A stretch of DNA of 64,000 bases from Peteryoungia rhizophila (lineage in GTDB: Bacteria > Pseudomonadota > Alphaproteobacteria > Rhizobiales > Rhizobiaceae), in assembly GCF_004912145.1 (NCBI RefSeq), contig NZ_STGT01000002.1, forward strand, positions 248,001 to 312,000, written 5' to 3'. Both the position numbers and the translations under genes were made by a program. Positions 1-64,000 of this stretch are shown here, one piece after another; within the stretch, counting starts at the first letter, position 1, and the number at the start of each line of letters is the position of its first letter. The notes beneath the pieces are model-generated. The model was given only the letters and a program-made list of their open reading frames with translations. It was not told the origin of the DNA and ran no database searches.

Positions 1-366
1 CTGACCGGCAAGTGGGATGGCAAGACGCTGACGCTGCGAGAGGACTTCGTCTTCGACGACGGCACAAAGGATCGCAAGACCTGGCGTTTCACCAAGACGA
101 GCCCGACCATCTATAGCGGCACGCGGGAAGATGTGATCGGCGAGACCACGGTGCGGCTGAATGGTGCGGTGGCCCGCTTCAACTACCTCGTTTACCTGAG
201 CCCGGAGACCCAGGGCAACAAGGTTCACTTCTGGGACAAGATGGTGCTGCGCGAGGATGGTACGGTCCTCAATACGGCGCTCGTTACCAAGTTCGGCATT
301 CCGGTCGCCAAGACGACCGTCGAGTTCCGCAAACCTGGTTCTTCGCACAAGACAGCGAGTCGCTGA
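1..366 (+). CDS. DUF3833 family protein, 3' part only
   Basis: The reading frame is open from the first base to the TGA at 364-366, giving 121 residues of a C-terminal part; the start lies outside the window. The pattern (GKWDGKTLTLREDF, then DDGTKDRKTWRF, GTREDVIGE, and a final KFGIPVAKTTVEFRK) matches DUF3833, a lipocalin-like beta-rich family of unknown function common in Proteobacteria. No catalytic residues are known for it. It converges on the flavoprotein gene with only 3 bases between stop codons. The family call is from remembered pattern, so fairly but not fully sure. Confidence 0.75.
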   Translation: MTGKWDGKTLTLREDFVFDDGTKDRKTWRFTKTSPTIYSGTREDVIGETTVRLNGAVARFNYLVYLSPETQGNKVHFWDKMVLREDGTVLNTALVTKFGIPVAKTTVEFRKPGSSHKTASR

Positions 367-369
367 GGC

Positions 370-1584
370 TCAGCTGCTTGATGCCTGAAGCCAGCGGTCG
401 ACGCCGTTGGCGGCGGCAATGCCCATCGCGAAACAGGCGGTGAGCAGATAGCCGCCGGTCGGAGCTTCCCAGTCGAGCATCTCGCCGGCAACGAAAGTGC
501 CGGGGTATGATGTCAGCATGAAATGCGCGTCGATTGCGTTCAAAGAGACGCCGCCTGCCGTCGAGATTGCCTCGGCAATCGGACGAGGGCGGTGGACGGC
601 GAGCGGCAGGGCCTTGATGCGTTTTGCCAGTTCGATGAAGTCGAGCCGGTTGGCCTCCGGGGTCGCTTCTCTCAGCAGCGCGATCTTCACGCCGTCGAGA
701 TTGGCGGCCTTCTTCAGACGGGTCGAGAAACTGGCCTTGCGATCCTGACGGGCGAGATCCGTTGCGAGCCTGTCTGCCGTTCGCCCCGGCGTGAGGTCGA
801 GGATGAGCTCGGCATGGCCATCCTGGTCGAGGGCATCTCTCAGCGCGGCCGAATGCGCGTAGATCAGGCTGCCCTCTATGCCACCCCGGCTGATGACGAA
901 TTCGCCCTGGGTGGTGCCAGCTGCCGAAGTCGCCTTGACCGATTTGACCGGCTGGCCTGAGAAGCGGGTGTCGAAGCTCTCGGAAAAGTCGCAGTCGAAA
1001 CCGCAATTGGCAGGGCGAAGCGGTGTGATGTCGACGCCTTGTTCTTCAAGCATAGGCACCCAGGCGGCATCCGAACCGAGCTTCGGCCAGCTGGCGCCGC
1101 CGAGCGTGAGCAGGGTGGCGTCGGCGATTACGCGCTTTGATCCGTCCGGTGTTTCGAAGCGCAGGGCATCACCATCGAAACCGGTCCAGCGATGGCGGGT
1201 CAGGATACTCACGCCCGTTCCTTCCAGCCGTTTCAGCCAGGCGCGCAGAAGCGGCGAGGCCTTCATCACCTTGGGGAAGACGCGACCGGAGGAGCCGACG
1301 AAGGTTTCCGTTCCGAGATCCGTGGCCCAGACCCGGATGGCCTCCGGCGTCATCAGGTCGAGCACCGGGCGCAGTCTTTCGTTTGCCGCGCCATAGCGGG
1401 TCACGAAGCGCGCATAGTCTTCGGCATGGGTAATGTTCAGACCGGATTTGCCGGCGAGCAGGAACTTGCGGCCGACCGTCGGCATGGCGTCGTAGACGGT
1501 GACGGCATGACCTTTGCCGGCGAGATGTTCCGCCGCCATCAGGCCCGCCGGGCCGCCGCCGATGATCGCCACACTCTTCTTCAT
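370..1584 (-). CDS. HI0933/YhiN-family flavoprotein (FAD/NAD(P)-binding oxidoreductase)
   Basis: 404 residues. The N-terminus has an FAD dinucleotide-binding fold, AIIGGGPAGLMAAEHL at residues 6-21, followed by an acidic strand end (VYDA) and the family-typical stretch GRKFLLAGKSGLNITH near 38-53. The C-terminal FAD contact GGYLLTACFAMGIAAANGV is present. This fits the TIGR03862 branch of the HI0933 family (YhiN-like); length is normal. Members are uncharacterised flavoproteins, so substrate is unknown. It follows the aminotransferase gene by 6 bases, suggesting co-transcription, although the two have no obvious shared pathway. Confidence 0.85.
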   Translation of the reverse strand: MKKSVAIIGGGPAGLMAAEHLAGKGHAVTVYDAMPTVGRKFLLAGKSGLNITHAEDYARFVTRYGAANERLRPVLDLMTPEAIRVWATDLGTETFVGSSGRVFPKVMKASPLLRAWLKRLEGTGVSILTRHRWTGFDGDALRFETPDGSKRVIADATLLTLGGASWPKLGSDAAWVPMLEEQGVDITPLRPANCGFDCDFSESFDTRFSGQPVKSVKATSAAGTTQGEFVISRGGIEGSLIYAHSAALRDALDQDGHAELILDLTPGRTADRLATDLARQDRKASFSTRLKKAANLDGVKIALLREATPEANRLDFIELAKRIKALPLAVHRPRPIAEAISTAGGVSLNAIDAHFMLTSYPGTFVAGEMLDWEAPTGGYLLTACFAMGIAAANGVDRWLQASSS

Positions 1585-1590
1585 CAGTGA

Positions 1591-2766
1591 TCAGTCCAGC
1601 TTGAAGGTCGAGAGGCGAGCGACCAGGCCTTCGATCGTCGCGCTGTCGGCATTGGCGAAGGCGAAGCGCAGATAGTCTTGGCAGTCGTCGCCGAAATAGG
1701 CGCCGGGAATACAGAGCACGCCGGCCTTCTTTGCCAGCCTTTCCGCGACATGGGCTGAGTCCTGGCCTGCAAAGGGATGGCGGATGAAGGCGAAATAGGC
1801 GCCGAGCGAATCCATCTTCCAGGCGGGGAGCTTGGCCATGACGCCTTTCAGGGTTTCGGCGCGTTTGAGGATTTCGATGCGGTTGTCCTCGCGCCAGGCC
1901 TTCAGCGCCGGGATCGCCTTGGCGACGGCCGCTTGGGGTGCGCGAGGCGCGCAGATCTGCAGATTGTCCATGACCTTGGCGATCTCGGAGACGGCCCGAG
2001 GGCCGGCCGTGATTGCGCCGAGGCGATGGCCGGGGATGCAGAAGGATTTGGAGAAAGAGTAAAGGAGGATGAGGTTCTCTTCCCAGCCTTCGACCGAGAG
2101 CAGATCATGCGGGCTGCCTTCGCCGGGCAGAAAATCGCGATAGGTCTCGTCGAGAATGAGGAAAGCACCGGCCTTGCGGCAGGCCTCGAAGGCCTGGCGC
2201 AGCAGGTCCGCCGGATAGATGGCGCCGGTCGGATTGTTGGGCGAGACCAGTGCCACGGCTTTGACGCCCTTCGCCAGGACCGCCTCGATGCCTTCGATGG
2301 TGGGTACGAAGCCGGTGGCCGGATCAAGCGGGATCAGCTCGCGGCGAATACCCATCATCGCCAGCGTGGTTTCCTGGTTGAAGTAGAAGGGATCTGTCAG
2401 CGCGACTGCGTCGCCGCTCCCCGCAATCGCTGAGACTGTTGCCATGAAGGCTTGGTTGCAGCCGGCGGTGATGTGGATGTTCTCAGCGGTAACAGGCGCG
2501 CCATAGACGGCAGCTACCTCAGCCGCATAGGCCTCGCGCAGCGGCGCCTCGCCTTCGATCGGGCCATAGCCGGCGTTCGCCCGGGCGGATGCAGCCTCGG
2601 CGAGCCAGCCGAAGAGATCGGGATGCGGCGGATAGCCGGGGACGGCCTGGCTCAGATCGATCATCGGGCCGGCAGCACCATCATAGGCGCGCGCCCAGGC
2701 GAAGACCGAGGGCACTGGTGGTGCCGAGAGGTCTGCGACGAGTGGATTGAAGGGGGCGGCGGGCAT
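1591..2766 (-). CDS. PLP-dependent aminotransferase, class I/II (fold type I)
   Basis: 391 residues, a full-length fold-type I aminotransferase. Visible hallmarks are NAGYGPIEGEAPLREAYA (substrate/cofactor loop), TAGCNQAF, SPNNPTGAIY, the PLP-binding DETYRDF and the Schiff-base lysine in YSFSKSFCIPGHRLG. It probably converts an amino acid to its 2-oxo acid with a keto acid as acceptor; the substrate cannot be read from sequence. The start is supported by GAGGAA seven bases upstream. The gene sits 21 bases downstream of the LysR gene on the same strand and is probably in one transcript with it and the flavoprotein gene. Confidence 0.88.
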   Translation of the reverse strand: MPAAPFNPLVADLSAPPVPSVFAWARAYDGAAGPMIDLSQAVPGYPPHPDLFGWLAEAASARANAGYGPIEGEAPLREAYAAEVAAVYGAPVTAENIHITAGCNQAFMATVSAIAGSGDAVALTDPFYFNQETTLAMMGIRRELIPLDPATGFVPTIEGIEAVLAKGVKAVALVSPNNPTGAIYPADLLRQAFEACRKAGAFLILDETYRDFLPGEGSPHDLLSVEGWEENLILLYSFSKSFCIPGHRLGAITAGPRAVSEIAKVMDNLQICAPRAPQAAVAKAIPALKAWREDNRIEILKRAETLKGVMAKLPAWKMDSLGAYFAFIRHPFAGQDSAHVAERLAKKAGVLCIPGAYFGDDCQDYLRFAFANADSATIEGLVARLSTFKLD

Positions 2767-2787
2767 GGCAGGTTCCTCGGTCTGTTG

Positions 2788-3774
2788 TCAGCTCTCTTCC
2801 AAGAGCTGGCCAGCGGTGTTTGTATTGCGCTTGCGGGTCGAGGGCAGGCCTCGTCCCGAAGGGCGGCTTGCCGGGCGCGGCTGGGCGGCGCGCTCGGTTT
2901 CGATCATGTCGAAGATCCAGTCGATGAAGACCTTGGCGATCGGGGCCGCGCGCACGTCGTTGCGAGCCGCGACATAGAAGGCATCGGGTGCGGGCACTGC
3001 GAGATCGAAGGGGATCACGAGTTCGCCCGCGGCAATCAGGCTGGACGCCGTGATGCTGTCGCCGAGCGCCACGCCCTGGCCGTGACGGGCAGCCTCGGTC
3101 GAAAGCCGCGCATCGCCCATGAAGTGTTCGCGAGCCTTCGGCATGTCGAGCTGATCAGCGGCGGCGAGCCAGCTTCGCCATTCCCGGCCATCGTCGCCAT
3201 GCAGAAGCACGTGGTCGTGCAGATCGCGGACGGAACGCAGCGGTCGCGTGTTGAGCAGGGTCGGGCTGACGACAGGAAAGAGGTCAAAATTGCTCCAGAG
3301 CCGCGTCCAGCAATCCTTCCAGCCACCCGCACCATAAAGGATCGCGATGTCGATGTCGGGCGAATAGATGAGGCTGGAATCGTTGCTGGAGGTCAGCGTC
3401 AGGCTGATCTCGGGATAGCGATCGACGAAAGAACCGAGGCGCGGAACGAGCCAGAGCGAGAGCAGCGCCGGCACACAGGAGATGCGAAGGCTGCCGCTGG
3501 TCGAGGGGCGGTTCATCAGGGCGGTTGCCGCTGCAATGCCGTCAAAAGCCTGGGTGACGGCTGGCAGGAGGAGCGCGCCCTGCGGCGTCAGTTTCAACCG
3601 CTTGCCGCCGCGCTCGAAAAGCGCTGTCTTCAGCGTTTCTTCCAGGCTGCGGATCTGATGCGATACGGCACCGTGGGTAACGCTCAGCTCCCGCGCCGCA
3701 GCCGAGATCGAGCCGCGACGAGCGGCTGCCTCGAAGGCACGCAAAGGGTTGAGCGGGGGCAGGCGGCTTGCCAT
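2788..3774 (-). CDS. LysR-family transcriptional regulator, GcvA-like
   Basis: 328 residues. The N-terminal winged HTH spans about residues 5-65 (LNPLRAFEAAARRGSISAAARELSVTHGAVSHQIRSLEETL), followed by the effector domain (RISCVPALLSLWLVPRLGSF at about 95). The HTH style and the C-terminal FxDWIFD segment resemble the GcvA/AmpR subgroup. It is divergent from the agmatinase gene with 163 bases between, the usual arrangement for a LysR regulator controlling its neighbour, so it is the candidate regulator of the 3938-9120 operon, and possibly of the aminotransferase. The last 30 residues (RPASRPSGRGLPSTRKR...) are a basic, probably disordered tail. Confidence 0.88.
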   Translation of the reverse strand: MASRLPPLNPLRAFEAAARRGSISAAARELSVTHGAVSHQIRSLEETLKTALFERGGKRLKLTPQGALLLPAVTQAFDGIAAATALMNRPSTSGSLRISCVPALLSLWLVPRLGSFVDRYPEISLTLTSSNDSSLIYSPDIDIAILYGAGGWKDCWTRLWSNFDLFPVVSPTLLNTRPLRSVRDLHDHVLLHGDDGREWRSWLAAADQLDMPKAREHFMGDARLSTEAARHGQGVALGDSITASSLIAAGELVIPFDLAVPAPDAFYVAARNDVRAAPIAKVFIDWIFDMIETERAAQPRPASRPSGRGLPSTRKRNTNTAGQLLEES

Positions 3775-3790
3775 TGATGGTTCAGGATCC

Positions 3791-3805
3791 GTGAATTTTT
3801 CTCAC
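3791..3805. promoter_or_regulatory. candidate LysR T-N11-A operator
   Basis: The 15-base sequence GTGAATTTTTCTCAC has GTGA/TCAC arms and fits the T-N11-A box recognised by LysR proteins. It lies 16 bases upstream of the lysR start, where an autoregulatory site is expected. Only one such site was seen, so confidence is low. Confidence 0.3.
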
Positions 3806-3937
3806 ATCGAATGCTATAACATCGTGAATTGATTTTCCAAGTCTGTTGCGGGTTAATGCTCACAATAAAGGCAGGCACGGATCGTGCCATAAAAATGGAC
3901 GATGCCCTCTCTATCGTTCACAAACAGGGAACGAGAC

Positions 3938-4993
3938 ATGACTTTCGACGAAAAACGCCTGGCGGCACTGCGCGAGAAATACGGAAACGACAAGGCCGGC
4001 GAGATCTTCGATCCGAAGTTTGCCAAGGTTGGCGAGAAGATCTTCTCGAACGGCACGCGTGCTGCGCCTTATGCCGGCGTGCCGACCTTCGTGTCTGCTC
4101 CCTATCGCCAGGTCGACCAGCGCAATCCTGATGTCAGCGATCTCGATGTCGCGATCGTCGGCGTGCCCATGGATCTCGGCGTGACCAACCGGCCGGGCTC
4201 ACGCTTCGGGCCTCGCGCCTTGCGGGCCATCGATCGCATCGGGCCCTATAACCACGTGCTCGAATGCGCCCCGGTCTTCGACCTAAAGGTTGCCGATATC
4301 GGTGACGTGCCGTTTTCCAGTCGCTACCGGCTGGAGATGAGCCATGATGATATCGAGGCCTATCACACGAAACTGGTCGCCCAAGGCGTTCTGCCGCTTT
4401 CCGTCGGCGGTGACCATTCGATTACCCATCCGATCATGAAGGCGATTGCCAAGAAGCATGGCCCTGTCGGCATGATCCACATCGATGCCCATTGCGATAC
4501 CGGCGGGGCTTTCGACCAGACGAAGTTCCACCATGGCGGCCCTTTCCGCAATGCCGTGCTCGACGGCGTGCTCGATCCTGTCCGGACGATCCAGATCGGT
4601 ATTCGCGGACCTGCCGAATATCTCTGGGAATTCTCCTACGAGTCCGGCATGACCGTCATTCATGCCGAGGAGATCAATGGTCTCGGCATCCAGGCGATCA
4701 TCGAGAAGGCGAAGGCCGTCATCGGTGATGGCCCGACCTATCTCTCCTTCGACATCGACAGTCTCGATCCGAGCGTCGCACCCGGCACCGGCACGCCTGA
4801 AGTGGGTGGTCTGACGTCACGCGAGGCACTGGAACTGATCCGCGGCTTCAAGGGCATGAACCTTGTTGGCGGTGACGTGGTCGAAGTCGCGCCGCAATAT
4901 GACGCGAACCACAATACCGCGCATGTCGGCGCACAAATCCTCTTCGAAATCCTCAGCCTGATGGTCTACAGTCCGGCCATCAAGGCCCGCTGA
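3938..4993 (+). CDS. speB: agmatinase/guanidinobutyrase-family ureohydrolase
   Basis: 351 residues of the arginase/agmatinase fold. The binuclear manganese ligands are visible: H160 in GGDHSIT, D183, H185 and D187 in HIDAHCDT, and D272 and D274 in DIDSLDPSVAPGTGTPEVGG. Family members release urea from agmatine, guanidinobutyrate or related guanidino acids. The 40-residue N-terminal extension and length fit the agmatinase/guanidinobutyrase branch rather than short SpeB, so the substrate is open. The ATG at 3938 follows GGGAACGAG; an earlier in-frame ATG at 3902 has no such site. A polyamine-type ABC transporter follows at once, which argues for uptake and hydrolysis of an external guanidino compound. 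I recall the same pairing (speB2 plus transporter) in Sinorhizobium meliloti. Confidence 0.85.
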   Translation: MTFDEKRLAALREKYGNDKAGEIFDPKFAKVGEKIFSNGTRAAPYAGVPTFVSAPYRQVDQRNPDVSDLDVAIVGVPMDLGVTNRPGSRFGPRALRAIDRIGPYNHVLECAPVFDLKVADIGDVPFSSRYRLEMSHDDIEAYHTKLVAQGVLPLSVGGDHSITHPIMKAIAKKHGPVGMIHIDAHCDTGGAFDQTKFHHGGPFRNAVLDGVLDPVRTIQIGIRGPAEYLWEFSYESGMTVIHAEEINGLGIQAIIEKAKAVIGDGPTYLSFDIDSLDPSVAPGTGTPEVGGLTSREALELIRGFKGMNLVGGDVVEVAPQYDANHNTAHVGAQILFEILSLMVYSPAIKAR

Positions 4994-5082
4994 GGGCTGA
5001 TATCCCGGACGGCTCAGGTCGTCCGGCAACCGATACAGACGAACGGGCGAAAACGCCTCAACCACAACAAGGGAACAGGACC

Positions 5083-6171
5083 ATGAAAGACATTCTCTCC
5101 ACTTCCGTCAGCCGCCGCGGCGTGCTCGCCGGCTCGGCCGCCGTTGCCGGCGCTCTTGCCATGCCGTCGATCCTGCGCGCCCAGGACAAGTCGATCAAGA
5201 TCGGCGTCTATGGCGGCTACTTCAAGGATTCGTTCGACAAGAACATCTTCCCTGAGTTCACCAAGGCAACCGGCATTGCCGTCGAATCCATCGCCGAGCC
5301 GACCGGTGAAGCCTGGCTCGTGCAGCTGGAACAGGCCGCCAAGGCCGGTCAGGCACCCGCCGATCTTTCGATGATGTCGCAGGTTGCGATGCTGAAGGGC
5401 CAGGCGACGGAGCTCTGGGCGCCGATCGACATGGCGAAGATCAAGAACGCCTCTGGCCTGATCGACCGCTTCGTCAACAAGTATCCGGATGGCCGCGTCG
5501 CAGGCGTCGGTGCTGTTGCCTGGTACATCACGCTCGTCACCAACACCGATGTCTACAAGGAAGCACCGACCTCCTGGGAAGCGCTGTGGGATCCGGCAAA
5601 TGCCGACAAGCTCGGCCTGCTGGCGCTCGTGTCCAACTCCTTCCTGCTGGAAGTGACCGCCAAGACATATATGGGGGGCACCAATGCGCTCGACACCGAA
5701 GAAGGCATCCTGAAGGCGCTGGAGAAGCTTGCGGAAGTGAAGCCGAATGTGCGCCTCTGGTACCGTGACGAAGCGCAGTTCGAGCAGTCGTTGAAGTCGG
5801 GCGAAATCCCGATGGGCCAGTATTACCACGACGTCACGGGTCTTGCCGCAGCCGACGGCCAGCCGGTCCGTTCGACTTTCCCGAAGGAAGGCGGCATTCA
5901 GGACTCGGGTTGCTGGGCCCTGTCGCGCGCTTCGGCCAAGACGGAAGAGGCACACATCTTCATCGACTACATGTGCCAGCCGTCGATCCAGGCGACCCTG
6001 TCGCGCAAGGTCGGCACCGCTCCGACAGTCAAGCGCGAACTGCTCGACCTGACCGACGCCGAATTTGCGTCCGTCTCTTCTGACATCGAGCCGATCACAC
6101 CTCGTTACGATCTCTACCAGACCAAGTCGGACTGGCTGAACCAGAAGTGGACGGAACTGATCGTCGGTTGA
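5083..6171 (+). CDS. ABC transporter substrate-binding protein, polyamine type (PotD/spermidine-like)
   Basis: 362 residues. The N-terminus has a twin-arginine style signal, SRRGVLAGSAAVAGALAMPS at about 9-28, with probable cleavage near ILRA-QD. The mature part starts with IKIGVYGGYFKDSFDKNIFPEFTKATG, the typical opening of PotD/iron-type extracellular binding proteins. It would capture substrate in the periplasm for the permeases at 7469-9120. The gene lies 89 bases after the ureohydrolase. The ligand is inferred to be a guanidino compound or polyamine from the neighbour only. Confidence 0.87.
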   Translation: MKDILSTSVSRRGVLAGSAAVAGALAMPSILRAQDKSIKIGVYGGYFKDSFDKNIFPEFTKATGIAVESIAEPTGEAWLVQLEQAAKAGQAPADLSMMSQVAMLKGQATELWAPIDMAKIKNASGLIDRFVNKYPDGRVAGVGAVAWYITLVTNTDVYKEAPTSWEALWDPANADKLGLLALVSNSFLLEVTAKTYMGGTNALDTEEGILKALEKLAEVKPNVRLWYRDEAQFEQSLKSGEIPMGQYYHDVTGLAAADGQPVRSTFPKEGGIQDSGCWALSRASAKTEEAHIFIDYMCQPSIQATLSRKVGTAPTVKRELLDLTDAEFASVSSDIEPITPRYDLYQTKSDWLNQKWTELIVG

Positions 6172-6190
6172 TTTTACTGGGCATTTCTTG

Positions 6191-6308
6191 CCCCTCATCC
6201 GCCCTGCCGGGCACCTTCTCCCCGCACGCGGGTAGAAGGAGATGAGCGGTTCACTCTGCGCCTACTTCTCCTCTCCCCGCTTTCGGGGAGAGGGTAGGGT
6301 GAGGGGCC
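6191..6308. repeat. RIME-like intergenic palindromic repeat, copy 1
   Basis: About 118 bases bounded by CCCCTCATCCGCC and GGTGAGGGGCC, with two internal hairpins built from CACCTTCTCCCCG...CGGGTAGAAGG and CTCTCCCCGC...GGGGAGAGGG. This is the architecture of the RIME (Rhizobium intergenic mosaic) elements. A second copy lies at 11425-11534. Here it separates the binding-protein gene from the ATPase gene and could attenuate transcription, giving more binding protein than membrane components. Confidence 0.8.
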
Positions 6309-6437
6309 TTCGATCCGGCCCAAAAACGCATATCGCGCAGTATGTGACCACATAGCGTGTGCAAGACAATTCGGGCGTGAGATGCTATTGCCGCGCCAAA
6401 GGGCTTTGAGCCTACACCATTTGATTTCGGAGACGTG

Positions 6438-7472
6438 ATGTCCGGCCTCGCCCTCAATTCCATCACCAAGCAGTTCGGTCCGTTCACGGCGGTCGACAAT
6501 GTCGAGCTTTCCGTGCCGCATGGTACCTTCGTCTGCCTGCTCGGCCCCTCCGGCTGCGGTAAGACTACGCTCCTCCGGATGATCGCCGGTCTCGACAGTC
6601 CGACCGAAGGTGCGATCGTGCTTGATGGCAAGGACATTACGCAGGTGCCGACACACAAGCGGGACCTCGGCATGGTCTTCCAGTCGCTTGCGCTGTTCCC
6701 GCATCTGACCGTCGGCGAGAACATCGCCTATCCCCTGCGCATCCGTGGCATCGGACGTGAGGACCAGGTGAAGCGCGTCGACGAGCTGCTCGCGATGATC
6801 CACCTCACCGGCTATGCCGACCGTCCGGTGCACAAGCTTTCCGGCGGCCAGCGGCAGCGTGTGGCGATTGCCCGGGCGCTTGCCATATCGCCCAAACTCT
6901 TCCTGCTCGACGAGCCACTGTCGGCGCTCGATGCCAAGCTGCGCGAGGCGATGCAGGTGGAACTGCGCAAGCTGCAACAGCAGCTCGGCATCACCACAAT
7001 CGTCGTCACCCATGATCAGCGCGAAGCGATGACCATGGCAGATACGGTTGTCGTCATGAATGGCGGCAAGATCCGTCAGGCGGCGAGCCCGATCGAGATC
7101 TATCGCAAGCCGGCCGATCGTTTTGTTGCCGACTTCATCGGCTCGACCAACCTGCTGCCGCTGACGGCGCAGGGTGGAACAGCGCTTGTGCTCGGCCATG
7201 CCGTTGCCGGCATTTCGGCGCCGTCGGGACAAGCCACGGCCAGCCTCTCGGTTCGCCCTGAAGATGTAAAGCTCGCAGCCCCCGGCGAAGGCCGGATCAC
7301 CGGCAAGGTCACCTTCATCCGCGATCTCGGCGGCACGATCGAGACCTTCCTCGATGTGTCAGGCACCGAAGTCGTTGCCGTCTCGACGCCGCGCGAGCGG
7401 CCCGTCGTGACCGTCGGTCAGGATGTCGGCATCGTCATCGATCCTGAAACCGCTGTGGTGCTTTCAGCATGA
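6438..7472 (+). CDS. ABC transporter ATP-binding protein, PotA-type
   Basis: 344 residues from the ATG at 6438 (a GTG at 6435 is directly before it). Walker A is GPSGCGKTT, the Q-loop is MVFQSLALFPH, the signature is LSGGQRQRVAIARAL, Walker B is [12 protein letters not shown] and the H-loop is THDQREAM. A C-terminal TOBE region (ASLSVRPEDVKLA) identifies the CUT1/polyamine class. It energises the two permeases that follow; its stop overlaps the next ATG by ATGA, implying translational coupling. Confidence 0.9.
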   Translation: MSGLALNSITKQFGPFTAVDNVELSVPHGTFVCLLGPSGCGKTTLLRMIAGLDSPTEGAIVLDGKDITQVPTHKRDLGMVFQSLALFPHLTVGENIAYPLRIRGIGREDQVKRVDELLAMIHLTGYADRPVHKLSGGQRQRVAIARALAISPKLFLLDEPLSALDAKLREAMQVELRKLQQQLGITTIVVTHDQREAMTMADTVVVMNGGKIRQAASPIEIYRKPADRFVADFIGSTNLLPLTAQGGTALVLGHAVAGISAPSGQATASLSVRPEDVKLAAPGEGRITGKVTFIRDLGGTIETFLDVSGTEVVAVSTPRERPVVTVGQDVGIVIDPETAVVLSA

Positions 7473-8323
7473 GACGCGAGCCCTCAAAGACCGCGCTCGA
7501 CTATGCGCCGCTCGCCTTTCCCGCGGGCATGCTGATCCTGTTCTTCGTCATGCCTTTCGCGACGATGATCGCCGTCTCCTTCTTCAAGCGGGATCCGACC
7601 GGCTTCTATTCGCCGGACTTCGTTTTCGACAATTACGCTCGTTTCCTCAGCTTCTTCTTTGGCGGCGTACTCAGCTTCTCGCTGATGCTCGCGATTGCGG
7701 TCGCCGTCGTCTGCGTCGTTCTCGCCTTACCGTTCACCTATCTGCTCGCCCGGATGTCGCGCAAAGCGCAGGTCTTGTGGCTCGTGGCGCTGCTCTCCGT
7801 GCTGTCGCTCTCGGAAGTCATCATCGGTTTTGCCTGGTCGACGCTGTTTTCGCGAACAGCTGGCATCACCAATCTGTTGGTCATGATCGGTCTGATGGAA
7901 AGCCCGGTGGCGCTGATGCCGAATTTTGGTGCGGTGCTGACGGGCATGACCTACCAGGCGCTGCCTTATACCGTGCTCGTGCTCTATCCCGCGCTGGTCC
8001 GCCTCGATCCAACGCTCACCGAAGCCGCGCGCACGCTCGGGGCCTCGCCGCTCAAGGCCTTCTTCACCGTGGTCGTGCCGGCGCTCCGCAATACGTTGAT
8101 CGCCACGCTGATCATGGTCTTCATCTTCGCGCTCGGCTCCTATCTCCTGCCGCAGATCCTCGGCCGGCCGCAGCACTGGACGCTGTCGGTGCTGATCACC
8201 GACCAGGCGATCTATCAGTCCAACATGCCCTTTGCGGCAGCCATGGCCGTCTTCCTCGTGCTGGTCACGCTCGGCATGGTGGCGCTGACGCTGCTCATCG
8301 GTCGTAAGGGAGAGGCAGCATGA
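7469..8323 (+). CDS. ABC transporter permease, PotB-type
   Basis: 284 residues with about six hydrophobic segments; the first is about residues 14-36 (FPAGMLILFFVMPFATMIAVSFF). The EAA coupling loop is visible as TLTEAARTLGASPLKAFFTVVVPAL (about 185-209). It overlaps the ATPase gene by four bases upstream and the second permease by four bases downstream. It forms half of the inner-membrane channel of the guanidino/polyamine-type transporter. Confidence 0.9.
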   Translation: MRREPSKTALDYAPLAFPAGMLILFFVMPFATMIAVSFFKRDPTGFYSPDFVFDNYARFLSFFFGGVLSFSLMLAIAVAVVCVVLALPFTYLLARMSRKAQVLWLVALLSVLSLSEVIIGFAWSTLFSRTAGITNLLVMIGLMESPVALMPNFGAVLTGMTYQALPYTVLVLYPALVRLDPTLTEAARTLGASPLKAFFTVVVPALRNTLIATLIMVFIFALGSYLLPQILGRPQHWTLSVLITDQAIYQSNMPFAAAMAVFLVLVTLGMVALTLLIGRKGEAA

Positions 8324-9120
8324 ACACGGTCCTCACGCGTCTCTATTTCACGCTCATCGGCATTTTCCTTGCTGCGCCCATCGTTGTGGTCGCCGGCGTC
8401 TCGGTAAATGCTAAGCAGAGCCTCAACTTCCCGCCGCAGGGCTTTTCGCTCTCGTGGTACGGCGCGATCTTCACCGATCCCGGCTGGCGTGCTGCCCTAT
8501 TCGCCTCGGTCATCCTGGCGCTTTGTGCAGCTGCATTGGCGGTCGCTATCGCCCTGCCGCTCGCCTGGTTCCTCTGGCGGCGTCTTGCCCCCTGGGCGCA
8601 AGTGTTCCAACTGCTCGGCATCGCCCCTTTCACCCTGCCGCCGGTCATTACGGCACTCGGCTTGCTCACCTTCTGGGCGGCGACCGGCTTCTATGGCCAG
8701 CCCTGGACGGCCGTCATCAGCCACGCGATCTTCTTCGTGACGCTGCCCTTGGTGACGCTGTCACTCGGCTTCTCGGCGATCGATCGCTCACTGGTCGAGG
8801 CAGCCGCGACCATGGGCGCCGACGATCGGACGATCTTCCGCACGATCGTTTTGCCGCTGATCGCGCCCTATCTCGTCTCGGGCTATGCCTTCGCCTTTGT
8901 GCTCTCGCTCAACGAGTACATCGTCGCCTACATGACAGTCGGTTTCGTGATGGAGACACTGCCGATCAAGATCTTCAATGCCCTGCGTTACGGCTATACG
9001 CCGGTCATGGCGTCGGTGACGATCCTGTTCGTGGCGGTCGCTGCCATCATCTTCGGCCTCGTCGCCCGCTTCGGCGACCTGCCGAAACTGCTCGGGGCGA
9101 ATGCGGACGACCGGAGCTGA
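8320..9120 (+). CDS. ABC transporter permease, PotC-type
   Basis: 266 residues, six predicted membrane segments, EAA loop SLVEAAATMGADDRTIFRTIVLPL (about 155-178). It is the second channel subunit and the last gene of the operon that begins with the ureohydrolase. Start ATG overlaps the previous stop (ATGA). It converges on the methylmalonyl-CoA mutase gene. Confidence 0.9.
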   Translation: MNTVLTRLYFTLIGIFLAAPIVVVAGVSVNAKQSLNFPPQGFSLSWYGAIFTDPGWRAALFASVILALCAAALAVAIALPLAWFLWRRLAPWAQVFQLLGIAPFTLPPVITALGLLTFWAATGFYGQPWTAVISHAIFFVTLPLVTLSLGFSAIDRSLVEAAATMGADDRTIFRTIVLPLIAPYLVSGYAFAFVLSLNEYIVAYMTVGFVMETLPIKIFNALRYGYTPVMASVTILFVAVAAIIFGLVARFGDLPKLLGANADDRS

Positions 9121-9142
9121 ATCAGTCGTCCGCGGCGGGCGC

Positions 9143-9161
9143 TTCACCGAGGGGCGGTGAA
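9143..9161. terminator. possible hairpin terminator between convergent genes
   Basis: TTCACCG and CGGTGAA form a perfect 7-bp stem around AGGGG, in the 112-base gap between the convergent permease and mutase genes. There is no T-run next to it, so intrinsic termination is uncertain. Confidence 0.3.
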
Positions 9162-9232
9162 TACGCAAAGCCCTCTAGCTTTTTCGCTGCAGGCGGGCAC
9201 AGGTCTCCATGCTCTTCCCCGAGCCGTCAGCC

Positions 9233-11368
<2,136 letters not shown>

Positions 11369-11424
11369 CCGGTCTTCTCCCTGCTCCGCATGGACTGCGG
11401 GCCGACGACTAGTATTCCTGTTTG

Positions 11425-11534
11425 CCCCTCACGCTGCCCTCTCCTCGCAAGCGGGGAGAGGGAGGTGCTAAGCGGTGCCATCTCGGCCTTCTCCCCGTTC
11501 ACGGGGAGAAGGTGCCGGCAGGCGGATGAGGGGC
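11425..11534. repeat. RIME-like intergenic palindromic repeat, copy 2
   Basis: About 110 bases bounded by GCCCCTCACGC and GGCGGATGAGGGGC. It holds the same two hairpins as copy 1 (CTCTCCTCGCAAGCGGGGAGAG and CTTCTCCCC-GTTCAC-GGGGAGAAG), but in the opposite orientation. It lies between pccA and the mutase gene and may modulate read-through. Confidence 0.8.
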
Positions 11535-11552
11535 TTCCCTCTGCAAGAACTG

Positions 11553-13562
<2,010 letters not shown>

Positions 13563-13628
13563 TTTCTTCTCTCCCTGCCGTTTATCATCCGGGTTCAGCC
13601 TCCAGGCGCTCATGCGCGAAGACTGCCG

Positions 13629-14042
13629 CTATTCCCGCACCTTCTTCTTCAAACCCTTCGCCACACTCTGCTCGTCCTTCACGTCGCCAAAGGCTTCCGG
13701 GAAGTTCTTGCGGGCCAGCTGCTCGTTGATCTTCAGCTTGGCGAAGTAGGATTGCGGATCAAAGCCGCGCTCTGCGGCGATGACTTCGCGGCCGAAGAGG
13801 CGGCAGAGGCGTTCGCCGTCGAGATTGCCGCGCTCGAAGGTTTCGGTGCCGAAAAACTGCCAGAGCGCCTGCATGAAGCCGAGGTCGGCCAGCGCCACGG
13901 TCGGGTCCATGGTGCGGTGGCGCGGCCAGTTGGTGAGCGGCGTCACCTTCGGGTTCGGCCGGCGGATCGTGAATTGCCACTGGGTTCCGGGCAATCCGAG
14001 CGGAAAGCCCTGATGTTTCGGCATCAGCGAATCTTTTGCCAT
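13629..14042 (-). CDS. conserved protein of unknown function, paralogue of its upstream neighbour
   Basis: 137 residues. I do not recognise the family. It is clearly related to the product of 14047-14424: both share KH-GFP-G-PGT, QFTIRR-NP, ALW--FG-E-FERGNLD, RL--LFGREV, FDP-SY and ARK-FPE-F-DV. It adds a charged C-terminal tail (QSVAKGLKKKVRE). No signal peptide, membrane segment or metal motif is visible; the many aromatic and basic residues suggest a soluble, perhaps nucleotide- or protein-binding fold. It starts 4 bases after the previous stop and 66 bases before pccA, so it is part of the propionate operon and is likely a tandem duplicate with a role linked to it. Confidence 0.85.
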   Translation of the reverse strand: MAKDSLMPKHQGFPLGLPGTQWQFTIRRPNPKVTPLTNWPRHRTMDPTVALADLGFMQALWQFFGTETFERGNLDGERLCRLFGREVIAAERGFDPQSYFAKLKINEQLARKNFPEAFGDVKDEQSVAKGLKKKVRE

Positions 14043-14046
14043 GGCG

Positions 14047-14424
14047 TTACACCTCGAACACGTCTTCGAAGGATTCGGGGAAGCTCTTGCGCGCCACCTT
14101 CTCGTCGATGACGAGCATGGCCTCGTAAGACAGCGGGTCGAATTCCTTCGTGGCGGGGACTACTTCGCGACCGAAGAGGAGGCTCAGGCGTGCGGCATCG
14201 AGATTGCCACGCTCGAAAGGCTCCGCGCCGAAGTGGTGCCAGAGTGCATGCAGGAAGGCGGCATCGATCCGGTGTTCCTTGGTGCCGGGGCGCGCCTTGC
14301 GCGGGAAGGCCTTGATGGGGGTCACGCCGCGCGGATTGGCGCGGCGGATAGTGAATTGCACACCGGTCCCCGGCATGCCGCCGGGGAAACCGCGATGTTT
14401 GGTCATGTCGGGCAAGCTCGGCAT
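14047..14424 (-). CDS. conserved protein of unknown function, first of a tandem pair
   Basis: 125 residues with the same unrecognised core as 13629-14042, including FTIRRANPRGVTP near 24-36, PFERGNLDAARLSLLFGREV near 68-87 and DEKVARKSFPESFEDV at the C-terminus. AAGGAGAG stands five bases before the ATG, a strong ribosome site that fixes this start over an internal ATG six codons later. The gene is packed between yghU (9 bases away) and its paralogue (4 bases away), so all three are probably translated from one message with pccB and pccA. Confidence 0.85.
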   Translation of the reverse strand: MPSLPDMTKHRGFPGGMPGTGVQFTIRRANPRGVTPIKAFPRKARPGTKEHRIDAAFLHALWHHFGAEPFERGNLDAARLSLLFGREVVPATKEFDPLSYEAMLVIDEKVARKSFPESFEDVFEV

Positions 14425-14433
14425 GGTCTCTCC

Positions 14434-15345
14434 TTACGCCGCAGCGATCTTGTCCTGCGTCTTCGTCAAGAAGTCGGAGGCATCGTGGCGTTCATGCAGC
14501 TGTTCGGAAAGCGGGCCGTTGGTCTTGTTGACCATGGCGCCACGCTTGATGCCGGGACGGGCTGCGAGTTGTTTCGTCCAGCGCTGGACATGTTCGTAGT
14601 CGTCGACGGCTAAGAAGGTGCCGGCATCGTCGTAGGCGCCATGCAGGGCGAGACGTCCATACCAGGGCCAGATCGCCATATCGGCGATTGTGTAATCCTT
14701 GCCGGCCATGAATTCGTTATCGGCGAGGTGGCGGTTTAGCACGTCCATCTGGCGCTTGACCTCCATGGCATAACGGTCGATGGCGTATTGGATCTTCATC
14801 GGCGCGTAAGAGTAGAAATGGCCAAAGCCGCCGCCGAGGAATGGGGCGGAGCCCATCTGCCAAAACAGCCAGTTCAGCGTCTCGGCCCGCGCGCGTGTTT
14901 CCGTCGGCAGGAAGGCGCCAAACTTTTCGGCGAGGTAGGTCATGATCGAGGCGGATTCGAACAGGCGGATTGGCTTGCCGCCATCCTTCGGCGCATGGTC
15001 CATCAGGGCGGGGATCTTGGAGTTCGGATTGACCTCGACAAAGCCCGAGCCGAATTGATCGCCCTTGCCGATATTGATCAGCCAGGCATCGTATTCCGCA
15101 CCCTCATGACCGGCTTCGAGCAGTTCCTCAAGCAGGATCGTTACCTTCTGGCCGTTCGGCGTTGCCAGCGAATAAAGCTGCAGCGGGTGCTTGCCGACCG
15201 GGCGTTCCACTTCTGTCTGCGCGCCTGCGGTCGGGCGGTTGATGCTGGCAAAGGCGCCGCCATTGCCGGGCTCCCATGTCCAAACTTTTGGCGGCACGTA
15301 GCCGGCCGGCAGGTTCTTCTCGGGCGGGAACTTTTCGTCGCTCAT
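14434..15345 (-). CDS. yghU: YghU-type glutathione S-transferase / GSH-dependent disulfide-bond oxidoreductase
   Basis: 303 residues with the long N-terminal arm typical of YghU (PPKVWTWEPGNGGAFASINRPTAGAQTE), then a thioredoxin-like domain (LQLYSLATPNGQKVTILLEEL; NPNSKIPALMDH) and an all-helical C-domain (DYTIADMAIWPWYGRL). Nu-class YghU proteins bind two glutathiones and reduce disulfides or peroxides. Its position inside a propionate operon is unusual. It may handle thiol or electrophile stress tied to acyl-CoA metabolism, but that is inference. The start follows GAAAGGATCCGATTTC, some 30 bases after the DUF4393 stop. Confidence 0.88.
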   Translation of the reverse strand: MSDEKFPPEKNLPAGYVPPKVWTWEPGNGGAFASINRPTAGAQTEVERPVGKHPLQLYSLATPNGQKVTILLEELLEAGHEGAEYDAWLINIGKGDQFGSGFVEVNPNSKIPALMDHAPKDGGKPIRLFESASIMTYLAEKFGAFLPTETRARAETLNWLFWQMGSAPFLGGGFGHFYSYAPMKIQYAIDRYAMEVKRQMDVLNRHLADNEFMAGKDYTIADMAIWPWYGRLALHGAYDDAGTFLAVDDYEHVQRWTKQLAARPGIKRGAMVNKTNGPLSEQLHERHDASDFLTKTQDKIAAA

Positions 15346-15384
15346 GAAATCGGATCCTTTGATGGTTGCTGTTCAATCTGGACC

Positions 15385-16314
15385 TTAGGTGCGGTTTGCA
15401 AGCCCGCAACGCAAGGCAAAATGATATCCGAGCGGTCTAAGAGCGTAGTAAGTACACGTAGTGGCCCATTGCTTATATTCAAACCAGTGCACGTGAATTC
15501 GTTCTATAAGACCAATAACTTCAAGTATGTTGTAGTCTACTTCAAATTCATCCTTGTACTCATTTTCCCCCGCGTCTCCGAATAGCATGCTTCCGTCAGG
15601 AAGCTCGACCATGATATTTACAATGGCAATTCCAGTATGATCGAGGAGTTCAAGGACGGAATTTGCAATTCTTTCGGCGGAAAATTCTCCGGAGATTTTG
15701 TTCAATTGCTCAGTAATGCTATTTTTAGCGACACTCGAGTTGTACCATATGTTGATGTTGTCCATCGCAATTTCTAGTTGATGTTGGTTTACGTCTCCTA
15801 CGATGGATTTGAGCGCTTTCGCTTGGGATAGTGACATTTGAGAAATTATATTGCAGAAGTGGATGTATTCCGGTTTGTAATCTTCGTATGATGACGCAAG
15901 TAGGCTTGCCCAAAGGTCCTGCAGTTCCGGTTCTGGTCCTTCGATAGATGCCTTTTCGATGAACGGAATAAGGAACTTCGTTGGTGTTGCCGCTCCAGCA
16001 TGGTCGATTGCTCTGATTTTGCTTCGTGCCTGCAGAACGATGTCATAAAGAACACTGTCTTGATGTACCCGCAACAACTCGCGTTTATGGCGAAGTTGAT
16101 CGCCACGAAGCCCGGCCCATTCCGTAAGAGGCGATATTAGGTCCAGCCATGATGAAGCCTTGGCTCGGCTAACGTCCTCCGGAATGGTTTCGGTTGTGAT
16201 CTTCTTCCGCTCAATGATCAACTTCGCCTCAGCGCTCGCCCCGAGCTTCGGCATCTTTGTTTCGGGTTCATTTATGCCTTGCTGCAACCCGTCAATTGGC
16301 TTTTGATCGCTCAT
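15385..16314 (-). CDS. DUF4393 / Abi-alpha-like protein
   Basis: 309 residues from the ATG at 16314. The region about 100-150 (FLIPFIEKASIEGPEPELQDLWASLLASS and then HFCNIISQMSLSQAKALKSI) matches DUF4393, the family of abortive-infection alpha proteins; the preceding segment RLKAR-like basic helix plus KFLIPF is also typical. The fold is helical and no enzymatic motif is seen; no membrane segment is evident. The codon use is visibly AT-richer than all neighbours (about 15425-16260), a sign of acquisition. Yet its ATG lies 7 bases after the pccB stop (TGA-GGAAAAG-ATG), so the pccB stop overlaps its ribosome site. Either an abortive-infection or stress gene has been inserted in frame with the operon, or the family has an unrecognised metabolic role. 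Family call fairly sure, role unknown. Confidence 0.72.
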   Translation of the reverse strand: MSDQKPIDGLQQGINEPETKMPKLGASAEAKLIIERKKITTETIPEDVSRAKASSWLDLISPLTEWAGLRGDQLRHKRELLRVHQDSVLYDIVLQARSKIRAIDHAGAATPTKFLIPFIEKASIEGPEPELQDLWASLLASSYEDYKPEYIHFCNIISQMSLSQAKALKSIVGDVNQHQLEIAMDNINIWYNSSVAKNSITEQLNKISGEFSAERIANSVLELLDHTGIAIVNIMVELPDGSMLFGDAGENEYKDEFEVDYNILEVIGLIERIHVHWFEYKQWATTCTYYALRPLGYHFALRCGLANRT

Positions 16315-16321
16315 CTTTTCC

Positions 16322-17854
16322 TCACAACGGGATCGTGTCGTGCTTTTTCCAATGCGTGCCGACCTGCTTGTTGCGCAAACTTGCAAAGGCCTTGGCAATC
16401 CGGCGGCGCGAGGAATGCGGCATGATCACTTCGTCGATGAAGCCGCGTTCTGCCGCCTTGAAGGGGTTGGCGAAGTTGACTTCGTATTCCTTCGTCCGCG
16501 CCGCGATCTTCTCGGCGTCGCCGAGTTCCGAGCGGTAGAGGATTTCAGTGGCCCCCTTCGCGCCCATCACGGCGATTTCGGCGGTCGGCCAGGCGTAGTT
16601 GATGTCGGCGCCGATATGTTTGGAGGCCATGACGTCATAGGCGCCGCCATAGGCCTTGCGGGTGATGAGGGTCACCATCGGCACGGTCGCCTGGCTATAG
16701 GCGAACAAGAGTTTCGCGCCATGCTTGATGACGCCACCATATTCCTGGGCGGTTCCGGGCAGGAAACCGGGTACGTCGACGAGCGTCAGGATCGGGATCG
16801 AGAAGGCATCGCAGAAGCGGACGAAACGGGCGGCCTTGCGCGATGAATCGATGTCGAGGCAGCCGGCGAGCACCATGGGCTGGTTGGCGACGACGCCGAC
16901 CGTCTGGCCCTCCATGCGGATGAAGCCGGTGATGATGTTCTTGGCAAAGGCTTCCTGGACCTCGAAGAAATCGCCCTCGTCGGCCAGCGCGTAGATCAGC
17001 TCCTTCATGTCATAGGGCTTGTTCGACGAGTCCGGGATCAGTGTGTCGAGCCGCATCTCGATGCGGGCCGGATCGTCATGGAAGGGGCGGACCGGCGGCT
17101 TTTCGCGGTTGTTGAGCGGCAGGAAGTCGAAGAGCAGGCGGACCTGTTCCAGCGCCTCGATGTCGTTTTCGTATGCGCCATCGGCGACGGAGGATTTCTT
17201 GGTGTGGGTCGAGGCGCCGCCCAGCTCTTCGGCGGTGACGATCTCATTGGTGACGGTCTTCACCACGTCGGGGCCGGTGACGAACATGTAGGAGCTGTCG
17301 CGCACCATGAAGATGAAATCGGTCATGGCGGGTGAATAGACGGCACCGCCGGCGCAGGGGCCCATGATCACGGAGATCTGCGGAATGACGCCTGAGGCAT
17401 CGACATTGCGCTTGAAGACATCGGCATAACCGGCAAGCGAGGCCACACCTTCCTGAATGCGGGCGCCGCCCGAGTCATTCAGGCCGATCACGGGCGCGCC
17501 CACCTTCATCGCCATGTCCATGATCTTGCAGATCTTCTGGGCATGGGTTTCCGACAGCGAGCCGCCGAGCACGGTGAAATCCTGGGAGAAGACATAGACC
17601 TGGCGGCCGTTGATCGTGCCCCAGCCGGTGACGACGCCGTCGCCCGGCACCTTCTGTTCGGCCATGCCGAAATCGGTGCAGCGATGCGTGACATACATGT
17701 CGTATTCTTCAAACGAGCCTTCGTCGAGCAGCACGTCCACACGCTCGCGGGCGGTCAGTTTGCCCTTGCCATGCTGGGCGGCGATGCGCTTTTCGCCGCC
17801 GCCGAGGCGGGCCTCGTCGCGACGGGCTTCGAGCTGGTCCAGGATCGTCAGCAT
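16322..17854 (-). CDS. pccB: propionyl-CoA carboxylase, carboxyltransferase (beta) subunit
   Basis: 510 residues, normal for PccB. The two crotonase-like halves show [20 protein letters not shown] and [16 protein letters not shown] in the first (acyl-CoA binding) and [25 protein letters not shown] plus [12 protein letters not shown] in the second (carboxybiotin binding). It transfers CO2 from biotin to propionyl-CoA, giving (S)-methylmalonyl-CoA. The start [12 protein letters not shown] follows GGAGGATAT at ideal spacing; longer in-frame extensions are rejected. It is the first gene of the operon and divergent from pccR, 134 bases away. Confidence 0.96.
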
Positions 17855-17958
17855 ATATCCTCCCGAATGGTCTTCTGGCTTCTGAGCCTTGATGTGACAC
17901 CTATTCCACTGTGCCGCAGAAGAAAACGGTTGAACAGGTGCATCTGTGGATTTATGAA

Positions 17959-17988
17959 TTTGCAAAGTGAAAATTGCGAATTTGCGAA
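17959..17988. promoter_or_regulatory. candidate PccR/ScfR operator: three TTTGCAAA-like boxes
   Basis: Three octamers occur in 30 bases: TTTGCAAA (17959-17966), ATTGCGAA (17973-17980) and TTTGCGAA (17981-17988), the last touching the pccR start codon. I recall TTTGCAAA half-sites for PccR of Rhodobacter sphaeroides and a similar core for corynebacterial RamB, both of the same regulator family. The placement between divergent pccB and pccR, abutting pccR, suggests autorepression plus control of pccB. The spacing here (14 and 8) is not the direct N4 repeat I remember. Confidence 0.6.
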
Positions 17989-19398
17989 ATGGCCATCGGG
18001 AAACTCTTCATCGGCCGCAAGGTCCGCGACATCCGCCAGGCAAACGGCACCACCCAGGCGCAGTTTGCCGATATGGTCGGCATTTCCACCAGCTATCTCA
18101 ACCAGATCGAAAACAATCAGCGCCCGGTCTCGGCCTCGGTGCTTTTGGCACTGGCGGAAAAGTTCGGCATCGATATCACCGAGCTGTCGTCAGGCCAAAA
18201 CGACCGCCTGCTCTCGGCGCTGACGGAGGCGCTCTCCGATCCGCTGTTCGAGACCTACTCGCCGAGCCTGCAGGAGCTGAAGCTCGTCACCCAGAATGCA
18301 CCCGGCTTTGCCCATGCGCTGATTGCTGCGCACCAGGCATACAGGCGCGGCAACGAGCAGCTGGCGAGCCTCGACGACCGGCTGGGGGCGGCACCCAGCC
18401 AGGAGGTGACGCCTTACGACGAAGTGCGCGACTTCTTCCATTTCGTCGACAATTACATCCACGATCTCGACCTTGCCGCCGAGCAACTGGCGACAGAGCT
18501 GCAGCTCGGGGAGGGGGAGAATTATGCGGCGCTCTCGGGCCATCTCGAAGCGCGGCACGGCGTGCGCGTGGTGCGCGGCGAGGCGGGCGACGAGGCCATC
18601 CGCCGCTTCGATCCGGTGGGGCGGATCCTCACCGTCAGCCGCTATGCCTCGGCCCCCACCCGCGATTTCCAGATCGCCATCCAGATCGCCCAGCTGGCCG
18701 CTGCCACCAAGATCGACCAGGTGCTGAAACAGGCGAATTTTCGCAGCGAAGAGGCGGTCGAGATCTGTCGCATGGGACTGCACAACTACTTCGCCGGCGC
18801 GCTGATCCTGCCCTATCGCAGCTTCCTCACCGCCGCGCGGGATCTCCGCCACGACATCGAACTGCTCGCCGCCCGTTTCGAGGCCTCGCTCGAACAGGTC
18901 TGCCACCGTCTTTCGACGCTGCAGCGCCCGGGCCTCAAGGGCGTGCCGATCTTCTTTGCCCGCATCGACCGGGCCGGCAATATCACCAAGCGCCACAGCG
19001 CAGCTCGCCTGCAATTCGCCCGTTTCGGCGCGGCCTGTCCGCTGTGGAATGCCCATCAGGCCTTCGAGACGCCCGGCCGGATCATTCGCCAGACGGCGGA
19101 AACGCCTGATGGCGTGCGCTATCTCTGCATCGCCACCCAGGTATCAAAAGGCTCCGCCGGCTTCCGCGCCGCCAATCCGCGCTACGCGCTCGCCCTCGGC
19201 TGCGAGATCTCCTATGCCGGCGCCTTCGTCTATGCCGACGACCTCGACCTCTCCAACCGCGGCGCCTTCGACCCGATCGGCATTTCCTGCCGCATCTGCG
19301 AGCGCATCAAATGCACCAGCCGCGCTGTGCCACCATTGAAACGGAAGTTGGTGGTGGATCATCGGGTGCGGAACCCGATGCCGTATGAGATTGAGTGA
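17989..19398 (+). CDS. pccR: PccR-like short-chain fatty acyl-CoA regulator (ScfR family, XRE HTH)
   Basis: 469 residues. N-terminal XRE-type HTH about 5-62 ([39 protein letters not shown]), a central region with an IrrE/peptidase-like remnant (about 120-290), and a cysteine-bearing C-terminal domain ([22 protein letters not shown]) typical of DUF2083/ScfR proteins. ScfR proteins sense acyl-CoAs and control their catabolic genes; PccR controls propionyl-CoA carboxylase. The ATG at 17989 ([11 protein letters not shown]) matches the family start and is preferred over one five codons upstream, because that would put the third box inside the gene. Divergent from pccB, its presumed target. Confidence 0.88.
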
Positions 19399-19500
19399 GA
19401 GCGCCTTGGTTTGTGAGATCGTCGACAATTTTGGGTTGTAAGTTTCGCGCCAGCTTTTGCCGCTAGCTCTTGTCTAAGAAGCGCGAAGCGGAGTGAGGCG

Positions 19501-20199
19501 ATGCAGATCAGTCAGTCCACGAACACCTATGTGGCAAAATCTGCCAGTTCGAGCTCTGCTTCCGGGGCGAAGAGCCCGGATCAGAGTTTCGGCTCGTTCT
19601 TCAATGACGGCGACTATGCATCCAAGGACAATGGCCTGTTCAAGAACCTGCTCCAGGATCCTGAACTGCAGGACAATTACGTGCGCCGTGCTGACGGTGG
19701 ATACGAGTTCATCCCCGACGTTGAACGCGGGCTGCGCTCCACGAGCGTCAGCATCTTGGCCAATCTGATCGAAGAGCAGAATGGCTATGACTACAATGCG
19801 GTAGAAGCTGTGGGCCTTTTCACGCCGAACGAACTTGCAGCATTTCGTCAAATGACTGGCTATAATCTCGTCCAAGCTGGCGGAATGGTGACTGTGACCG
19901 ATGACTACGGGCGCGGTGTACCTGCGGCTGACCAAGCCCAGGTCATGGCAGCTTGGGAAGCGTTCGATGTCGCCAAGGGAATCCAGGAATATTCCGATCC
20001 CGGCGGGGAATTGACAGTTGCTGATATTCAAAGCGCCGCTCGGTGGGTTGCAGAAGTCAGAGGTGGCGACGCGGCTTTCTGGGATGACATTTTCAATATG
20101 ATTGATGGTCTTGCTTCTTCCGACAGCCCGCTCGCATCCGGCGAAAGCAACGTTTCGGAGCAAGACCTCGTCACGGAAGCCGCGGAGGTAGCTCGTTAG
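19501..20199 (+). CDS. hypothetical protein, Ser-rich N-terminus
   Basis: 232 residues; family not recognised. The first 30 residues are rich in Ser, Ala and Lys (KSASSSSASGAKSPDQ) and look disordered, without a signal peptide. The rest is acidic and looks helical, with a region of aromatic and acidic residues (EEQNGYDYNAVEAVGLFTPNELAAF) and a middle DDYGRGVPAADQ. GGAGTGAGGCG directly precedes the ATG, so translation is well supported. Base use is a little less GC-rich than the flanks. It stands alone between pccR and the convergent hibch gene. A secreted effector-like or cytoskeletal role cannot be judged from sequence. Confidence 0.7.
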   Translation: MQISQSTNTYVAKSASSSSASGAKSPDQSFGSFFNDGDYASKDNGLFKNLLQDPELQDNYVRRADGGYEFIPDVERGLRSTSVSILANLIEEQNGYDYNAVEAVGLFTPNELAAFRQMTGYNLVQAGGMVTVTDDYGRGVPAADQAQVMAAWEAFDVAKGIQEYSDPGGELTVADIQSAARWVAEVRGGDAAFWDDIFNMIDGLASSDSPLASGESNVSEQDLVTEAAEVAR

Positions 20200-20220
20200 T
20201 CGTAGCCGAGCTTCGAGTGA

Positions 20221-21294
20221 TTAGCCAAACAACCGCTCATCCCTCGCCGCAAAGAACGCCTCCACACTCTCCGGCGCCACATCCTCCAGCGTCGCCGGCG
20301 CCCATTTAGGGTTCCTGTCCTTGTCGATGATCGCCGCGCGGATGCCTTCGTAGAAGTCGGGAACCTTGACTACCTGCAGCGTGCCGGCGAATTCGCGTTC
20401 GAGGCAGGTTTCGAGGTCCCGGGAGGCGCGGGCTGCGCGCAGCATGCGGAGCGTGACCTTCAGGCTGGTCGGGGACTTGGCGCGCATGGCCGCAAGCGTT
20501 CGGGTAGCGAGGTCGCCCTTTTCCCGTTCGAGGGCGGCGATGATCTCCTCCACCGTGTCGAAGGCGAAGCAGTGGTCGATCATGTCTCGGCCTTCGGAAA
20601 AGATGCCTTTCGGGCCGTCCACCGTGTAATCGCGGATCGTCGAGGCGATCGATTGGCCAAGGGCGGGCGCGGGGAGGGCGGCGATCCGTTCCAAGAGTTC
20701 GGCCACCCGGTCCGGCGGGACATACCAGTCGGCAAAGCCTGCGGTGATGGCATCGGCGCCGTTCACCGCCTCGCCGGTCAGGCCCATCCAGGTGCCGAGT
20801 TCGCCCGGTGCGCGCGACAGGAGCCAGGTGGCGCCGATATCGGGGAAGAAGCCGATGGCGGTTTCGGGCATGGCGAGTTTGGTCGTTTCGGTGACGATGC
20901 GGTGGCTGCCATGGCTTGAGATGCCGACGCCGCCGCCCATGGTGATGCCGTCCATCACGACGACATAGGGCTTCTTGAAGCCGGCGATGCGGGCGTTCAG
21001 GCGGTATTCGGCCTTGAGGAAGTGGGAGGCCTTGCCATCACCGGCCTTGCCGCTCTCATAGAACATCCTGATGTCGCCGCCGGCGCAAAGCCCGCGTTCG
21101 CCTTCGCCGGTGACGAGGACGGCGGCGACGTCGCGTTCGGCCTCGAACGCGTCGAGCGCCTTGCCGAAATCCATCACCATGTCTTGCGAGAGGCTGTTCA
21201 AGACGCGCGGGCGATTGAGGGCGATGAGGCCGAGTGCGCCCTTTTTCCCCGTCAGGATCTCATTGCCCTGATAGTCCGCCTCAAGATATCGCAT
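20221..21294 (-). CDS. 3-hydroxyisobutyryl-CoA hydrolase (enoyl-CoA hydratase/isomerase superfamily)
   Basis: 357 residues, the length of HIBCH rather than the ~260 of ordinary crotonases. Oxyanion-hole segments are GEGERGLCAGGDIRMFYE and VVMDGITMGGGVGISSHG; the catalytic pair lies in MPETAIGFFPDIGATWLLSR. The enzyme hydrolyses 3-hydroxyisobutyryl-CoA in valine breakdown, a route that ends in propionyl-CoA. This makes functional sense beside the propionyl-CoA operon, although it is a separate transcript. GGGAGGAC precedes the ATG. Confidence 0.9.
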   Translation of the reverse strand: MRYLEADYQGNEILTGKKGALGLIALNRPRVLNSLSQDMVMDFGKALDAFEAERDVAAVLVTGEGERGLCAGGDIRMFYESGKAGDGKASHFLKAEYRLNARIAGFKKPYVVVMDGITMGGGVGISSHGSHRIVTETTKLAMPETAIGFFPDIGATWLLSRAPGELGTWMGLTGEAVNGADAITAGFADWYVPPDRVAELLERIAALPAPALGQSIASTIRDYTVDGPKGIFSEGRDMIDHCFAFDTVEEIIAALEREKGDLATRTLAAMRAKSPTSLKVTLRMLRAARASRDLETCLEREFAGTLQVVKVPDFYEGIRAAIIDKDRNPKWAPATLEDVAPESVEAFFAARDERLFG

Positions 21295-21366
21295 GCCGTC
21301 CTCCCTTGTATTTTGAGAGAGTTAGATATGCGTCGCTGAGAAAGGGCAAGTGCGCCGATGGTCGGA

Positions 21367-22323
21367 TCAGGTCACGAGATTGCGCGGGGTGCCTGCCAGG
21401 AAGAGCTCGATATTCTCGATCAGCTGGTCGGCCAGCGCCTGGATCGCCTCCCGGCTCGCCCAGGCGACATGTGGCGTGAGGATGACGTTGTCTCTGGCTG
21501 CGATGCGCATCATCGGGCTGTCGGGGGCGGGCGGTTCGCCATCGGTCACGTCGAAGCCGGCGCCGGCGATCTGGCCGGCGTCGAGCGCCTTTTCCAGCGC
21601 CAGTTCGTCGACGAGGCCGCCGCGACCGGTGTTGATGAGAAGCGGCCGGCGTTCCATCAGCGCGAATTCCCGGGCACCGATCACGCCGCGCGTTTCCGGC
21701 GTCAGCGGGCAGTGGAGCGTGATCACGTCAGAACGCTTCATGACCTCGTCGAACGCCGTTTGCCCGGGCTTCAGCTCGGTTGCGCCGCGTCGGCCGGCGG
21801 CGAGCACGGTCATGCCGAAGGCCTCGGCGATCTTGCCCACCGACTGGCCAAGCGTGCCATGGCCGATGATGCCGAGCGTCGAGCCGCCGAGGTCTGAAAT
21901 CGGATAATCGAAATAGCAGAATTGTGCGGCCTGCTGCCAGCGTCCTTCGATCACCGACTGGCGATAGGGCAGGATCGAGCGGCGCAGCGCCAGCATCAGG
22001 GCGAAGGTGTGTTCAGGCACCGTGTGTTTGGCGTAATTCCTGATATTGCAGACGGCGATGCCACGCGCCCTGGCTTCCGCGAGATCGACGATATCGGTGC
22101 CGGTGGCGGAGACGGCGATCAGCTTGAGTTTTGTGGCGCCGGCAATTGCCTCGGCGCGGACAGGGGCCTTGTTGGTGATCACGACATCGGCGTCGCGGAT
22201 GCGCTCAGCCACTTCATGCGGTTCGGTTCGGGCATGGACTACCATCTCATGCGGCACGGAGGGCGCGCGGACCACGGTTTCCGGCGACAGCGTGTCGCGG
22301 TCGAGAAAGACGATACGGATCAT
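21367..22323 (-). CDS. D-2-hydroxyacid dehydrogenase, glycerate/hydroxypyruvate-like
   Basis: 318 residues. NAD-binding Rossmann motif GIIGHGTLGQSVGKIAEAFG, substrate arginine in SVATGTDIVDLAEARARGI context, catalytic NTGRGGLVDELAL and the active-site histidine in LTPHVAWASREA. NAD(P)-dependent reduction of a 2-oxo acid such as hydroxypyruvate is expected; the LTPHVAWAS ending resembles glycerate dehydrogenase (HprA). The ATG follows GGAGGTCCTCC. It is 60 bases before the GST gene on the same strand, so co-transcription with the GST and Rieske genes is possible. Confidence 0.85.
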   Translation of the reverse strand: MIRIVFLDRDTLSPETVVRAPSVPHEMVVHARTEPHEVAERIRDADVVITNKAPVRAEAIAGATKLKLIAVSATGTDIVDLAEARARGIAVCNIRNYAKHTVPEHTFALMLALRRSILPYRQSVIEGRWQQAAQFCYFDYPISDLGGSTLGIIGHGTLGQSVGKIAEAFGMTVLAAGRRGATELKPGQTAFDEVMKRSDVITLHCPLTPETRGVIGAREFALMERRPLLINTGRGGLVDELALEKALDAGQIAGAGFDVTDGEPPAPDSPMMRIAARDNVILTPHVAWASREAIQALADQLIENIELFLAGTPRNLVT

Positions 22324-22382
22324 GGAGGACCTCCCTGCGTTGTCATCGACCTAGCCGAGCGGCTTTCGGCCAGCAAGGCAGG

Positions 22383-23009
22383 TCAATGGTAATCCGGTAC
22401 GCCCGGCATGGTGGTGAAGCCCGGAAGCGCGCGGAAGCGGCGCAGCCAGCGGCGAAGCGCCGGGTATTCGTCGTGGTCGATGCCGCAGTCGCGCGAGAGG
22501 GCAAAGCTCGGCAGGAGTGCCAAGTCGGCCAGCGTCGGGGTGCCGCCAACGAACCAGTCCGAGCCTTCGATCTGCCGGAGCGTCATGTGGTCTTCCATGA
22601 TGCGGAAGGCTTTGCGGGCGGCCTTGAGGTCGGCCTCGCTTGCCCCTTCGGAGGTGAAGAGGGCGGCCTCGCGCGCGTCCACGGCGGGCTTCAGCTCGCG
22701 GCCGGAAAAGCCCAGCCATTGCTGGACGCGTCCGAAGTCGCCGGGATCGGCAGGCAGCCAGGGGCTATCAGGCGCTTGGGCGCGAACGAGATAGGCCAGG
22801 ATGGCGGCGGTGCCGAAAAGCCTGACGTTGCCATCTTCAAGGATCGGCAGCGTGCCAGTCGGATTGAGCGCCAGCATATGCGGCTTTTCCTGCTCGCGGC
22901 CCGGTGCCTTGTCGACGGCAACTGTCTCGAAGGAGAGGCCGAGCATGGAGAGGAGAAGGCGGACGCGGAAACCGTTTTCGTCGAGGTGGTAGTCGTAAAG
23001 TCTGATCAT
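22383..23009 (-). CDS. glutathione S-transferase family protein
   Basis: 208 residues. Thioredoxin-like N-domain MIRLYDYHLDENGFRVRLLLSMLG with the glutathione contact NPTGTLPILEDG, then a helical C-domain with the N-cap motif GGTPTLADLALLPSF. The ATG at 23009 overlaps the stop of the Rieske gene in TGATG, so the two are translationally coupled; a GTG three bases earlier is the alternative. In aromatic-degradation operons such GSTs act in ring-cleavage or dehalogenation steps, but the substrate here is unknown. Confidence 0.87.
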   Translation of the reverse strand: MIRLYDYHLDENGFRVRLLLSMLGLSFETVAVDKAPGREQEKPHMLALNPTGTLPILEDGNVRLFGTAAILAYLVRAQAPDSPWLPADPGDFGRVQQWLGFSGRELKPAVDAREAALFTSEGASEADLKAARKAFRIMEDHMTLRQIEGSDWFVGGTPTLADLALLPSFALSRDCGIDHDEYPALRRWLRRFRALPGFTTMPGVPDYH

Positions 23010-23680
23010 CACGCGGCCTCCACCATCTGGGATTCAACGCGATTGCGCAGGTCCGTGGCCCAGAGAATCAGGTCGCGGCGGATGGCGGCGGAGGTGTTGC
23101 CGCTCACCGTGATGTGCAAGGCCGTCCGGCCGGCGTTGCGGGGCTGGGCTGCGATCAGGACAGCCACGTCGTAACCTTCGAAAGTCACTGTGCCGGTCTC
23201 GCTCGGGAGCGGCCTGTAACCCTCGGGTGGGGCTGCGGTCACCGCCAGCAGAGCCGCATTCGTCGGCAGGTCGAGGAAAAGGCTGCGAACTGCTTCGGCG
23301 GTCTCGGCAAGTGTCGAGAGGTCCGCTGCATCAGCCCCTTCCGGCGCCATCCAGACGATCCCGGCGCGTTCGGTTGCGGCAAAGGTTGGCACCTTGATGG
23401 TCTGGGGCACCTCGAGATCGGGGTGTGCCGGAATGTAGCGACACTGGCCGCCGGTATCGTAGCGCCAGCCGTGATAGAGGCAGGCGATATGGTCGCCGCG
23501 CACGAAGCCGAAGCTCATGCGCATGCCGCGATGCGGACAGCGATCCTCCCAGACATGGGCCTCGCCCTTGTCGTCGCGCCAGACAACACGCTCCTCGCCG
23601 TTGACGAGCGTTCCGGCAGAGGTTCCGGCTTCGATGTCGGCGGAGAGGGCAACGGGGATCCAGGGAGAGGCTGATGTCAT
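23009..23680 (-). CDS. Rieske [2Fe-2S] protein lacking an oxygenase catalytic domain
   Basis: 223 residues. The cluster ligands are clear: CPHRG and CLYHGW (C-x-H ... C-x2-H), with the surrounding VWEDRCPHRGMRMSFGFVRGDHIACLYHGWRYD typical of the N-terminal domain of aromatic-ring oxygenase alpha subunits rather than ferredoxins. After about residue 110 a short ~110-residue domain follows that has none of the mononuclear-iron motif expected. The missing catalytic part appears to be encoded by the divergent gene at 24075. Its start ATG overlaps the upstream small gene's end by four bases, and it is coupled to the GST downstream. Confidence 0.85.
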   Translation of the reverse strand: MTSASPWIPVALSADIEAGTSAGTLVNGEERVVWRDDKGEAHVWEDRCPHRGMRMSFGFVRGDHIACLYHGWRYDTGGQCRYIPAHPDLEVPQTIKVPTFAATERAGIVWMAPEGADAADLSTLAETAEAVRSLFLDLPTNAALLAVTAAPPEGYRPLPSETGTVTFEGYDVAVLIAAQPRNAGRTALHITVSGNTSAAIRRDLILWATDLRNRVESQMVEAA

Positions 23681-23958
23681 GATGCGGCCTTTGCGGGCAG
23701 GTCTTCGTCGGTTGGAAATCTCGTCACGTCGAGCACGATGCTGTCATAGGGGCCAAGGCTGACCGCCATTTCGAAGGCATCGATCAGGGCTTCCGGTCCC
23801 GAGAGTGTCAGGCGACAGCGATCGTGGTCGCAGGCGGCAATCGTGAGCCCGAGCGATAGCCGTGCCGCGCGATGTTCGGCAAAGGCGATGAAGCCAGCCG
23901 GCTCCAGCCTCCCGGAAAAGGTGAAGCCAACGGTCGAATGGTCGGCCTTTGCCGTCAT
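23677..23958 (-). CDS. small acylphosphatase-like protein
   Basis: 93 residues from an ATG at 23958; a TTG at 23985 would give 102. The body (FTFSGRLEPAGFIAFAEHRAARLSLGLTIAACDHDRCRLTLSGPEALIDAFEMAVSLGPYD) has the ordering of beta-alpha-beta-beta-alpha-beta acylphosphatases, including a SGPEALIDAFE helix, but the usual catalytic arginine in a GRVQGV motif is absent. The fold call is therefore tentative. It overlaps the Rieske gene by four bases and is the first gene of that minus-strand set, so it probably works with the oxygenase. Confidence 0.6.
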   Translation of the reverse strand: MTAKADHSTVGFTFSGRLEPAGFIAFAEHRAARLSLGLTIAACDHDRCRLTLSGPEALIDAFEMAVSLGPYDSIVLDVTRFPTDEDLPAKAAS

Positions 23959-24074
23959 CGGATGGGGATCAGTGTTGCCTTGCAATTGTGCGCGCTCTAA
24001 TTTTTGGGCAATCTAGCGGGCGACGAGATGGGGGTTCAAGTGGTTTCTCCCGTGCTCCAGAGGAAAGACAGACT

Positions 24075-24932
24075 ATGCAGAACGGTATCGACAAGGCGTC
24101 CCTTGATCAGTGGTATGTGCTCGATACCGAGGCGGTGATCCCGGTCGGCCGATCGCAGAACCGCTTGCTCGGGACGGATCTCACCGTCGTCAAACAGGCG
24201 GATGGGGCGATCGAGGTCTTTGCTGAGGGGCGGGCTGAGCCGCTGGCGCTTCGCCATCGCTTCGGCTTTCTCTGGGCGACGCTCGGCCAGCCCGAGCGCG
24301 AGATCTTTCCGCTGCCGGAGGCTGACGAGCCTGACCGACGCTACGTCCCCTGTGGCGTCGTGACTGTGAAGGCGTCCGGCCTCAGGATTGTCGAGAACTT
24401 TCTCGACATGGCGCATTTCCCCTTCGTGCATACCGATGTTCTGGGTGCGGAGCCGCATACGGAAGTGCAGAGCTACGATGTCGAGATCAGGCGCGAGGAA
24501 GACGAGGTCTGGGCGACGAATTGCACATTCTTCCAGCCGCAGGCGGCTCTGTCCGCATCCGACGGCATCACCACGCAATACATGTACCGGGTGATGACGC
24601 CGTTCACGACGATCCTCTACAAGACATGTCCCAACGCCACCAACCGTTGGGATGTCATCGGGCTCTTCGTCCAACCGCTTGATCCGGGCCGCTGCCGGGC
24701 GCATCCGATCATGTATCTGATCGACGATGTCTCGACGACGACGGAGCTCATCCATTTCCAGCAGATGATCTTTCTGCAGGACCGGATCATTCTGGAAAAC
24801 CAGCGGCCGGTGCTTCTGCCGCTCGAGCCGCGCAAGGAAGTGCCGACGCGGGCGGATGCCTCGTCCATCGCCTATCGCCGCTGGCTGAAGGAAAAGGGTG
24901 TGACTTACGGGGCGACGACAGTCGCCGCCTGA
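24075..24932 (+). CDS. ring-hydroxylating oxygenase catalytic protein lacking its Rieske cluster
   Basis: 285 residues. The mononuclear iron motif of the VanA-type oxygenases is present: ENFLDMAHFPFVHTDVLG (D and two H). The N-terminal ~95 residues retain the strand pattern of a Rieske domain (DQWYVLDTEAVIPVGRSQNRLLGTDLTVV ... RHRFGFLWATLG) but contain no C-x-H or C-x2-H, so no [2Fe-2S] site. It probably oxidises an aromatic or methoxy/amine substrate with electrons from the divergent Rieske protein 395 bases away. ATG at 24075 is chosen because GGAAAGACA precedes it and homology starts there; an earlier in-frame ATG at 23949 overlaps the divergent gene. Confidence 0.82.
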   Translation: MQNGIDKASLDQWYVLDTEAVIPVGRSQNRLLGTDLTVVKQADGAIEVFAEGRAEPLALRHRFGFLWATLGQPEREIFPLPEADEPDRRYVPCGVVTVKASGLRIVENFLDMAHFPFVHTDVLGAEPHTEVQSYDVEIRREEDEVWATNCTFFQPQAALSASDGITTQYMYRVMTPFTTILYKTCPNATNRWDVIGLFVQPLDPGRCRAHPIMYLIDDVSTTTELIHFQQMIFLQDRIILENQRPVLLPLEPRKEVPTRADASSIAYRRWLKEKGVTYGATTVAA

Positions 24933-24941
24933 GGCAACAAA

Positions 24942-24969
24942 AAACCCGGAAGCGGGGGCTTCCGGGTTT
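24942..24969. terminator. bidirectional intrinsic terminator
   Basis: AAACCCGGAAGC and GCTTCCGGGTTT form a 12-bp stem around GGGG, with A-runs on one side and T-runs on the other. It serves the oxygenase gene on the plus strand and the convergent csbD gene. Confidence 0.85.
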
Positions 24970-24993
24970 CCGGCATCGTAAAACCTGGCTGTC

Positions 24994-25191
24994 TTAGTTG
25001 CGGGTCATCCAGTCGTCGATCTCACGATCGGCTTCTTCCTGGGTCTTGCCGTAGGCAGCCTGAATCTTGCCGGAGAGTTCCTTGCGCTTGCCGGCGATGA
25101 CGTCGAGATCGTCACCTGTCAACTTGCCCCACTGGGTCTGGGCCTTGCCCTTGAACTGCTCCCAATTGCCTTCGATCTGGTTCCAATTCAT
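24994..25191 (-). CDS. CsbD-family stress protein
   Basis: 65 residues, the whole length a CsbD domain: NWNQIEGNWEQFKGKAQTQWGKLTGDDLDVIAGKRKELSGKIQ. Small hydrophilic stress proteins of this family are induced by general stress sigma factors; molecular function is unknown. An EcfG-type promoter lies directly upstream on the same strand (25246-25270), supporting that control. The gene converges on the oxygenase and shares its terminator. Confidence 0.92.
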   Translation of the reverse strand: MNWNQIEGNWEQFKGKAQTQWGKLTGDDLDVIAGKRKELSGKIQAAYGKTQEEADREIDDWMTRN

Positions 25192-25245
25192 CGGTGTTCT
25201 CCCGTGTCTGGTGAAATGTCGAGGCGTGATGTCCTCGGGGCAGAA

Positions 25246-25270
25246 AACGTCGTCTCAGCGGAGAAGTTCC
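25246..25270 (-). promoter_or_regulatory. EcfG-type promoter of csbD
   Basis: On the minus strand GGAAC is followed after exactly 16 bases by CGTT. This is the rhizobial RpoE2/EcfG consensus. It is placed about 55 bases before the csbD start. Confidence 0.85.
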
Positions 25271-25341
25271 GTCGTTTCTTCGAGCGGCGAGGACCCGAAA
25301 GTGTCTCCGACATTGCTGGTGACATAATCTCGGGGATCATT

Positions 25342-25366
25342 GGAACACTCACCCCCGCTCGGCGTT
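25342..25366 (+). promoter_or_regulatory. EcfG-type promoter of the DUF883 gene
   Basis: GGAAC (25342-25346), 16 bases, CGTT (25363-25366), about 45 bases before the ATG at 25411. Perfect match to the EcfG consensus. Confidence 0.85.
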
Positions 25367-25410
25367 TCTGTCGGGAACAGCAATCGATTGAACGAACGAA
25401 GGACATACCC

Positions 25411-25764
25411 ATGGCCCAGATACCGAGCGCCTCCACTAACAAGATCGAAGACACGGCGAACGATCTTGCCGACCGGATCGAAGCGAAGGCCGATTCCGTC
25501 GGCGGCGCTACCACGGATGACATTCAGGCCGATCTGGAAGCTCTTCGCCGCGATATCGCCGCGCTAACGCAGACGGTTGCCTCCTTCGGCAGCAGCAAGA
25601 TTCGTCAGGCAGGCGAGACATCGCAGCAGTATGTCGACAGCGCCCGTGAAGGCATCGCGAATGTCGAGGAGGAGTTGGAAGCCTATGTGCATCAGCGCCC
25701 GTTCCAGTCGCTCGCCATCGCGGCGGGTGTCGGTTACGTGCTCGCATTGATCACCCGGCGCTAA
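25411..25764 (+). CDS. ElaB/YqjD/DUF883-family membrane-anchored protein
   Basis: 117 residues. A long helical part (about 15-85, NKIEDTANDLADRIEAKADSV ... RDIAALTQTVASFG) ends in one hydrophobic anchor, FQSLAIAAGVGYVLALITRR, the DUF883 signature. The relatives ElaB/YqjD bind ribosomes at the membrane in stationary phase. Start ATG at 25411 is preceded by GAAGGACATACCC. The EcfG promoter at 25342 and the holin-like gene two bases downstream place it in a stress operon. Confidence 0.88.
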   Translation: MAQIPSASTNKIEDTANDLADRIEAKADSVGGATTDDIQADLEALRRDIAALTQTVASFGSSKIRQAGETSQQYVDSAREGIANVEEELEAYVHQRPFQSLAIAAGVGYVLALITRR

Positions 25765-25766
25765 TC

Positions 25767-26216
25767 ATGTTCCCACTCTTCAGGCAACTCGGCATCCTCG
25801 CCTTCGGCAGGGTGCAGCCCACCGCCACCCGCATCACGCGCTCCCTCATCGGGGGCGCAATTGTCGGTGTTCTGGCGCTCACCGCCTATGTGGCTCTGTT
25901 GTTGGCGCTCGGCTTCTACCTGTCCAGCGAGCTCGGCGCGATCTATGCGGCGCTGGTCATTGCAGGTCTGACCGCTGTGTGTGGCGTGATCGTCATTCTC
26001 GTGATCCAGGTCATGAACAAGGCGACCGAACGGCGCATGGAGGCACGTCGCCGTGCGGCGAAGTCGCAGCTGCCAGATCCCATGACATTGCAATTGCTCG
26101 CGGGCGTTCCTGCAATGATGAAGGGGCGGTCCTTGCTGACAACGGCGGCAATTGCCGCGCTGGTCTTCGGGGTTGCGAAGATGCAGGGTGTCGGTCGGGA
26201 CGGGCGTGACGACTAG
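25767..26216 (+). CDS. small integral membrane protein, phage-holin/DUF1469-like
   Basis: 149 residues with two adjacent membrane helices (about 27-50, IGGAIVGVLALTAYVALLLALGFYL, and 57-82) and a third near 125-140. The pattern resembles the holin-superfamily III/DUF1469 proteins that follow YqjD in enterobacterial yqjCDE. It starts two bases after the DUF883 stop and so shares that EcfG promoter. No lysis genes are nearby, so a holin function is unlikely; a stress-membrane role is more plausible. Confidence 0.75.
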   Translation: MFPLFRQLGILAFGRVQPTATRITRSLIGGAIVGVLALTAYVALLLALGFYLSSELGAIYAALVIAGLTAVCGVIVILVIQVMNKATERRMEARRRAAKSQLPDPMTLQLLAGVPAMMKGRSLLTTAAIAALVFGVAKMQGVGRDGRDD

Positions 26217-26274
26217 GGGAGTTAAATCCTGTGCGGCCAGTGGCGGAGGTCTCTGGCCGTTTTCGGCCGAGTGC

Positions 26275-26472
26275 CTATTTCTTCGCCTTGGATTCCGCGT
26301 CGTGCAGTCGTTCCAGGAGGTCAAGCAGGTGGGACGGCGTGCCCTCGTCGATGATGCCGTCGTAATAGCCACGCAGCTTCGAAGCGATCATCGCATTGGC
26401 GTTCTGGCGTTGTGCTTCGGAGGGCTTTTTCGATTTCGCCGACTTGTCCGCAGGGCCTTCAGCCATGTTCAT
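26275..26472 (-). CDS. nepR: NepR-type anti-sigma factor, paralogue 1 (rsiA1-like)
   Basis: 65 residues. The helical core MIASKLRGYYDGIIDEGTPSHLLDLLERLHDAESKA matches NepR, the anti-sigma factor that sequesters EcfG until phosphorylated PhyR displaces it. The N-terminal tail is short and basic. It is divergent from phyR, the classic NepR partner order. A second nepR lies at 30612 in front of ecfG. Start could also be the ATG two codons in. A weak GGAAC-N16-CCTT lies upstream. Confidence 0.85.
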   Translation of the reverse strand: MNMAEGPADKSAKSKKPSEAQRQNANAMIASKLRGYYDGIIDEGTPSHLLDLLERLHDAESKAKK

Positions 26473-26515
26473 CCAGTTCCATTGTTTTTCTAGGCCGGGT
26501 GAGAATTACGCTTAT

Positions 26516-26540
26516 AAGGTTTCGGATGCAAAAAAGTTCC
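26516..26540 (-). promoter_or_regulatory. possible weak EcfG promoter of nepR paralogue 1
   Basis: On the minus strand GGAAC (26540-26536), 16 bases, then CCTT in place of CGTT. It is back to back with the perfect phyR promoter. The -10 deviates, so it may be weak or not used. Confidence 0.4.
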
Positions 26541-26548
26541 ACAGGGCC

Positions 26549-26573
26549 GGAACTTTTTTCCAGGCTCCACGTT
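26549..26573 (+). promoter_or_regulatory. EcfG-type promoter of phyR
   Basis: GGAAC (26549-26553), 16 bases, CGTT (26570-26573), 45 bases before the phyR ATG. It implies feedback of EcfG on its own activator. Confidence 0.85.
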
Positions 26574-26617
26574 TTCACCCGAGTCCGCACCTTGTTCCAT
26601 ATCGATTGGAGAACTGC

Positions 26618-27412
26618 ATGTCCCTTACTGCCCGCGTCGCTGTCCACCTTCCCTATCTGAGGCGATATGCGCGCGCCGTCACCGGCTCGCAGACATCCGG
26701 AGATGCCTATGTCGCTGCCGTTCTGGAAGCTCTCATCGCCGACATCTCGATCTTTCCGGACACGGGGGATGATCGCGTAGCACTCTACAAGCTGTTCGTG
26801 ACCATCTACGATTCCACCAAGGTGGAGCTTCCGCAGATCACCTCGCCGTTTGCCTGGGAAAAGCGAGCTGCGGCAAACCTCGCATCCGTGCCGACCCGTG
26901 CGCGTCACGCTTTCCTTCTGATCACCGTCGAAGGTTTTTCGACGACCGAGGCCGCCGCCATTCTCAGTGTCGGTGACAGCGAGTTCAACGCCCTGTTCAA
27001 CGAAGCATCGATGGAGATCTCGCGGCAGGTCGCGACCGATATCATGATCATCGAGGACGAGCCGCTGATTGCACTCGACATCGAGCAGATGGTCGAGGAT
27101 CTGGGCCATCGCGTGACCGGCATCGCCCGTACGCATGCCGAGGCCGTCGATCTCTACAAGCGCACTAGCCCGAAGATGGTGCTGGCCGACATTCAGCTTG
27201 CAGATGGCTCGTCGGGTATCGATGCGGTCAACGACATCCTCAAGGTCGACACGATCCCGGTTATCTTCATCACGGCCTTCCCGGAGCGTCTGTTGACCGG
27301 AGAACGACCTGAGCCCGCCTTCCTCGTCACCAAGCCTTTCAACCCCGACATGGTAAAGGCCCTGATCAGCCAGGCACTGTTCTTCAATGAGCGTGTGGCA
27401 GAGCAGGCATAG
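26618..27412 (+). CDS. phyR: PhyR general stress response regulator (anti-anti-sigma)
   Basis: 264 residues, the normal length. An N-terminal sigma-like domain (about 1-130, LTARVAVHLPYLRRYARAVTG ... TTEAAAILSVGDSEFNALF) mimics EcfG, followed by a receiver domain: acidic pocket E146-D147, phosphoacceptor D191 in VLADIQL, T219 in FITA and K239 in VTKPF. When phosphorylated the sigma-like domain binds NepR and frees EcfG. The start at 26618 lies 45 bases after a perfect EcfG promoter. Named rsiB1 in S. meliloti. The HWE kinase follows 25 bases later. Confidence 0.95.
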   Translation: MSLTARVAVHLPYLRRYARAVTGSQTSGDAYVAAVLEALIADISIFPDTGDDRVALYKLFVTIYDSTKVELPQITSPFAWEKRAAANLASVPTRARHAFLLITVEGFSTTEAAAILSVGDSEFNALFNEASMEISRQVATDIMIIEDEPLIALDIEQMVEDLGHRVTGIARTHAEAVDLYKRTSPKMVLADIQLADGSSGIDAVNDILKVDTIPVIFITAFPERLLTGERPEPAFLVTKPFNPDMVKALISQALFFNERVAEQA

Positions 27413-27437
27413 TTTTAAACGAGGATGATGGGCGAGG

Positions 27438-28484
27438 TTGCAGCGCCATGCTGCCCGCCGGGCCAACAAGCCGAACGACGGCGGAGCAGGACACTTGGTA
27501 CATCGACTGACATGGTTTGAACCTCAGCGCGGCGACGAGCAGCTGCGGGAGTTCTTCATAACCGCGCTCATCGACATGGGCGCCAGCCTTATCCTTCAGG
27601 ATAAGGACGGAACATATGTGTGCATCACTTCATTGCCGGCCCGTTGGCGCATGCCGCCCGGTACGGTTCCTTCCGACAGCTCTGTCTTCGGACCTGAGAT
27701 CGGCCAGAAACTGGCCGATTTGAAGTCTGGGCTGGTGAAGTCGGGGGACCGGGCGGAATTGGAAATCGAGGCAGGTGACGACACCTTCTTCGAGTTCCGT
27801 TGTCGCATGGTTGAAATGACGGATCACGACCTGCACCTCATCACCGTGGTGATCGACCGCACCGAGGACCGTCGCCGCGAGAGGCTTTTGCGTGCTCTGT
27901 TGCGCGAGGTCAGTCACCGATCGAAGAACCTGCTCGCGATCATCCAGAGCATCGCTTCGCAAACGGCGCGGTATTCGGGGACGCTCGACATGTTCCTCGG
28001 CAAGTTCCGCGGAAGGCTGCATGCGCTTTCGCAGTCGCAGGATCTGATCACCGATTCCAGTTGGCGTGGAGCCTATTTCCGCGACCTTCTCAAGCAGCAG
28101 GTTGATCGCTACGTCCAGGAGAACGCGGATCTCGTAAAGGTTTCAGGCGATGACGTGCTGCTGACCCCGAACGCTTCGCTGCATATCGGGCTGGCCCTTC
28201 ACGAGCTCGTGGTGAATGCCGTCAGTCACGGGGAATTCTTGCAACGGCGTCAGCCCATCGAGGTTTCCTGCGAAAAGATCCAGACGGCGGAGGGTCCTTC
28301 GGTGTTGATCCTCTGGACCGAGCCCTTCACGCCACGCGGTGATGAAGACTCCAAGGCGGCGCGTTTCGGGAGCACCGTTCTGGAACGTGTCGTGCCAGCC
28401 TCGGTCAATGGTGAGGCCAAGCATGAACTGAGCGATGGGCGTGTGCGTTACGAACTGCGTTTCCCGCTCGAAATGTTCGACTAA
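27438..28484 (+). CDS. HWE/HisKA_2-family sensor histidine kinase
   Basis: 348 residues if the TTG at 27438 is used; the start is uncertain because no ATG occurs before codon 47. A short PAS-like sensor region (about 35-140) leads to the H-box LLREVSHRSKNLLAIIQSIASQ with H160, N-box ALHELVVNAVSHG and the W-x-E of HWE kinases (LILWTEPF). No membrane helix is visible, so it is cytoplasmic. It is the likely PhyR kinase/phosphatase, 25 bases downstream of phyR and presumably in the same transcript. Confidence 0.88.
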   Translation: MQRHAARRANKPNDGGAGHLVHRLTWFEPQRGDEQLREFFITALIDMGASLILQDKDGTYVCITSLPARWRMPPGTVPSDSSVFGPEIGQKLADLKSGLVKSGDRAELEIEAGDDTFFEFRCRMVEMTDHDLHLITVVIDRTEDRRRERLLRALLREVSHRSKNLLAIIQSIASQTARYSGTLDMFLGKFRGRLHALSQSQDLITDSSWRGAYFRDLLKQQVDRYVQENADLVKVSGDDVLLTPNASLHIGLALHELVVNAVSHGEFLQRRQPIEVSCEKIQTAEGPSVLILWTEPFTPRGDEDSKAARFGSTVLERVVPASVNGEAKHELSDGRVRYELRFPLEMFD

Positions 28485-28530
28485 TTCCGCTCGCGCCCGG
28501 TCCGGCGTCTACCTGAAAGAAGACGAGTCC

Positions 28531-29592
28531 ATGCGCCTGTTCAGTTGCAGCAACTGCGCCAATGTCGTGCATTTCGAAAACGACGGCTGCGTCACCTGCG
28601 GTGCGCGGCTTGCTTTCCGCCCGGCGTCACTCGACATGGTGGCGCTGGAAGTGTCGGGCACGCATGTGCTGGAACGGGGGCAAATCCTTCCAGCGCCCGT
28701 CAGCCCGTGCGCCAATGCTGCGCTCGGGGGATGCAACTGGCTGGTCGATGATGGCGACGGCAGCGGCTTCTGTGTCGCTTGCCGGCACAATGTGACCATT
28801 CCGGATCTCTCCATCCATGAAAATCTGCAGAACTGGCAGAAGATCGAACTCGCCAAGCGCGGCCTGTTCTACTCACTCCTGCGCTTCAAGCTGCCGCTTG
28901 CCACGCGAACCGAAGCCCCCGAAAATGGGCTCGGCTTCGAATTTCTGGCCGATGACGCCGAGGTCGGCGGAGAGGGGCCGGTGCTGACTGGTCATGCAGA
29001 GGGCCTGATCACGCTCAACATCGCGGAGGCGTCCGATGCCGAGCGGGAAGCACGGCGCGTGGCGCTGGGTGAGCCGTTTCGCACGTTGCTGGGCCACTTC
29101 CGGCATGAGGTGGCGCATTATTACTGGAACGTCCTCGTTCGCGATCGGGGCGCCTTCGATGCCTGCCGCGCGGTGTTCGGCGACGAACGCCAGGATTATG
29201 GTGCAGCGCTGAAGCGTCACTATGCGGAAGGGCCACCCCTCGGCTGGGAGAGCAACTTCATTTCCGCTTATGCGGCAAGTCATCCGTGGGAAGATTTCGC
29301 GGAAACATTTGCCCATTACTTCCATATCGTCGATGCACTGGACACCGCTGATGCCTTCGGGCTCAGAACCAATCCCGATGTCGAAGCCGATATGCCGGAG
29401 ATCGAACTCAAGCGGACCTTCGACAGCTATACTGTCGAGAGGGCAGAGGCTCTTATCCGCGCCTGGGTGCCATTGACACTCGCGATCAACAGCATCAATC
29501 GCAGCATGGGCCAGCCGGATCTCTACCCTTTCGTCTTGTCCGAACCCGTTTTCGACAAGCTGCGGTTCATTCACGCCCTCATCCACTCCTGA
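28531..29592 (+). CDS. putative zinc-binding metallopeptidase (COG4307/DUF2248-like)
   Basis: 353 residues. An N-terminal zinc ribbon, CSNC ... CVTC within the first 25 residues, and a second pair in CNWLVDD...CVAC, precede a peptidase-like region with HFRHEVAHYYW (HExxH type) and downstream EDFAETFAHYFHIVDAL carrying a third ligand candidate. This matches a family annotated as putative zinc-binding metallopeptidase; substrate is unknown. ATG at 28531 follows a 46-base gap after the kinase; GAAAGAAGACGAG lies upstream. It continues the phyR-kinase block on the same strand. Confidence 0.85.
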   Translation: MRLFSCSNCANVVHFENDGCVTCGARLAFRPASLDMVALEVSGTHVLERGQILPAPVSPCANAALGGCNWLVDDGDGSGFCVACRHNVTIPDLSIHENLQNWQKIELAKRGLFYSLLRFKLPLATRTEAPENGLGFEFLADDAEVGGEGPVLTGHAEGLITLNIAEASDAEREARRVALGEPFRTLLGHFRHEVAHYYWNVLVRDRGAFDACRAVFGDERQDYGAALKRHYAEGPPLGWESNFISAYAASHPWEDFAETFAHYFHIVDALDTADAFGLRTNPDVEADMPEIELKRTFDSYTVERAEALIRAWVPLTLAINSINRSMGQPDLYPFVLSEPVFDKLRFIHALIHS

Positions 29593-29619
29593 GCTTTCTG
29601 CCGGCGCTGGGGTGCTATC

Positions 29620-29644
29620 GGAACCTCTGTCAAGTCTCTGCGTT
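29620..29644 (+). promoter_or_regulatory. EcfG-type promoter of the small-protein operon
   Basis: GGAAC (29620-29624), 16 bases, CGTT (29641-29644), 28 bases upstream of the ATG at 29672. Perfect consensus. Confidence 0.85.
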
Positions 29645-29671
29645 AACGTTTGAGTAACACGGAGACCGATC

Positions 29672-30007
29672 ATGAACAGTATGGCTGCCCTTCTGGTCAT
29701 TGTGGCCTGTCATCCGCAAGACACGAGCTGTCTGCAGGATCCGGTTGCGGTTATTTCTTACGATACGGACGATGCTTGCTATCAGGCGCTGCCGAAAGAA
29801 CTTCAGCGCGCCAAGGCCATGACTGATGTGATCTACGGCGACTGCTTCCCCGTTGCCGCCGATCTGGTTGCGGGCCGCAACATTCGCCAAACCATCAACC
29901 CTGAGAAGCTTGCTGTCCTCGACAGTCCCGTCAACACGGCGGGCCCGACCGAAGCCCAGGCCTTGGTGCCACCCATTCCCGCTGACCGGTATGGAGCAAT
30001 GCGATGA
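29672..30007 (+). CDS. hypothetical small Cys-containing protein, stress operon
   Basis: 111 residues; not recognised. The N-terminus MNSMAALLVIVACHPQDTSC is hydrophobic for about 10 residues and could be a short signal. Four cysteines (ACHP, SCLQ, ACYQ, DCFP) could form two disulfides after export. The start has CGGAGACC upstream. The EcfG promoter ends 28 bases before it and the next gene overlaps by ATGA, so expression under general stress is likely. Confidence 0.8.
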   Translation: MNSMAALLVIVACHPQDTSCLQDPVAVISYDTDDACYQALPKELQRAKAMTDVIYGDCFPVAADLVAGRNIRQTINPEKLAVLDSPVNTAGPTEAQALVPPIPADRYGAMR

Positions 30008-30195
30008 CTTCACCTGTTTCGCCAACCCCGGACGCTTCTCGGATCGATGCGCAGAACCGTCACATCGCGCAAGAGGCCGGGCTTGACCAGGATCTCGAAT
30101 CCCAGGTGCCGCCCCGCTATGGCGCCTTTACGGTCACGACGCTCGGTGTCATCCTGGTCCTGATGGTTGCCGCCGTGATTTGGATCATCATTTGA
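30004..30195 (+). CDS. small single-pass membrane protein
   Basis: 63 residues. A polar N-terminal part (SPVSPTPDASRIDAQNRHIAQEAGLDQDLESQV) is followed by one C-terminal helix FTVTTLGVILVLMVAAVIWIII that is membrane spanning. It overlaps the previous gene by four bases and ends just before a bidirectional terminator. No family recognised. Confidence 0.75.
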   Translation: MTSPVSPTPDASRIDAQNRHIAQEAGLDQDLESQVPPRYGAFTVTTLGVILVLMVAAVIWIII

Positions 30196-30215
30196 ATCGG
30201 CGTTATTGAAAAAAA

Positions 30216-30249
30216 GAGGCCGCGCCCCTCGGGGCACGGCCTCGTTTTT
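30216..30249. terminator. bidirectional intrinsic terminator
   Basis: GAGGCCGCGCCCC pairs with GGGGCACGGCCTC with one mismatch, loop TC, flanked by an A-run before and TTTTT after. It ends the small-protein operon and, on the other strand, the DUF1328 gene at 30264. Confidence 0.85.
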
Positions 30250-30263
30250 GATCCAGCTTGCGA

Positions 30264-30428
30264 TCAGGCCTGCCGGAACAGGCGCATGGCGAGAGAGATC
30301 AGGAACAGGATGATGAAGATGCCGAAGAGGATTTTTGCGATGCCGGCGGAGGCGCCTGCAATGCCGCCGAAGCCGAGAACACCGGCGATCAGAGCGACAA
30401 CGAGAAAGACGAGGGCGTAGTAGAGCAT
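30264..30428 (-). CDS. DUF1328 (YtjA/UPF0391) small membrane protein 1
   Basis: 54 residues, two hydrophobic helices joined by a glycine-rich turn: [46 protein letters not shown]. This is the full DUF1328 family pattern. ATG at 30428 follows CAGGGAGAATTCAAC; longer in-frame N-termini are rejected. The perfect EcfG promoter at 30459-30483 lies directly upstream. A paralogue is at 32702-32866. Confidence 0.92.
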
Positions 30429-30458
30429 GTTGAATTCTCCCTGTTTCGATGCCGGAAG

Positions 30459-30483
30459 AACGTCGATTATCAGACTTTGTTCC
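30459..30483 (-). promoter_or_regulatory. EcfG-type promoter of DUF1328 gene 1
   Basis: Minus strand GGAAC (30483-30479), 16 bases, CGTT (30462-30459), about 31 bases before the ATG. Perfect consensus. Confidence 0.85.
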
Positions 30484-30552
30484 ATTTCCTTCACGGTTTC
30501 GCGAGCCTGACGGCAAGTGACGGATCTCGCTCGGAAAAATGATCTACGCCCT

Positions 30553-30577
30553 GGAACCTTATCGGCTCCGAGGCGTT
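30553..30577 (+). promoter_or_regulatory. EcfG-type promoter of the nepR-ecfG operon
   Basis: GGAAC (30553-30557), 16 bases, CGTT (30574-30577). Transcription would start near 30584, which excludes the in-frame start at 30576 for nepR and supports the ATG at 30612. It implies autoregulation of the sigma factor. Confidence 0.85.
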
Positions 30578-30611
30578 GTCAGGCGACACTCTATGGAACC
30601 CGTTGGACCCA

Positions 30612-30821
30612 ATGACAGAACATTCGAAGAAAACGCCTGTCTCGAACGGCCTGCCTGGAATGGCGGCTTTTCCTCCAGGCGTCTCTGCGCAATTGCGCGA
30701 CTACTATCAATCGGTGCAGGAAGAGGGGATACCGGAACGGTTTCTCCAGCTTCTCGAGCGGCTGGACATGGCTGAGCGCCAGGCCGGCGAAGGTAACCGA
30801 ATCAAGGACACTGCTCGATGA
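30612..30821 (+). CDS. nepR: NepR-type anti-sigma factor, paralogue 2
   Basis: 69 residues. The core GVSAQLRDYYQSVQEEGIPERFLQLLERLDMAERQA is NepR-like and is related to paralogue 1 at 26275 (SKLRGYYDGIIDEGTPSHLLDLLERL), though N-terminal tails differ. The start is set by the promoter at 30553-30577. It overlaps ecfG by four bases (ATGA), so anti-sigma and sigma are translated as a coupled pair, the standard layout. Confidence 0.88.
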   Translation: MTEHSKKTPVSNGLPGMAAFPPGVSAQLRDYYQSVQEEGIPERFLQLLERLDMAERQAGEGNRIKDTAR

Positions 30822-31384
30822 CTGTTGGCGACAAGTCGACTGACCACTCCTTCAAGCGCGACCTTCTGGCAGCGCTGCCGAACCTTCGCGCCTTTGCCGT
30901 ATCCCTGACCGGTCGGCACCATGTGGCGGATGATCTGGTGCAGGACACGATCATGAAGGCCTGGGCCAAGCAGGACCATTTTGAACCCGGCACGAACATG
31001 AAGGCTTGGCTCTTTACCATCCTGCGCAACGAGTTTTATTCGCAGATGCGCAAGCGCGGTCGTGAAGTGTCCGACACTGACGGCATTTTCACCTCGCAGC
31101 TGTCAACGCATCCGCAGCAATATGGTTCGCTCGATCTGCAGGACTTCAAGCGTGCTCTCGACCAGTTGCCGAGTGATCAGCGTGAAGCCATCATCCTCGT
31201 GGGTGCATCAGGTTTTGCCTATGAAGAGGCGGCCGAGATCTGCGGTTGTGCCGTCGGCACGATTAAAAGTCGCATCAACCGTGCGCGTAACAAGCTGCAG
31301 GAAATCCTGGGCGTAAGCGGCGAGGGCGATTATGGCCCGGATGCCCACAGCTCAGCCGTCATCAAGAAGGCCTTCGCCGTCTGA
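30818..31384 (+). CDS. ecfG: EcfG-type (RpoE2-like) general stress sigma factor
   Basis: 188 residues. Sigma region 2 is HHVADDLVQDTIMKAWAKQDHFEPGTNMKAWLFTILRNEFYSQMRKRGREV and region 4 is LPSDQREAIILVGASGFAYEEAAEICGCAVGTIKSRINRARNKL. This is the EcfG/RpoE2 class that drives the general stress regulon from GGAAC-N16-CGTT promoters, several of which are seen around it. It is coupled to nepR and overlaps the convergent receiver gene at 31352 by 33 bases. Confidence 0.94.
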   Translation: MTVGDKSTDHSFKRDLLAALPNLRAFAVSLTGRHHVADDLVQDTIMKAWAKQDHFEPGTNMKAWLFTILRNEFYSQMRKRGREVSDTDGIFTSQLSTHPQQYGSLDLQDFKRALDQLPSDQREAIILVGASGFAYEEAAEICGCAVGTIKSRINRARNKLQEILGVSGEGDYGPDAHSSAVIKKAFAV

Positions 31385-31750
31385 TTGGCTATGACGATGA
31401 GATGCTTTCAAGACCGCCGCAGCCAGTTCATCGGATTGCGGCGGCTTGGCCACGATTGGATGGACCGAGGCCACTGTGCCCTTGACTGCAGGGTGATCGT
31501 AGGAAGACAGAAACACAGGTCTCGCCCCCGCCTGCGTAATTGCGAGCGCCCGCTCAAGGTTCTGGGATTCCGTCAGGGCGGCTTCGACAATCACCACATC
31601 GAACATTCCAGCCGCCAGTGTTCCGCGAAGTTGCGCCAATGGGGTGATCGTCACCTCGCATGGCAAGGTCTCGCCAAGCAGCCGCTCCACCTCCATGGCG
31701 ATCAGATACTGGTTCTCGGCAACGAGAACACGGAGCGGCGCTGAGCTCAT
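31352..31750 (-). CDS. receiver-domain protein with Glu in place of the phosphoacceptor Asp
   Basis: 132 residues, one stand-alone receiver fold: LRVLVAENQYLIAMEVERLL (normally E-D in this place, here E12-N13), VVIVEAAL with E56 where the phosphoacceptor Asp belongs, S82-S83 and K102 in AKPP conserved. Without that Asp it cannot be phosphorylated normally; a Glu may mimic the active state. It converges on ecfG with 33 bases of overlap. ATG at 31750 is set by AAAGGAAAG upstream. It may titrate or modulate the PhyR pathway, or accept no signal at all. Confidence 0.82.
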   Translation of the reverse strand: MSSAPLRVLVAENQYLIAMEVERLLGETLPCEVTITPLAQLRGTLAAGMFDVVIVEAALTESQNLERALAITQAGARPVFLSSYDHPAVKGTVASVHPIVAKPPQSDELAAAVLKASHRHSQSDGEGLLDDG

Positions 31751-31871
31751 GAACTTTCCTTTTGTCAGGGGCGCTTTATGAGGCTCCCCCTGATCAGCGT
31801 CATTTAAAAAAGACATATCGAAGCTTGGATGTTCCATAGGGAACACAGTGGCAGGCAAACGAGGTGATCCA

Positions 31872-32627
31872 ATGGCAATCGAACCGCGCCAAAATCCGAT
31901 AAGGGTCAGTTGCTACGAGTGTCCGCTGCGACACATGAAACGGTTCCGGCCCTTCTCCGACTCGGAGCTCGAATTCGTCTCCACCTTCAAGCGCGGGGAA
32001 CTGCTCGCAGATCCCGGCACCACTGTGCTCGTCGAAGGCGCCCGTAGCGCCCATCTCTACTCCGTGCTGTCGGGCTGGGGCTTTCGCTACAAGATCCTGG
32101 AGGATGGGCGCAGGCAGATCCTGAACTATCTTGTGCCGGGCGACATGGTGGGTCTGCAGGGGGCCGTCATGGCAGAGATGCAGCACTCGGTCGAAGCGTT
32201 GACGCCGATGACGCTATGCGTCTTCGAACGCAGCCGGCTGTTTTCGCTGTTCGAGCTCCATCCGGGGCTCAGCTTCGATCTGACATGGCTCGCAGCACGC
32301 GAAGAATCCATTCTCGATGAGCATCTGCTCAGCATCGGCCGTCGTTCGGCACTCGAACGGGCATCATATCTGTTGGCATTCCTGTTCGACCGTGGAATGA
32401 GCGCCGGCATTCTGGGGGACAATCAGCGGCATGTTCCGGTGACCCAGATGCACTTTGCCGATACGCTCGGCCTCTCCATCGTACACACCAACAAGACGCT
32501 GAAGAAGCTCGCTGATCGTGGCCTGATCCGGTGGCGCGATCGCGGCTGTGACGTTCTGGATCCCGAGGGACTTCAGGACATCGCCGAATGGAAACCGGAA
32601 GAAACGCGCGTCAGACCTTTTATCTGA
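31872..32627 (+). CDS. Crp/Fnr-family transcriptional regulator
   Basis: 251 residues. Cyclic-nucleotide-binding-like beta-roll (about 30-125; GRRQILNYLVPGDMVGLQGAVM) and a C-terminal HTH_Crp domain (VTQMHFADTLGLSIVHTNKTLKKLADRGLIRW). Two N-terminal cysteines in SCYECPLR are present but not the four-Cys set of oxygen-sensing Fnr. The ATG at 31872 has GAGGTGATCCA upstream, better than a GTG 24 bases earlier. It is divergent from the receiver gene, with the palindrome GTTCC-ATAG-GGAAC between them. Confidence 0.87.
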   Translation: MAIEPRQNPIRVSCYECPLRHMKRFRPFSDSELEFVSTFKRGELLADPGTTVLVEGARSAHLYSVLSGWGFRYKILEDGRRQILNYLVPGDMVGLQGAVMAEMQHSVEALTPMTLCVFERSRLFSLFELHPGLSFDLTWLAAREESILDEHLLSIGRRSALERASYLLAFLFDRGMSAGILGDNQRHVPVTQMHFADTLGLSIVHTNKTLKKLADRGLIRWRDRGCDVLDPEGLQDIAEWKPEETRVRPFI

Positions 32628-32646
32628 GCCAGATCTTCTCGAACAC

Positions 32647-32683
32647 AAAAGCCTGCGACGCCAAGGGCGTCGCAAGCTTTTTG
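32647..32683. terminator. bidirectional intrinsic terminator
   Basis: GCCTGCGACGCC pairs with GGCGTCGCAAGC with one mismatch around AAG, with AAAA before and TTTTT after. It serves the Crp gene and the convergent DUF1328 gene 2. Confidence 0.8.
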
Positions 32684-32701
32684 CTGTCTATCCGAGCGAT
32701 G

Positions 32702-32866
32702 TCAGGCGACGATGAGCACGCCGGTAAACAGCGCGATGATCATGACGATCAGGACGATGAAGATCAGGATCTTGGCAATGCCGACGGAAGCACCGGCCAC
32801 ACCGCGGAAGCCGAGAAGGCTCGCGACTGCGGCGATGAGAAGAAGGATCAGGATCCATTGCAGCAT
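32702..32866 (-). CDS. DUF1328 (YtjA/UPF0391) small membrane protein 2
   Basis: 54 residues, MLQWILILLLIAAVASLLGFRGVAGASVGIAKILIFIVLIVMIIALFTGVLIVA, the same two-helix DUF1328 pattern as 30264-30428. GGGAGAC precedes the ATG at 32866. An EcfG-like promoter GGAAC-N16-TGTT lies 29 bases before the start. So two paralogues, at both edges of the ecfG block, are under the same type of control. Confidence 0.9.
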   Translation of the reverse strand: MLQWILILLLIAAVASLLGFRGVAGASVGIAKILIFIVLIVMIIALFTGVLIVA

Positions 32867-32894
32867 GTGTGTCTCCCTTGTTGTTCCATCTGAC

Positions 32895-32919
32895 AACAGG
32901 AAGCGGATCGAATTGTTCC
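32895..32919 (-). promoter_or_regulatory. EcfG-type promoter of DUF1328 gene 2
   Basis: Minus strand GGAAC (32919-32915), 16 bases, TGTT (32898-32895). The -10 keeps GTT but has T for C. Confidence 0.65.
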
Positions 32920-33117
32920 ATCTCCGCTCCTTCTGGAAGCTTGTGTGCGCTGCAACAAAAATCGGTTTAAGCCCTCGCTCCCCTGGCGAAAACCGTCACA
33001 TGTTTTGCCTGCTGGACTAGACAGGGGCCCTTACTTCTGTTCGTGTCCGCGATCGGAGTGTCCTTCGACTTTAAGGCGGGGGACAGTGGTTGAACCCGTT
33101 CGAACGGAGTTTGGGAG

Positions 33118-34695
33118 ATGGGATTGAAGATCGGATCGCCAAGGGAGATCTATGCCGGTGAGGCGCGCGTCGCGATGACGCCTGATAGCGCCACCCAGTT
33201 GCAGAAGCTCGGCTATGACTGCGTCATCGAGAGCGGTGCCGGCAAGGCCGCGGGTTTGTCGGACGATGCCTATCGTGCCGCCGGTGTGACGGTTGTGGAT
33301 ACGGCCGCCGCCCTCTTCGAAACGGCCGACATCATCGCCAAGGTGCGTCCGCCGGAGAGTTCGGAGGTGGATCGCCTCGGCCCCGGCAAGACGCTGATCT
33401 CCTTCTTCTATCCCGCCCAGAATCCTGTCCTGCTCGAGCAGGCGAAGGACAAGGGTGCGACTGTCGTTGCCATGGACATGGTGCCGCGTATCTCGCGCGC
33501 CCAGAAGATGGATGCGCTGTCGTCGATGGCCAATATCGCCGGCTACCGCGCTGTCATCGAGGCCGGCAACAATTTCGGTCGGTTCTTTACCGGACAGGTG
33601 ACGGCTGCCGGCAAGGTGCCGCCGGCCAAGGTGCTGGTGATTGGAGCCGGCGTCGCCGGTCTTGCCGCGATCGGCACGGCGACCTCGCTCGGGGCCATCA
33701 CCTATGCCTTCGACGTGCGTCCTGAAGTGGCCGAACAGATCGAGAGCATGGGCGCACAATTCGTCTATCTCGAATTCGAAGCCGCGCAGGATGGCGCTGC
33801 GACCGGGGGGTATGCCGCTCCTTCGTCTCCGGAATTCCGCGAGAAGCAACTGGCGAAGTTCCGCGAACTGGCGCCCGAGATCGATATCGTCATCACCACG
33901 GCGCTGATTCCCGGTCGCGATGCGCCGAAGCTGTGGCTCGCCGACATGGTCGCCGCCATGAAGCCCGGCTCCGTAGTCATCGACCTTGCCGCCGAGCGCG
34001 GTGGCAATTGCGACCTGACGGTACCCGATCAGAAGATCGTTTCCGACAATGGCGTCACCATCGTCGGCTACACCGACTTTCCGAGCCGCATGGCCGCCCA
34101 GGCCTCAACGCTCTACTCGACCAATATCCGACACATGATGACGGATCTCACGCCGGCCAAGGACGGCGTGCCGGTGCACAACATGGAAGACGACGTCATC
34201 CGTGGTGCTACGGTCACCAAGGACGGCGAGATCACCTTCCCGCCACCCCCGCCAAAGATCCAGGCGATCGCGGCTGCCAAGCCCAAGGAAAAGGTGAAGG
34301 AGCTGACGCCCGAGGAGAAGCGGGCCCAGGAAGTCGTCGCCTTCAAGACGCAAACCCGCAACCAGGTGGCGATGCTTGCCGGTGGCGGTGCGCTGATCCT
34401 GCTCGCGGGTCTCTATGCGCCGGCCAGCTTCATGAGCCATTTCATCGTCTTCGTGCTCGCCTGCTTCGTCGGTTTCCAGGTCATCTGGAATGTTAGCCAT
34501 TCGCTGCACACGCCGCTGATGGCGATCACCAATGCCATCTCCTCGATCATCATTCTGGGTGCCCTGATGCAGATCGGATCGGGCAACTTCCTGGTGATCA
34601 TCCTCGCCGCGCTGTCGGTCCTGATGGCCGGCATCAACATCTTCGGTGGCTTCATGGTGACGCGGCGCATGCTCGCCATGTTCCAGAAGTCTTGA
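33118..34695 (+). CDS. pntA: NAD(P) transhydrogenase subunit alpha
   Basis: 525 residues, full E. coli-type PntA fusing the soluble NAD(H)-binding domain (ALIGxxVAGL-type fold; [22 protein letters not shown] near 170-190 and [34 protein letters not shown]) to four C-terminal membrane helices (from [22 protein letters not shown]). With PntB it couples proton flow to NADH-to-NADP+ hydride transfer. The plus-strand gap before it holds the palindrome CCGTTCGAACGG at 33096-33107, 10 bases before the ATG. PntB follows by 21 bases. Confidence 0.95.
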
Positions 34696-34716
34696 GTTAG
34701 GGGAGGGGACACACAC

Positions 34717-36216
34717 ATGGAATACGGATTCACCACAGCGGCCTATGTCGTCGCAGCCGTTCTCTTCATCCTGTCGCTCGGGGGCTTGTCTGGCCAGGAA
34801 AGCGCCAAGCGCGCCGTCTGGTATGGCATCGTCGGCATGGCGCTCGCAGTCGTCGCGACGCTTTACGGCCCCGGTGCCGGCAACTGGTTCGTCTCTGTCG
34901 TCATGATCGCCATCGGCGGCGGGATCGGCTGGGTCGTTGCCCAGCGCGTGCAGATGACGGAGATGCCGCAACTCGTCGCCGCCATGCATTCGCTGGTCGG
35001 TCTCGCAGCCGTGTTCATCGGATTCAACGCCGAAATCGAGATGTGGCGCATCGCCAGCACGCTGACGGAAGCCGGCCTGACCGCTTGCGATCCGCTGAGT
35101 GCCGTTGCCTGCGCGCTCCAGGCTGGCCAGCCGTCGCTGTTCGGCGACTTTGCCGGCTTTGCCCTGAAGATTGCCGAGAAGACCGGTGCTGAAATCGCCG
35201 TTCTGAAGATCGAGGTTTTCCTCGGCGTCTTCATCGGTGCGGTCACCTTCACCGGTTCGGTCGTCGCCTATGGCAAGCTCGCCGGCAAGGTCGACGGCAA
35301 GGCGAACAAGCTGCCGGGCGGCCATATGCTGAATGCCGGTGCCGCTCTCGGTTCGCTGATCCTACTTGTGCTCTATTTCAACGGCGCCGGCAGCTGGACG
35401 CTGATCCTGATGACGCTTCTGGCGCTGTTCATCGGCTATCACCTCATCATGGGTATCGGCGGCGCCGACATGCCGGTCGTCGTTTCCATGCTGAACAGCT
35501 ATTCCGGCTGGGCTGCAGCGGCCATCGGCTTCTCGCTGTCGAACGATCTTCTGATCGTCGTCGGCGCGCTGGTCGGTTCGTCCGGTGCGATCCTCTCCTA
35601 CATCATGTGCAAGGCGATGAACCGCAGCTTCATCTCGGTCATCCTCGGCGGCTTCGGCGGCACGACGGGACCGCAGATGGAAGTGACCGGTGAGCAGATC
35701 GCGATCGACGGCGATGGTGTCGCCAATGCCCTCAACGATGCGGACTCGGTCATCATCATCCCGGGTTACGGCATGGCAGTCGCCCAGGCGCAGCAGTCGG
35801 TTTCGGAACTGACGCGCAAGCTGCGCGCCGCCGGCAAGACCGTGCGTTTTGCCATCCATCCGGTTGCCGGTCGCCTGCCGGGCCACATGAACGTGCTGCT
35901 TGCGGAAGCGAAGGTGCCCTACGATATCGTCCTGGAAATGGACGAGATCAACGAGGACTTCCCCAATACGGATGTGGCGATCGTCATCGGCTCGAACGAC
36001 ATCGTCAACCCGGCCGCCCAGGAAGACCCGAACTCGCCCATCGCCGGGATGCCAGTGCTCGAGGTTTGGAAGGCGAAGCAGGTCTTCGTCTCCAAGCGCG
36101 GCCAGGGCACCGGCTATTCGGGCATCGAGAACCCGCTGTTCTACAAGGAGAACACGCGAATGTTCTACGGTGACGCGAAGAAGTCGATCGACAGCATTCT
36201 GCCGTTGATCAAGTAA
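34717..36216 (+). CDS. pntB: NAD(P) transhydrogenase subunit beta
   Basis: 499 residues against about 462 in E. coli. N-terminal nine or so membrane helices end in [37 protein letters not shown], then the NADP(H)-binding domain with [36 protein letters not shown] and EMDEINEDF. The extra length is an insert of about 35 residues in the loop after GFNAEIEMW ([22 protein letters not shown] ... [13 protein letters not shown]), with two cysteines. It forms the membrane channel with PntA. Terminator follows. Confidence 0.95.
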
Positions 36217-36240
36217 GCTTCGGATCAGTTCTGAGTTTTA

Positions 36241-36268
36241 AAGCCGGGTGGTAGTGCCCGGCTTTTCT
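36241..36268 (+). terminator. intrinsic terminator of pntAB
   Basis: AAGCCGGG and CCCGGCTT form an 8-bp stem around TGGTAGTG, followed by TTCTTC. Confidence 0.7.
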
Positions 36269-36347
36269 TCTTCCATGGGTTGCCGGGAAAACCGGACGTT
36301 AACCATATGCCACTTGAATTGTGGCCAGTGTGACCGCAGGAGTTTTC

Positions 36348-37058
36348 GTGAGCACCAAGTTCTTTCTTGCCGGTATGTCTGCCGGGTACATTGCAACGGC
36401 AGCGACGGCGGCCGACCTCAATTCCGCTGATGCACCACAACCGCTGCCGCCACAGAGCGCCGTGGCGGATATCATTGACGATTGGGGCGGCGGTTATGTC
36501 GGCGTCGTCGGTGGCGGCGCGGTCGGCGAAGTCGAAACGCAGACCGGATCCGGGACGCTGTTTTCCGAAACGCCCTTGCGCGGTGGCATGGCCGGCGTGA
36601 CGGCGGGTTATAACATCCAGAACGGAAATATGGTCTACGGCGTCGAAGCAGATGTTTCCTGGGCGAAAATCAAGGGCGACAAGGCCTGCGAAGGCTTTCC
36701 ATCGCAGACGTGCCGCTATGAATTGGGCTGGCAGGGGACCGCGCGTGCGCGCATTGGTGTCGCCATGGACCGGACGCTGCTCTACGTGACCGGTGGTCTC
36801 GCCGTTGCCGAAGGCAAAGGTGGCGTCGACCCGATCGTCGGTGCGATCGATGGGGACGACAAGCAGACTTACTTCGGCTACGTCGCCGGCGTTGGCGCCG
36901 AATATGCGATGACGGAAGCGCTCAGCTTCAAGGCCGAATATCTCTACACTGACTATCGTTCGCGCACGTCGCCGCTCAGCACGGTCAGCCCGCTCGACAG
37001 CTACAAGTCGGACCCTTCGAGCCATCTGTTCCGGGTTGGTGTGAACTACAGGTTCTGA
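36348..37058 (+). CDS. outer-membrane beta-barrel protein, Omp25/RopB-like
   Basis: 236 residues. A signal peptide (MSTKFFLAGMSAGYIATAATAA, cleavage before DLNSADA) precedes an eight-strand barrel pattern of alternating aromatics: GGYVGVVGGGAVG, MAGVTAGYNIQNGNMVYGVEADVSW, QGTARARIGVAMDRTLLYVTGGLAVA, and the C-terminal HLFRVGVNYRF ending in phenylalanine. The GTG at 36348 is used because GCAGGAG lies five bases before it. Such porin-like proteins are major rhizobial outer-membrane components. Single gene with its own terminator. Confidence 0.85.
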   Translation: MSTKFFLAGMSAGYIATAATAADLNSADAPQPLPPQSAVADIIDDWGGGYVGVVGGGAVGEVETQTGSGTLFSETPLRGGMAGVTAGYNIQNGNMVYGVEADVSWAKIKGDKACEGFPSQTCRYELGWQGTARARIGVAMDRTLLYVTGGLAVAEGKGGVDPIVGAIDGDDKQTYFGYVAGVGAEYAMTEALSFKAEYLYTDYRSRTSPLSTVSPLDSYKSDPSSHLFRVGVNYRF

Positions 37059-37096
37059 TCTCCGCTCATGCAGGGATCCTACAAGCACGCAACGAG

Positions 37097-37126
37097 AAAG
37101 CCGAGCGTCGACGCTCGGCTTTTTTG
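37097..37126 (+). terminator. intrinsic terminator of the outer-membrane protein gene
   Basis: A 22-base perfect palindrome (AGCCGAGCGTC mirrored) followed by TTTTT. Confidence 0.8.
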
Positions 37127-37143
37127 CTCATGGCCGGGAAACG

Positions 37144-37168
37144 AAAAACCCCGCCACGAGGACGGGGT
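37144..37168 (-). terminator. intrinsic terminator of the fuconate-type operon
   Basis: On the minus strand ACCCCG and CGGGGT form a stem followed by TTTTT, 25 bases after the hydrolase stop. Confidence 0.65.
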
Positions 37169-37192
37169 CAGTAACAATCCTACCGGATCTAT

Positions 37193-38035
37193 TCAGGCGT
37201 CCGCTTTGAACGTCTGCTTCTGCGTGCCCAGTCCCTCGATGCCGAGTTCGACCACGTCGCCGGCCTTGAGGAACTGCGGCGGCTTCATGCCCAGCCCAAC
37301 GCCCGGAGGCGTGCCGGTGGAGATGACGTCGCCGGGATGCAGGCTCATGAACTGGCTGAGGTAGGAAACGAGGTGGGCGACGCCGTAGACCATGGTCTTC
37401 GACGAGCCGTCCTGCATCATCTTGCCATTGACCGAGAGCCACATCTTGAGGTTCTGCGGATCGGCGATCTCATCCTTGGTGACGAGCCAGGGGCCGATCG
37501 GGCCGAAGGTGTCGCAGGACTTGCCCTTGGTCCACTGTCCCGCGCGTTCGGTCTGGAAGGCACGTTCTGAGACGTCGTGGGAGACGCAGTAGCCGGCGAC
37601 ATAGTCCATGGCATCGGCTTCCGAGACATACTTGGCCGTCTTGCCGATGACGACGCCGAGTTCGACTTCCCAGTCGGTCTTTTCCGAGCCGCGCGGGATC
37701 AGAACGTCGTCGTTGGGGCCGCAGATGGCAGAGGTCGCCTTCATGAAGATGACCGGTTCCGGCGGCACGGCAGCGCCGGTTTCGGCGGCGTGGTCGGAAT
37801 AATTGAGGCCGATGCAGATGAACTTGCCGGTGCCGGCGACGCAGGCGCCGATGCGGTCTGCGGCGAGCTCCGGCAGCGAGGCCAGGTCTAGGGCGGCGAT
37901 CTTCACCAGGCCGTCCGGCGAGATGGCGGCACCGCCGATATCGGCGACATGGGCGGAGAGGTCACGGATCTTGCCGTCCTTGTCGAGGATCGCAGGCTTT
38001 TCCTGGCCGAGCGGGCCGACGCGCATGAGTTTCAT
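37193..38035 (-). CDS. fumarylacetoacetate hydrolase-family protein, 2,4-diketo-3-deoxy-L-fuconate hydrolase-like
   Basis: 280 residues. The metal-binding set E-x-E ... D is in DWEVELGVVIGKTAKYVSEADAMDYVAGYCVSHDVSER, with CIGLNYSDHAAETG upstream, as in FAH-fold carbon-carbon hydrolases. With the SDR dehydrogenase immediately upstream on the same strand and a lactonase across the IclR gene, it fits 2,4-diketo-3-deoxy-L-fuconate cleavage to pyruvate and lactate. That substrate is inferred from neighbours and resemblance. Stops just before a terminator. Confidence 0.8.
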   Translation of the reverse strand: MKLMRVGPLGQEKPAILDKDGKIRDLSAHVADIGGAAISPDGLVKIAALDLASLPELAADRIGACVAGTGKFICIGLNYSDHAAETGAAVPPEPVIFMKATSAICGPNDDVLIPRGSEKTDWEVELGVVIGKTAKYVSEADAMDYVAGYCVSHDVSERAFQTERAGQWTKGKSCDTFGPIGPWLVTKDEIADPQNLKMWLSVNGKMMQDGSSKTMVYGVAHLVSYLSQFMSLHPGDVISTGTPPGVGLGMKPPQFLKAGDVVELGIEGLGTQKQTFKADA

Positions 38036-38056
38036 GGTCTTCTTCCTTTCCGAAAA

Positions 38057-38791
38057 TCAGATGGTCCAGCCGCCGTCGATGGCGAAAGCCTGGCCCGATG
38101 TATAGGTGGCGCCGGCGATGTAGACGGCGAGGTCGGCGATTTCTTCCGGGGTGCCAAGCCGACCCATGGGCTGGCGGGCGATGAAGGCAGCGCGGGCTGC
38201 GTCGTAATCGCCTTGAGCGCGCATACGGTCCTGGAGCGAGGGGCTTTCCACCGTGCCCGGGCAGATGGCGTTGCAGCGGATCCCTTGCGTGACGTAGTCG
38301 GCTGCGACCGATTTGGTCAAGCCGACGACAGCCGCCTTGGTCACTGTATAGGCGAACCGGTTCGGCACGCCTTTGATCGAGCTCGCGACCGAGGCCATGT
38401 TGATGATCGAGCCGTCGCCCCGCTCCAGCATGGCTGGCAAAACGGCCCGGATTGTCCGGATCATGGCGCGGACATTCAGGTTCAATGCGAAGTCGAAATC
38501 CTTGTCGGCCATGTCCATGATGGTACCGCCATGCACGACGCCGGCGCAATTGAACAGGACGTCGAACGGGCCGGTCTCGGCGACCACGGCCTTCACCGCG
38601 TCGTCATTCAGGACGTCGAGCTGGCGGGTGACGATGCCGGTTTCACCCTCAAGCGTCGCCAGGGCCTCGGTGTTGATATCGGTCGCGACGACTGTCGCAC
38701 CGGCGCGGGCGAAGGCGATGGCACTTGCGCGGCCGATGCCTTGGCCGGCGGCGGTTACCAGCACATGTTTTTTATCAAGGGGCAGGTACAT
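38057..38791 (-). CDS. short-chain dehydrogenase, 2-keto-3-deoxy-L-fuconate dehydrogenase-like
   Basis: 244 residues. TGxxxGIG-type cofactor loop as TAAGQGIGRA, NNAG-type FNCAGVVHG, catalytic S-Y-K in NMASVASSIKG...FAYTVTKAAVVG and the C-terminal GQAFAIDGGWTI. It is close in pattern to 3-hydroxybutyrate and keto-deoxy-fuconate dehydrogenases. ATG at 38791 follows AAGAGG; longer in-frame starts lack a site. It lies 21 bases upstream of the FAH-family hydrolase gene. Confidence 0.82.
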   Translation of the reverse strand: MYLPLDKKHVLVTAAGQGIGRASAIAFARAGATVVATDINTEALATLEGETGIVTRQLDVLNDDAVKAVVAETGPFDVLFNCAGVVHGGTIMDMADKDFDFALNLNVRAMIRTIRAVLPAMLERGDGSIINMASVASSIKGVPNRFAYTVTKAAVVGLTKSVAADYVTQGIRCNAICPGTVESPSLQDRMRAQGDYDAARAAFIARQPMGRLGTPEEIADLAVYIAGATYTSGQAFAIDGGWTI

Positions 38792-38926
38792 CCTCTTGGC
38801 TCCTCCAGCCGATCCCTCGTCACTCGACCCTTGCATAATCCGGCAGTCGATGCGAGCATCATTCATATGCAAAACATTTATTCATGAACGTCAAGGTCAG
38901 ACCGGCGAATTGAAGGATCGAAATGC

Positions 38927-39727
38927 GTGAATGACCTCGACCAGGACCGCTACCGGGCACCGGCGCTCGACAAAGGGCTCGATATCATCGAGCTACTGGC
39001 CGGCGTCGATGGCGGCTTAAGCCAGGCAGAGATTGCCAAGAAGCTCGACCGCAGCCCCAACGAGTTCTACCGGATGCTCGACCGACTGGTGAAGCGCGGC
39101 TATGTCGCGCGGCTCGATGGCGACCGCTATGTTCTGACGCTCAAGCTCTTCGGCCTTGCCCAGCTGCACGCGCCGACGCGGCGGCTGGCGTCGCTGGCCA
39201 TGCCCCTGATGCGGGAGCTGGCCGAGATCACCCGACAGGAGAACCACATCGTCGTCTACGACCGGGGCCATCCCGTCGTCATCGCGCAGCTGGAGGCGCC
39301 AGGTTATTGGGGTATCTCGATCCGTGTCGGTTCGCGCATGGGGCTTTTCGACACCGGCTCCGGCCATGTGCTGCTTGCCTTTCGCAGCCCCGAGGTGCGT
39401 GCGATGATGGTCGCGGAGCATGTCGCGAGCGGCGGGCCGGATGGGCGCATGACGGCGGATTTCATCGCCAGGCTGGAACAGATCCGGGCCCGCGGATACG
39501 AGATGATGCCCAGTGCCCAGACAGCCGGCGTCATCAACCTCTCGGCGCCGATCGTCGGTGCCGACGGCGAGTCCTTAGGCGCGCTCACCGTGCCTTACAT
39601 CACCATCATCAACGCGCCCGAGGCGCCTGACATCACCCGCACCATCGAGGCGCTGACGGAGACGGCACGGCATATTTCGGAGCTCGCTGGGGCCGGTCTT
39701 GGCGCAGACACCATCGATACCAACTAG
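38927..39727 (+). CDS. IclR-family transcriptional regulator
   Basis: 266 residues from a GTG at 38927 with GAAGGATCG upstream. Winged HTH (about 10-70; ALDKGLDIIELLAGVDGGLSQAEIAKKLDRSPNEFYRMLDRL) and effector domain (VGSRMGLFDTGSGHVLLAF ... NLSAPIVGADGESLGALTVPYI). It sits between the SDR-FAH pair (divergent) and the lactonase (downstream, same strand), so it probably controls both. A TTCATGAA palindrome at 38881-38888 lies in the divergent gap. Confidence 0.88.
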   Translation: MNDLDQDRYRAPALDKGLDIIELLAGVDGGLSQAEIAKKLDRSPNEFYRMLDRLVKRGYVARLDGDRYVLTLKLFGLAQLHAPTRRLASLAMPLMRELAEITRQENHIVVYDRGHPVVIAQLEAPGYWGISIRVGSRMGLFDTGSGHVLLAFRSPEVRAMMVAEHVASGGPDGRMTADFIARLEQIRARGYEMMPSAQTAGVINLSAPIVGADGESLGALTVPYITIINAPEAPDITRTIEALTETARHISELAGAGLGADTIDTN

Positions 39728-39753
39728 ATTCCACGGCCTCGGGAGGGCCCGCC

Positions 39754-40593
39754 ATGATCATCGATACCCATCTGCATCTCATCTATCGCGACCGCCTCAG
39801 CTATCCCTGGCTGAGGGAGGTGCCCGCGCTGGATGCCGACTTCACCTGGGAGGCCTATTCGCGGGAAGCAAAGAGGCTCGGAATTTCTTCCGTCCTGCAT
39901 ATGGAGGTGGATGTTGCGCCCGAGGACATTCCCGCCGAAACCGAGATGGTTCAGGAACTATCGCGGACGCCGGACAGCCTCATCCGCGGCGTCATCGCCT
40001 CCTGCCGCCCCGAAGACCGGGGCTTTGCCGCCTATCTCGAAGCGCAGCGTGCCAATCCCTTCGTGAAGGGCTTTCGCCGTGTGCTGCATGTCGTGCCCGA
40101 CGATGTCTCGGAAGGCGCGCTTTTCCGGGAGAATGTGAAGCGGCTCTCCGGTACGGGCCTTACCTTCGATCTCTGCATGTTGCCGCATCAGATCGACAAG
40201 GCGAAGGCACTCGTCGATCTCGCGCCCGACGTTACCTTCATCCTCGACCATTGCGGGGTGCCCGACATCAAGGGGCATGGCTACGACACTTGGAAGACCG
40301 GCATCAGCGAGATCGCCAGGCGAGACAATGTTCGAGTGAAGATCTCGGGCATCCCAGCCTATGGCGATCTCGATAACTGGACTCTCGACGACCTGAAGCC
40401 CTATTTCGAGCATGTCATCTCCGCCTTTGGCTTCGACCGCGCCATCTGGGGATCCGACTGGCCGGTCTGCACGCTGGGCGGCGGGCTTTCCACATGGGTT
40501 GCGACGACGCAGGCGCTGCTTCATGGCTGCACGGCGGAGGAAAAAGACAAGCTGTTCTCCGGGAATGCCAGGCACATCTGGCAGCTCGGTTAG
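39754..40593 (+). CDS. amidohydrolase_2 family lactonase, L-fuconolactonase-like
   Basis: 279 residues, TIM barrel of COG3618. N-terminal metal motif DTHLHL, then ILDHCGVPDIKGHG and the C-terminal GSDWPVCTLGG. These are the marks of sugar-lactone hydrolases such as L-fuconolactonase. The upstream IclR gene ends 26 bases before, so they are likely one transcript. Its stop codon region overlaps the convergent TetR gene's end. With the SDR and FAH genes it supplies three consecutive steps; the sugar dehydrogenase and dehydratase are not here. Confidence 0.78.
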   Translation: MIIDTHLHLIYRDRLSYPWLREVPALDADFTWEAYSREAKRLGISSVLHMEVDVAPEDIPAETEMVQELSRTPDSLIRGVIASCRPEDRGFAAYLEAQRANPFVKGFRRVLHVVPDDVSEGALFRENVKRLSGTGLTFDLCMLPHQIDKAKALVDLAPDVTFILDHCGVPDIKGHGYDTWKTGISEIARRDNVRVKISGIPAYGDLDNWTLDDLKPYFEHVISAFGFDRAIWGSDWPVCTLGGGLSTWVATTQALLHGCTAEEKDKLFSGNARHIWQLG

Positions 40594-41270
40594 CGCGCCC
40601 TGTCGCGCTCGGCGAGCAGGCGGCGGAGGTAGCCGCGCATAGCTGTTATCAGGGCTTCGATGTCGTCGTTCGAGGCGGAGAGATCCTGCAGCGCATAGCT
40701 CTGCAGGATGATCCCGTCGATGCCGATCAGCATCTGGCGGGCAACCGCCCTGCCGATCCGGCGCAGCTCTTCATTTCTGTCGTCCTCGAATACGAGGTGG
40801 CCGTAGAAATCGATATAGGCATTGTACTGGCGTGCCGCGAGCCATTCGGAGCCCTTGGTACGCAAGGCATAGAGGGTCAGCTCCGTCTGGGCGATCTGCT
40901 TGTTGCGGGTGCGCTGGATGTAGCGCCAGCTCGCACGGATCAACGCTTCGACCCGATCCTCCGGCGCTCCCGGCAAGGCTACATCCTCGCGGTAGGCGGT
41001 CTCCATGTCGGAGATCAGGTCTTCCAGCACGGCCAGTAACAGGCTTTCCTTGCTGTCGAAGTAGTAGTGCAGCGTCGCCAGCTTCACACCAGCTGAGGCG
41101 GCGATGCGCCTCGTCGTCAGCGCTTCCATGCCGCCCTCTTCGAGGGCCTCGCGGGCGCCCTTGATGATGCGCACTCGGGTTTCCAGCCCCTTGCGCGTCG
41201 CCCCGGCAGGGCGGCCACGCCCCGTGGAGCCGGTCGGTTTTTCGATTGTCGTCTCCGCAGCTTCGCTCAT
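40590..41270 (-). CDS. TetR-family transcriptional regulator
   Basis: 226 residues. HTH at about 25-72 (LETRVRIIKGAREALEEGGMEALTTRRIAASAGVKLATLHYYFDSKESLL) and a helical ligand domain. The start overlaps the end of the amidohydrolase gene by ATGA, so it is the final gene of the long minus-strand series that begins with the ABC ATPase at 49796. It is the likely local repressor of that catabolic operon, sensing its substrate. Confidence 0.88.
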   Translation of the reverse strand: MSEAAETTIEKPTGSTGRGRPAGATRKGLETRVRIIKGAREALEEGGMEALTTRRIAASAGVKLATLHYYFDSKESLLLAVLEDLISDMETAYREDVALPGAPEDRVEALIRASWRYIQRTRNKQIAQTELTLYALRTKGSEWLAARQYNAYIDFYGHLVFEDDRNEELRRIGRAVARQMLIGIDGIILQSYALQDLSASNDDIEALITAMRGYLRRLLAERDRAR

Positions 41271-42943
41271 CGGTCTCCTCCGGCTTCGAAGGTGACGCGG
41301 CCATCGCAGATGGTGAGAACGGGCGAAAGTGTTGCGATGTTCTCTGGCGCGGTCGCTTCGATGTCGCCGGAGATAACGACGATGTCTGCAAGATAGCCGG
41401 GTTTCAGCATGCCCTTGCGATCTTCCATGTATTCGACCCAGGCGCTGGTGCGGGTGTAGGCGGTGAGCGTTTCCTCCAGGCTGAGCCGATGGTCTGGCAT
41501 ATCCTCGGCCCAGGGCTGGCGTGTCATCGCGTCGCCGATGCAGCTCAGCGGCGGCAGTGGCGAGACCGGCCAGTCGGTGGCGAAGACGATCGTGGCACTG
41601 GCGTCTACCAAGGTCTTCCAGGCGAAAGCATAGGGCCAGCGTTCGCGGCCGATATAGGTGAGGTAGGGCTCGAGCGGCAACCCGGCGGAACCCGGCGGAT
41701 GAGTGGGCTGCATGGAAGCAACCGTGCCCGTTTCCGCAAACCGCTCGATATCGTCTGGATGCACGACCTCGATGTGCTCGATACGGTTGCGCATGTCGTT
41801 GCGGCCATTGGTGCGGATCGAGGCCTCGTAGCCGTCGAGCACCATGCGGACTGCGCCATCACCGATCGCATGGACCGCGACCGGCAGGCCGAGGCGGTTT
41901 GCCTCGGTCGCGACAGCATTGAAAGAGTTAGATGAAAACAGCGGATCTCCCTTCCAGCCGGGCTTGTGAGCGTAGTCATCGACAAAGACAGCCGTCTCGC
42001 CCTCGGTCACGCCGTCCATGAACAGCTTGACGAAGTTGCAGCGCAGCTTGTCCGTGTCGAAGCGTGCCTTCCAGGCGGCGGCTTTCTCCTTCAGATCGGA
42101 GAGGGGCATGAAGTTCTTCATGTGGTAGGGCATGCGCACGCGAACGGCCAAGCCGTCTGTCTTCTCGATTTCATCCAGCATTTCCAGCTGGTAGAGGTTG
42201 CCGTCCATGTTCTGGAAGGAGGTAATGCCGAGTGAGGCGCAATAGGCGAGGCCCTTCTTCAAGACTTCGATGTCGCCGGCCCGTTCCTCCGCTGTCACAT
42301 GGTCCGGCTCTCCCCCGGTGCCGACGCCCAGGCTCTCGCGTCCGCCCGTGACGCCCATCGAAGCGACCGGCCTGATCGCATTGGTTTCGCGCAGTTCGCC
42401 ATTGGCCAGGCCGTCTTCGCCCATGACAATCTCGTTGCCTACGCCGACATCCTTGCCGTGGAGGATGCCGCCCATTTCGAGCGCCTTTGTGTTGGCCCAG
42501 GCTGTATGGTGATCGGGAGCAAGCATCAGGAACGGGCGATCGGCAATGATACGGTCGAGGTGATGGCGGGTGACGCGCTCGGTCTCCGACAGGATCGTAT
42601 AATCGGCCGTCTGCGCGACCAGCAGTGGCAGGCGAGGATTGGCCGCCGCATAGTCTTTGACGGCTTTCGACAGCGCGTCGAAGCCTTTGACGCCGAAGAG
42701 CGACAGTTCGCCGAGCGAGACGGAGCCGCCGAAGATGTGCATATGGGCTTCGTTGAAGCCCGGCAGGACAGTGGCGCCGCCTGCATTCACGACGCGAGTC
42801 ATGGGTCCGGCGAGGGCCAGGATCTCGGCATTGCCGCCTACGGCCATGATGCGGTTGCCGGTGAGCGCTATGGCCTCCGCGCGCGGGTGATCGTCGTCCA
42901 TGGTCAGGATGCGGGCGTTGTGGATGACGATCTCGGCGCTCAT
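41267..42943 (-). CDS. YtcJ-type metal-dependent amidohydrolase, second of a tandem pair
   Basis: 558 residues. Metal ligands appear in GFNEAHMHI, VKLFMDGV, VAVHAIGDGAV, RNRIEHIEVVHP and FATDWPVSP; C-terminal DRKGMLKPGYLADIVVISGDI is the beta-sandwich end of the amidohydrolase fold. About half of its residues match the neighbour at 42960 in order, so they are tandem duplicates 16 bases apart. Relatives hydrolyse amide or N-acyl compounds (YtcJ, NfdA). Substrate unknown; position after a polyamine transporter suggests an imported amide. Confidence 0.85.
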   Translation of the reverse strand: MSAEIVIHNARILTMDDDHPRAEAIALTGNRIMAVGGNAEILALAGPMTRVVNAGGATVLPGFNEAHMHIFGGSVSLGELSLFGVKGFDALSKAVKDYAAANPRLPLLVAQTADYTILSETERVTRHHLDRIIADRPFLMLAPDHHTAWANTKALEMGGILHGKDVGVGNEIVMGEDGLANGELRETNAIRPVASMGVTGGRESLGVGTGGEPDHVTAEERAGDIEVLKKGLAYCASLGITSFQNMDGNLYQLEMLDEIEKTDGLAVRVRMPYHMKNFMPLSDLKEKAAAWKARFDTDKLRCNFVKLFMDGVTEGETAVFVDDYAHKPGWKGDPLFSSNSFNAVATEANRLGLPVAVHAIGDGAVRMVLDGYEASIRTNGRNDMRNRIEHIEVVHPDDIERFAETGTVASMQPTHPPGSAGLPLEPYLTYIGRERWPYAFAWKTLVDASATIVFATDWPVSPLPPLSCIGDAMTRQPWAEDMPDHRLSLEETLTAYTRTSAWVEYMEDRKGMLKPGYLADIVVISGDIEATAPENIATLSPVLTICDGRVTFEAGGDR

Positions 42944-42959
42944 GGTCTGGCTTCTCTCT

Positions 42960-44630
42960 TCAGGCCTGGAAGGTCACGCGGCCATCGCAGATGGTGACGG
43001 CGGGACGTACGGTGTCCATGATGTCTTCGGGTGCGACGGCTTCTATATCCCTGGTGAGGATCACGACGTCGGCGAGGTAGCCTGGCTTCAGCATTCCCTT
43101 GCGGTCTTCCATGAACTCCACCCATGCGCCGATCGCGGTATAGGCTTCGAGCGCCTCCATCAGCGAGAAGCGCTGGTCCTTCAGCCCCTCTTTCCAGGGC
43201 TTGCGGGTCAGCGCATCCTGGATGCATTGGAAGGGCGAAACGGGGGAGACCGGCCAGTCGGAGGCGAAGACGACGGGGGCGCCGGATTCCTTCATGGTGC
43301 GCCACGCATAGGCATAGTCCCAACGGTCCTCGCCGATCTTCGCCGTGGTCGGCTCTGCGGGGAAGCAGGTGCCGCCGGGATAGTGCACCGGCTGCATTGA
43401 GGCGACGATGCCGAGTTCGGCAAAGCGCGGAATATCGTCCGGATGGATGATCTCGATATGCTCGATGCGGTGGCGGTTGTCTTGCTTCCCGTTGGCCTTC
43501 AGGGCGGCTTCGTAACCGTCGATGGTCTGGCGGATCGCAGCACTGCCGATGGCGTGCACGGCCACCTGCAGGCCGAGTGCGTCGGCCTTCACGGCGATGG
43601 CATCGAAGGCTTCCGGCGTGAACAGCGGCTCATAGGTATAACCCGGCCGGTCGCCATAGCCATCCAGCATATAGGCTGTCTGGCTGTCGAGCACGCCGTC
43701 CATGAAGACCTTGACGAAATCGCCGCGCAGCATGTCGGTGGCGAATTCCTTTTTCCACTCGGCCGCCTTGTCGAGGTCTGACAGGGGCATGAAGTTCTTC
43801 ATGTGAAATGGGATGCGAATGCGGCAGGTGAGTTCGCCCGCCATTTCCAAATCGCGCATCAGCCGCAGCTGGTAATGATTGCCGTCGAAGTTGTGGATCG
43901 AGGTGACGCCCCAGGAGGCGCAGTAGTCGAGGCCGGACTTCAGGATTGCGCGGTCGAGGGCGAATTGCTCGGGCGTGACGTTTTTCGGGTCCATGCCGGT
44001 CACCATGCCCAATTCTTCGCGGCCGCCGGTCGAGGCGAGTGCCGAGACTGGACCGAAGGCATTGCCTTCTCGCAGTTCGCCATTGGCGAGGCCGTCAGGC
44101 CCCATGACGATCTCGTTGCCGATGCCGACATCCTTGCCCTCCAGAATTCCGGCCTTCTTGAGCGCAGCCGTGTTGGCCCAGGCCGTGTGGTGGTCTGGCG
44201 CGAACATCATGAAGGGGCGATCGGGCAGGATCGCATCGAGATGATGACGGGTGCAGGGCTCGGTCAACGAAATGATCGAATAGTCGGCGGAAAAGCCCAT
44301 CAGCAGCGGCTCATCGGGGTTCTTTTCCGCATAATCGAGGATGGCGGCCTTCAATGGCTCGAAGCCCTGGATGCCATGCAGGTTCAGCTGGCGCAGCGAA
44401 ACGGAGCCCGGGAAGATGTGCATATGGGCTTCGTTGAAGCCCGGCATGACGGTTCCGCCCTTGGCGTCGATCACCGTCGTTGTCGGTCCCATCAAAGCGT
44501 CGATCTCTGATCGTGGGCCGACTGCGAGGATGTGGTTGCCGGCAAGGGCCACGGCGTCGGCGCGTGGGGCGGCGCCGTCCATGGTCAGAACGCGGCCGTT
44601 GGTGATGATGATGTCTGCGGTCGTTGCCAT
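42960..44630 (-). CDS. YtcJ-type metal-dependent amidohydrolase, first of a tandem pair
   Basis: 556 residues with the same motif order as 41267-42943: GFNEAHMHIFPGSVSLRQL, DGVLDSQTAYMLDGYGDRPGY, VAVHAIGSAAIRQTIDGYEAAL, RHRIEHIEIIHP, FASDWPVSPVSP. No metal residue seems lost in either copy, so both should be active, perhaps on different acyl groups. It lies 21 bases after the serine hydrolase gene. Confidence 0.85.
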   Translation of the reverse strand: MATTADIIITNGRVLTMDGAAPRADAVALAGNHILAVGPRSEIDALMGPTTTVIDAKGGTVMPGFNEAHMHIFPGSVSLRQLNLHGIQGFEPLKAAILDYAEKNPDEPLLMGFSADYSIISLTEPCTRHHLDAILPDRPFMMFAPDHHTAWANTAALKKAGILEGKDVGIGNEIVMGPDGLANGELREGNAFGPVSALASTGGREELGMVTGMDPKNVTPEQFALDRAILKSGLDYCASWGVTSIHNFDGNHYQLRLMRDLEMAGELTCRIRIPFHMKNFMPLSDLDKAAEWKKEFATDMLRGDFVKVFMDGVLDSQTAYMLDGYGDRPGYTYEPLFTPEAFDAIAVKADALGLQVAVHAIGSAAIRQTIDGYEAALKANGKQDNRHRIEHIEIIHPDDIPRFAELGIVASMQPVHYPGGTCFPAEPTTAKIGEDRWDYAYAWRTMKESGAPVVFASDWPVSPVSPFQCIQDALTRKPWKEGLKDQRFSLMEALEAYTAIGAWVEFMEDRKGMLKPGYLADVVILTRDIEAVAPEDIMDTVRPAVTICDGRVTFQA

Positions 44631-44651
44631 GCCGGGTTCAGTCCTCTGATG

Positions 44652-45833
44652 TCATGCGGTCCAGGCGCAAAGCGCGCGGAAAAAGGCGAAATTGTCGTGT
44701 TTCAGTTCGTCGTCTAGCGGGTTCGGCTGCGACGATAGCTTGACGACCACGGTCTCGGTGGACGGGTCCACATAGAGCCACTGGCCATGGATGCCGATTG
44801 CGCAGAAGGCACCATCAGGCTCACCCGACTGGTACCACTGGCTGCGATAGCGTCCGTTGGGGAAGAAGTTGGATTCGCCGTCCACCCAGGCCTTATGATC
44901 GCCCGCCGTCAGCATGTCCGTCAGCCAGGCTTGCGGGATGATGCGCTGTCCGTCGACCATGCCGCCGTTGCGCAGCATCTCGCCGACACGGGCGAGATCG
45001 CGGGCCGTCACGGAAATGCCGCCGGCCGCGCGGGCCGTGCCTTCGGCATCGACAGTCACGCTCGCATGGTGGCGGGCCCCGAGGGGCTTCCACAGGCGCT
45101 CGGACAGCGCCTCTGCGTAACGCTGGCCGGTCGCACGTTCGATCAGGATGCCGAGCAGATCGGAATTCGGCGAGGCGTAAAAGTGAGCGCCGCCATGTGG
45201 ATGGGCGTCTTTCTTCAAAGTCAGCAGAAATGCGAGCAGTGTCTCATCCGGCTGGCTCTGATCGGCCGGGTTCCAGAGCGTGGCGCGGCGGTAGCGGGCA
45301 TAGGCGCCGTCGGTGTTCAGATAAGCCTCGTCGAAGGCGAGGCTGACGCGCATGTCGAGCACGTCGCGGATGGTGCAGTCGCCATAGGCGGAGCCTGCCG
45401 CCTCGGGCAGGAGGCTGGTGACCGGGGCTTCCGGGTTGATCAGCCCTTCGGCTTCGAGGGACGCAATGACGAGAGCTGTCAGAGACTTGCTGATCGAAAA
45501 GACGATGTGACGCTGGTCGATGCCCGCATGCCGTGCATAGCGCTCGGCGACGATCTTGCCTGCCTTCATCAGCACGAAGGCGTCGGTATGCGCATAGTCG
45601 AGATAGGCGCCGACATCAGGCTGCCCGGCAAGACCCTCAGGTAGTGATTGGCGCAAGAGGTTGGAGACCACGGGCGCACCTTCGGTCACCTCGGCTCTCG
45701 CTGCGATCACGGTGCTCGGCACCACTTCTTCGGCATGCCCGAAGCTGAACCGGCTGAAAGGGGCCGTGCGCCAATTGGCTAGCGTCACGGCACTTCTCTC
45801 GAAACCATAGGCTTCGGCAAACTGCGTCGTCAT
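44652..45833 (-). CDS. serine hydrolase, beta-lactamase/esterase EstB-like
   Basis: 393 residues. The class C beta-lactamase fold is shown by S-x-x-K in FSISKSLTALVIASLEAEGLI, the family YASPNSDLLGILIERATG and the K/H-x-G-type AIGIHGQWLYVDP. No signal peptide is visible, so it is cytoplasmic and more likely an esterase, amidase or peptidase than a resistance enzyme. Between the transporter genes and the amidohydrolases it probably hydrolyses the same imported substrate. Confidence 0.82.
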   Translation of the reverse strand: MTTQFAEAYGFERSAVTLANWRTAPFSRFSFGHAEEVVPSTVIAARAEVTEGAPVVSNLLRQSLPEGLAGQPDVGAYLDYAHTDAFVLMKAGKIVAERYARHAGIDQRHIVFSISKSLTALVIASLEAEGLINPEAPVTSLLPEAAGSAYGDCTIRDVLDMRVSLAFDEAYLNTDGAYARYRRATLWNPADQSQPDETLLAFLLTLKKDAHPHGGAHFYASPNSDLLGILIERATGQRYAEALSERLWKPLGARHHASVTVDAEGTARAAGGISVTARDLARVGEMLRNGGMVDGQRIIPQAWLTDMLTAGDHKAWVDGESNFFPNGRYRSQWYQSGEPDGAFCAIGIHGQWLYVDPSTETVVVKLSSQPNPLDDELKHDNFAFFRALCAWTA

Positions 45834-45903
45834 CAGGGTATGCTCCTCCTACGGGAGGGCCATGGGCCCTCCCGTTTCGGTCATTTCGATTGTCGGATCG
45901 AGG

Positions 45904-46944
45904 TTACTTCTGAACTTCGGTCCAGATTCGGGTGTAGAGCTGCAGCACTTCCGGTTCGCAGCTCTTCAAGAATTCTCCAGCACTTTCGAATTCCGCCGGA
46001 ATGACCAGTTCCGGCGCGTCCTTCATTTCTGGTACCATGAAGGCTTCCGAACCGGTGATGCCGTTTGCATACTTTGCAAAGTTGGAGATCATAGCGGCGT
46101 TTTCCGGGATCATGATGAAGTTCATGAACGCCTTGGCGTTGTCGACATTCTTGGCATCCTTCAGGATCGCGACGCTGTCCATGAACACCGGATAGCCTTC
46201 CTTGGGATAGCCGAACTTGACTTCCGGGTTCTGCAGGCGCGAGCGCATGATGGCGCCGTTCCAGTAGTAGACGCCGGCATAATCGCCGGTCGGCAGCTTG
46301 TCGGTGACGCTATAGTCCATGGCGAGCCACTTCGTCTTCGCTTCGACCAGCTTGTCGCGCACCTTCATGAGGACTTCCTTGTCCGTCGTGCACCAGTCGC
46401 CACCGAAATACTTGATGGTGGCGTAGAGCACGTCGTTCATTTCCGGTGCCACATTGATCTTTCCGACCAGCTCTTCCGGCGGATCGAGGAAGATCGCGGA
46501 CGTGTTCACGTCACCCTTGTAGAACTTGGTGTTGACGCCGATGCCGGTCAGACCCCACTGCCACGGAACGGAATAGCGGCGGCCCGGATCCCAATCGACA
46601 TCGACCCAGCGCGGGTCGACGTTCTTGAAGTTCTCCATCTGGTCGGGACGGGCTTCGAGCAGCAGATCTTCCTTGACCCAGATCGGGATGTAGTTGGCCG
46701 AGGGCACGACGATGTCGAAGCCGTGGCCGCCGGCACGAACCTTGGCGAGTGCGGTGTCGTTCGAGTCATAGTCGGTCACGGTGACCTTGACGTCGAATTG
46801 CTCCTCGAACTTCTTGATCAGTTCGGGGCTGGTATAGTCGCCCCAGTTGTAGATGTTGAGCTCGCCAGCGGCCGAGGCCGCGCCTGCGAAACTCAGCACC
46901 GAGATGGCGGCAATCGCCGTGGTCGTCATCCATTTCATTGTCAT
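45904..46944 (-). CDS. ABC transporter substrate-binding protein, PotF/PotD-type
   Basis: 346 residues. Signal peptide MKWMTTTAIAAISVLSFAGAASAA precedes GELNIYNWGDYTSPELIKKFEEQFDVKVTVTDYDSNDTALAKVRAGG, the standard opening of spermidine/putrescine-binding proteins. It should bind a polyamine-like cation in the periplasm. It follows the second permease by 26 bases and precedes the serine hydrolase by 70 bases. Confidence 0.88.
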   Translation of the reverse strand: MTMKWMTTTAIAAISVLSFAGAASAAGELNIYNWGDYTSPELIKKFEEQFDVKVTVTDYDSNDTALAKVRAGGHGFDIVVPSANYIPIWVKEDLLLEARPDQMENFKNVDPRWVDVDWDPGRRYSVPWQWGLTGIGVNTKFYKGDVNTSAIFLDPPEELVGKINVAPEMNDVLYATIKYFGGDWCTTDKEVLMKVRDKLVEAKTKWLAMDYSVTDKLPTGDYAGVYYWNGAIMRSRLQNPEVKFGYPKEGYPVFMDSVAILKDAKNVDNAKAFMNFIMIPENAAMISNFAKYANGITGSEAFMVPEMKDAPELVIPAEFESAGEFLKSCEPEVLQLYTRIWTEVQK

Positions 46945-46970
46945 TCTCCGTTCCTCTCTTTTGGTTGCCG

Positions 46971-47780
46971 TTATGCTTGCGGCTTTCGCCGATTGATGAA
47001 GAAGAAGATCACGATCAGCACCGTCGAGGCGGCGAGGAAGATCGTCGCGATCGCGTTGATCTCCGGTGTCGTCTCGCGTCGGATCTGGCCGAGCATGTAG
47101 GTCGGAAGCGTATCCTGCCCGCCGGATTTGACGAATTCGGTGATGACCACATCATCCAGCGAAATGACGAAGGCGAGCATGAAGCCGGCGATGATGGCCG
47201 GGCGCAGCAGCGGCAGCGTCACGAAGCGGAAGGCTTGCCACGGCGTGGCGTAGAGGTCGGCGGCTGCACGCTCCAGCGTCAGGTCCATGCTTTCCAGTCG
47301 CGCCCGGATCGGCAGGTAGGCGAAGGGAATGCAAAAGGCCGTGTGGGCCATGATCAGGTAGCCGAGGCCGGAATAGCCGGTCCAGACCTTGATGCGGGAA
47401 AAGACGATCAGGAGCGCTACGGCGGTCACGATTTCCGGGATCATCAGCGGCTGGTTGATGACAGCATATTTTGCGGTCAGTCCGCGATAGGGCTCGGTTC
47501 GCGTGGTGGCGAGTGCCGCCATGGTGGCGGCGATCGTCGCAAGTCCCGCCGCCCAGAGCGCGATAATGATCGAGCGCATGGCGGCGGCCTGTACGGCGTT
47601 GTTGTCCAGGGCCGAGGCGAACCAGCGGAGGGAAAAGCCGCCCCAGGTCGACAGCGAGTCACTCGCGTTGAAGGCGTAGGCTACCAGCGTGGCGATCGGC
47701 AGGTAGAGCGCGAAGAAGGTGAAGAGCGCGATCAGGCCGAAGCCCGGCTGTGAGCGGATGTCGAAGCGACGTTCAGCCAT
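46971..47780 (-). CDS. ABC transporter permease, PotI/PotC-type
   Basis: 269 residues; six hydrophobic segments; EAA loop ERAAADLYATPWQAFRFVTLPL. ATG at 47780 overlaps the end of the other permease by eight bases. Inner-membrane channel of the second polyamine-type transporter. Confidence 0.9.
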   Translation of the reverse strand: MAERRFDIRSQPGFGLIALFTFFALYLPIATLVAYAFNASDSLSTWGGFSLRWFASALDNNAVQAAAMRSIIIALWAAGLATIAATMAALATTRTEPYRGLTAKYAVINQPLMIPEIVTAVALLIVFSRIKVWTGYSGLGYLIMAHTAFCIPFAYLPIRARLESMDLTLERAAADLYATPWQAFRFVTLPLLRPAIIAGFMLAFVISLDDVVITEFVKSGGQDTLPTYMLGQIRRETTPEINAIATIFLAASTVLIVIFFFINRRKPQA

Positions 47781-48696
47781 GACGCACCCCCGATTTCGCG
47801 GCGTTGCGGACATAGAAGAGCAGGGCGATCATGACGAGCGCCATCAGCGTGATCGACATGGCAGCGCCCAGCGGCCAGTTGCGGCCGGCCCCGAACTGCA
47901 GCTCGATCAGGTTGCCCAGCATCAGGTTCTTGCCGCCGCCCAGCACGCGCGGGATGACATAGGCGCCGAGCGAGGGGATGAAGACCAGGATGGAACCGGC
48001 GATGAGGCCGGGCTTCACCAGGGGAATGACGATCCGCCAGAGCACCTGCAGGCGGTTGGCGTAGAGATCGTAACCCGCCTCCACCAGCCGGAAATCGAGC
48101 TTTTCGATCGACGCATAAAGCGGCAGCACCATCAGCGGCAGGTAGACATAGGTCATGCCAAGCAGGGTGGCCGTGTCGGTGTAGATAATCTGCAGCGGCG
48201 TATCGATAACGCCGAGCCAGATCAGCAGGTTGTTGAGAATGCCCTCGTTGCGGATGACCTGCTGCATGGCGAAGGTGCGGATGAGCAGGTTGGTCCAGAA
48301 GGGAATGGTGATCAGGAAGACCCAGATCTCGCGGGTTCGGGCCGGCCGTGTCGCAATGAAATAGGCGGTCGGGAAGCCGAGGATCAGGGTGAAGATCGTC
48401 GTGTAGAGCGAGAGCTTGATCGACCGCCAGAAGATTGCGAGATGGGCGTCGGCGATCCCGAGCGTGTCGTCGAAGATGTCGCGCTGCATGAAGACCGACG
48501 TCCAGCCTTCGAGCGAGAAGGTGCCGAACTTCACGTCGCCGTAGTCGCCCTTTTCCAGGAAGGAGTACAGCACCATGACAAGGAGAGGGCCGAGCGCTGC
48601 GACGAAGATGATCGTAAGCGCCGGGAGGCTCAGCAACCAGCGGTTCTTGATGTCGCGCGATCTGGCATTTTCGGGGGCCGTTTTCATCGCGCTCAT
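47773..48696 (-). CDS. ABC transporter permease, PotH/PotB-type
   Basis: 307 residues; membrane segments from about 22 onward, and an EAA loop in RLVEAGYDLYANRLQVLWRIVIPLVKPGLI. ATG at 48696 lies two bases after the ATPase stop, with GAGGGATTG as its site, so translation is coupled. A longer in-frame start would overlap the ATPase gene by 75 bases and is rejected. Confidence 0.9.
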   Translation of the reverse strand: MSAMKTAPENARSRDIKNRWLLSLPALTIIFVAALGPLLVMVLYSFLEKGDYGDVKFGTFSLEGWTSVFMQRDIFDDTLGIADAHLAIFWRSIKLSLYTTIFTLILGFPTAYFIATRPARTREIWVFLITIPFWTNLLIRTFAMQQVIRNEGILNNLLIWLGVIDTPLQIIYTDTATLLGMTYVYLPLMVLPLYASIEKLDFRLVEAGYDLYANRLQVLWRIVIPLVKPGLIAGSILVFIPSLGAYVIPRVLGGGKNLMLGNLIELQFGAGRNWPLGAAMSITLMALVMIALLFYVRNAAKSGVRHG

Positions 48697-48698
48697 GG

Positions 48699-49796
48699 TC
48701 AATCCCTCAGGATCTGCGCGACATCGTCGCTGACCAGGATGCCGACGGATTGGCCCTCCGTCCTGCCACAACTGCCGCTTCGACTGTTCTGCTGGCGGAC
48801 GGTGAACAGCGATCCGCCTTCGAGCCGCACATTGATGTTCGTGTCCGTGCCCAGATAGACGACGCTTTCGATGACACCTTTCAAGGCCGCGGCCGTCGGC
48901 TCAACGATCTCGGCGTGCTCCGGCCGGATGACGATGGTCACCTTGCCTTTCGGCGTGGTGCCTTCCGGGAAGGTTGCCAGAATTTCGTGACCGGACCGTA
49001 GCCTGACGCTCGCCCGATCGCCCGCGACCGAGGCGACTTCGACTTCGAGGAAATTGGTCTCGCCGATGAAGTCCGCAACGAAGCGCTCGGCCGGGCGGTC
49101 GTAGATGTCCCAGGGCGAACCCACCTGGCGCAGGCTGCCCGTCGACATGACCGCGATGCGGTCCGACATGGTCAGCGCCTCTTCCTGGTCGTGGGTGACG
49201 AAAATGAAGGTGATGCCGGTCTCGGCCTGCACCCGCTTCAGCTCGATCTGCATTTCCTTGCGCAGCTTGTAATCCAGTGCCGACAGGGGCTCGTCGAGCA
49301 GCAGGACCTTCGGCTTGGGGGCCAGTGCCCGGGCGAGCGCCACGCGCTGCTGCTGGCCGCCAGAGATCTGGCTCACCTGGCGATCGCGCATCGAGGTCAT
49401 GTGCACGAGGTCGAGCATCTCGGCGACGCGCGCCTCCACTTCGGCCTTCGGCTTACCGAGCATCTTGAGGCCGAAGCCGATATTGTCGGCGACCGTCATG
49501 TGCGGGAAGAGCGCATAGGACTGGAAGACGGTGTTGACCGGCCGCTTGAAGGGCGGGAGCGGCGCGATGTCCTCGCCGTGGAGGAGGATCTCGCCTGTCG
49601 TCGGGAAATCGAAGCCGGCGATCAAGCGCAGAAGGGTTGTCTTGCCGCAGCCGGACGGGCCGAGCAGCGTGAAGAACTCGTTTTCCCTGATGTCGAGGAA
49701 GATCCCGTCGAGTGCTTTGACCTTGTCGTGTCCGGTTCCGTAGATGCGGCTGACGCCGCGGATTTCGATGGCTGCCTTGTCAGATGCGGAACTCAA
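48699..49796 (-). CDS. ABC transporter ATP-binding protein, PotG/PotA-type
   Basis: 365 residues from a TTG at 49796 ([19 protein letters not shown]), placed five bases after CAGGGGGC; no ATG lies near. Walker A is GPSGCGKTT, signature [15 protein letters not shown], Walker [13 protein letters not shown] and H-loop THDQEEAL, followed by a TOBE domain ([12 protein letters not shown]). It opens the long minus-strand series that runs through permeases, binding protein, hydrolases and TetR. Confidence 0.88.
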
Positions 49797-50220
49797 GCTG
49801 TGCCCCCTGGTTATGCGCAATAGGCTTCGTTCGACCCGGAGCCCGGCAGATGCTGCCGTTCCAGGGTTGGCGCAGATGGTATCACGCAAGTCACGTGCCA
49901 GCTCTTGGGCATGCTGATCTCTCCCCTTTGGCAAAGCGCGCAATGCCGCCTCGGAGAGCGCAATTGCTGGCTTTCGCCTGATTTCGTCGACGTTCCCGTG
50001 TTTCGGCGATGCGGTTCGACGAGACCCGCATCATCCTCTTTTGTGGCATGTTGCCTCTAATTTGGTCGTTTGACCATTTTTATTTTGGACGGTTTCGAAG
50101 ATTTCCAGATCCGCATGGCAGGCCTGCATGAAGCGCTCGGCCCGAAGCTTGACAGGTCTCAATTAGGAACCCATCGTCGGCGCTTGCCCCACCTGAGCGC
50201 CCATCCCAACGGAGCCACGC
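49797..50220. other. divergent control region between transporter and amidase genes
   Basis: 424 bases without a supported gene. It contains the palindrome TGGTC-GTTT-GACCA at 50063-50076. A TTGACA at 50149-50154 has no good -10. Otherwise I see no repeat or RNA. Confidence 0.7.
50063..50076. promoter_or_regulatory. candidate operator TGGTC-N4-GACCA
   Basis: Perfect five-base arms in AT-rich surroundings, similar to FadR/GntR-type sites, roughly 145 bases before the amidase GTG. No GntR gene is in the window, so the ligand protein may be the TetR or another regulator. Confidence 0.35.
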
Positions 50221-51645
50221 GTGTCCGACCCGACCTCCTTGTCCCTGACCAATCTCCTGAAGGCCCTGAAAGGGCGCAGCCTGACGGCCGAAGAGGTCAT
50301 GGTCTCCTGTCTCGACAGGATCGAACGGATCAATCCTGATATCAATGCTCTGGTGAGCCTTCGACCGAGAGAGGCGCTGATCGCCGAGGCGCGAGCCAGG
50401 GACGCGGAGGCAGGTCAGGATGTCGCCCGCTGCGCTTTGCATGGCGTCCCTGTTGCCATCAAGGATTTGAGTGAGGCCAAGGGCATCCTCTGTACCTATG
50501 GCTCGCCGCTGTTCCACGATTATGTGCCTGACTTCGACGATATCCAGGTGGAGCGGATCCGGGCTGCCGGCGCCATCATCATCGGCAAGACCAACACGCC
50601 GGAATGGGGCTTCGGTTCGCATAGCTACAACCCGGTCTTCGGTGCGACCCGCAATCCCTGGGACCTGAGCCGCTCGGCCGGCGGTTCGAGCGGCGGGGCG
50701 GGGGCGGCGCTTGCGGCGCGTCTCGTGCCGATCGCCGATGGCAGCGACATGATGGGCTCGCTGCGCAATCCGGCGGCTTTCAACAATGTCGTGGGCTTCC
50801 GGCCGAGTTTCGGGCGCATCCCGGCACTGCCCGGGCGCGACGCCTATCTCAACCAGCTCGCGACGCTCGGGCCCATGGGGCGCTCGGTCGAGGATGTGGT
50901 CACACTCCTCAACGTCCAGTCCGGTTTCGATCCGCGCGATCCGGCCTCGTTCGAGAGCGGGCCGCTCAGCCTCGACCGGGACATTGCCAAAAAGCGCGGC
51001 CGCATCGGCTGGCTCGGCGATTTCGGCGGGCATCTGCCCTTCGAGCCGGGTGTGCTCGAGCTCAACGAGAAGGCGCTCGGCGTGTTCGAAGACATCGGCT
51101 ACGCCGCAGAGCCTGTAAAAATCGACTTTGACATGGATCGCCTCTGGTGGGCCTGGACGACGCTGCGCAGTTTCTTCACCGCCGGAAGCATGCGGGATTA
51201 CTACGAAGACCCCGGTCGGCGCGGCTCGCTGAAGCCGGAAATTCTCTATGAGGTCCGCTCGGGTCTGCGCATCAACGCTGCCGACGTCTACGAGGCCTCG
51301 GCGGTCCGGACGGCCTGGTATCAGGCTCTTCTGAAGGTTTTCGAGCGTTTCGATTATCTCGTCGCGCCCGCCGCGCAGGTTTTCCCCTTCGATGTGGATA
51401 TTCCCTGGCCACGCGAGATCGCCGGCAGACACATGGACACCTATCATCGCTGGATGGAGGTGGTGATCGGACCGAGCATGGCAGGACTGCCGGTTGCAGC
51501 ACTGCCGGCTGGCTTTTCCGCGCAGGGATTGTCGAACGGTTTCCAGTTGATCGGTCGCCCGAGGGCCGATGCCGCCGTTCTCTCCGTTGCTGCTGCTTAC
51601 GAGGCGGCAACCGACTGGCTCACGCGTGTTCCAGCTCTGTCTTGA
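50221..51645 (+). CDS. amidase, amidase-signature family
   Basis: 474 residues from GTG at 50221. Catalytic lysine in VAIKDLSEAKGI (about 80), cis-serine region SAGGSSGGAGAALAARLVPIADGSD and the nucleophile serine in GSDMMGSLRNPA. These are the Ser-cisSer-Lys triad of the family. Substrate amides vary widely; the N-terminus has no signal, so it is cytoplasmic. Divergent from the polyamine-type transporter, with a dipeptidase next in line, it is a candidate member of the same catabolic set. Confidence 0.88.
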   Translation: MSDPTSLSLTNLLKALKGRSLTAEEVMVSCLDRIERINPDINALVSLRPREALIAEARARDAEAGQDVARCALHGVPVAIKDLSEAKGILCTYGSPLFHDYVPDFDDIQVERIRAAGAIIIGKTNTPEWGFGSHSYNPVFGATRNPWDLSRSAGGSSGGAGAALAARLVPIADGSDMMGSLRNPAAFNNVVGFRPSFGRIPALPGRDAYLNQLATLGPMGRSVEDVVTLLNVQSGFDPRDPASFESGPLSLDRDIAKKRGRIGWLGDFGGHLPFEPGVLELNEKALGVFEDIGYAAEPVKIDFDMDRLWWAWTTLRSFFTAGSMRDYYEDPGRRGSLKPEILYEVRSGLRINAADVYEASAVRTAWYQALLKVFERFDYLVAPAAQVFPFDVDIPWPREIAGRHMDTYHRWMEVVIGPSMAGLPVAALPAGFSAQGLSNGFQLIGRPRADAAVLSVAAAYEAATDWLTRVPALS

Positions 51646-51785
51646 GGTCTTGCACGATAAATTGGCCGGCGACTTGAAGCGCGACATGATTTCGTCCAAC
51701 GATTCCGAAAGAGTTTCGCTACGACGCCCCACCACTCCGTCCCGCCCGGCTTTGCCGCCGGGATAACATTTCTGGATCTGCCTAT

Positions 51786-52838
51786 ATGAATCTCGTTTTC
51801 GACGGCCACAATGACGTTCTCCTTCGCCTTTGGCGCAGCCGAAACGAGGGCCGCAATCCCGTGGCCGAATTCCGCAACGGGACCAGTGCCGGGCATATCG
51901 ATGCGCCGCGGGCGAAACGCGGTGGGCTCGCCGGCGGGCTTTGCGCCATCTACATCCCGTCGCCGCATGACTTCACCCTGCGCGAGCCGGATGCGAACGG
52001 GCACTATGCCACGCCGCTCGATCCGCCACTCGAACGGGCCTCATCGCTCGACATCGCACTCGAAATGGCAGCGATCGCGCATCGCCTCGATCAGGACGGC
52101 AGCTGGCGGCTTTGCCACACTACAACGGAGATCCGCGAGGCCATGACGGACGGCGTCTTCGCGGCCGTCCTGCATATGGAGGGGTGCGAGGCGATCGATG
52201 CCGATCTCGATACACTGGAGGTGTTCCATGCCGCCGGCCTTCGTTCGCTCGGCCCTGTCTGGAGCCGCAACAACATCTTCGGCCACGGCGTGCCCTTCGC
52301 CTATCCGAGTTCGCCTGACACGGGGCCGGGCCTGACGCGCGCCGGCGAAGAACTGGTGCGGGCCTGCAATCGCCTCGGCATTCTGATCGATCTCGCTCAC
52401 CTGACCGAAAAGGGTTTTTGGGACGTCGAGCGCCTGAGTGACCAGCCCCTGATCGCAAGTCATTCCAACGTGCATGCACTGACGCCTGTCGCGCGCAATC
52501 TGACCGACCGGCAGATGGACGCGATCAAGGCGAGCCATGGGCTCGTGGGTCTCAACTACGCCGTCACGATGCTGCGGCCCGACGGGCGTGACGATGCCGA
52601 GACTTCGCTTGCGACCATGGTCAGCCATGTCGATTATCTCGTCGACCGTATGGGCATCGACTGCGTCGCCCTCGGCTCGGATTTCGACGGCGCCACCATA
52701 CCGAACGTGATCGGTGATGCTGCTGGGAATCAGCGGCTCGTCACCGCGCTGAAGGATCGGGGCTACGGTCCTTCCGACCTCGACAAGATCTGCCGGGAGA
52801 ACTGGCTCCGAGTGCTGGCCTCCGCCTGGCACGAGTAA
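51786..52838 (+). CDS. membrane dipeptidase (renal dipeptidase, peptidase family M19)
   Basis: 350 residues. Zinc ligands H8 and D10 in FDGHNDVLLRLWRS, E in HMEGCEAI, H in SHSNVHAL and the following RNLTDRQMDAIKASHGLVGLNY, and substrate contact SDFDGA. No signal peptide, so cytoplasmic in spite of the family name. It cleaves dipeptides, including D-residue ones. It is 140 bases after the amidase on the same strand. Confidence 0.9.
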   Translation: MNLVFDGHNDVLLRLWRSRNEGRNPVAEFRNGTSAGHIDAPRAKRGGLAGGLCAIYIPSPHDFTLREPDANGHYATPLDPPLERASSLDIALEMAAIAHRLDQDGSWRLCHTTTEIREAMTDGVFAAVLHMEGCEAIDADLDTLEVFHAAGLRSLGPVWSRNNIFGHGVPFAYPSSPDTGPGLTRAGEELVRACNRLGILIDLAHLTEKGFWDVERLSDQPLIASHSNVHALTPVARNLTDRQMDAIKASHGLVGLNYAVTMLRPDGRDDAETSLATMVSHVDYLVDRMGIDCVALGSDFDGATIPNVIGDAAGNQRLVTALKDRGYGPSDLDKICRENWLRVLASAWHE

Positions 52839-52880
52839 GCGGGGAGGGGGCGCCTCGGTCATCAGCCGCGACGGATCCTC

Positions 52881-54056
52881 TCAGCCAAGCAGCTTCAGGC
52901 CGTCGTCGGCAATCACCTGTTCCTCGTCGGTCGCGATGACGCGGATCTTCACGCGGCTTTCCTCCCGAGAGATCACCGCCTCGTTGCGATCGTTCGCCTC
53001 GCCGTCGAGAAGGAGACCGAGGAATCGCAGGCGCTCGACGATGGAGCGGCGGATCGCCGGCTGGTTCTCGCCGATCCCGGCCGTGAAGACCAGCGTGTCC
53101 AAGCCACCGAGGGAGGCAGCGAGCCGCGCCACTTCGCCTGCGATGCGGAAGGTGAAGACGTCGAGCGCCTGACAGGCTTCCTTGGAAGGGGTCTCCAGCA
53201 GCACCCGGCTGTCGGCGCTGATCCCTGAGAGACCGAGCAGGCCCGACTGCTTGTAGATCAGTTCCTCGACTTGGCCGATGCTCAGCCCATGGGCTTCGAT
53301 CAGGTGGAACAGCACGCCGGGATCGATCGCACCGGAGCGGGTGGCCATGGGCACGCCGTCAATGGTGGAAAAGCCCATGGAGGTGTCGCGGCTAGAGCCA
53401 TGTTCCAGTGCGCAGAGGCTGGCACCCGAGCCGAGATGGGCAACGACCGCGCGGCCGCCTGCCGTCTGCGGTTCCAGCCCCTTCAAGGAGCCAGCGATGT
53501 AGGCGTAGGACAGGCCGTGGAAACCGTAGCGCTTCACCCCCTTGTCGAACCATGCGCGCGGGATGGCAAAGCGGCGGACGATATCGGACTGCGTGCGGTG
53601 GAAGGCGGTGTCGAAGGATGCCGTTTGCGGCATGCCGGGTTTTAGTTCGGCAATGGCGCGGATCAGGCGCAGATTTTGCGGCTGGTGCAGCGGCGCAAGC
53701 GTCACCAGGCTCTCTATGCCGGAAAGGCTCTTCTCGTCGATGAGGACGGCATCGGCGAAGAGGTCGCCGCCATGCACGACGCGATGGCCGACGGCGGTGA
53801 CCGCGTCGAGGTCATAATGTTGACTGAGCCAGGCGAAGACCTCTTCCAGCACGTCGTGCAGCAGGTCGTCTGTCTTTGCGACAAGGGGCACGTCGAAGAT
53901 CGATGGACCCTCCACCAGATGGAAGGTCAGCGGGTCCGCGCGGAAGTCGATGACGCCTTTCCCGATGCGTTTGGCATCCGTGGGCAAGCGAGCAAAAATT
54001 CCGATCTTCACCGTGGACGAGCCAGCATTGAAGGTCAGCAGCAGCTTCTGGCTCAT
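52881..54056 (-). CDS. ackA: acetate/propionate/butyrate kinase (AckA family)
   Basis: 391 residues. Family motifs LLTFNAGSSTVKIGIF, GHRVVHGG, FDTAFH, HLGSGASLCAL and VFTAGIGENQPAIR are intact. It converts an acyl phosphate and ADP to acid and ATP or the reverse. It overlaps the upstream MaoC-Pta fusion gene by four bases, giving a phosphotransacylase-kinase pair. With propionyl-CoA genes in the window, propionate is a plausible substrate, but acetate or butyrate are equally possible. Confidence 0.9.
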   Translation of the reverse strand: MSQKLLLTFNAGSSTVKIGIFARLPTDAKRIGKGVIDFRADPLTFHLVEGPSIFDVPLVAKTDDLLHDVLEEVFAWLSQHYDLDAVTAVGHRVVHGGDLFADAVLIDEKSLSGIESLVTLAPLHQPQNLRLIRAIAELKPGMPQTASFDTAFHRTQSDIVRRFAIPRAWFDKGVKRYGFHGLSYAYIAGSLKGLEPQTAGGRAVVAHLGSGASLCALEHGSSRDTSMGFSTIDGVPMATRSGAIDPGVLFHLIEAHGLSIGQVEELIYKQSGLLGLSGISADSRVLLETPSKEACQALDVFTFRIAGEVARLAASLGGLDTLVFTAGIGENQPAIRRSIVERLRFLGLLLDGEANDRNEAVISREESRVKIRVIATDEEQVIADDGLKLLG

Positions 54057-55435
54057 GCCAGCGTCCCCAGCGCTGCCACGCGCTTGGCGGCAACGAGCTT
54101 TGCCAGTGCCGCGGATGCGATGCGGACGCGCAAGCTGTCGGAACGGCTGGTCAGGATGATCGGCACGCGGGCGCCGAGCACCAGGCCCGCGGCATCGGCA
54201 TTGGCGAAATAGAGGAGCTGCTTGGCCAGCATGTTGCCGGCTTCGAGGTCCGGCACCAAGAGAATATCGGCGTCGCCCGCCACGGGCGAGATGATGCCCT
54301 TGGTACGGGCGGCTTCCCTGCTGATCGCATTGTCGAAGGCGAGCGGGCCGTCGACCCTGGCGCCCGTGATCTGTCCGCGGGCGGCCATGACGGTCAAGGC
54401 TGCTGCCTCCAGTGTGGCCGGCATCTTGTCGTTCACCGTTTCGACAGCGGCGAGCACGGCAACCTTGGGTTGCGGCACCCCCAGCATATGCATCAGGTCG
54501 ATGGCGTTCTGGCAGATGTCGCGCTTGTGTTCCAGCGTCGGGGCGATGTTGATCGCGGCATCCGTCACGATCAGGAGTTTCGAATAGGCCGGCACATCCA
54601 TGACATAGACGTGGCTGACGCGGCGTTCGGTTTTCAAGCCGGAACCGCTGGCAACGATCGCGCCGAGGAGTTCGTCGGAATGCAGGCTGCCTTTCATCAC
54701 CGTGCCGACCTTGCCGGCGACGGCGAGTTCGACGGCGAGTGCTGCCGCGGCATGGCTGTGTTCGGTGTGGAGGATCTCGAAGCCGTCGATGGATATGCCG
54801 GCCTGTTCGGCCGCCGCGCGGATCTTCGCCTCGGGGCCGATCAGGATCGGGTCGAGCAGACCTTCGTCGCGGATCTCCACCGCAGCCTCGATCGCCTCCG
54901 GTGAGCAGGGATGCACGAGCGCCGTCTTTACCATGGGCAGGCTGCGGGCCTCGGCGACGATGGTATCGAAACGGTCATGGCGCTGCAGGGAGACACCAGG
55001 GGGCAGGTTCTCCGACCAGCTGATGCGCTCCTGAGGCGCCCGAACACGTGCCTTGCCGGCAAGCACTGGCTGGCCCTGCTGGTTGACGCAGCGGGTGTCG
55101 AAGACCAGCGTGCGGCCGTCGCTTTCCTTGGTCATCAGCGTGACGGTCGCGGTGATCCGGTCGCCGGTCGCGATGTCCTTCCAGAATTCCAGATCCTGGC
55201 CGAGATAGACGGTGCCCGGGCCGGGCAGGCGGGTGTCGAGCACCGCCGCGATCATGCCGGCCGGGATCAGCGACTGGCCGAGCGGCACGGGATTGTTGTC
55301 GCCTGACAGCGCCGCAAACAGCTCGATGTCGTCAGGCCCGATGGTGCGGGTCAGGCTCGCTGCGTCGCCGAGTTTCAGCTCGTCGAACATGCGGTTGGTG
55401 AGGACAGGTCTTTCCATGTCGCTTTCGTCTTCCAT
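54053..55435 (-). CDS. MaoC-like domain fused to phosphate acetyl/butyryltransferase
   Basis: 460 residues. Residues about 8-140 have a MaoC hot-dog fold (TRTIGPDDIELFAALSGDNNP ... LPGPGTVYLGQDLEFWKDIATGDRITATVTL), the rest a phosphotransacylase (ALVHPCSPEAIEAAVEIRDEGLLDPILIGPEAKI ... MKGSLHSDELLGAIVASGSGL ... LVPDLEAGNMLAKQLLYFANADAAGLVLGARVPIIL). The hydratase active site, normally D-x4-H after NP, is absent: NPVPLGQSLIPAGM replaces a longer stretch, so the MaoC part is probably inactive. The transferase should move an acyl group between CoA and phosphate for the kinase that follows. Confidence 0.88.
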   Translation of the reverse strand: MEDESDMERPVLTNRMFDELKLGDAASLTRTIGPDDIELFAALSGDNNPVPLGQSLIPAGMIAAVLDTRLPGPGTVYLGQDLEFWKDIATGDRITATVTLMTKESDGRTLVFDTRCVNQQGQPVLAGKARVRAPQERISWSENLPPGVSLQRHDRFDTIVAEARSLPMVKTALVHPCSPEAIEAAVEIRDEGLLDPILIGPEAKIRAAAEQAGISIDGFEILHTEHSHAAAALAVELAVAGKVGTVMKGSLHSDELLGAIVASGSGLKTERRVSHVYVMDVPAYSKLLIVTDAAINIAPTLEHKRDICQNAIDLMHMLGVPQPKVAVLAAVETVNDKMPATLEAAALTVMAARGQITGARVDGPLAFDNAISREAARTKGIISPVAGDADILLVPDLEAGNMLAKQLLYFANADAAGLVLGARVPIILTSRSDSLRVRIASAALAKLVAAKRVAALGTLA

Positions 55436-55548
55436 TGTCGAACCGTCCTCCCCCGATCCGTGTCATCCTGCGGCCGGTCTGCGTCATGCGCATGACCAAC
55501 CTTGGCGGGCAATCTCTGCGGTGAAGAGTGGGCTGTCCTTGACTTGGG

Positions 55549-56559
55549 TCAAGGGAGGGAGCGGCCCCACCGATCCCGCCAGGCCGGTTGCGCGTCGGGA
55601 TAGGGCAATGCCACCGCCTCATAGACCCCGCGCGCAATCGCGCGGGCCATGACCAATGTCGCCAGATGGCAGAGTTCGAGCAGGTCGGCCAGGCCATTGC
55701 TCGGCCGTTTCGCAGTGGATGCGGAGAAGAGCGTGTCGCCGTCCATAGGCAGATGCGCCGGCAGGACGGCGCGGGCGAGGCCGTCATGGGCCGAGAGCGA
55801 CAGGCGGTGCAGTTCAGCTTTCGACAATGCGCAGTCGGTCACCACGGCGCCGATCGTCGTGGCTGTCAGCCTGAGCCCCTTGATGCGCATCGCCCGATCT
55901 TCTGCACTCACATTGCCAGGCTGGCCGAGCCCACCGAATTCGTCTCCCTCCTCGAAGGGCGCCGCCCAGAAATGCGGGCCGTCGCCCACGACCACAGAGC
56001 CCATGGCATTGACGGCGACCAGCGCTGCGATCGTGTGACCTGCGGACGAGACGGCGCTGGCAGAGCCGAGGCCTCCCTTGAAATTGGCTGTCGTCGCGCC
56101 CGTCCCCGCGCCGACGGTACCGAGCGGGAAGACGCCTTTTTCCGCATTGAAGAAGGCCTGGTAGCCGAGGTCGCGATAGGGCGCATGCAGGCCCCAGTCC
56201 TTATTCCCGCCGTTCAAGAGATCCATCAGGATCGCCTGCGGCACGATCGGAACGCGCATCGGGCCGACGGCAAAACCGCGCCCGGCCGCGCGCAGTCCCG
56301 ATTGCACGCCGCCCGCCGCATCCAGCCCGAAGGCCGAGCCGCCCGAAAGCACGAAGGCATCCACCTGTTGTACCGTCATCGAGGGATCGAGCAGGCTCAC
56401 ATCCCGCCCGCCCGGCGCCCCGCCGAGCACCGTGCCTGACGCAGTTGCCGCTTCGTCGAAGAGGATTACGGTGACGCCGGAACCGAGGGTCAGATCGGTC
56501 GCATGGCCGACGGAGAGGCCGGCGACATCGGTTAGCAGATTGAGGGGAGCATGGGGCAT
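55549..56559 (-). CDS. P1/DmpA-family peptidase (S58)
   Basis: 336 residues. Typical segments are LTDVAGLSVGHATDLTLGSGVTVILFDE, VLSGGSAFGLDAAGGVQ, GTVGAGTGATTANFKGGLGSAS and VVGDGPHFWAAPFEEGDEFGGLG. These are found in self-cleaving aminopeptidases such as DmpA and BapA. ATG at 56559 (MPHAPLNLL) is followed directly by the conserved start; longer in-frame reading adds low-complexity arginine-rich residues. Substrate is unknown, likely N-terminal amino acid amides or small peptides. Confidence 0.85.
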   Translation of the reverse strand: MPHAPLNLLTDVAGLSVGHATDLTLGSGVTVILFDEAATASGTVLGGAPGGRDVSLLDPSMTVQQVDAFVLSGGSAFGLDAAGGVQSGLRAAGRGFAVGPMRVPIVPQAILMDLLNGGNKDWGLHAPYRDLGYQAFFNAEKGVFPLGTVGAGTGATTANFKGGLGSASAVSSAGHTIAALVAVNAMGSVVVGDGPHFWAAPFEEGDEFGGLGQPGNVSAEDRAMRIKGLRLTATTIGAVVTDCALSKAELHRLSLSAHDGLARAVLPAHLPMDGDTLFSASTAKRPSNGLADLLELCHLATLVMARAIARGVYEAVALPYPDAQPAWRDRWGRSLP

Positions 56560-56885
56560 GCGGCGTCTCCGTATCTGGTTACGGAAAGTGACTGTGGTCG
56601 CCGGTGATGGCAAGCGGATTGAGGCAATCGGCTGCATCTTCGCAATCCCGTCGATCCGATATCGGGGAGACAGTCGCGTCGTCGTCGTTAAGCGTCCCAG
56701 ACTTTTCGATGTCCGGCGCCCGCCGACATGCAACTTTTCGGGCGCATTTCAACTTTAACGCAAAATGCATGTCGAACGGGCCGGGTGACGCGTAAGATGC
56801 GTCGCGGCGGTCCGGGGCTCAGGCTTAGTCCCTCGGCGCGCTACCGCAATGCCAGTGTCCAACCCATGAGCGAAAGACTTCATCC
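56560..56885. other. divergent gap between peptidase and PAP2 genes
   Basis: 326 bases without a supported gene. It holds a 9-bp perfect inverted repeat, CGACATGCA (56724-56732) and TGCATGTCG (56766-56774), separated by 33 bases. No further structure seen. Confidence 0.6.
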
Positions 56886-57623
56886 TTGACCGAGCAAGCC
56901 TACAAGCGGTTCCTCCGCCCCATCCAGCCCCTCAAGCACCATCTCACCCGCTTCGTTTCGGTTGCTGAACGGCGCGTCTGGCTGACGGCGCTGATCGCGG
57001 CACTCGTCACCTATTTCTTCTTCGAGCTGACGGGAGAGGTGTTGGAAGGCGAAACAAGGGCCTTCGACGAGGGCGTGCTGCTGATGCTGCGCGATGCCGC
57101 CGATCCGGCCATGCCGGCGGGCCCCTCCTGGCTCACCAAGATGATGGTGGATATCACCGCGCTTGGTGGCGTCACCGTGCTGACGCTGCTCGTCACGCTC
57201 GTCGTGGTCTATCTGGCGTTGCGCCGCAAGTTTCGCACCGCCGCCTTCGTCACAGTCTCGATCCTCGGTGGTTGGGGCCTGAGCAGTGCGATGAAGATCG
57301 GCATCGCAAGGCCACGACCCGAAGTCGTGCAGCATCTCGTGGAAGTCACGGATATGAGCTTTCCAAGCGGCCATGCCATGCTGTCTGCCATCACCTACCT
57401 GACGCTCGGCGCCATGCTGTCACGCATCGAGGAGACGCCTTCGCTGCGCTATTTCTTCCCGCTGGTCGCGGTCGTACTGACGCTCCTGATCGGCCTCAGC
57501 CGTGTCTATCTCGGCGTGCATTACCCGACCGACGTGCTCGGCGGCTGGGCGGCGGGGACTGTCTGGGCGTGCGGCAGCTGGTTCATGGCCAGGTGGATGC
57601 TCGGGCGGCCGAGCGGGCGCTAG
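56886..57623 (+). CDS. PAP2-family lipid phosphatase
   Basis: 245 residues from TTG at 56886, a weakly supported start. Three phosphatase motifs are complete: KIGIARPRP (K-x6-RP), PSGHAML and SRVYLGVHYPTDVLGG. About five to six membrane helices (first near 35-53). It dephosphorylates lipids such as phosphatidate or undecaprenyl diphosphate. Single gene facing the ABC transporter set, with a hairpin at its stop codon. Confidence 0.85.
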   Translation: MTEQAYKRFLRPIQPLKHHLTRFVSVAERRVWLTALIAALVTYFFFELTGEVLEGETRAFDEGVLLMLRDAADPAMPAGPSWLTKMMVDITALGGVTVLTLLVTLVVVYLALRRKFRTAAFVTVSILGGWGLSSAMKIGIARPRPEVVQHLVEVTDMSFPSGHAMLSAITYLTLGAMLSRIEETPSLRYFFPLVAVVLTLLIGLSRVYLGVHYPTDVLGGWAAGTVWACGSWFMARWMLGRPSGR

Positions 57624-57633
57624 GGCGCCCGCT
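57612..57633. terminator. possible terminator hairpin at the PAP2 stop
   Basis: AGCGGGCGC and GCGCCCGCT pair around TAGG. It includes the PAP2 stop codon and lies between convergent genes. There is no T-run. Confidence 0.35.
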
Positions 57634-57642
57634 GCTCATCTC

Positions 57643-58569
57643 TCAATGCTTCAACGCCTTCGGGTCAAGCGCATCGCGGATTGCATCGCCGATATAGTTC
57701 ACGCTCAGCACCGTCAGCGAGATCGCCAGGCCGGGCCAAATGACGCGGGAGGGGTTGATCTGCAGGAAGTTGGCGCCGTCGAAGAGAAGGCGGCCCCAGG
57801 TGGGGAAGTCGGGCGGAAAGCCTAGCCCCAAGAACGAGAGCGCGGATTCGGTGATGATGGCGGTGGCGATGCCGAGCGTTGCCGAGACCATGATCGAGGA
57901 CATCACGTTGGGCAGGATGTGCTTGATGATGATGCGGTGTTCGCGCATGCCGCTCGATTTGGCCGCCAGGATGAATTCCTGGCTCTTGATCGCCAGCACG
58001 TCGCCGCGGACGATGCGGGCGGTGTGCATCCAGCTGGTGATGCCGATGACGAAGACGATCAGGATGAAGATGCCGGTCTCCGGGCCGAAGGCGGCGCGTA
58101 GCGTGTCGCGGAAGAGCATGATGATAACGAGCAGCAGCGGCAGGAGCGGCAGCGCTAGGAAGAGGTCGGTCAAACGCATCAGTGGGCCGTCGAGCTTGCG
58201 GGAATAGCCCGAGAGCACGCCGATCAGGGTGCCGACGAGGAGCGCAAGGGCCATGGCCGTCATGCCGACGGCGAGCGAGATCTGGCCGCCGGCCAAAACC
58301 TGGGCCAGCATGTCCTTGCCGAGATTGTCGGTGCCGAATGGATGCGCCCAAGAGGGGCCCTGGTTCTTGGCGCGGATGTCGATCTTGTTCGGGTCGATCG
58401 TGTGAATGTATGGACCGATGAAGACGGCGGCGACGATGAAGACGAAAACGATCAGGCCGGCGACGCCGCCCGGATGGGCGCGGAACTGGCGCCAGAGCAT
58501 GGGCCAGAAGGCGCCGCTCTGAGGCCTCGTCTGCGGCGTTGGCGTTGTTGCGATTGCAGCATCACTCAT
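57643..58569 (-). CDS. peptide/opine-type ABC transporter permease, DppC-like
   Basis: 308 residues. Hydrophilic N-terminus, then FWPMLWRQFRAHPGGVAGLIVFVFIVAAVFIGPYI, HPFGTDNLGKDMLAQVLAGGQISLAVG and the coupling loop EFILAAKSSGMREHRIIIKHILPNVMSSIMV, followed by ESALSFLGLGFPPDFPTWG. These identify the DppC/OppC class. ATG at 58569 overlaps the DppB-type gene by eight bases. Confidence 0.92.
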   Translation of the reverse strand: MSDAAIATTPTPQTRPQSGAFWPMLWRQFRAHPGGVAGLIVFVFIVAAVFIGPYIHTIDPNKIDIRAKNQGPSWAHPFGTDNLGKDMLAQVLAGGQISLAVGMTAMALALLVGTLIGVLSGYSRKLDGPLMRLTDLFLALPLLPLLLVIIMLFRDTLRAAFGPETGIFILIVFVIGITSWMHTARIVRGDVLAIKSQEFILAAKSSGMREHRIIIKHILPNVMSSIMVSATLGIATAIITESALSFLGLGFPPDFPTWGRLLFDGANFLQINPSRVIWPGLAISLTVLSVNYIGDAIRDALDPKALKH

Positions 58570-59572
58570 AGCGGATCCTCGGATCGAGTATGCCGTAGAG
58601 AACGTCGGCAATCAGGTTGAAGAGCACGATCAGGATCGCGAAGATGAAGGTCAGCGTCTGCACGAGCGGGATGTCGGCGCCCTGGATCGCCGTGATCAGC
58701 AGCTGTCCTAGGCCGTTCACGCGGAAGACCTGTTCGGTGATGATGGCGCCGGAGAAGATGGTGGGCACACCAAGCGCGATGACGGTAACAACCGGGATCA
58801 GGCTGTTGCGCAGGACATGCACGAGCAAGACGATCTTTTCCTTCACGCCCTTGGCACGCGCCGTGCGGACATAATCCATGTTCAGGTTGTCCAACATGGA
58901 GGCGCGCACGAAGCGGCTGATCTGCGAGACGTTGAACAGCGTGAGCACCAGCACGGGCAGGAACATCTGCTTCACCTGGAGCACGAAGCTCGACCAGCTG
59001 TCGACCACCAGGGTGGTGTCGTAGATCGACGGGAACCACTGCAGCCAGGAGGAGAAGACGACGATCAGCAGGACCCCGGTGAAGAAGGTCGGCACGGAAT
59101 AGCCGACCATCGAGACGAAGGTGCCGATCTGGTCGAACCAGGAATACTGGCGGTAGGCGGAGATGACGCCGATCGGGATCGCGATCAGGACGCCGAAGAG
59201 ATAGGAGAGGCCGACGACCCAGAGCGTCTGCGGAAGGCGCTGGACGATCAAGTCGACAACGGGGCTGCGCGTCGCCCAGGAGAGAACGCGCATGCGCTCG
59301 CCGGAGCCGACGGTCAGGCCGGTGATCTGTTCGAAGATGTTGAGCGGTTCATTGATGAAAAACTGCTGCAGCCATTTCATGTAGCGGATGAGGAAGGGCT
59401 GATCGAGGCCCATGGCGTCGCGGATCTGCTGGCGCACTTCCGGTGGAATGGTCAGCGGCAGGTCGCTTAAGGGGTCGCCCGGCGAAAGGTCGAGCAGGGC
59501 AAAAATAATGAAACTGATGGCCAGTAGCGTCGGGACTGCGAACAGCAGCCGCCGGACGGTGAAGGTAAACAT
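58562..59572 (-). CDS. peptide/opine-type ABC transporter permease, DppB-like
   Basis: 336 residues. Starts MFTFTVRRLLFAVPTLLAISFIIFALLDLSPGDP, the DppB/OppB signature; coupling loop YVRTARAKGVKEKIVLLVHVLRNSLIPVVTVIAL. Six membrane helices expected. It is 76 bases after the binding-protein gene and coupled to DppC. Confidence 0.92.
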   Translation of the reverse strand: MFTFTVRRLLFAVPTLLAISFIIFALLDLSPGDPLSDLPLTIPPEVRQQIRDAMGLDQPFLIRYMKWLQQFFINEPLNIFEQITGLTVGSGERMRVLSWATRSPVVDLIVQRLPQTLWVVGLSYLFGVLIAIPIGVISAYRQYSWFDQIGTFVSMVGYSVPTFFTGVLLIVVFSSWLQWFPSIYDTTLVVDSWSSFVLQVKQMFLPVLVLTLFNVSQISRFVRASMLDNLNMDYVRTARAKGVKEKIVLLVHVLRNSLIPVVTVIALGVPTIFSGAIITEQVFRVNGLGQLLITAIQGADIPLVQTLTFIFAILIVLFNLIADVLYGILDPRIRYE

Positions 59573-59648
59573 CGGCTGGTCTCCAGACTGTCACTGAAAA
59601 ATGCTGGCGCCGGGTCCGCCGATGAGGGCAGGCCCGGCGCCAGACGCA

Positions 59649-61355
59649 TTACTTCGCGCGAGACCAGTCTGCGACGTTCCAGAGTTCGGAATCCCAGGCG
59701 TTCATCTTGACGCCGACGAGCGTGTTGTTGACAGCCGAAGGCTGGCCACGATGTATGAGCGGGATCTGGGCGACGTCGTTGGACAGCATGTCGTTCAACT
59801 GCTTGGCGATGGCGGCGCGATCTTCGAGCTTGCCTGTGGTGCCGAGCTGCTTGACGAGGGCGTCATATTCCGGGTTGCAATAGCGGACGATGTTCTCACC
59901 CTGCCAGCCGGAGGCCGGGCTCGGGATCTTGTCGCACATCCAGCCGGCCATGTACTTTTCCGGGTCGGTGCCGTCGAAGTTGTTGGTGTACATCTGTACG
60001 TCGGCCATGAACTTCTGGAACGTGTCCGGAGATGCCGGGTCGCCGCCGAAGAAGACGTTGGCGGAGATGTTGCGCAGTTCGACGGTGACGCCGATCTGGC
60101 TCCACATGTCCTTCAGAAGCGCCTGGGTGCCCTGGCGGACTGAGTTGGTCGAGGTCTGGAAGAGGAAGGAGAGCTTGACGCCGTCCTTTTCGCGCACACC
60201 GTCCGAGCCCATGACCCAGCCGGCGTCGTCCAGCAGCTTGTTCGCGCCTTCGATGTCCTGCGTCAGGCACCAGTCGACGGCGGTCGAGACATAGATATCC
60301 GGAGCGGGCAGGATGTTGCAGGTCGGCTGGCCGTTCGGGCCATAGCCGGCTTCGTCGATGATTTCACGGTCGATGGCGATCGAAAGCGCCCGGCGTACGG
60401 CCGGGTCGGAGAGGGCCGGATGCGGACCTGCTTCCTTTGTCGAGCGCGCGTCACCGAGCGAGGGATCGACGCCATAGGGGTTGAGGTCGATACGCTCGAC
60501 CTGGGTGCCGAATGCGACCTCGATCTTGCCCTTGCCGGCGGACATCATCTGTTCGAGGATCTCCGGCTCGACCTGCATGTTCCAGGCATAGTCGAACTCG
60601 CCGGTTTCCAGAACCGAGCGGGCGGCAGAGGCCGCATCACCGCCACCCTTCAGGGTGACCGTGGCGAAGGCCGGCTTCGCGGCGTCGCGATAATTCGGGT
60701 TGGCTTCGAAGGTCACGACGTCGTTCGGCTTGAATTCCTTGACGACGAAAGGCCCGGTGCCGATCGGGCCGAAATTGGCCGAGGTGCATTCCGGTGCCTT
60801 GGCGCCGAGGCAATCCTTGAACTGGGCAGCCTGGATGATCGGTGCCTGCGCGCCGACAAATGCGCTGTAGGGATAGGGCTTGGCATCGGCAAAGGACACT
60901 TTGATGGTGGAGGCGTCGACCGCCTCGACATTGCTCACGCCTTCGTAATAGGCGCCCTGCGCGCAGCCGCCGTCCGGCGCCGTGCAGTATTTCCAGGTGA
61001 AGATCGCGTCTTCGGCGGTCACAGCCGAGCCATCGGACCATTTGAGGTCGGGCTTCAGCTTCCAGGTGATGCTTTTCAGGTCGGCGGAGACGCCGCCGTT
61101 CTCGACGGTCGGGATCTCGGTGGCCAGCATCGGCACGAGGTTGCCGGTTTCGTCATAGCGGGCCAGCGGCTCGATGACCATCGAGGCGCCGTAAACTTCC
61201 TTGGTGCCGCCGGACAGATACGGGTTCATCGTCGAGACGGCTTGCCAGAAGATGATCTTCAGGTCGCCGTCTGTGCCGCGCTCGGCCATGGCCGGTGCGC
61301 CTGTCAGCGCGAAGGCGGCAGCGGACGCCGCCAGCATCAGTTTGCGAGTATACAT
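59649..61355 (-). CDS. ABC transporter substrate-binding protein, peptide type (family 5)
   Basis: 568 residues. Signal peptide MYTRKLMLAASAAAFALTGAPAMA before ERGTDGDLKIIFWQAVSTMNPYLSGGTKEVYGASMVIEPLARYDETGNLVPMLA, the typical family-5 opening; WKLKPDLKWSDGSAVTAEDAIFTWKY follows. It binds peptides, opines or similar in the periplasm. The ATG at 61355 follows GGGGAATGAG. It is the first gene of the minus-strand half of the transporter. Confidence 0.92.
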   Translation of the reverse strand: MYTRKLMLAASAAAFALTGAPAMAERGTDGDLKIIFWQAVSTMNPYLSGGTKEVYGASMVIEPLARYDETGNLVPMLATEIPTVENGGVSADLKSITWKLKPDLKWSDGSAVTAEDAIFTWKYCTAPDGGCAQGAYYEGVSNVEAVDASTIKVSFADAKPYPYSAFVGAQAPIIQAAQFKDCLGAKAPECTSANFGPIGTGPFVVKEFKPNDVVTFEANPNYRDAAKPAFATVTLKGGGDAASAARSVLETGEFDYAWNMQVEPEILEQMMSAGKGKIEVAFGTQVERIDLNPYGVDPSLGDARSTKEAGPHPALSDPAVRRALSIAIDREIIDEAGYGPNGQPTCNILPAPDIYVSTAVDWCLTQDIEGANKLLDDAGWVMGSDGVREKDGVKLSFLFQTSTNSVRQGTQALLKDMWSQIGVTVELRNISANVFFGGDPASPDTFQKFMADVQMYTNNFDGTDPEKYMAGWMCDKIPSPASGWQGENIVRYCNPEYDALVKQLGTTGKLEDRAAIAKQLNDMLSNDVAQIPLIHRGQPSAVNNTLVGVKMNAWDSELWNVADWSRAK

Positions 61356-61677
61356 GTGCTCATTCCCCATTATTTTTGTTTGCAGGCATGATGGTGAACC
61401 GATCTGCCGGCCCGCGATGTGGCCAGCGCATTCGTCAAATGTCAATCACCTATCTTTTTGGTATTGCAGGAAAATTCGTCTCTGATTGCCGATTTCAGGA
61501 GTCGAGGCAAGCGTTCCCGAACAGCTATGCTTCTGTCGGGTTGGCTAAAATTTAGGCCATGTAAACACAAGCCTATTTTCCATGCAAGATGGAATTTTGC
61601 GGCTTGCCAAAGCTGCGCATCGCTGCACAGTATGCGCGAAATCCTGCGGGGAACAACGACAAAAAAAGAGGTCATTC
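61356..61677. other. divergent promoter region between transporter halves
   Basis: 322 bases, AT-richer than the flanks, without a supported gene. It must carry promoters for the binding-protein genes (minus) and the amidohydrolase-ATPase genes (plus). I see no clear operator or RNA. Confidence 0.65.
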
Positions 61678-62841
61678 ATGCCAGTGCTCAACCGCGCCAG
61701 CGAACTTCAGCCAGAGGTCGCTGAGTGGCGCCGCCATCTGCATCAGAACCCGGAACTGCTGTTCGATGTGCATGGGACGGCCGCCTTCGTGGCGGAGAAA
61801 CTCCAGGAATTCGGCTGCGATGTGGTAAAGACGGGCATCGGCCGCACCGGTGTGGTCGCGATCATCAAGGGCAATCGCGGCGACGGCCCGGTCTTCGGCT
61901 TTCGCGCCGACATGGATGCCCTGCCGATCCTCGAAATGTCGGGCAAGCCCTGGGCCTCCAAGACGCCTGGCAAGATGCATGCCTGCGGTCATGACGGTCA
62001 CACCGCCATGCTGCTCGGTGCGGCGAAGTATCTGGCCGAGACACGCAATTTCCGGGGCTCGATCGCCGTCATTTTCCAGCCGGCCGAAGAGGGCGGCGGC
62101 GGTGCCCGCGAAATGGTCGCCGACGGCATGATGGAGACCTTCGGCATCAAGGAAGTCTACGGCATGCACAATCATCCGGGCATGGCGGTCGGCACATTTG
62201 CCACCCGCAAGGGTTCGGTGATGGCTGCCGCCGACCAGTTCGACATTGTCATCGAGGGCCGCAGCGGCCATGCCGCCCAGCCACACAAGAGCGTCGATCC
62301 CGTGCTCGCCGCCGCCCAGGTGGTCGTGGCGCTACAGTCGATCGCGTCCCGCGAGACCGATCCGCTGGGTTCCGTCGTCATCACCGTCACCAAGATCCAT
62401 GGCGGCGATGCCTATAATGTCATTCCTGACGCCGTCACCCTGTCCGGGACCGTGCGCACGCTTCTGCCGGAGATGCGCGACATGGCGGAGACCCGCATCG
62501 GCGAGATCGCCACAGGCGTTGCCATGGCCATGGGCGCCAAGGCAACGCTTCGCTATCACCGCGGTTATCCCGTGACTATGAATCACGAAGCGGAAACCGA
62601 GTTCGCACTCGACATCATGCGCAAGGTGGCGGGCAACCATGCCGTCAGCGACACCTTTCCGCCGGCCATGGGCGCGGAAGACTTTTCCTACATGCTCGAA
62701 GCACGTCCGGGCTCCTTCGTCTTCATCGGCAATGGAAATACGGCCAACCTTCACAACTCGGCCTATGACTTCAACGACGAGGTCATCCCCTATGGCATCA
62801 GCTATTGGGTGACGCTCGCCGAAACGGCGCTCGCCGCCTGA
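61678..62841 (+). CDS. M20-family amidohydrolase (hippurate hydrolase-like)
   Basis: 387 residues. Metal-site segments FRADMDALPI, HACGHDGHTAMLLGAAKYL, QPAEEGGGGAREM, MHNHPGMAVGTF and the C-terminal PPAMGAEDFSYM are complete; the dimerisation insert has GRSGHAAQPHKSVDP. It removes the acyl group from an N-acyl amino acid or similar. ATG at 61678 has AAGAGG seven bases upstream. It lies 45 bases before the ATPase gene, so it probably processes the imported substrate. Confidence 0.92.
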   Translation: MPVLNRASELQPEVAEWRRHLHQNPELLFDVHGTAAFVAEKLQEFGCDVVKTGIGRTGVVAIIKGNRGDGPVFGFRADMDALPILEMSGKPWASKTPGKMHACGHDGHTAMLLGAAKYLAETRNFRGSIAVIFQPAEEGGGGAREMVADGMMETFGIKEVYGMHNHPGMAVGTFATRKGSVMAAADQFDIVIEGRSGHAAQPHKSVDPVLAAAQVVVALQSIASRETDPLGSVVITVTKIHGGDAYNVIPDAVTLSGTVRTLLPEMRDMAETRIGEIATGVAMAMGAKATLRYHRGYPVTMNHEAETEFALDIMRKVAGNHAVSDTFPPAMGAEDFSYMLEARPGSFVFIGNGNTANLHNSAYDFNDEVIPYGISYWVTLAETALAA

Positions 62842-62886
62842 ACCGACGACCAGATCTCGACACACAAGAAAACAGGGGAACGGGAT

Positions 62887-64000
<1,114 letters not shown>

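Follow-up and report, generated by a model that had tools for sequence, protein, structure and literature searches.

EF2833 (Abi-alpha), encoded by prophage 6 of Enterococcus faecalis V583, is the closest described counterpart, by family, of the gene analyzed here. In the account given of it in PMC6356687, infective centres are cut to ~10%, with adsorption and host death unchanged and lysis occurring ~10 minutes earlier. Insertion into an operon of metabolism has been described for Thermus thermophilus HB8, where, according to the relevant part of PMC2701414, an MNT-HEPN pair absent in HB27 is inserted in the lysine operon.

The usual places to look for defence genes are islands, prophages and other mobile elements. 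The present case concerns small cargo, with Abi_alpha, an Mrr endonuclease and toxin-antitoxin (TA)-like pairs among it, that lies seamlessly inside a core catabolic operon in several genera, with no mobile-element gene seen beside it. The Abi_alpha gene in question (abi; protein P0001) lies in a 64,000-nucleotide stretch of Peteryoungia rhizophila DNA, the whole of which is referred to as the window (G000:C11:248001-312000, G000 being the window's 5.24-Mb genome). A preliminary description had presented it as an AT-rich, acquired member of a phage-defence family, coupled to pccB within a propionate operon. Not mentioned there was that the placement recurs across orders and is one case of a broader hotspot.

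Composition and junctions of the abi gene

The abi frame opens with ATG and runs for 309 codons to TAA with no internal stops (Table 1). The GC content of abi is 0.466. At third codon positions (GC3) it reaches 0.49, whereas 22 ORFs of the window that we picked as credible genes average 0.80 (sd 0.03, minimum 0.73); codon log-likelihood was -1.56 for P0001 and -0.89 (sd 0.08, minimum -1.02) for the same 22 ORFs. The lowest-GC 500-base intervals of the profiled region (8000-24000) are those over the gene (0.43-0.49). The codon use of abi is foreign, and the gene is AT-richer than its surroundings, as first described.

Table 1 Features of the propionate operon in the window.
Feature	Position	Strand	Evidence or remark
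Divergent regulator, HTH + IrrE-like + short-chain acyl-CoA regulator C-terminal domain (ScfRs)	17974..19398	+	PF09856 5.1e-64, PF06114, PF01381
pccB, propionyl-CoA carboxylase beta subunit (carboxyl transferase)	16322..17854	-	PF01039 3.3e-196
pccB stop and spacer	16315..16324	-	TGA 16322-16324, then 7-nt GGAAAAG, then abi ATG; from sequence
abi-alpha-like gene (P0001)	15385..16314	-	309 aa; PF14337 2.5e-14, PADLOC PDC-S47 1.9e-7
abi-yghU junction	15346..15384	-	39 nt; from sequence and comparison with relatives
yghU-like glutathione-dependent disulfide-bond oxidoreductase	14434..15345	-	NF008731 9.5e-149
s125, 125-aa conserved small protein	14047..14424	-	in 56/58 genus loci
s137, 137-aa conserved small protein, resembles s125	13629..14042	-	sequence and genus loci
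pccA, propionyl-CoA carboxylase alpha (biotin) subunit	11553..13562	-	PF18140 PCC_BT 1.2e-34 and biotin carboxylase domains
mcm, methylmalonyl-CoA mutase	9233..11368	-	PF01642 9.7e-242, B12-binding 4.4e-22

The start 7 nt after the pccB stop was confirmed in the sequence, as was the overlap of a ribosome-binding-like stretch (GAGGA), upstream of the abi ATG, with that stop. A simple consensus scan of the minus strand between 13500 and 18100 revealed no promoter-like or terminator-like sites. The metabolic coupling proposed in the preliminary description is supported in part, as the layout would permit co-transcription and coupled translation and the ScfRs-domain regulator adjoins pccB divergently, whereas propionate-linked expression stays presumptive. 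The gene is alone on its strand between pccB and yghU and has no adjacent small partner gene, which led us to reject a classical TA pair. The conserved small proteins s125 and s137 (13629-14424 of the window) match nothing in Pfam and, in NCBIfam, nothing near the cut-off.

At the downstream junction, the final 15 nt together with the yghU ATG (AAAGGATCCGATTTCATG) equal the upstream end of yghU in some cargo-free relatives. The pccB-yghU distance is 69-157 nt in the 26 genus loci that have yghU and no cargo after pccB, and a CCTATAT stretch is present in those of the 26 intergenic regions that were displayed. The rest of this intergenic stretch is absent in the window; since just the last 18 nt are shared with cargo-free loci, yghU start included, abi seems to have replaced it. 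Transcription of yghU would then depend on reading through abi.

Family assignment and predicted structure of the abi protein

Assignment to the phage-defence family DUF4393/Abi_alpha was upheld by PF14337, which scores 54.2 bits against a Pfam cut-off of 29 (E 2.5e-14, residues 99-242). The best stretch covers profile positions 16-154 of 196, with positions 155-196 lying outside it. A PADLOC profile, PDC-S47, matches residues 98-201 (1.9e-7), and NCBIfam gave no match to P0001. A central motif, EKASxE...W..LL, is present in P0001 and its relatives (25 rows of this type), with S123 and W135 invariant and E120 and L138 found in at least 90% of the 25 rows.

A first structure model of P0001 was poor (pLDDT 59.5), and a structure search with it gave nothing. 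The model built from the 25 rows (m13bf83853a2b) reached a pLDDT of 76 and has a disordered N-terminus (1-45) followed by helices (46-144) that bear the motif. Beyond these, a winged helix is predicted, split into two parts (149-172 and 255-302) around a variable insert (173-254). The mean share of the commonest residue is highest in the core (103-144; 0.60), intermediate in the winged-helix parts (0.33-0.40) and lowest in the insert (0.22). Foldseek comparison of this model with the PDB and viral models returned nothing at E 0.001 or better, the top viral match being A0A291AUV8, which carries no name (E 0.006). Further structure comparison found weak MarR/HxlR-like winged helices near Z 6 (best Z 6.1), an arrangement that may be a common one. 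A sequence search for relatives of solved structure gave five matches, none better than E 0.26. The modeled arrangement, in which a DNA-binding-like fold carries a variable insert, would suit a sensor of phage components.

Accessory genes in the pcc operon of the genus

When P0001 was used as query, 2 of 63 genus genomes matched, namely the window's own and G039. The G039 copy aligns with P0001 over residues 57-303 (27% identity, E 2.9e-12), the two genus copies being 25-27% identical, and it also lies in the pcc operon, but in the s137-pccA gap rather than between pccB and yghU. For comparison of the junctions, 60 genomes were searched and pccB was matched in 59 of them; leaving out the one partial match, pccB with downstream DNA was obtained for 58 genus loci, the window's own included. 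Abi occupies the pccB-yghU gap in the window's genome alone (1/58). In 44 of the 58 loci, the next core gene follows pccB at a distance below 180 nt.

Gap sizes between pcc core genes differ widely among genus loci, and AT-richer cargo is common in the operon of relatives. Counted over 57 loci (dropping L078, whose DNA ends before pccA), Pfam-identified cargo occurs in the pccB-pccA stretch of 27, comprising DUF4160/DUF2442, KptA, TPR, HXXEE and Abi_alpha, and extends to 34 loci and eight families when the region up to mcm and antisense ParDE-like genes are included. The remaining loci have none of these families, and the same place may be empty or differently filled among relatives. We know of no defence role for the KptA, TPR and HXXEE cargo, so location in the pcc operon does not by itself prove defence. 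All cargo-family matches between pccB and pccA are co-directional with the operon. ParD and ParE matches (n=39) all lie on the opposite strand; the ParDE-like pair occupies the pccA-mcm gap (e.g., L034, L036, L038 and L041), with ParD in 20/57 and ParE in 19/57 loci, where ParE (0.0085) is under the Pfam cut-off and ParD (2.6e-8) is below the NCBIfam cut-off.

The same family may enter different gaps. DUF4160 was found in pccB-yghU (7), pccB-s125 (1) and s137-pccA (6), and KptA (RNA 2'-phosphotransferase, PF01885) in three different gaps (L037, L044, L074, L072 and L087). Across whole genus genomes, 5 of 6 KptA matches and 14 of 77 DUF4160 matches, a few fragment matches counted, fall within the pcc operon. 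A table entry in PMC8198452 lists DUF4160 with DUF2442 as the TA pair dhiTA of Dickeya. No integrase, recombinase or transposase accompanied the cargo among the gap proteins searched, which represent part of the gap ORFs.

The enlargement of gaps was compared with two control regions, around sucA and atpA, in the same 20 genus genomes. Gaps at least 200 nt over the tenth percentile numbered 29/100 in pcc, 3/180 in the suc region and 0/80 in the atp region; the control core lists consist of greedy ORFs, some perhaps antisense or spurious. The nominal Fisher p of 6e-15 for pcc against both control regions (3/260 pooled) is too small, since the genomes are related and were treated as independent.

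Separately, the pccB stop was seen to be followed by degenerate extra copies of the last 10 nt of that genome's own pccB at 11 of 58 genus loci (e.g., L045, L049, L053, L077, L079 and L081), against 1.96 expected by shuffling. End-copies were also counted at pccA (7/32, 1.51 expected), s137 (4/28, 1.93 expected), yghU (0/19), s125 (0/56) and mcm (1/37), and at pccB in other genera (5/60, 2.14 expected). The pccB end-copies could be either a footprint of repeated insertion or the product of simple slippage.

Abi_alpha and other cargo at pccB beyond the genus

Far from being conserved in most Rhizobiaceae with native codon use, the family is rare: the Pfam model, free of bias from pcc seeds, found PF14337 in 14 of 394 family genomes (14 of 109 genera). 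Abi_alpha lies downstream of pccB in 7 of these 14, the window's genome included. A DUF4160-like gene separates the two in G352 and a short ORF in G101, whose contig ends before the position of pccA. Matches to the A2 profile were obtained in 10 of 397 genomes of the order and 6 of 385 of the class, 4 and 3 of them at pccB, respectively (the window's genome counted in both). In named genomes, 9 of 16 loci were at pccB, including Notoacmeibacter marinus, Rhizobium sp. L1K21 and Stappia stellulata, with one further locus beginning at a contig edge. Searches with A2 and A4 favour pcc copies, as their seeds are mainly of pcc type.

Counting named-genome loci that repeat a G genome once, 16 distinct Abi_alpha copies from several families and orders lie at pccB, and all 16 are co-directional with it. 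Downstream pccA was seen for 12 of the 16; the DNA of L117, L130 and L137 ends early, and pccA is absent from the ~8 kb downstream in L141. Junction distances were taken for 14 copies (L129 and L130 left out), in 6 of which the abi stop either overlaps the start of pccA or lies directly against it. The pcc stretch of Rhizobium sp. L1K21 contains a HigA antitoxin (TIGR02607 2.1e-24) in addition to abi. By eye, we take it also to hold a DUF4160-like gene, and we name the DUF4160-like gene of L115 and most neighbours at family Abi_alpha loci on the same footing. The neighbours of abi at other loci are, judged likewise, presumably aroA, cmk, suf, era, recO, tldD/pmbA and ubiH.

Cargo other than Abi_alpha is likewise present beyond the genus. 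In the family survey (60 of 96 pccB genomes read, 53 with pccA within 8 kb), genus cargo families were found in 10 loci. An Mrr_cat restriction endonuclease (1.7e-21) occupies the pccB-yghU gap of G066 (L195), the same gap as abi in the window, with a gap GC of 0.45, and a DUF559 protein (4.8e-40) lies between pccB and pccA in G170. By eye, a ~100-aa membrane-like protein precedes pccA in other genera (L167, L169, L171, L181, L189 and L202); for the L167 copy, neither Pfam nor NCBIfam gave a match. At another place, in Mesorhizobium caraganae (L150), an Abi_alpha relative sits tightly between two co-directional genes, aroA-like and cmk-like by eye, making this a second housekeeping operon with a junction style like that of the pcc copies.

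Wider Abi_alpha relatives include two on phage contigs and others at unrelated places, which makes the association with pcc a preference and not a rule. A search of viral contigs with A3 confirmed two relatives; with A4, none was confirmed there, and a search of named genomes with P0001 alone confirmed no relative. A plasmid or described-phage source for P0001 is unsupported, as tblastn at 1e-5 found nothing in 72,556 plasmid records or 50,697 phage records.

Phylogeny of the pcc copies

A tree of 27 rows was computed, from which L142 (running into a contig end), L158 (contig edge), L131-L133 (weak matches) and L105, L106, L107, L112, L114 and L116 (other Abi_alpha types) were dropped. The pcc label changes 8 times on this tree, at least 6 changes being forced by starred branches, and it is not clustered, as 183 of 500 label shuffles gave equally low counts. 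A single origin of the pcc copies as one clade was rejected by the AU test (p 4e-163), and again after removal of five of the six longest rows (22 rows, p 0.0004). Starred groups that are pcc-only do occur, one comprising L110, L115, L145 and L159 and another L108, L113 and L117.

In both trees, the sister of the window gene is L143 (support 99/89 and 97/88), which comes from a viral contig also encoding terminase, head and protease proteins; next to this pair is L138, a chromosomal copy elsewhere. The G039 copy pairs with L111, whose gene cluster we take, by eye, to be suf-like. The tree itself counts changes; gains are the likely direction, given that the sister is phage-borne, the codon use foreign and the gene rare. 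Acquisition, as proposed in the preliminary description, is supported by the foreign codon use, the single occurrence at the junction and nearest relatives that are a phage-borne gene and a chromosomal gene elsewhere. A plain one-off acquisition is ruled out by the recurrence at pccB in the family and order/class surveys.

Discussion

We consider it probable that abi in the window is single-gene, phage-type abortive-infection cargo held in an accessory-gene hotspot within the pcc operon. Divergent Abi_alpha genes that do not form one clade stand at pccB across Alphaproteobacteria, and in the genus, the pccB-yghU, s137-pccA and neighbouring gaps of the pcc operon either lack cargo or are filled with short cargo that differs among genomes; the Abi_alpha copies at pcc would represent separate gains. 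Abi_alpha would thus recur in this operon by separate routes because the operon serves as a landing strip for defence-like and TA-like genes, with cargo that presumably lacks a dedicated promoter and depends on transcription of pcc. In the window, translation of abi would begin by re-initiation at the pccB stop, and the protein may wait as a sensor built of helices and a winged helix, with the variable insert recognising a component of the phage. Infection would then lead to early lysis or death, as with EF2833, and few phages would be released. Defence activity of the window gene is suggested by this analogy, and propionate-dependent defence is possible. A farther-reaching proposal is that Alphaproteobacteria use their pcc operon as a dedicated platform for expressing defence and addiction cargo, in which promoterless anti-phage genes are recruited repeatedly because an acyl-CoA-responsive regulator gives a profitable level and timing, wiring immunity to propionyl-CoA status; this is conceivable, and we regard it as doubtful.

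Several other explanations were weighed. Neutral drift, in which the gaps merely tolerate insertions and abi is a phage remnant, domesticated or dying, with no defence role, would fit the phage-borne sister and the foreign composition, but it is unlikely considering the full-length open frame with its ribosome-binding-like site, the retained motif and the co-directional placement of 16/16 copies. Unrelated cargo in the same gaps, relatives in phages or beside other genes and the lack of Abi_alpha in most family genomes make it quite improbable that Abi_alpha works with or guards propionyl-CoA metabolism (e.g., acyl-CoA state or carboxylase activity) through a selected link, even though such a partnership would account for separate arrivals at pcc in several orders, with every copy co-directional and many touching or overlapping the stop or start of a neighbour. 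Vertical inheritance from a single ancestral pccB-abi arrangement, followed by rapid divergence and frequent loss, is highly improbable, as the two starred pcc-only groups that speak for it are outweighed by the AU rejection of one pcc clade, by genus members that are 25-27% identical and differ in gap and sister, and by foreign codon use and presence in just 14/394 family genomes.

Abortive-infection cargo in a pcc hotspot would have practical consequences, as it could escape scans based on scoring neighbouring genes as defence genes. The pcc cargo offers a simple test bed for the acquisition and expression of promoterless immunity genes together with a list of candidates, and near relatives with empty, differently filled or doubly filled gaps amount to a natural experiment. 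Among the matches listed in literature searches on Abi-alpha/DUF4393, DUF4160-DUF2442, defence hotspots, accessory genes in operons and pcc operons, none was recognised as describing a pcc hotspot, and an abortive-infection assay of the alphaproteobacterial Abi_alpha type was not found.

Of the known systems, PDC-S47, to our knowledge a candidate family with no tested mechanism, resembles P0001 at the level of the profile match, with the difference that the central part of P0001 alone is matched. EF2833, assigned to DUF4393 in the part of PMC6356687 that describes it, is likewise a single gene (272 aa versus 309 aa for P0001) of a family with members also in phages, a likeness at the level of family assignment. 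It differs in being prophage-borne with its own promoter, whereas P0001 is of a divergent alphaproteobacterial type and is encoded chromosomally in a catabolic operon. The P2/P4 phage hotspots (PMC9122126) and E. coli defence islands (PMC10121019), as far as these sources outline them, share with the pcc operon a fixed place with varying defence cargo; in contrast, the pcc place lies inside a core catabolic operon, takes up one or a few cargo genes and has no mobile-element gene among the gap proteins annotated. The MNT-HEPN pair of T. thermophilus, in the outline given in PMC2701414, is similarly a proposed TA module within a biosynthetic operon, carried by one strain and missing in another. 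That pair is a single case, whereas the pcc cargo comprises several families in several gaps and several orders.
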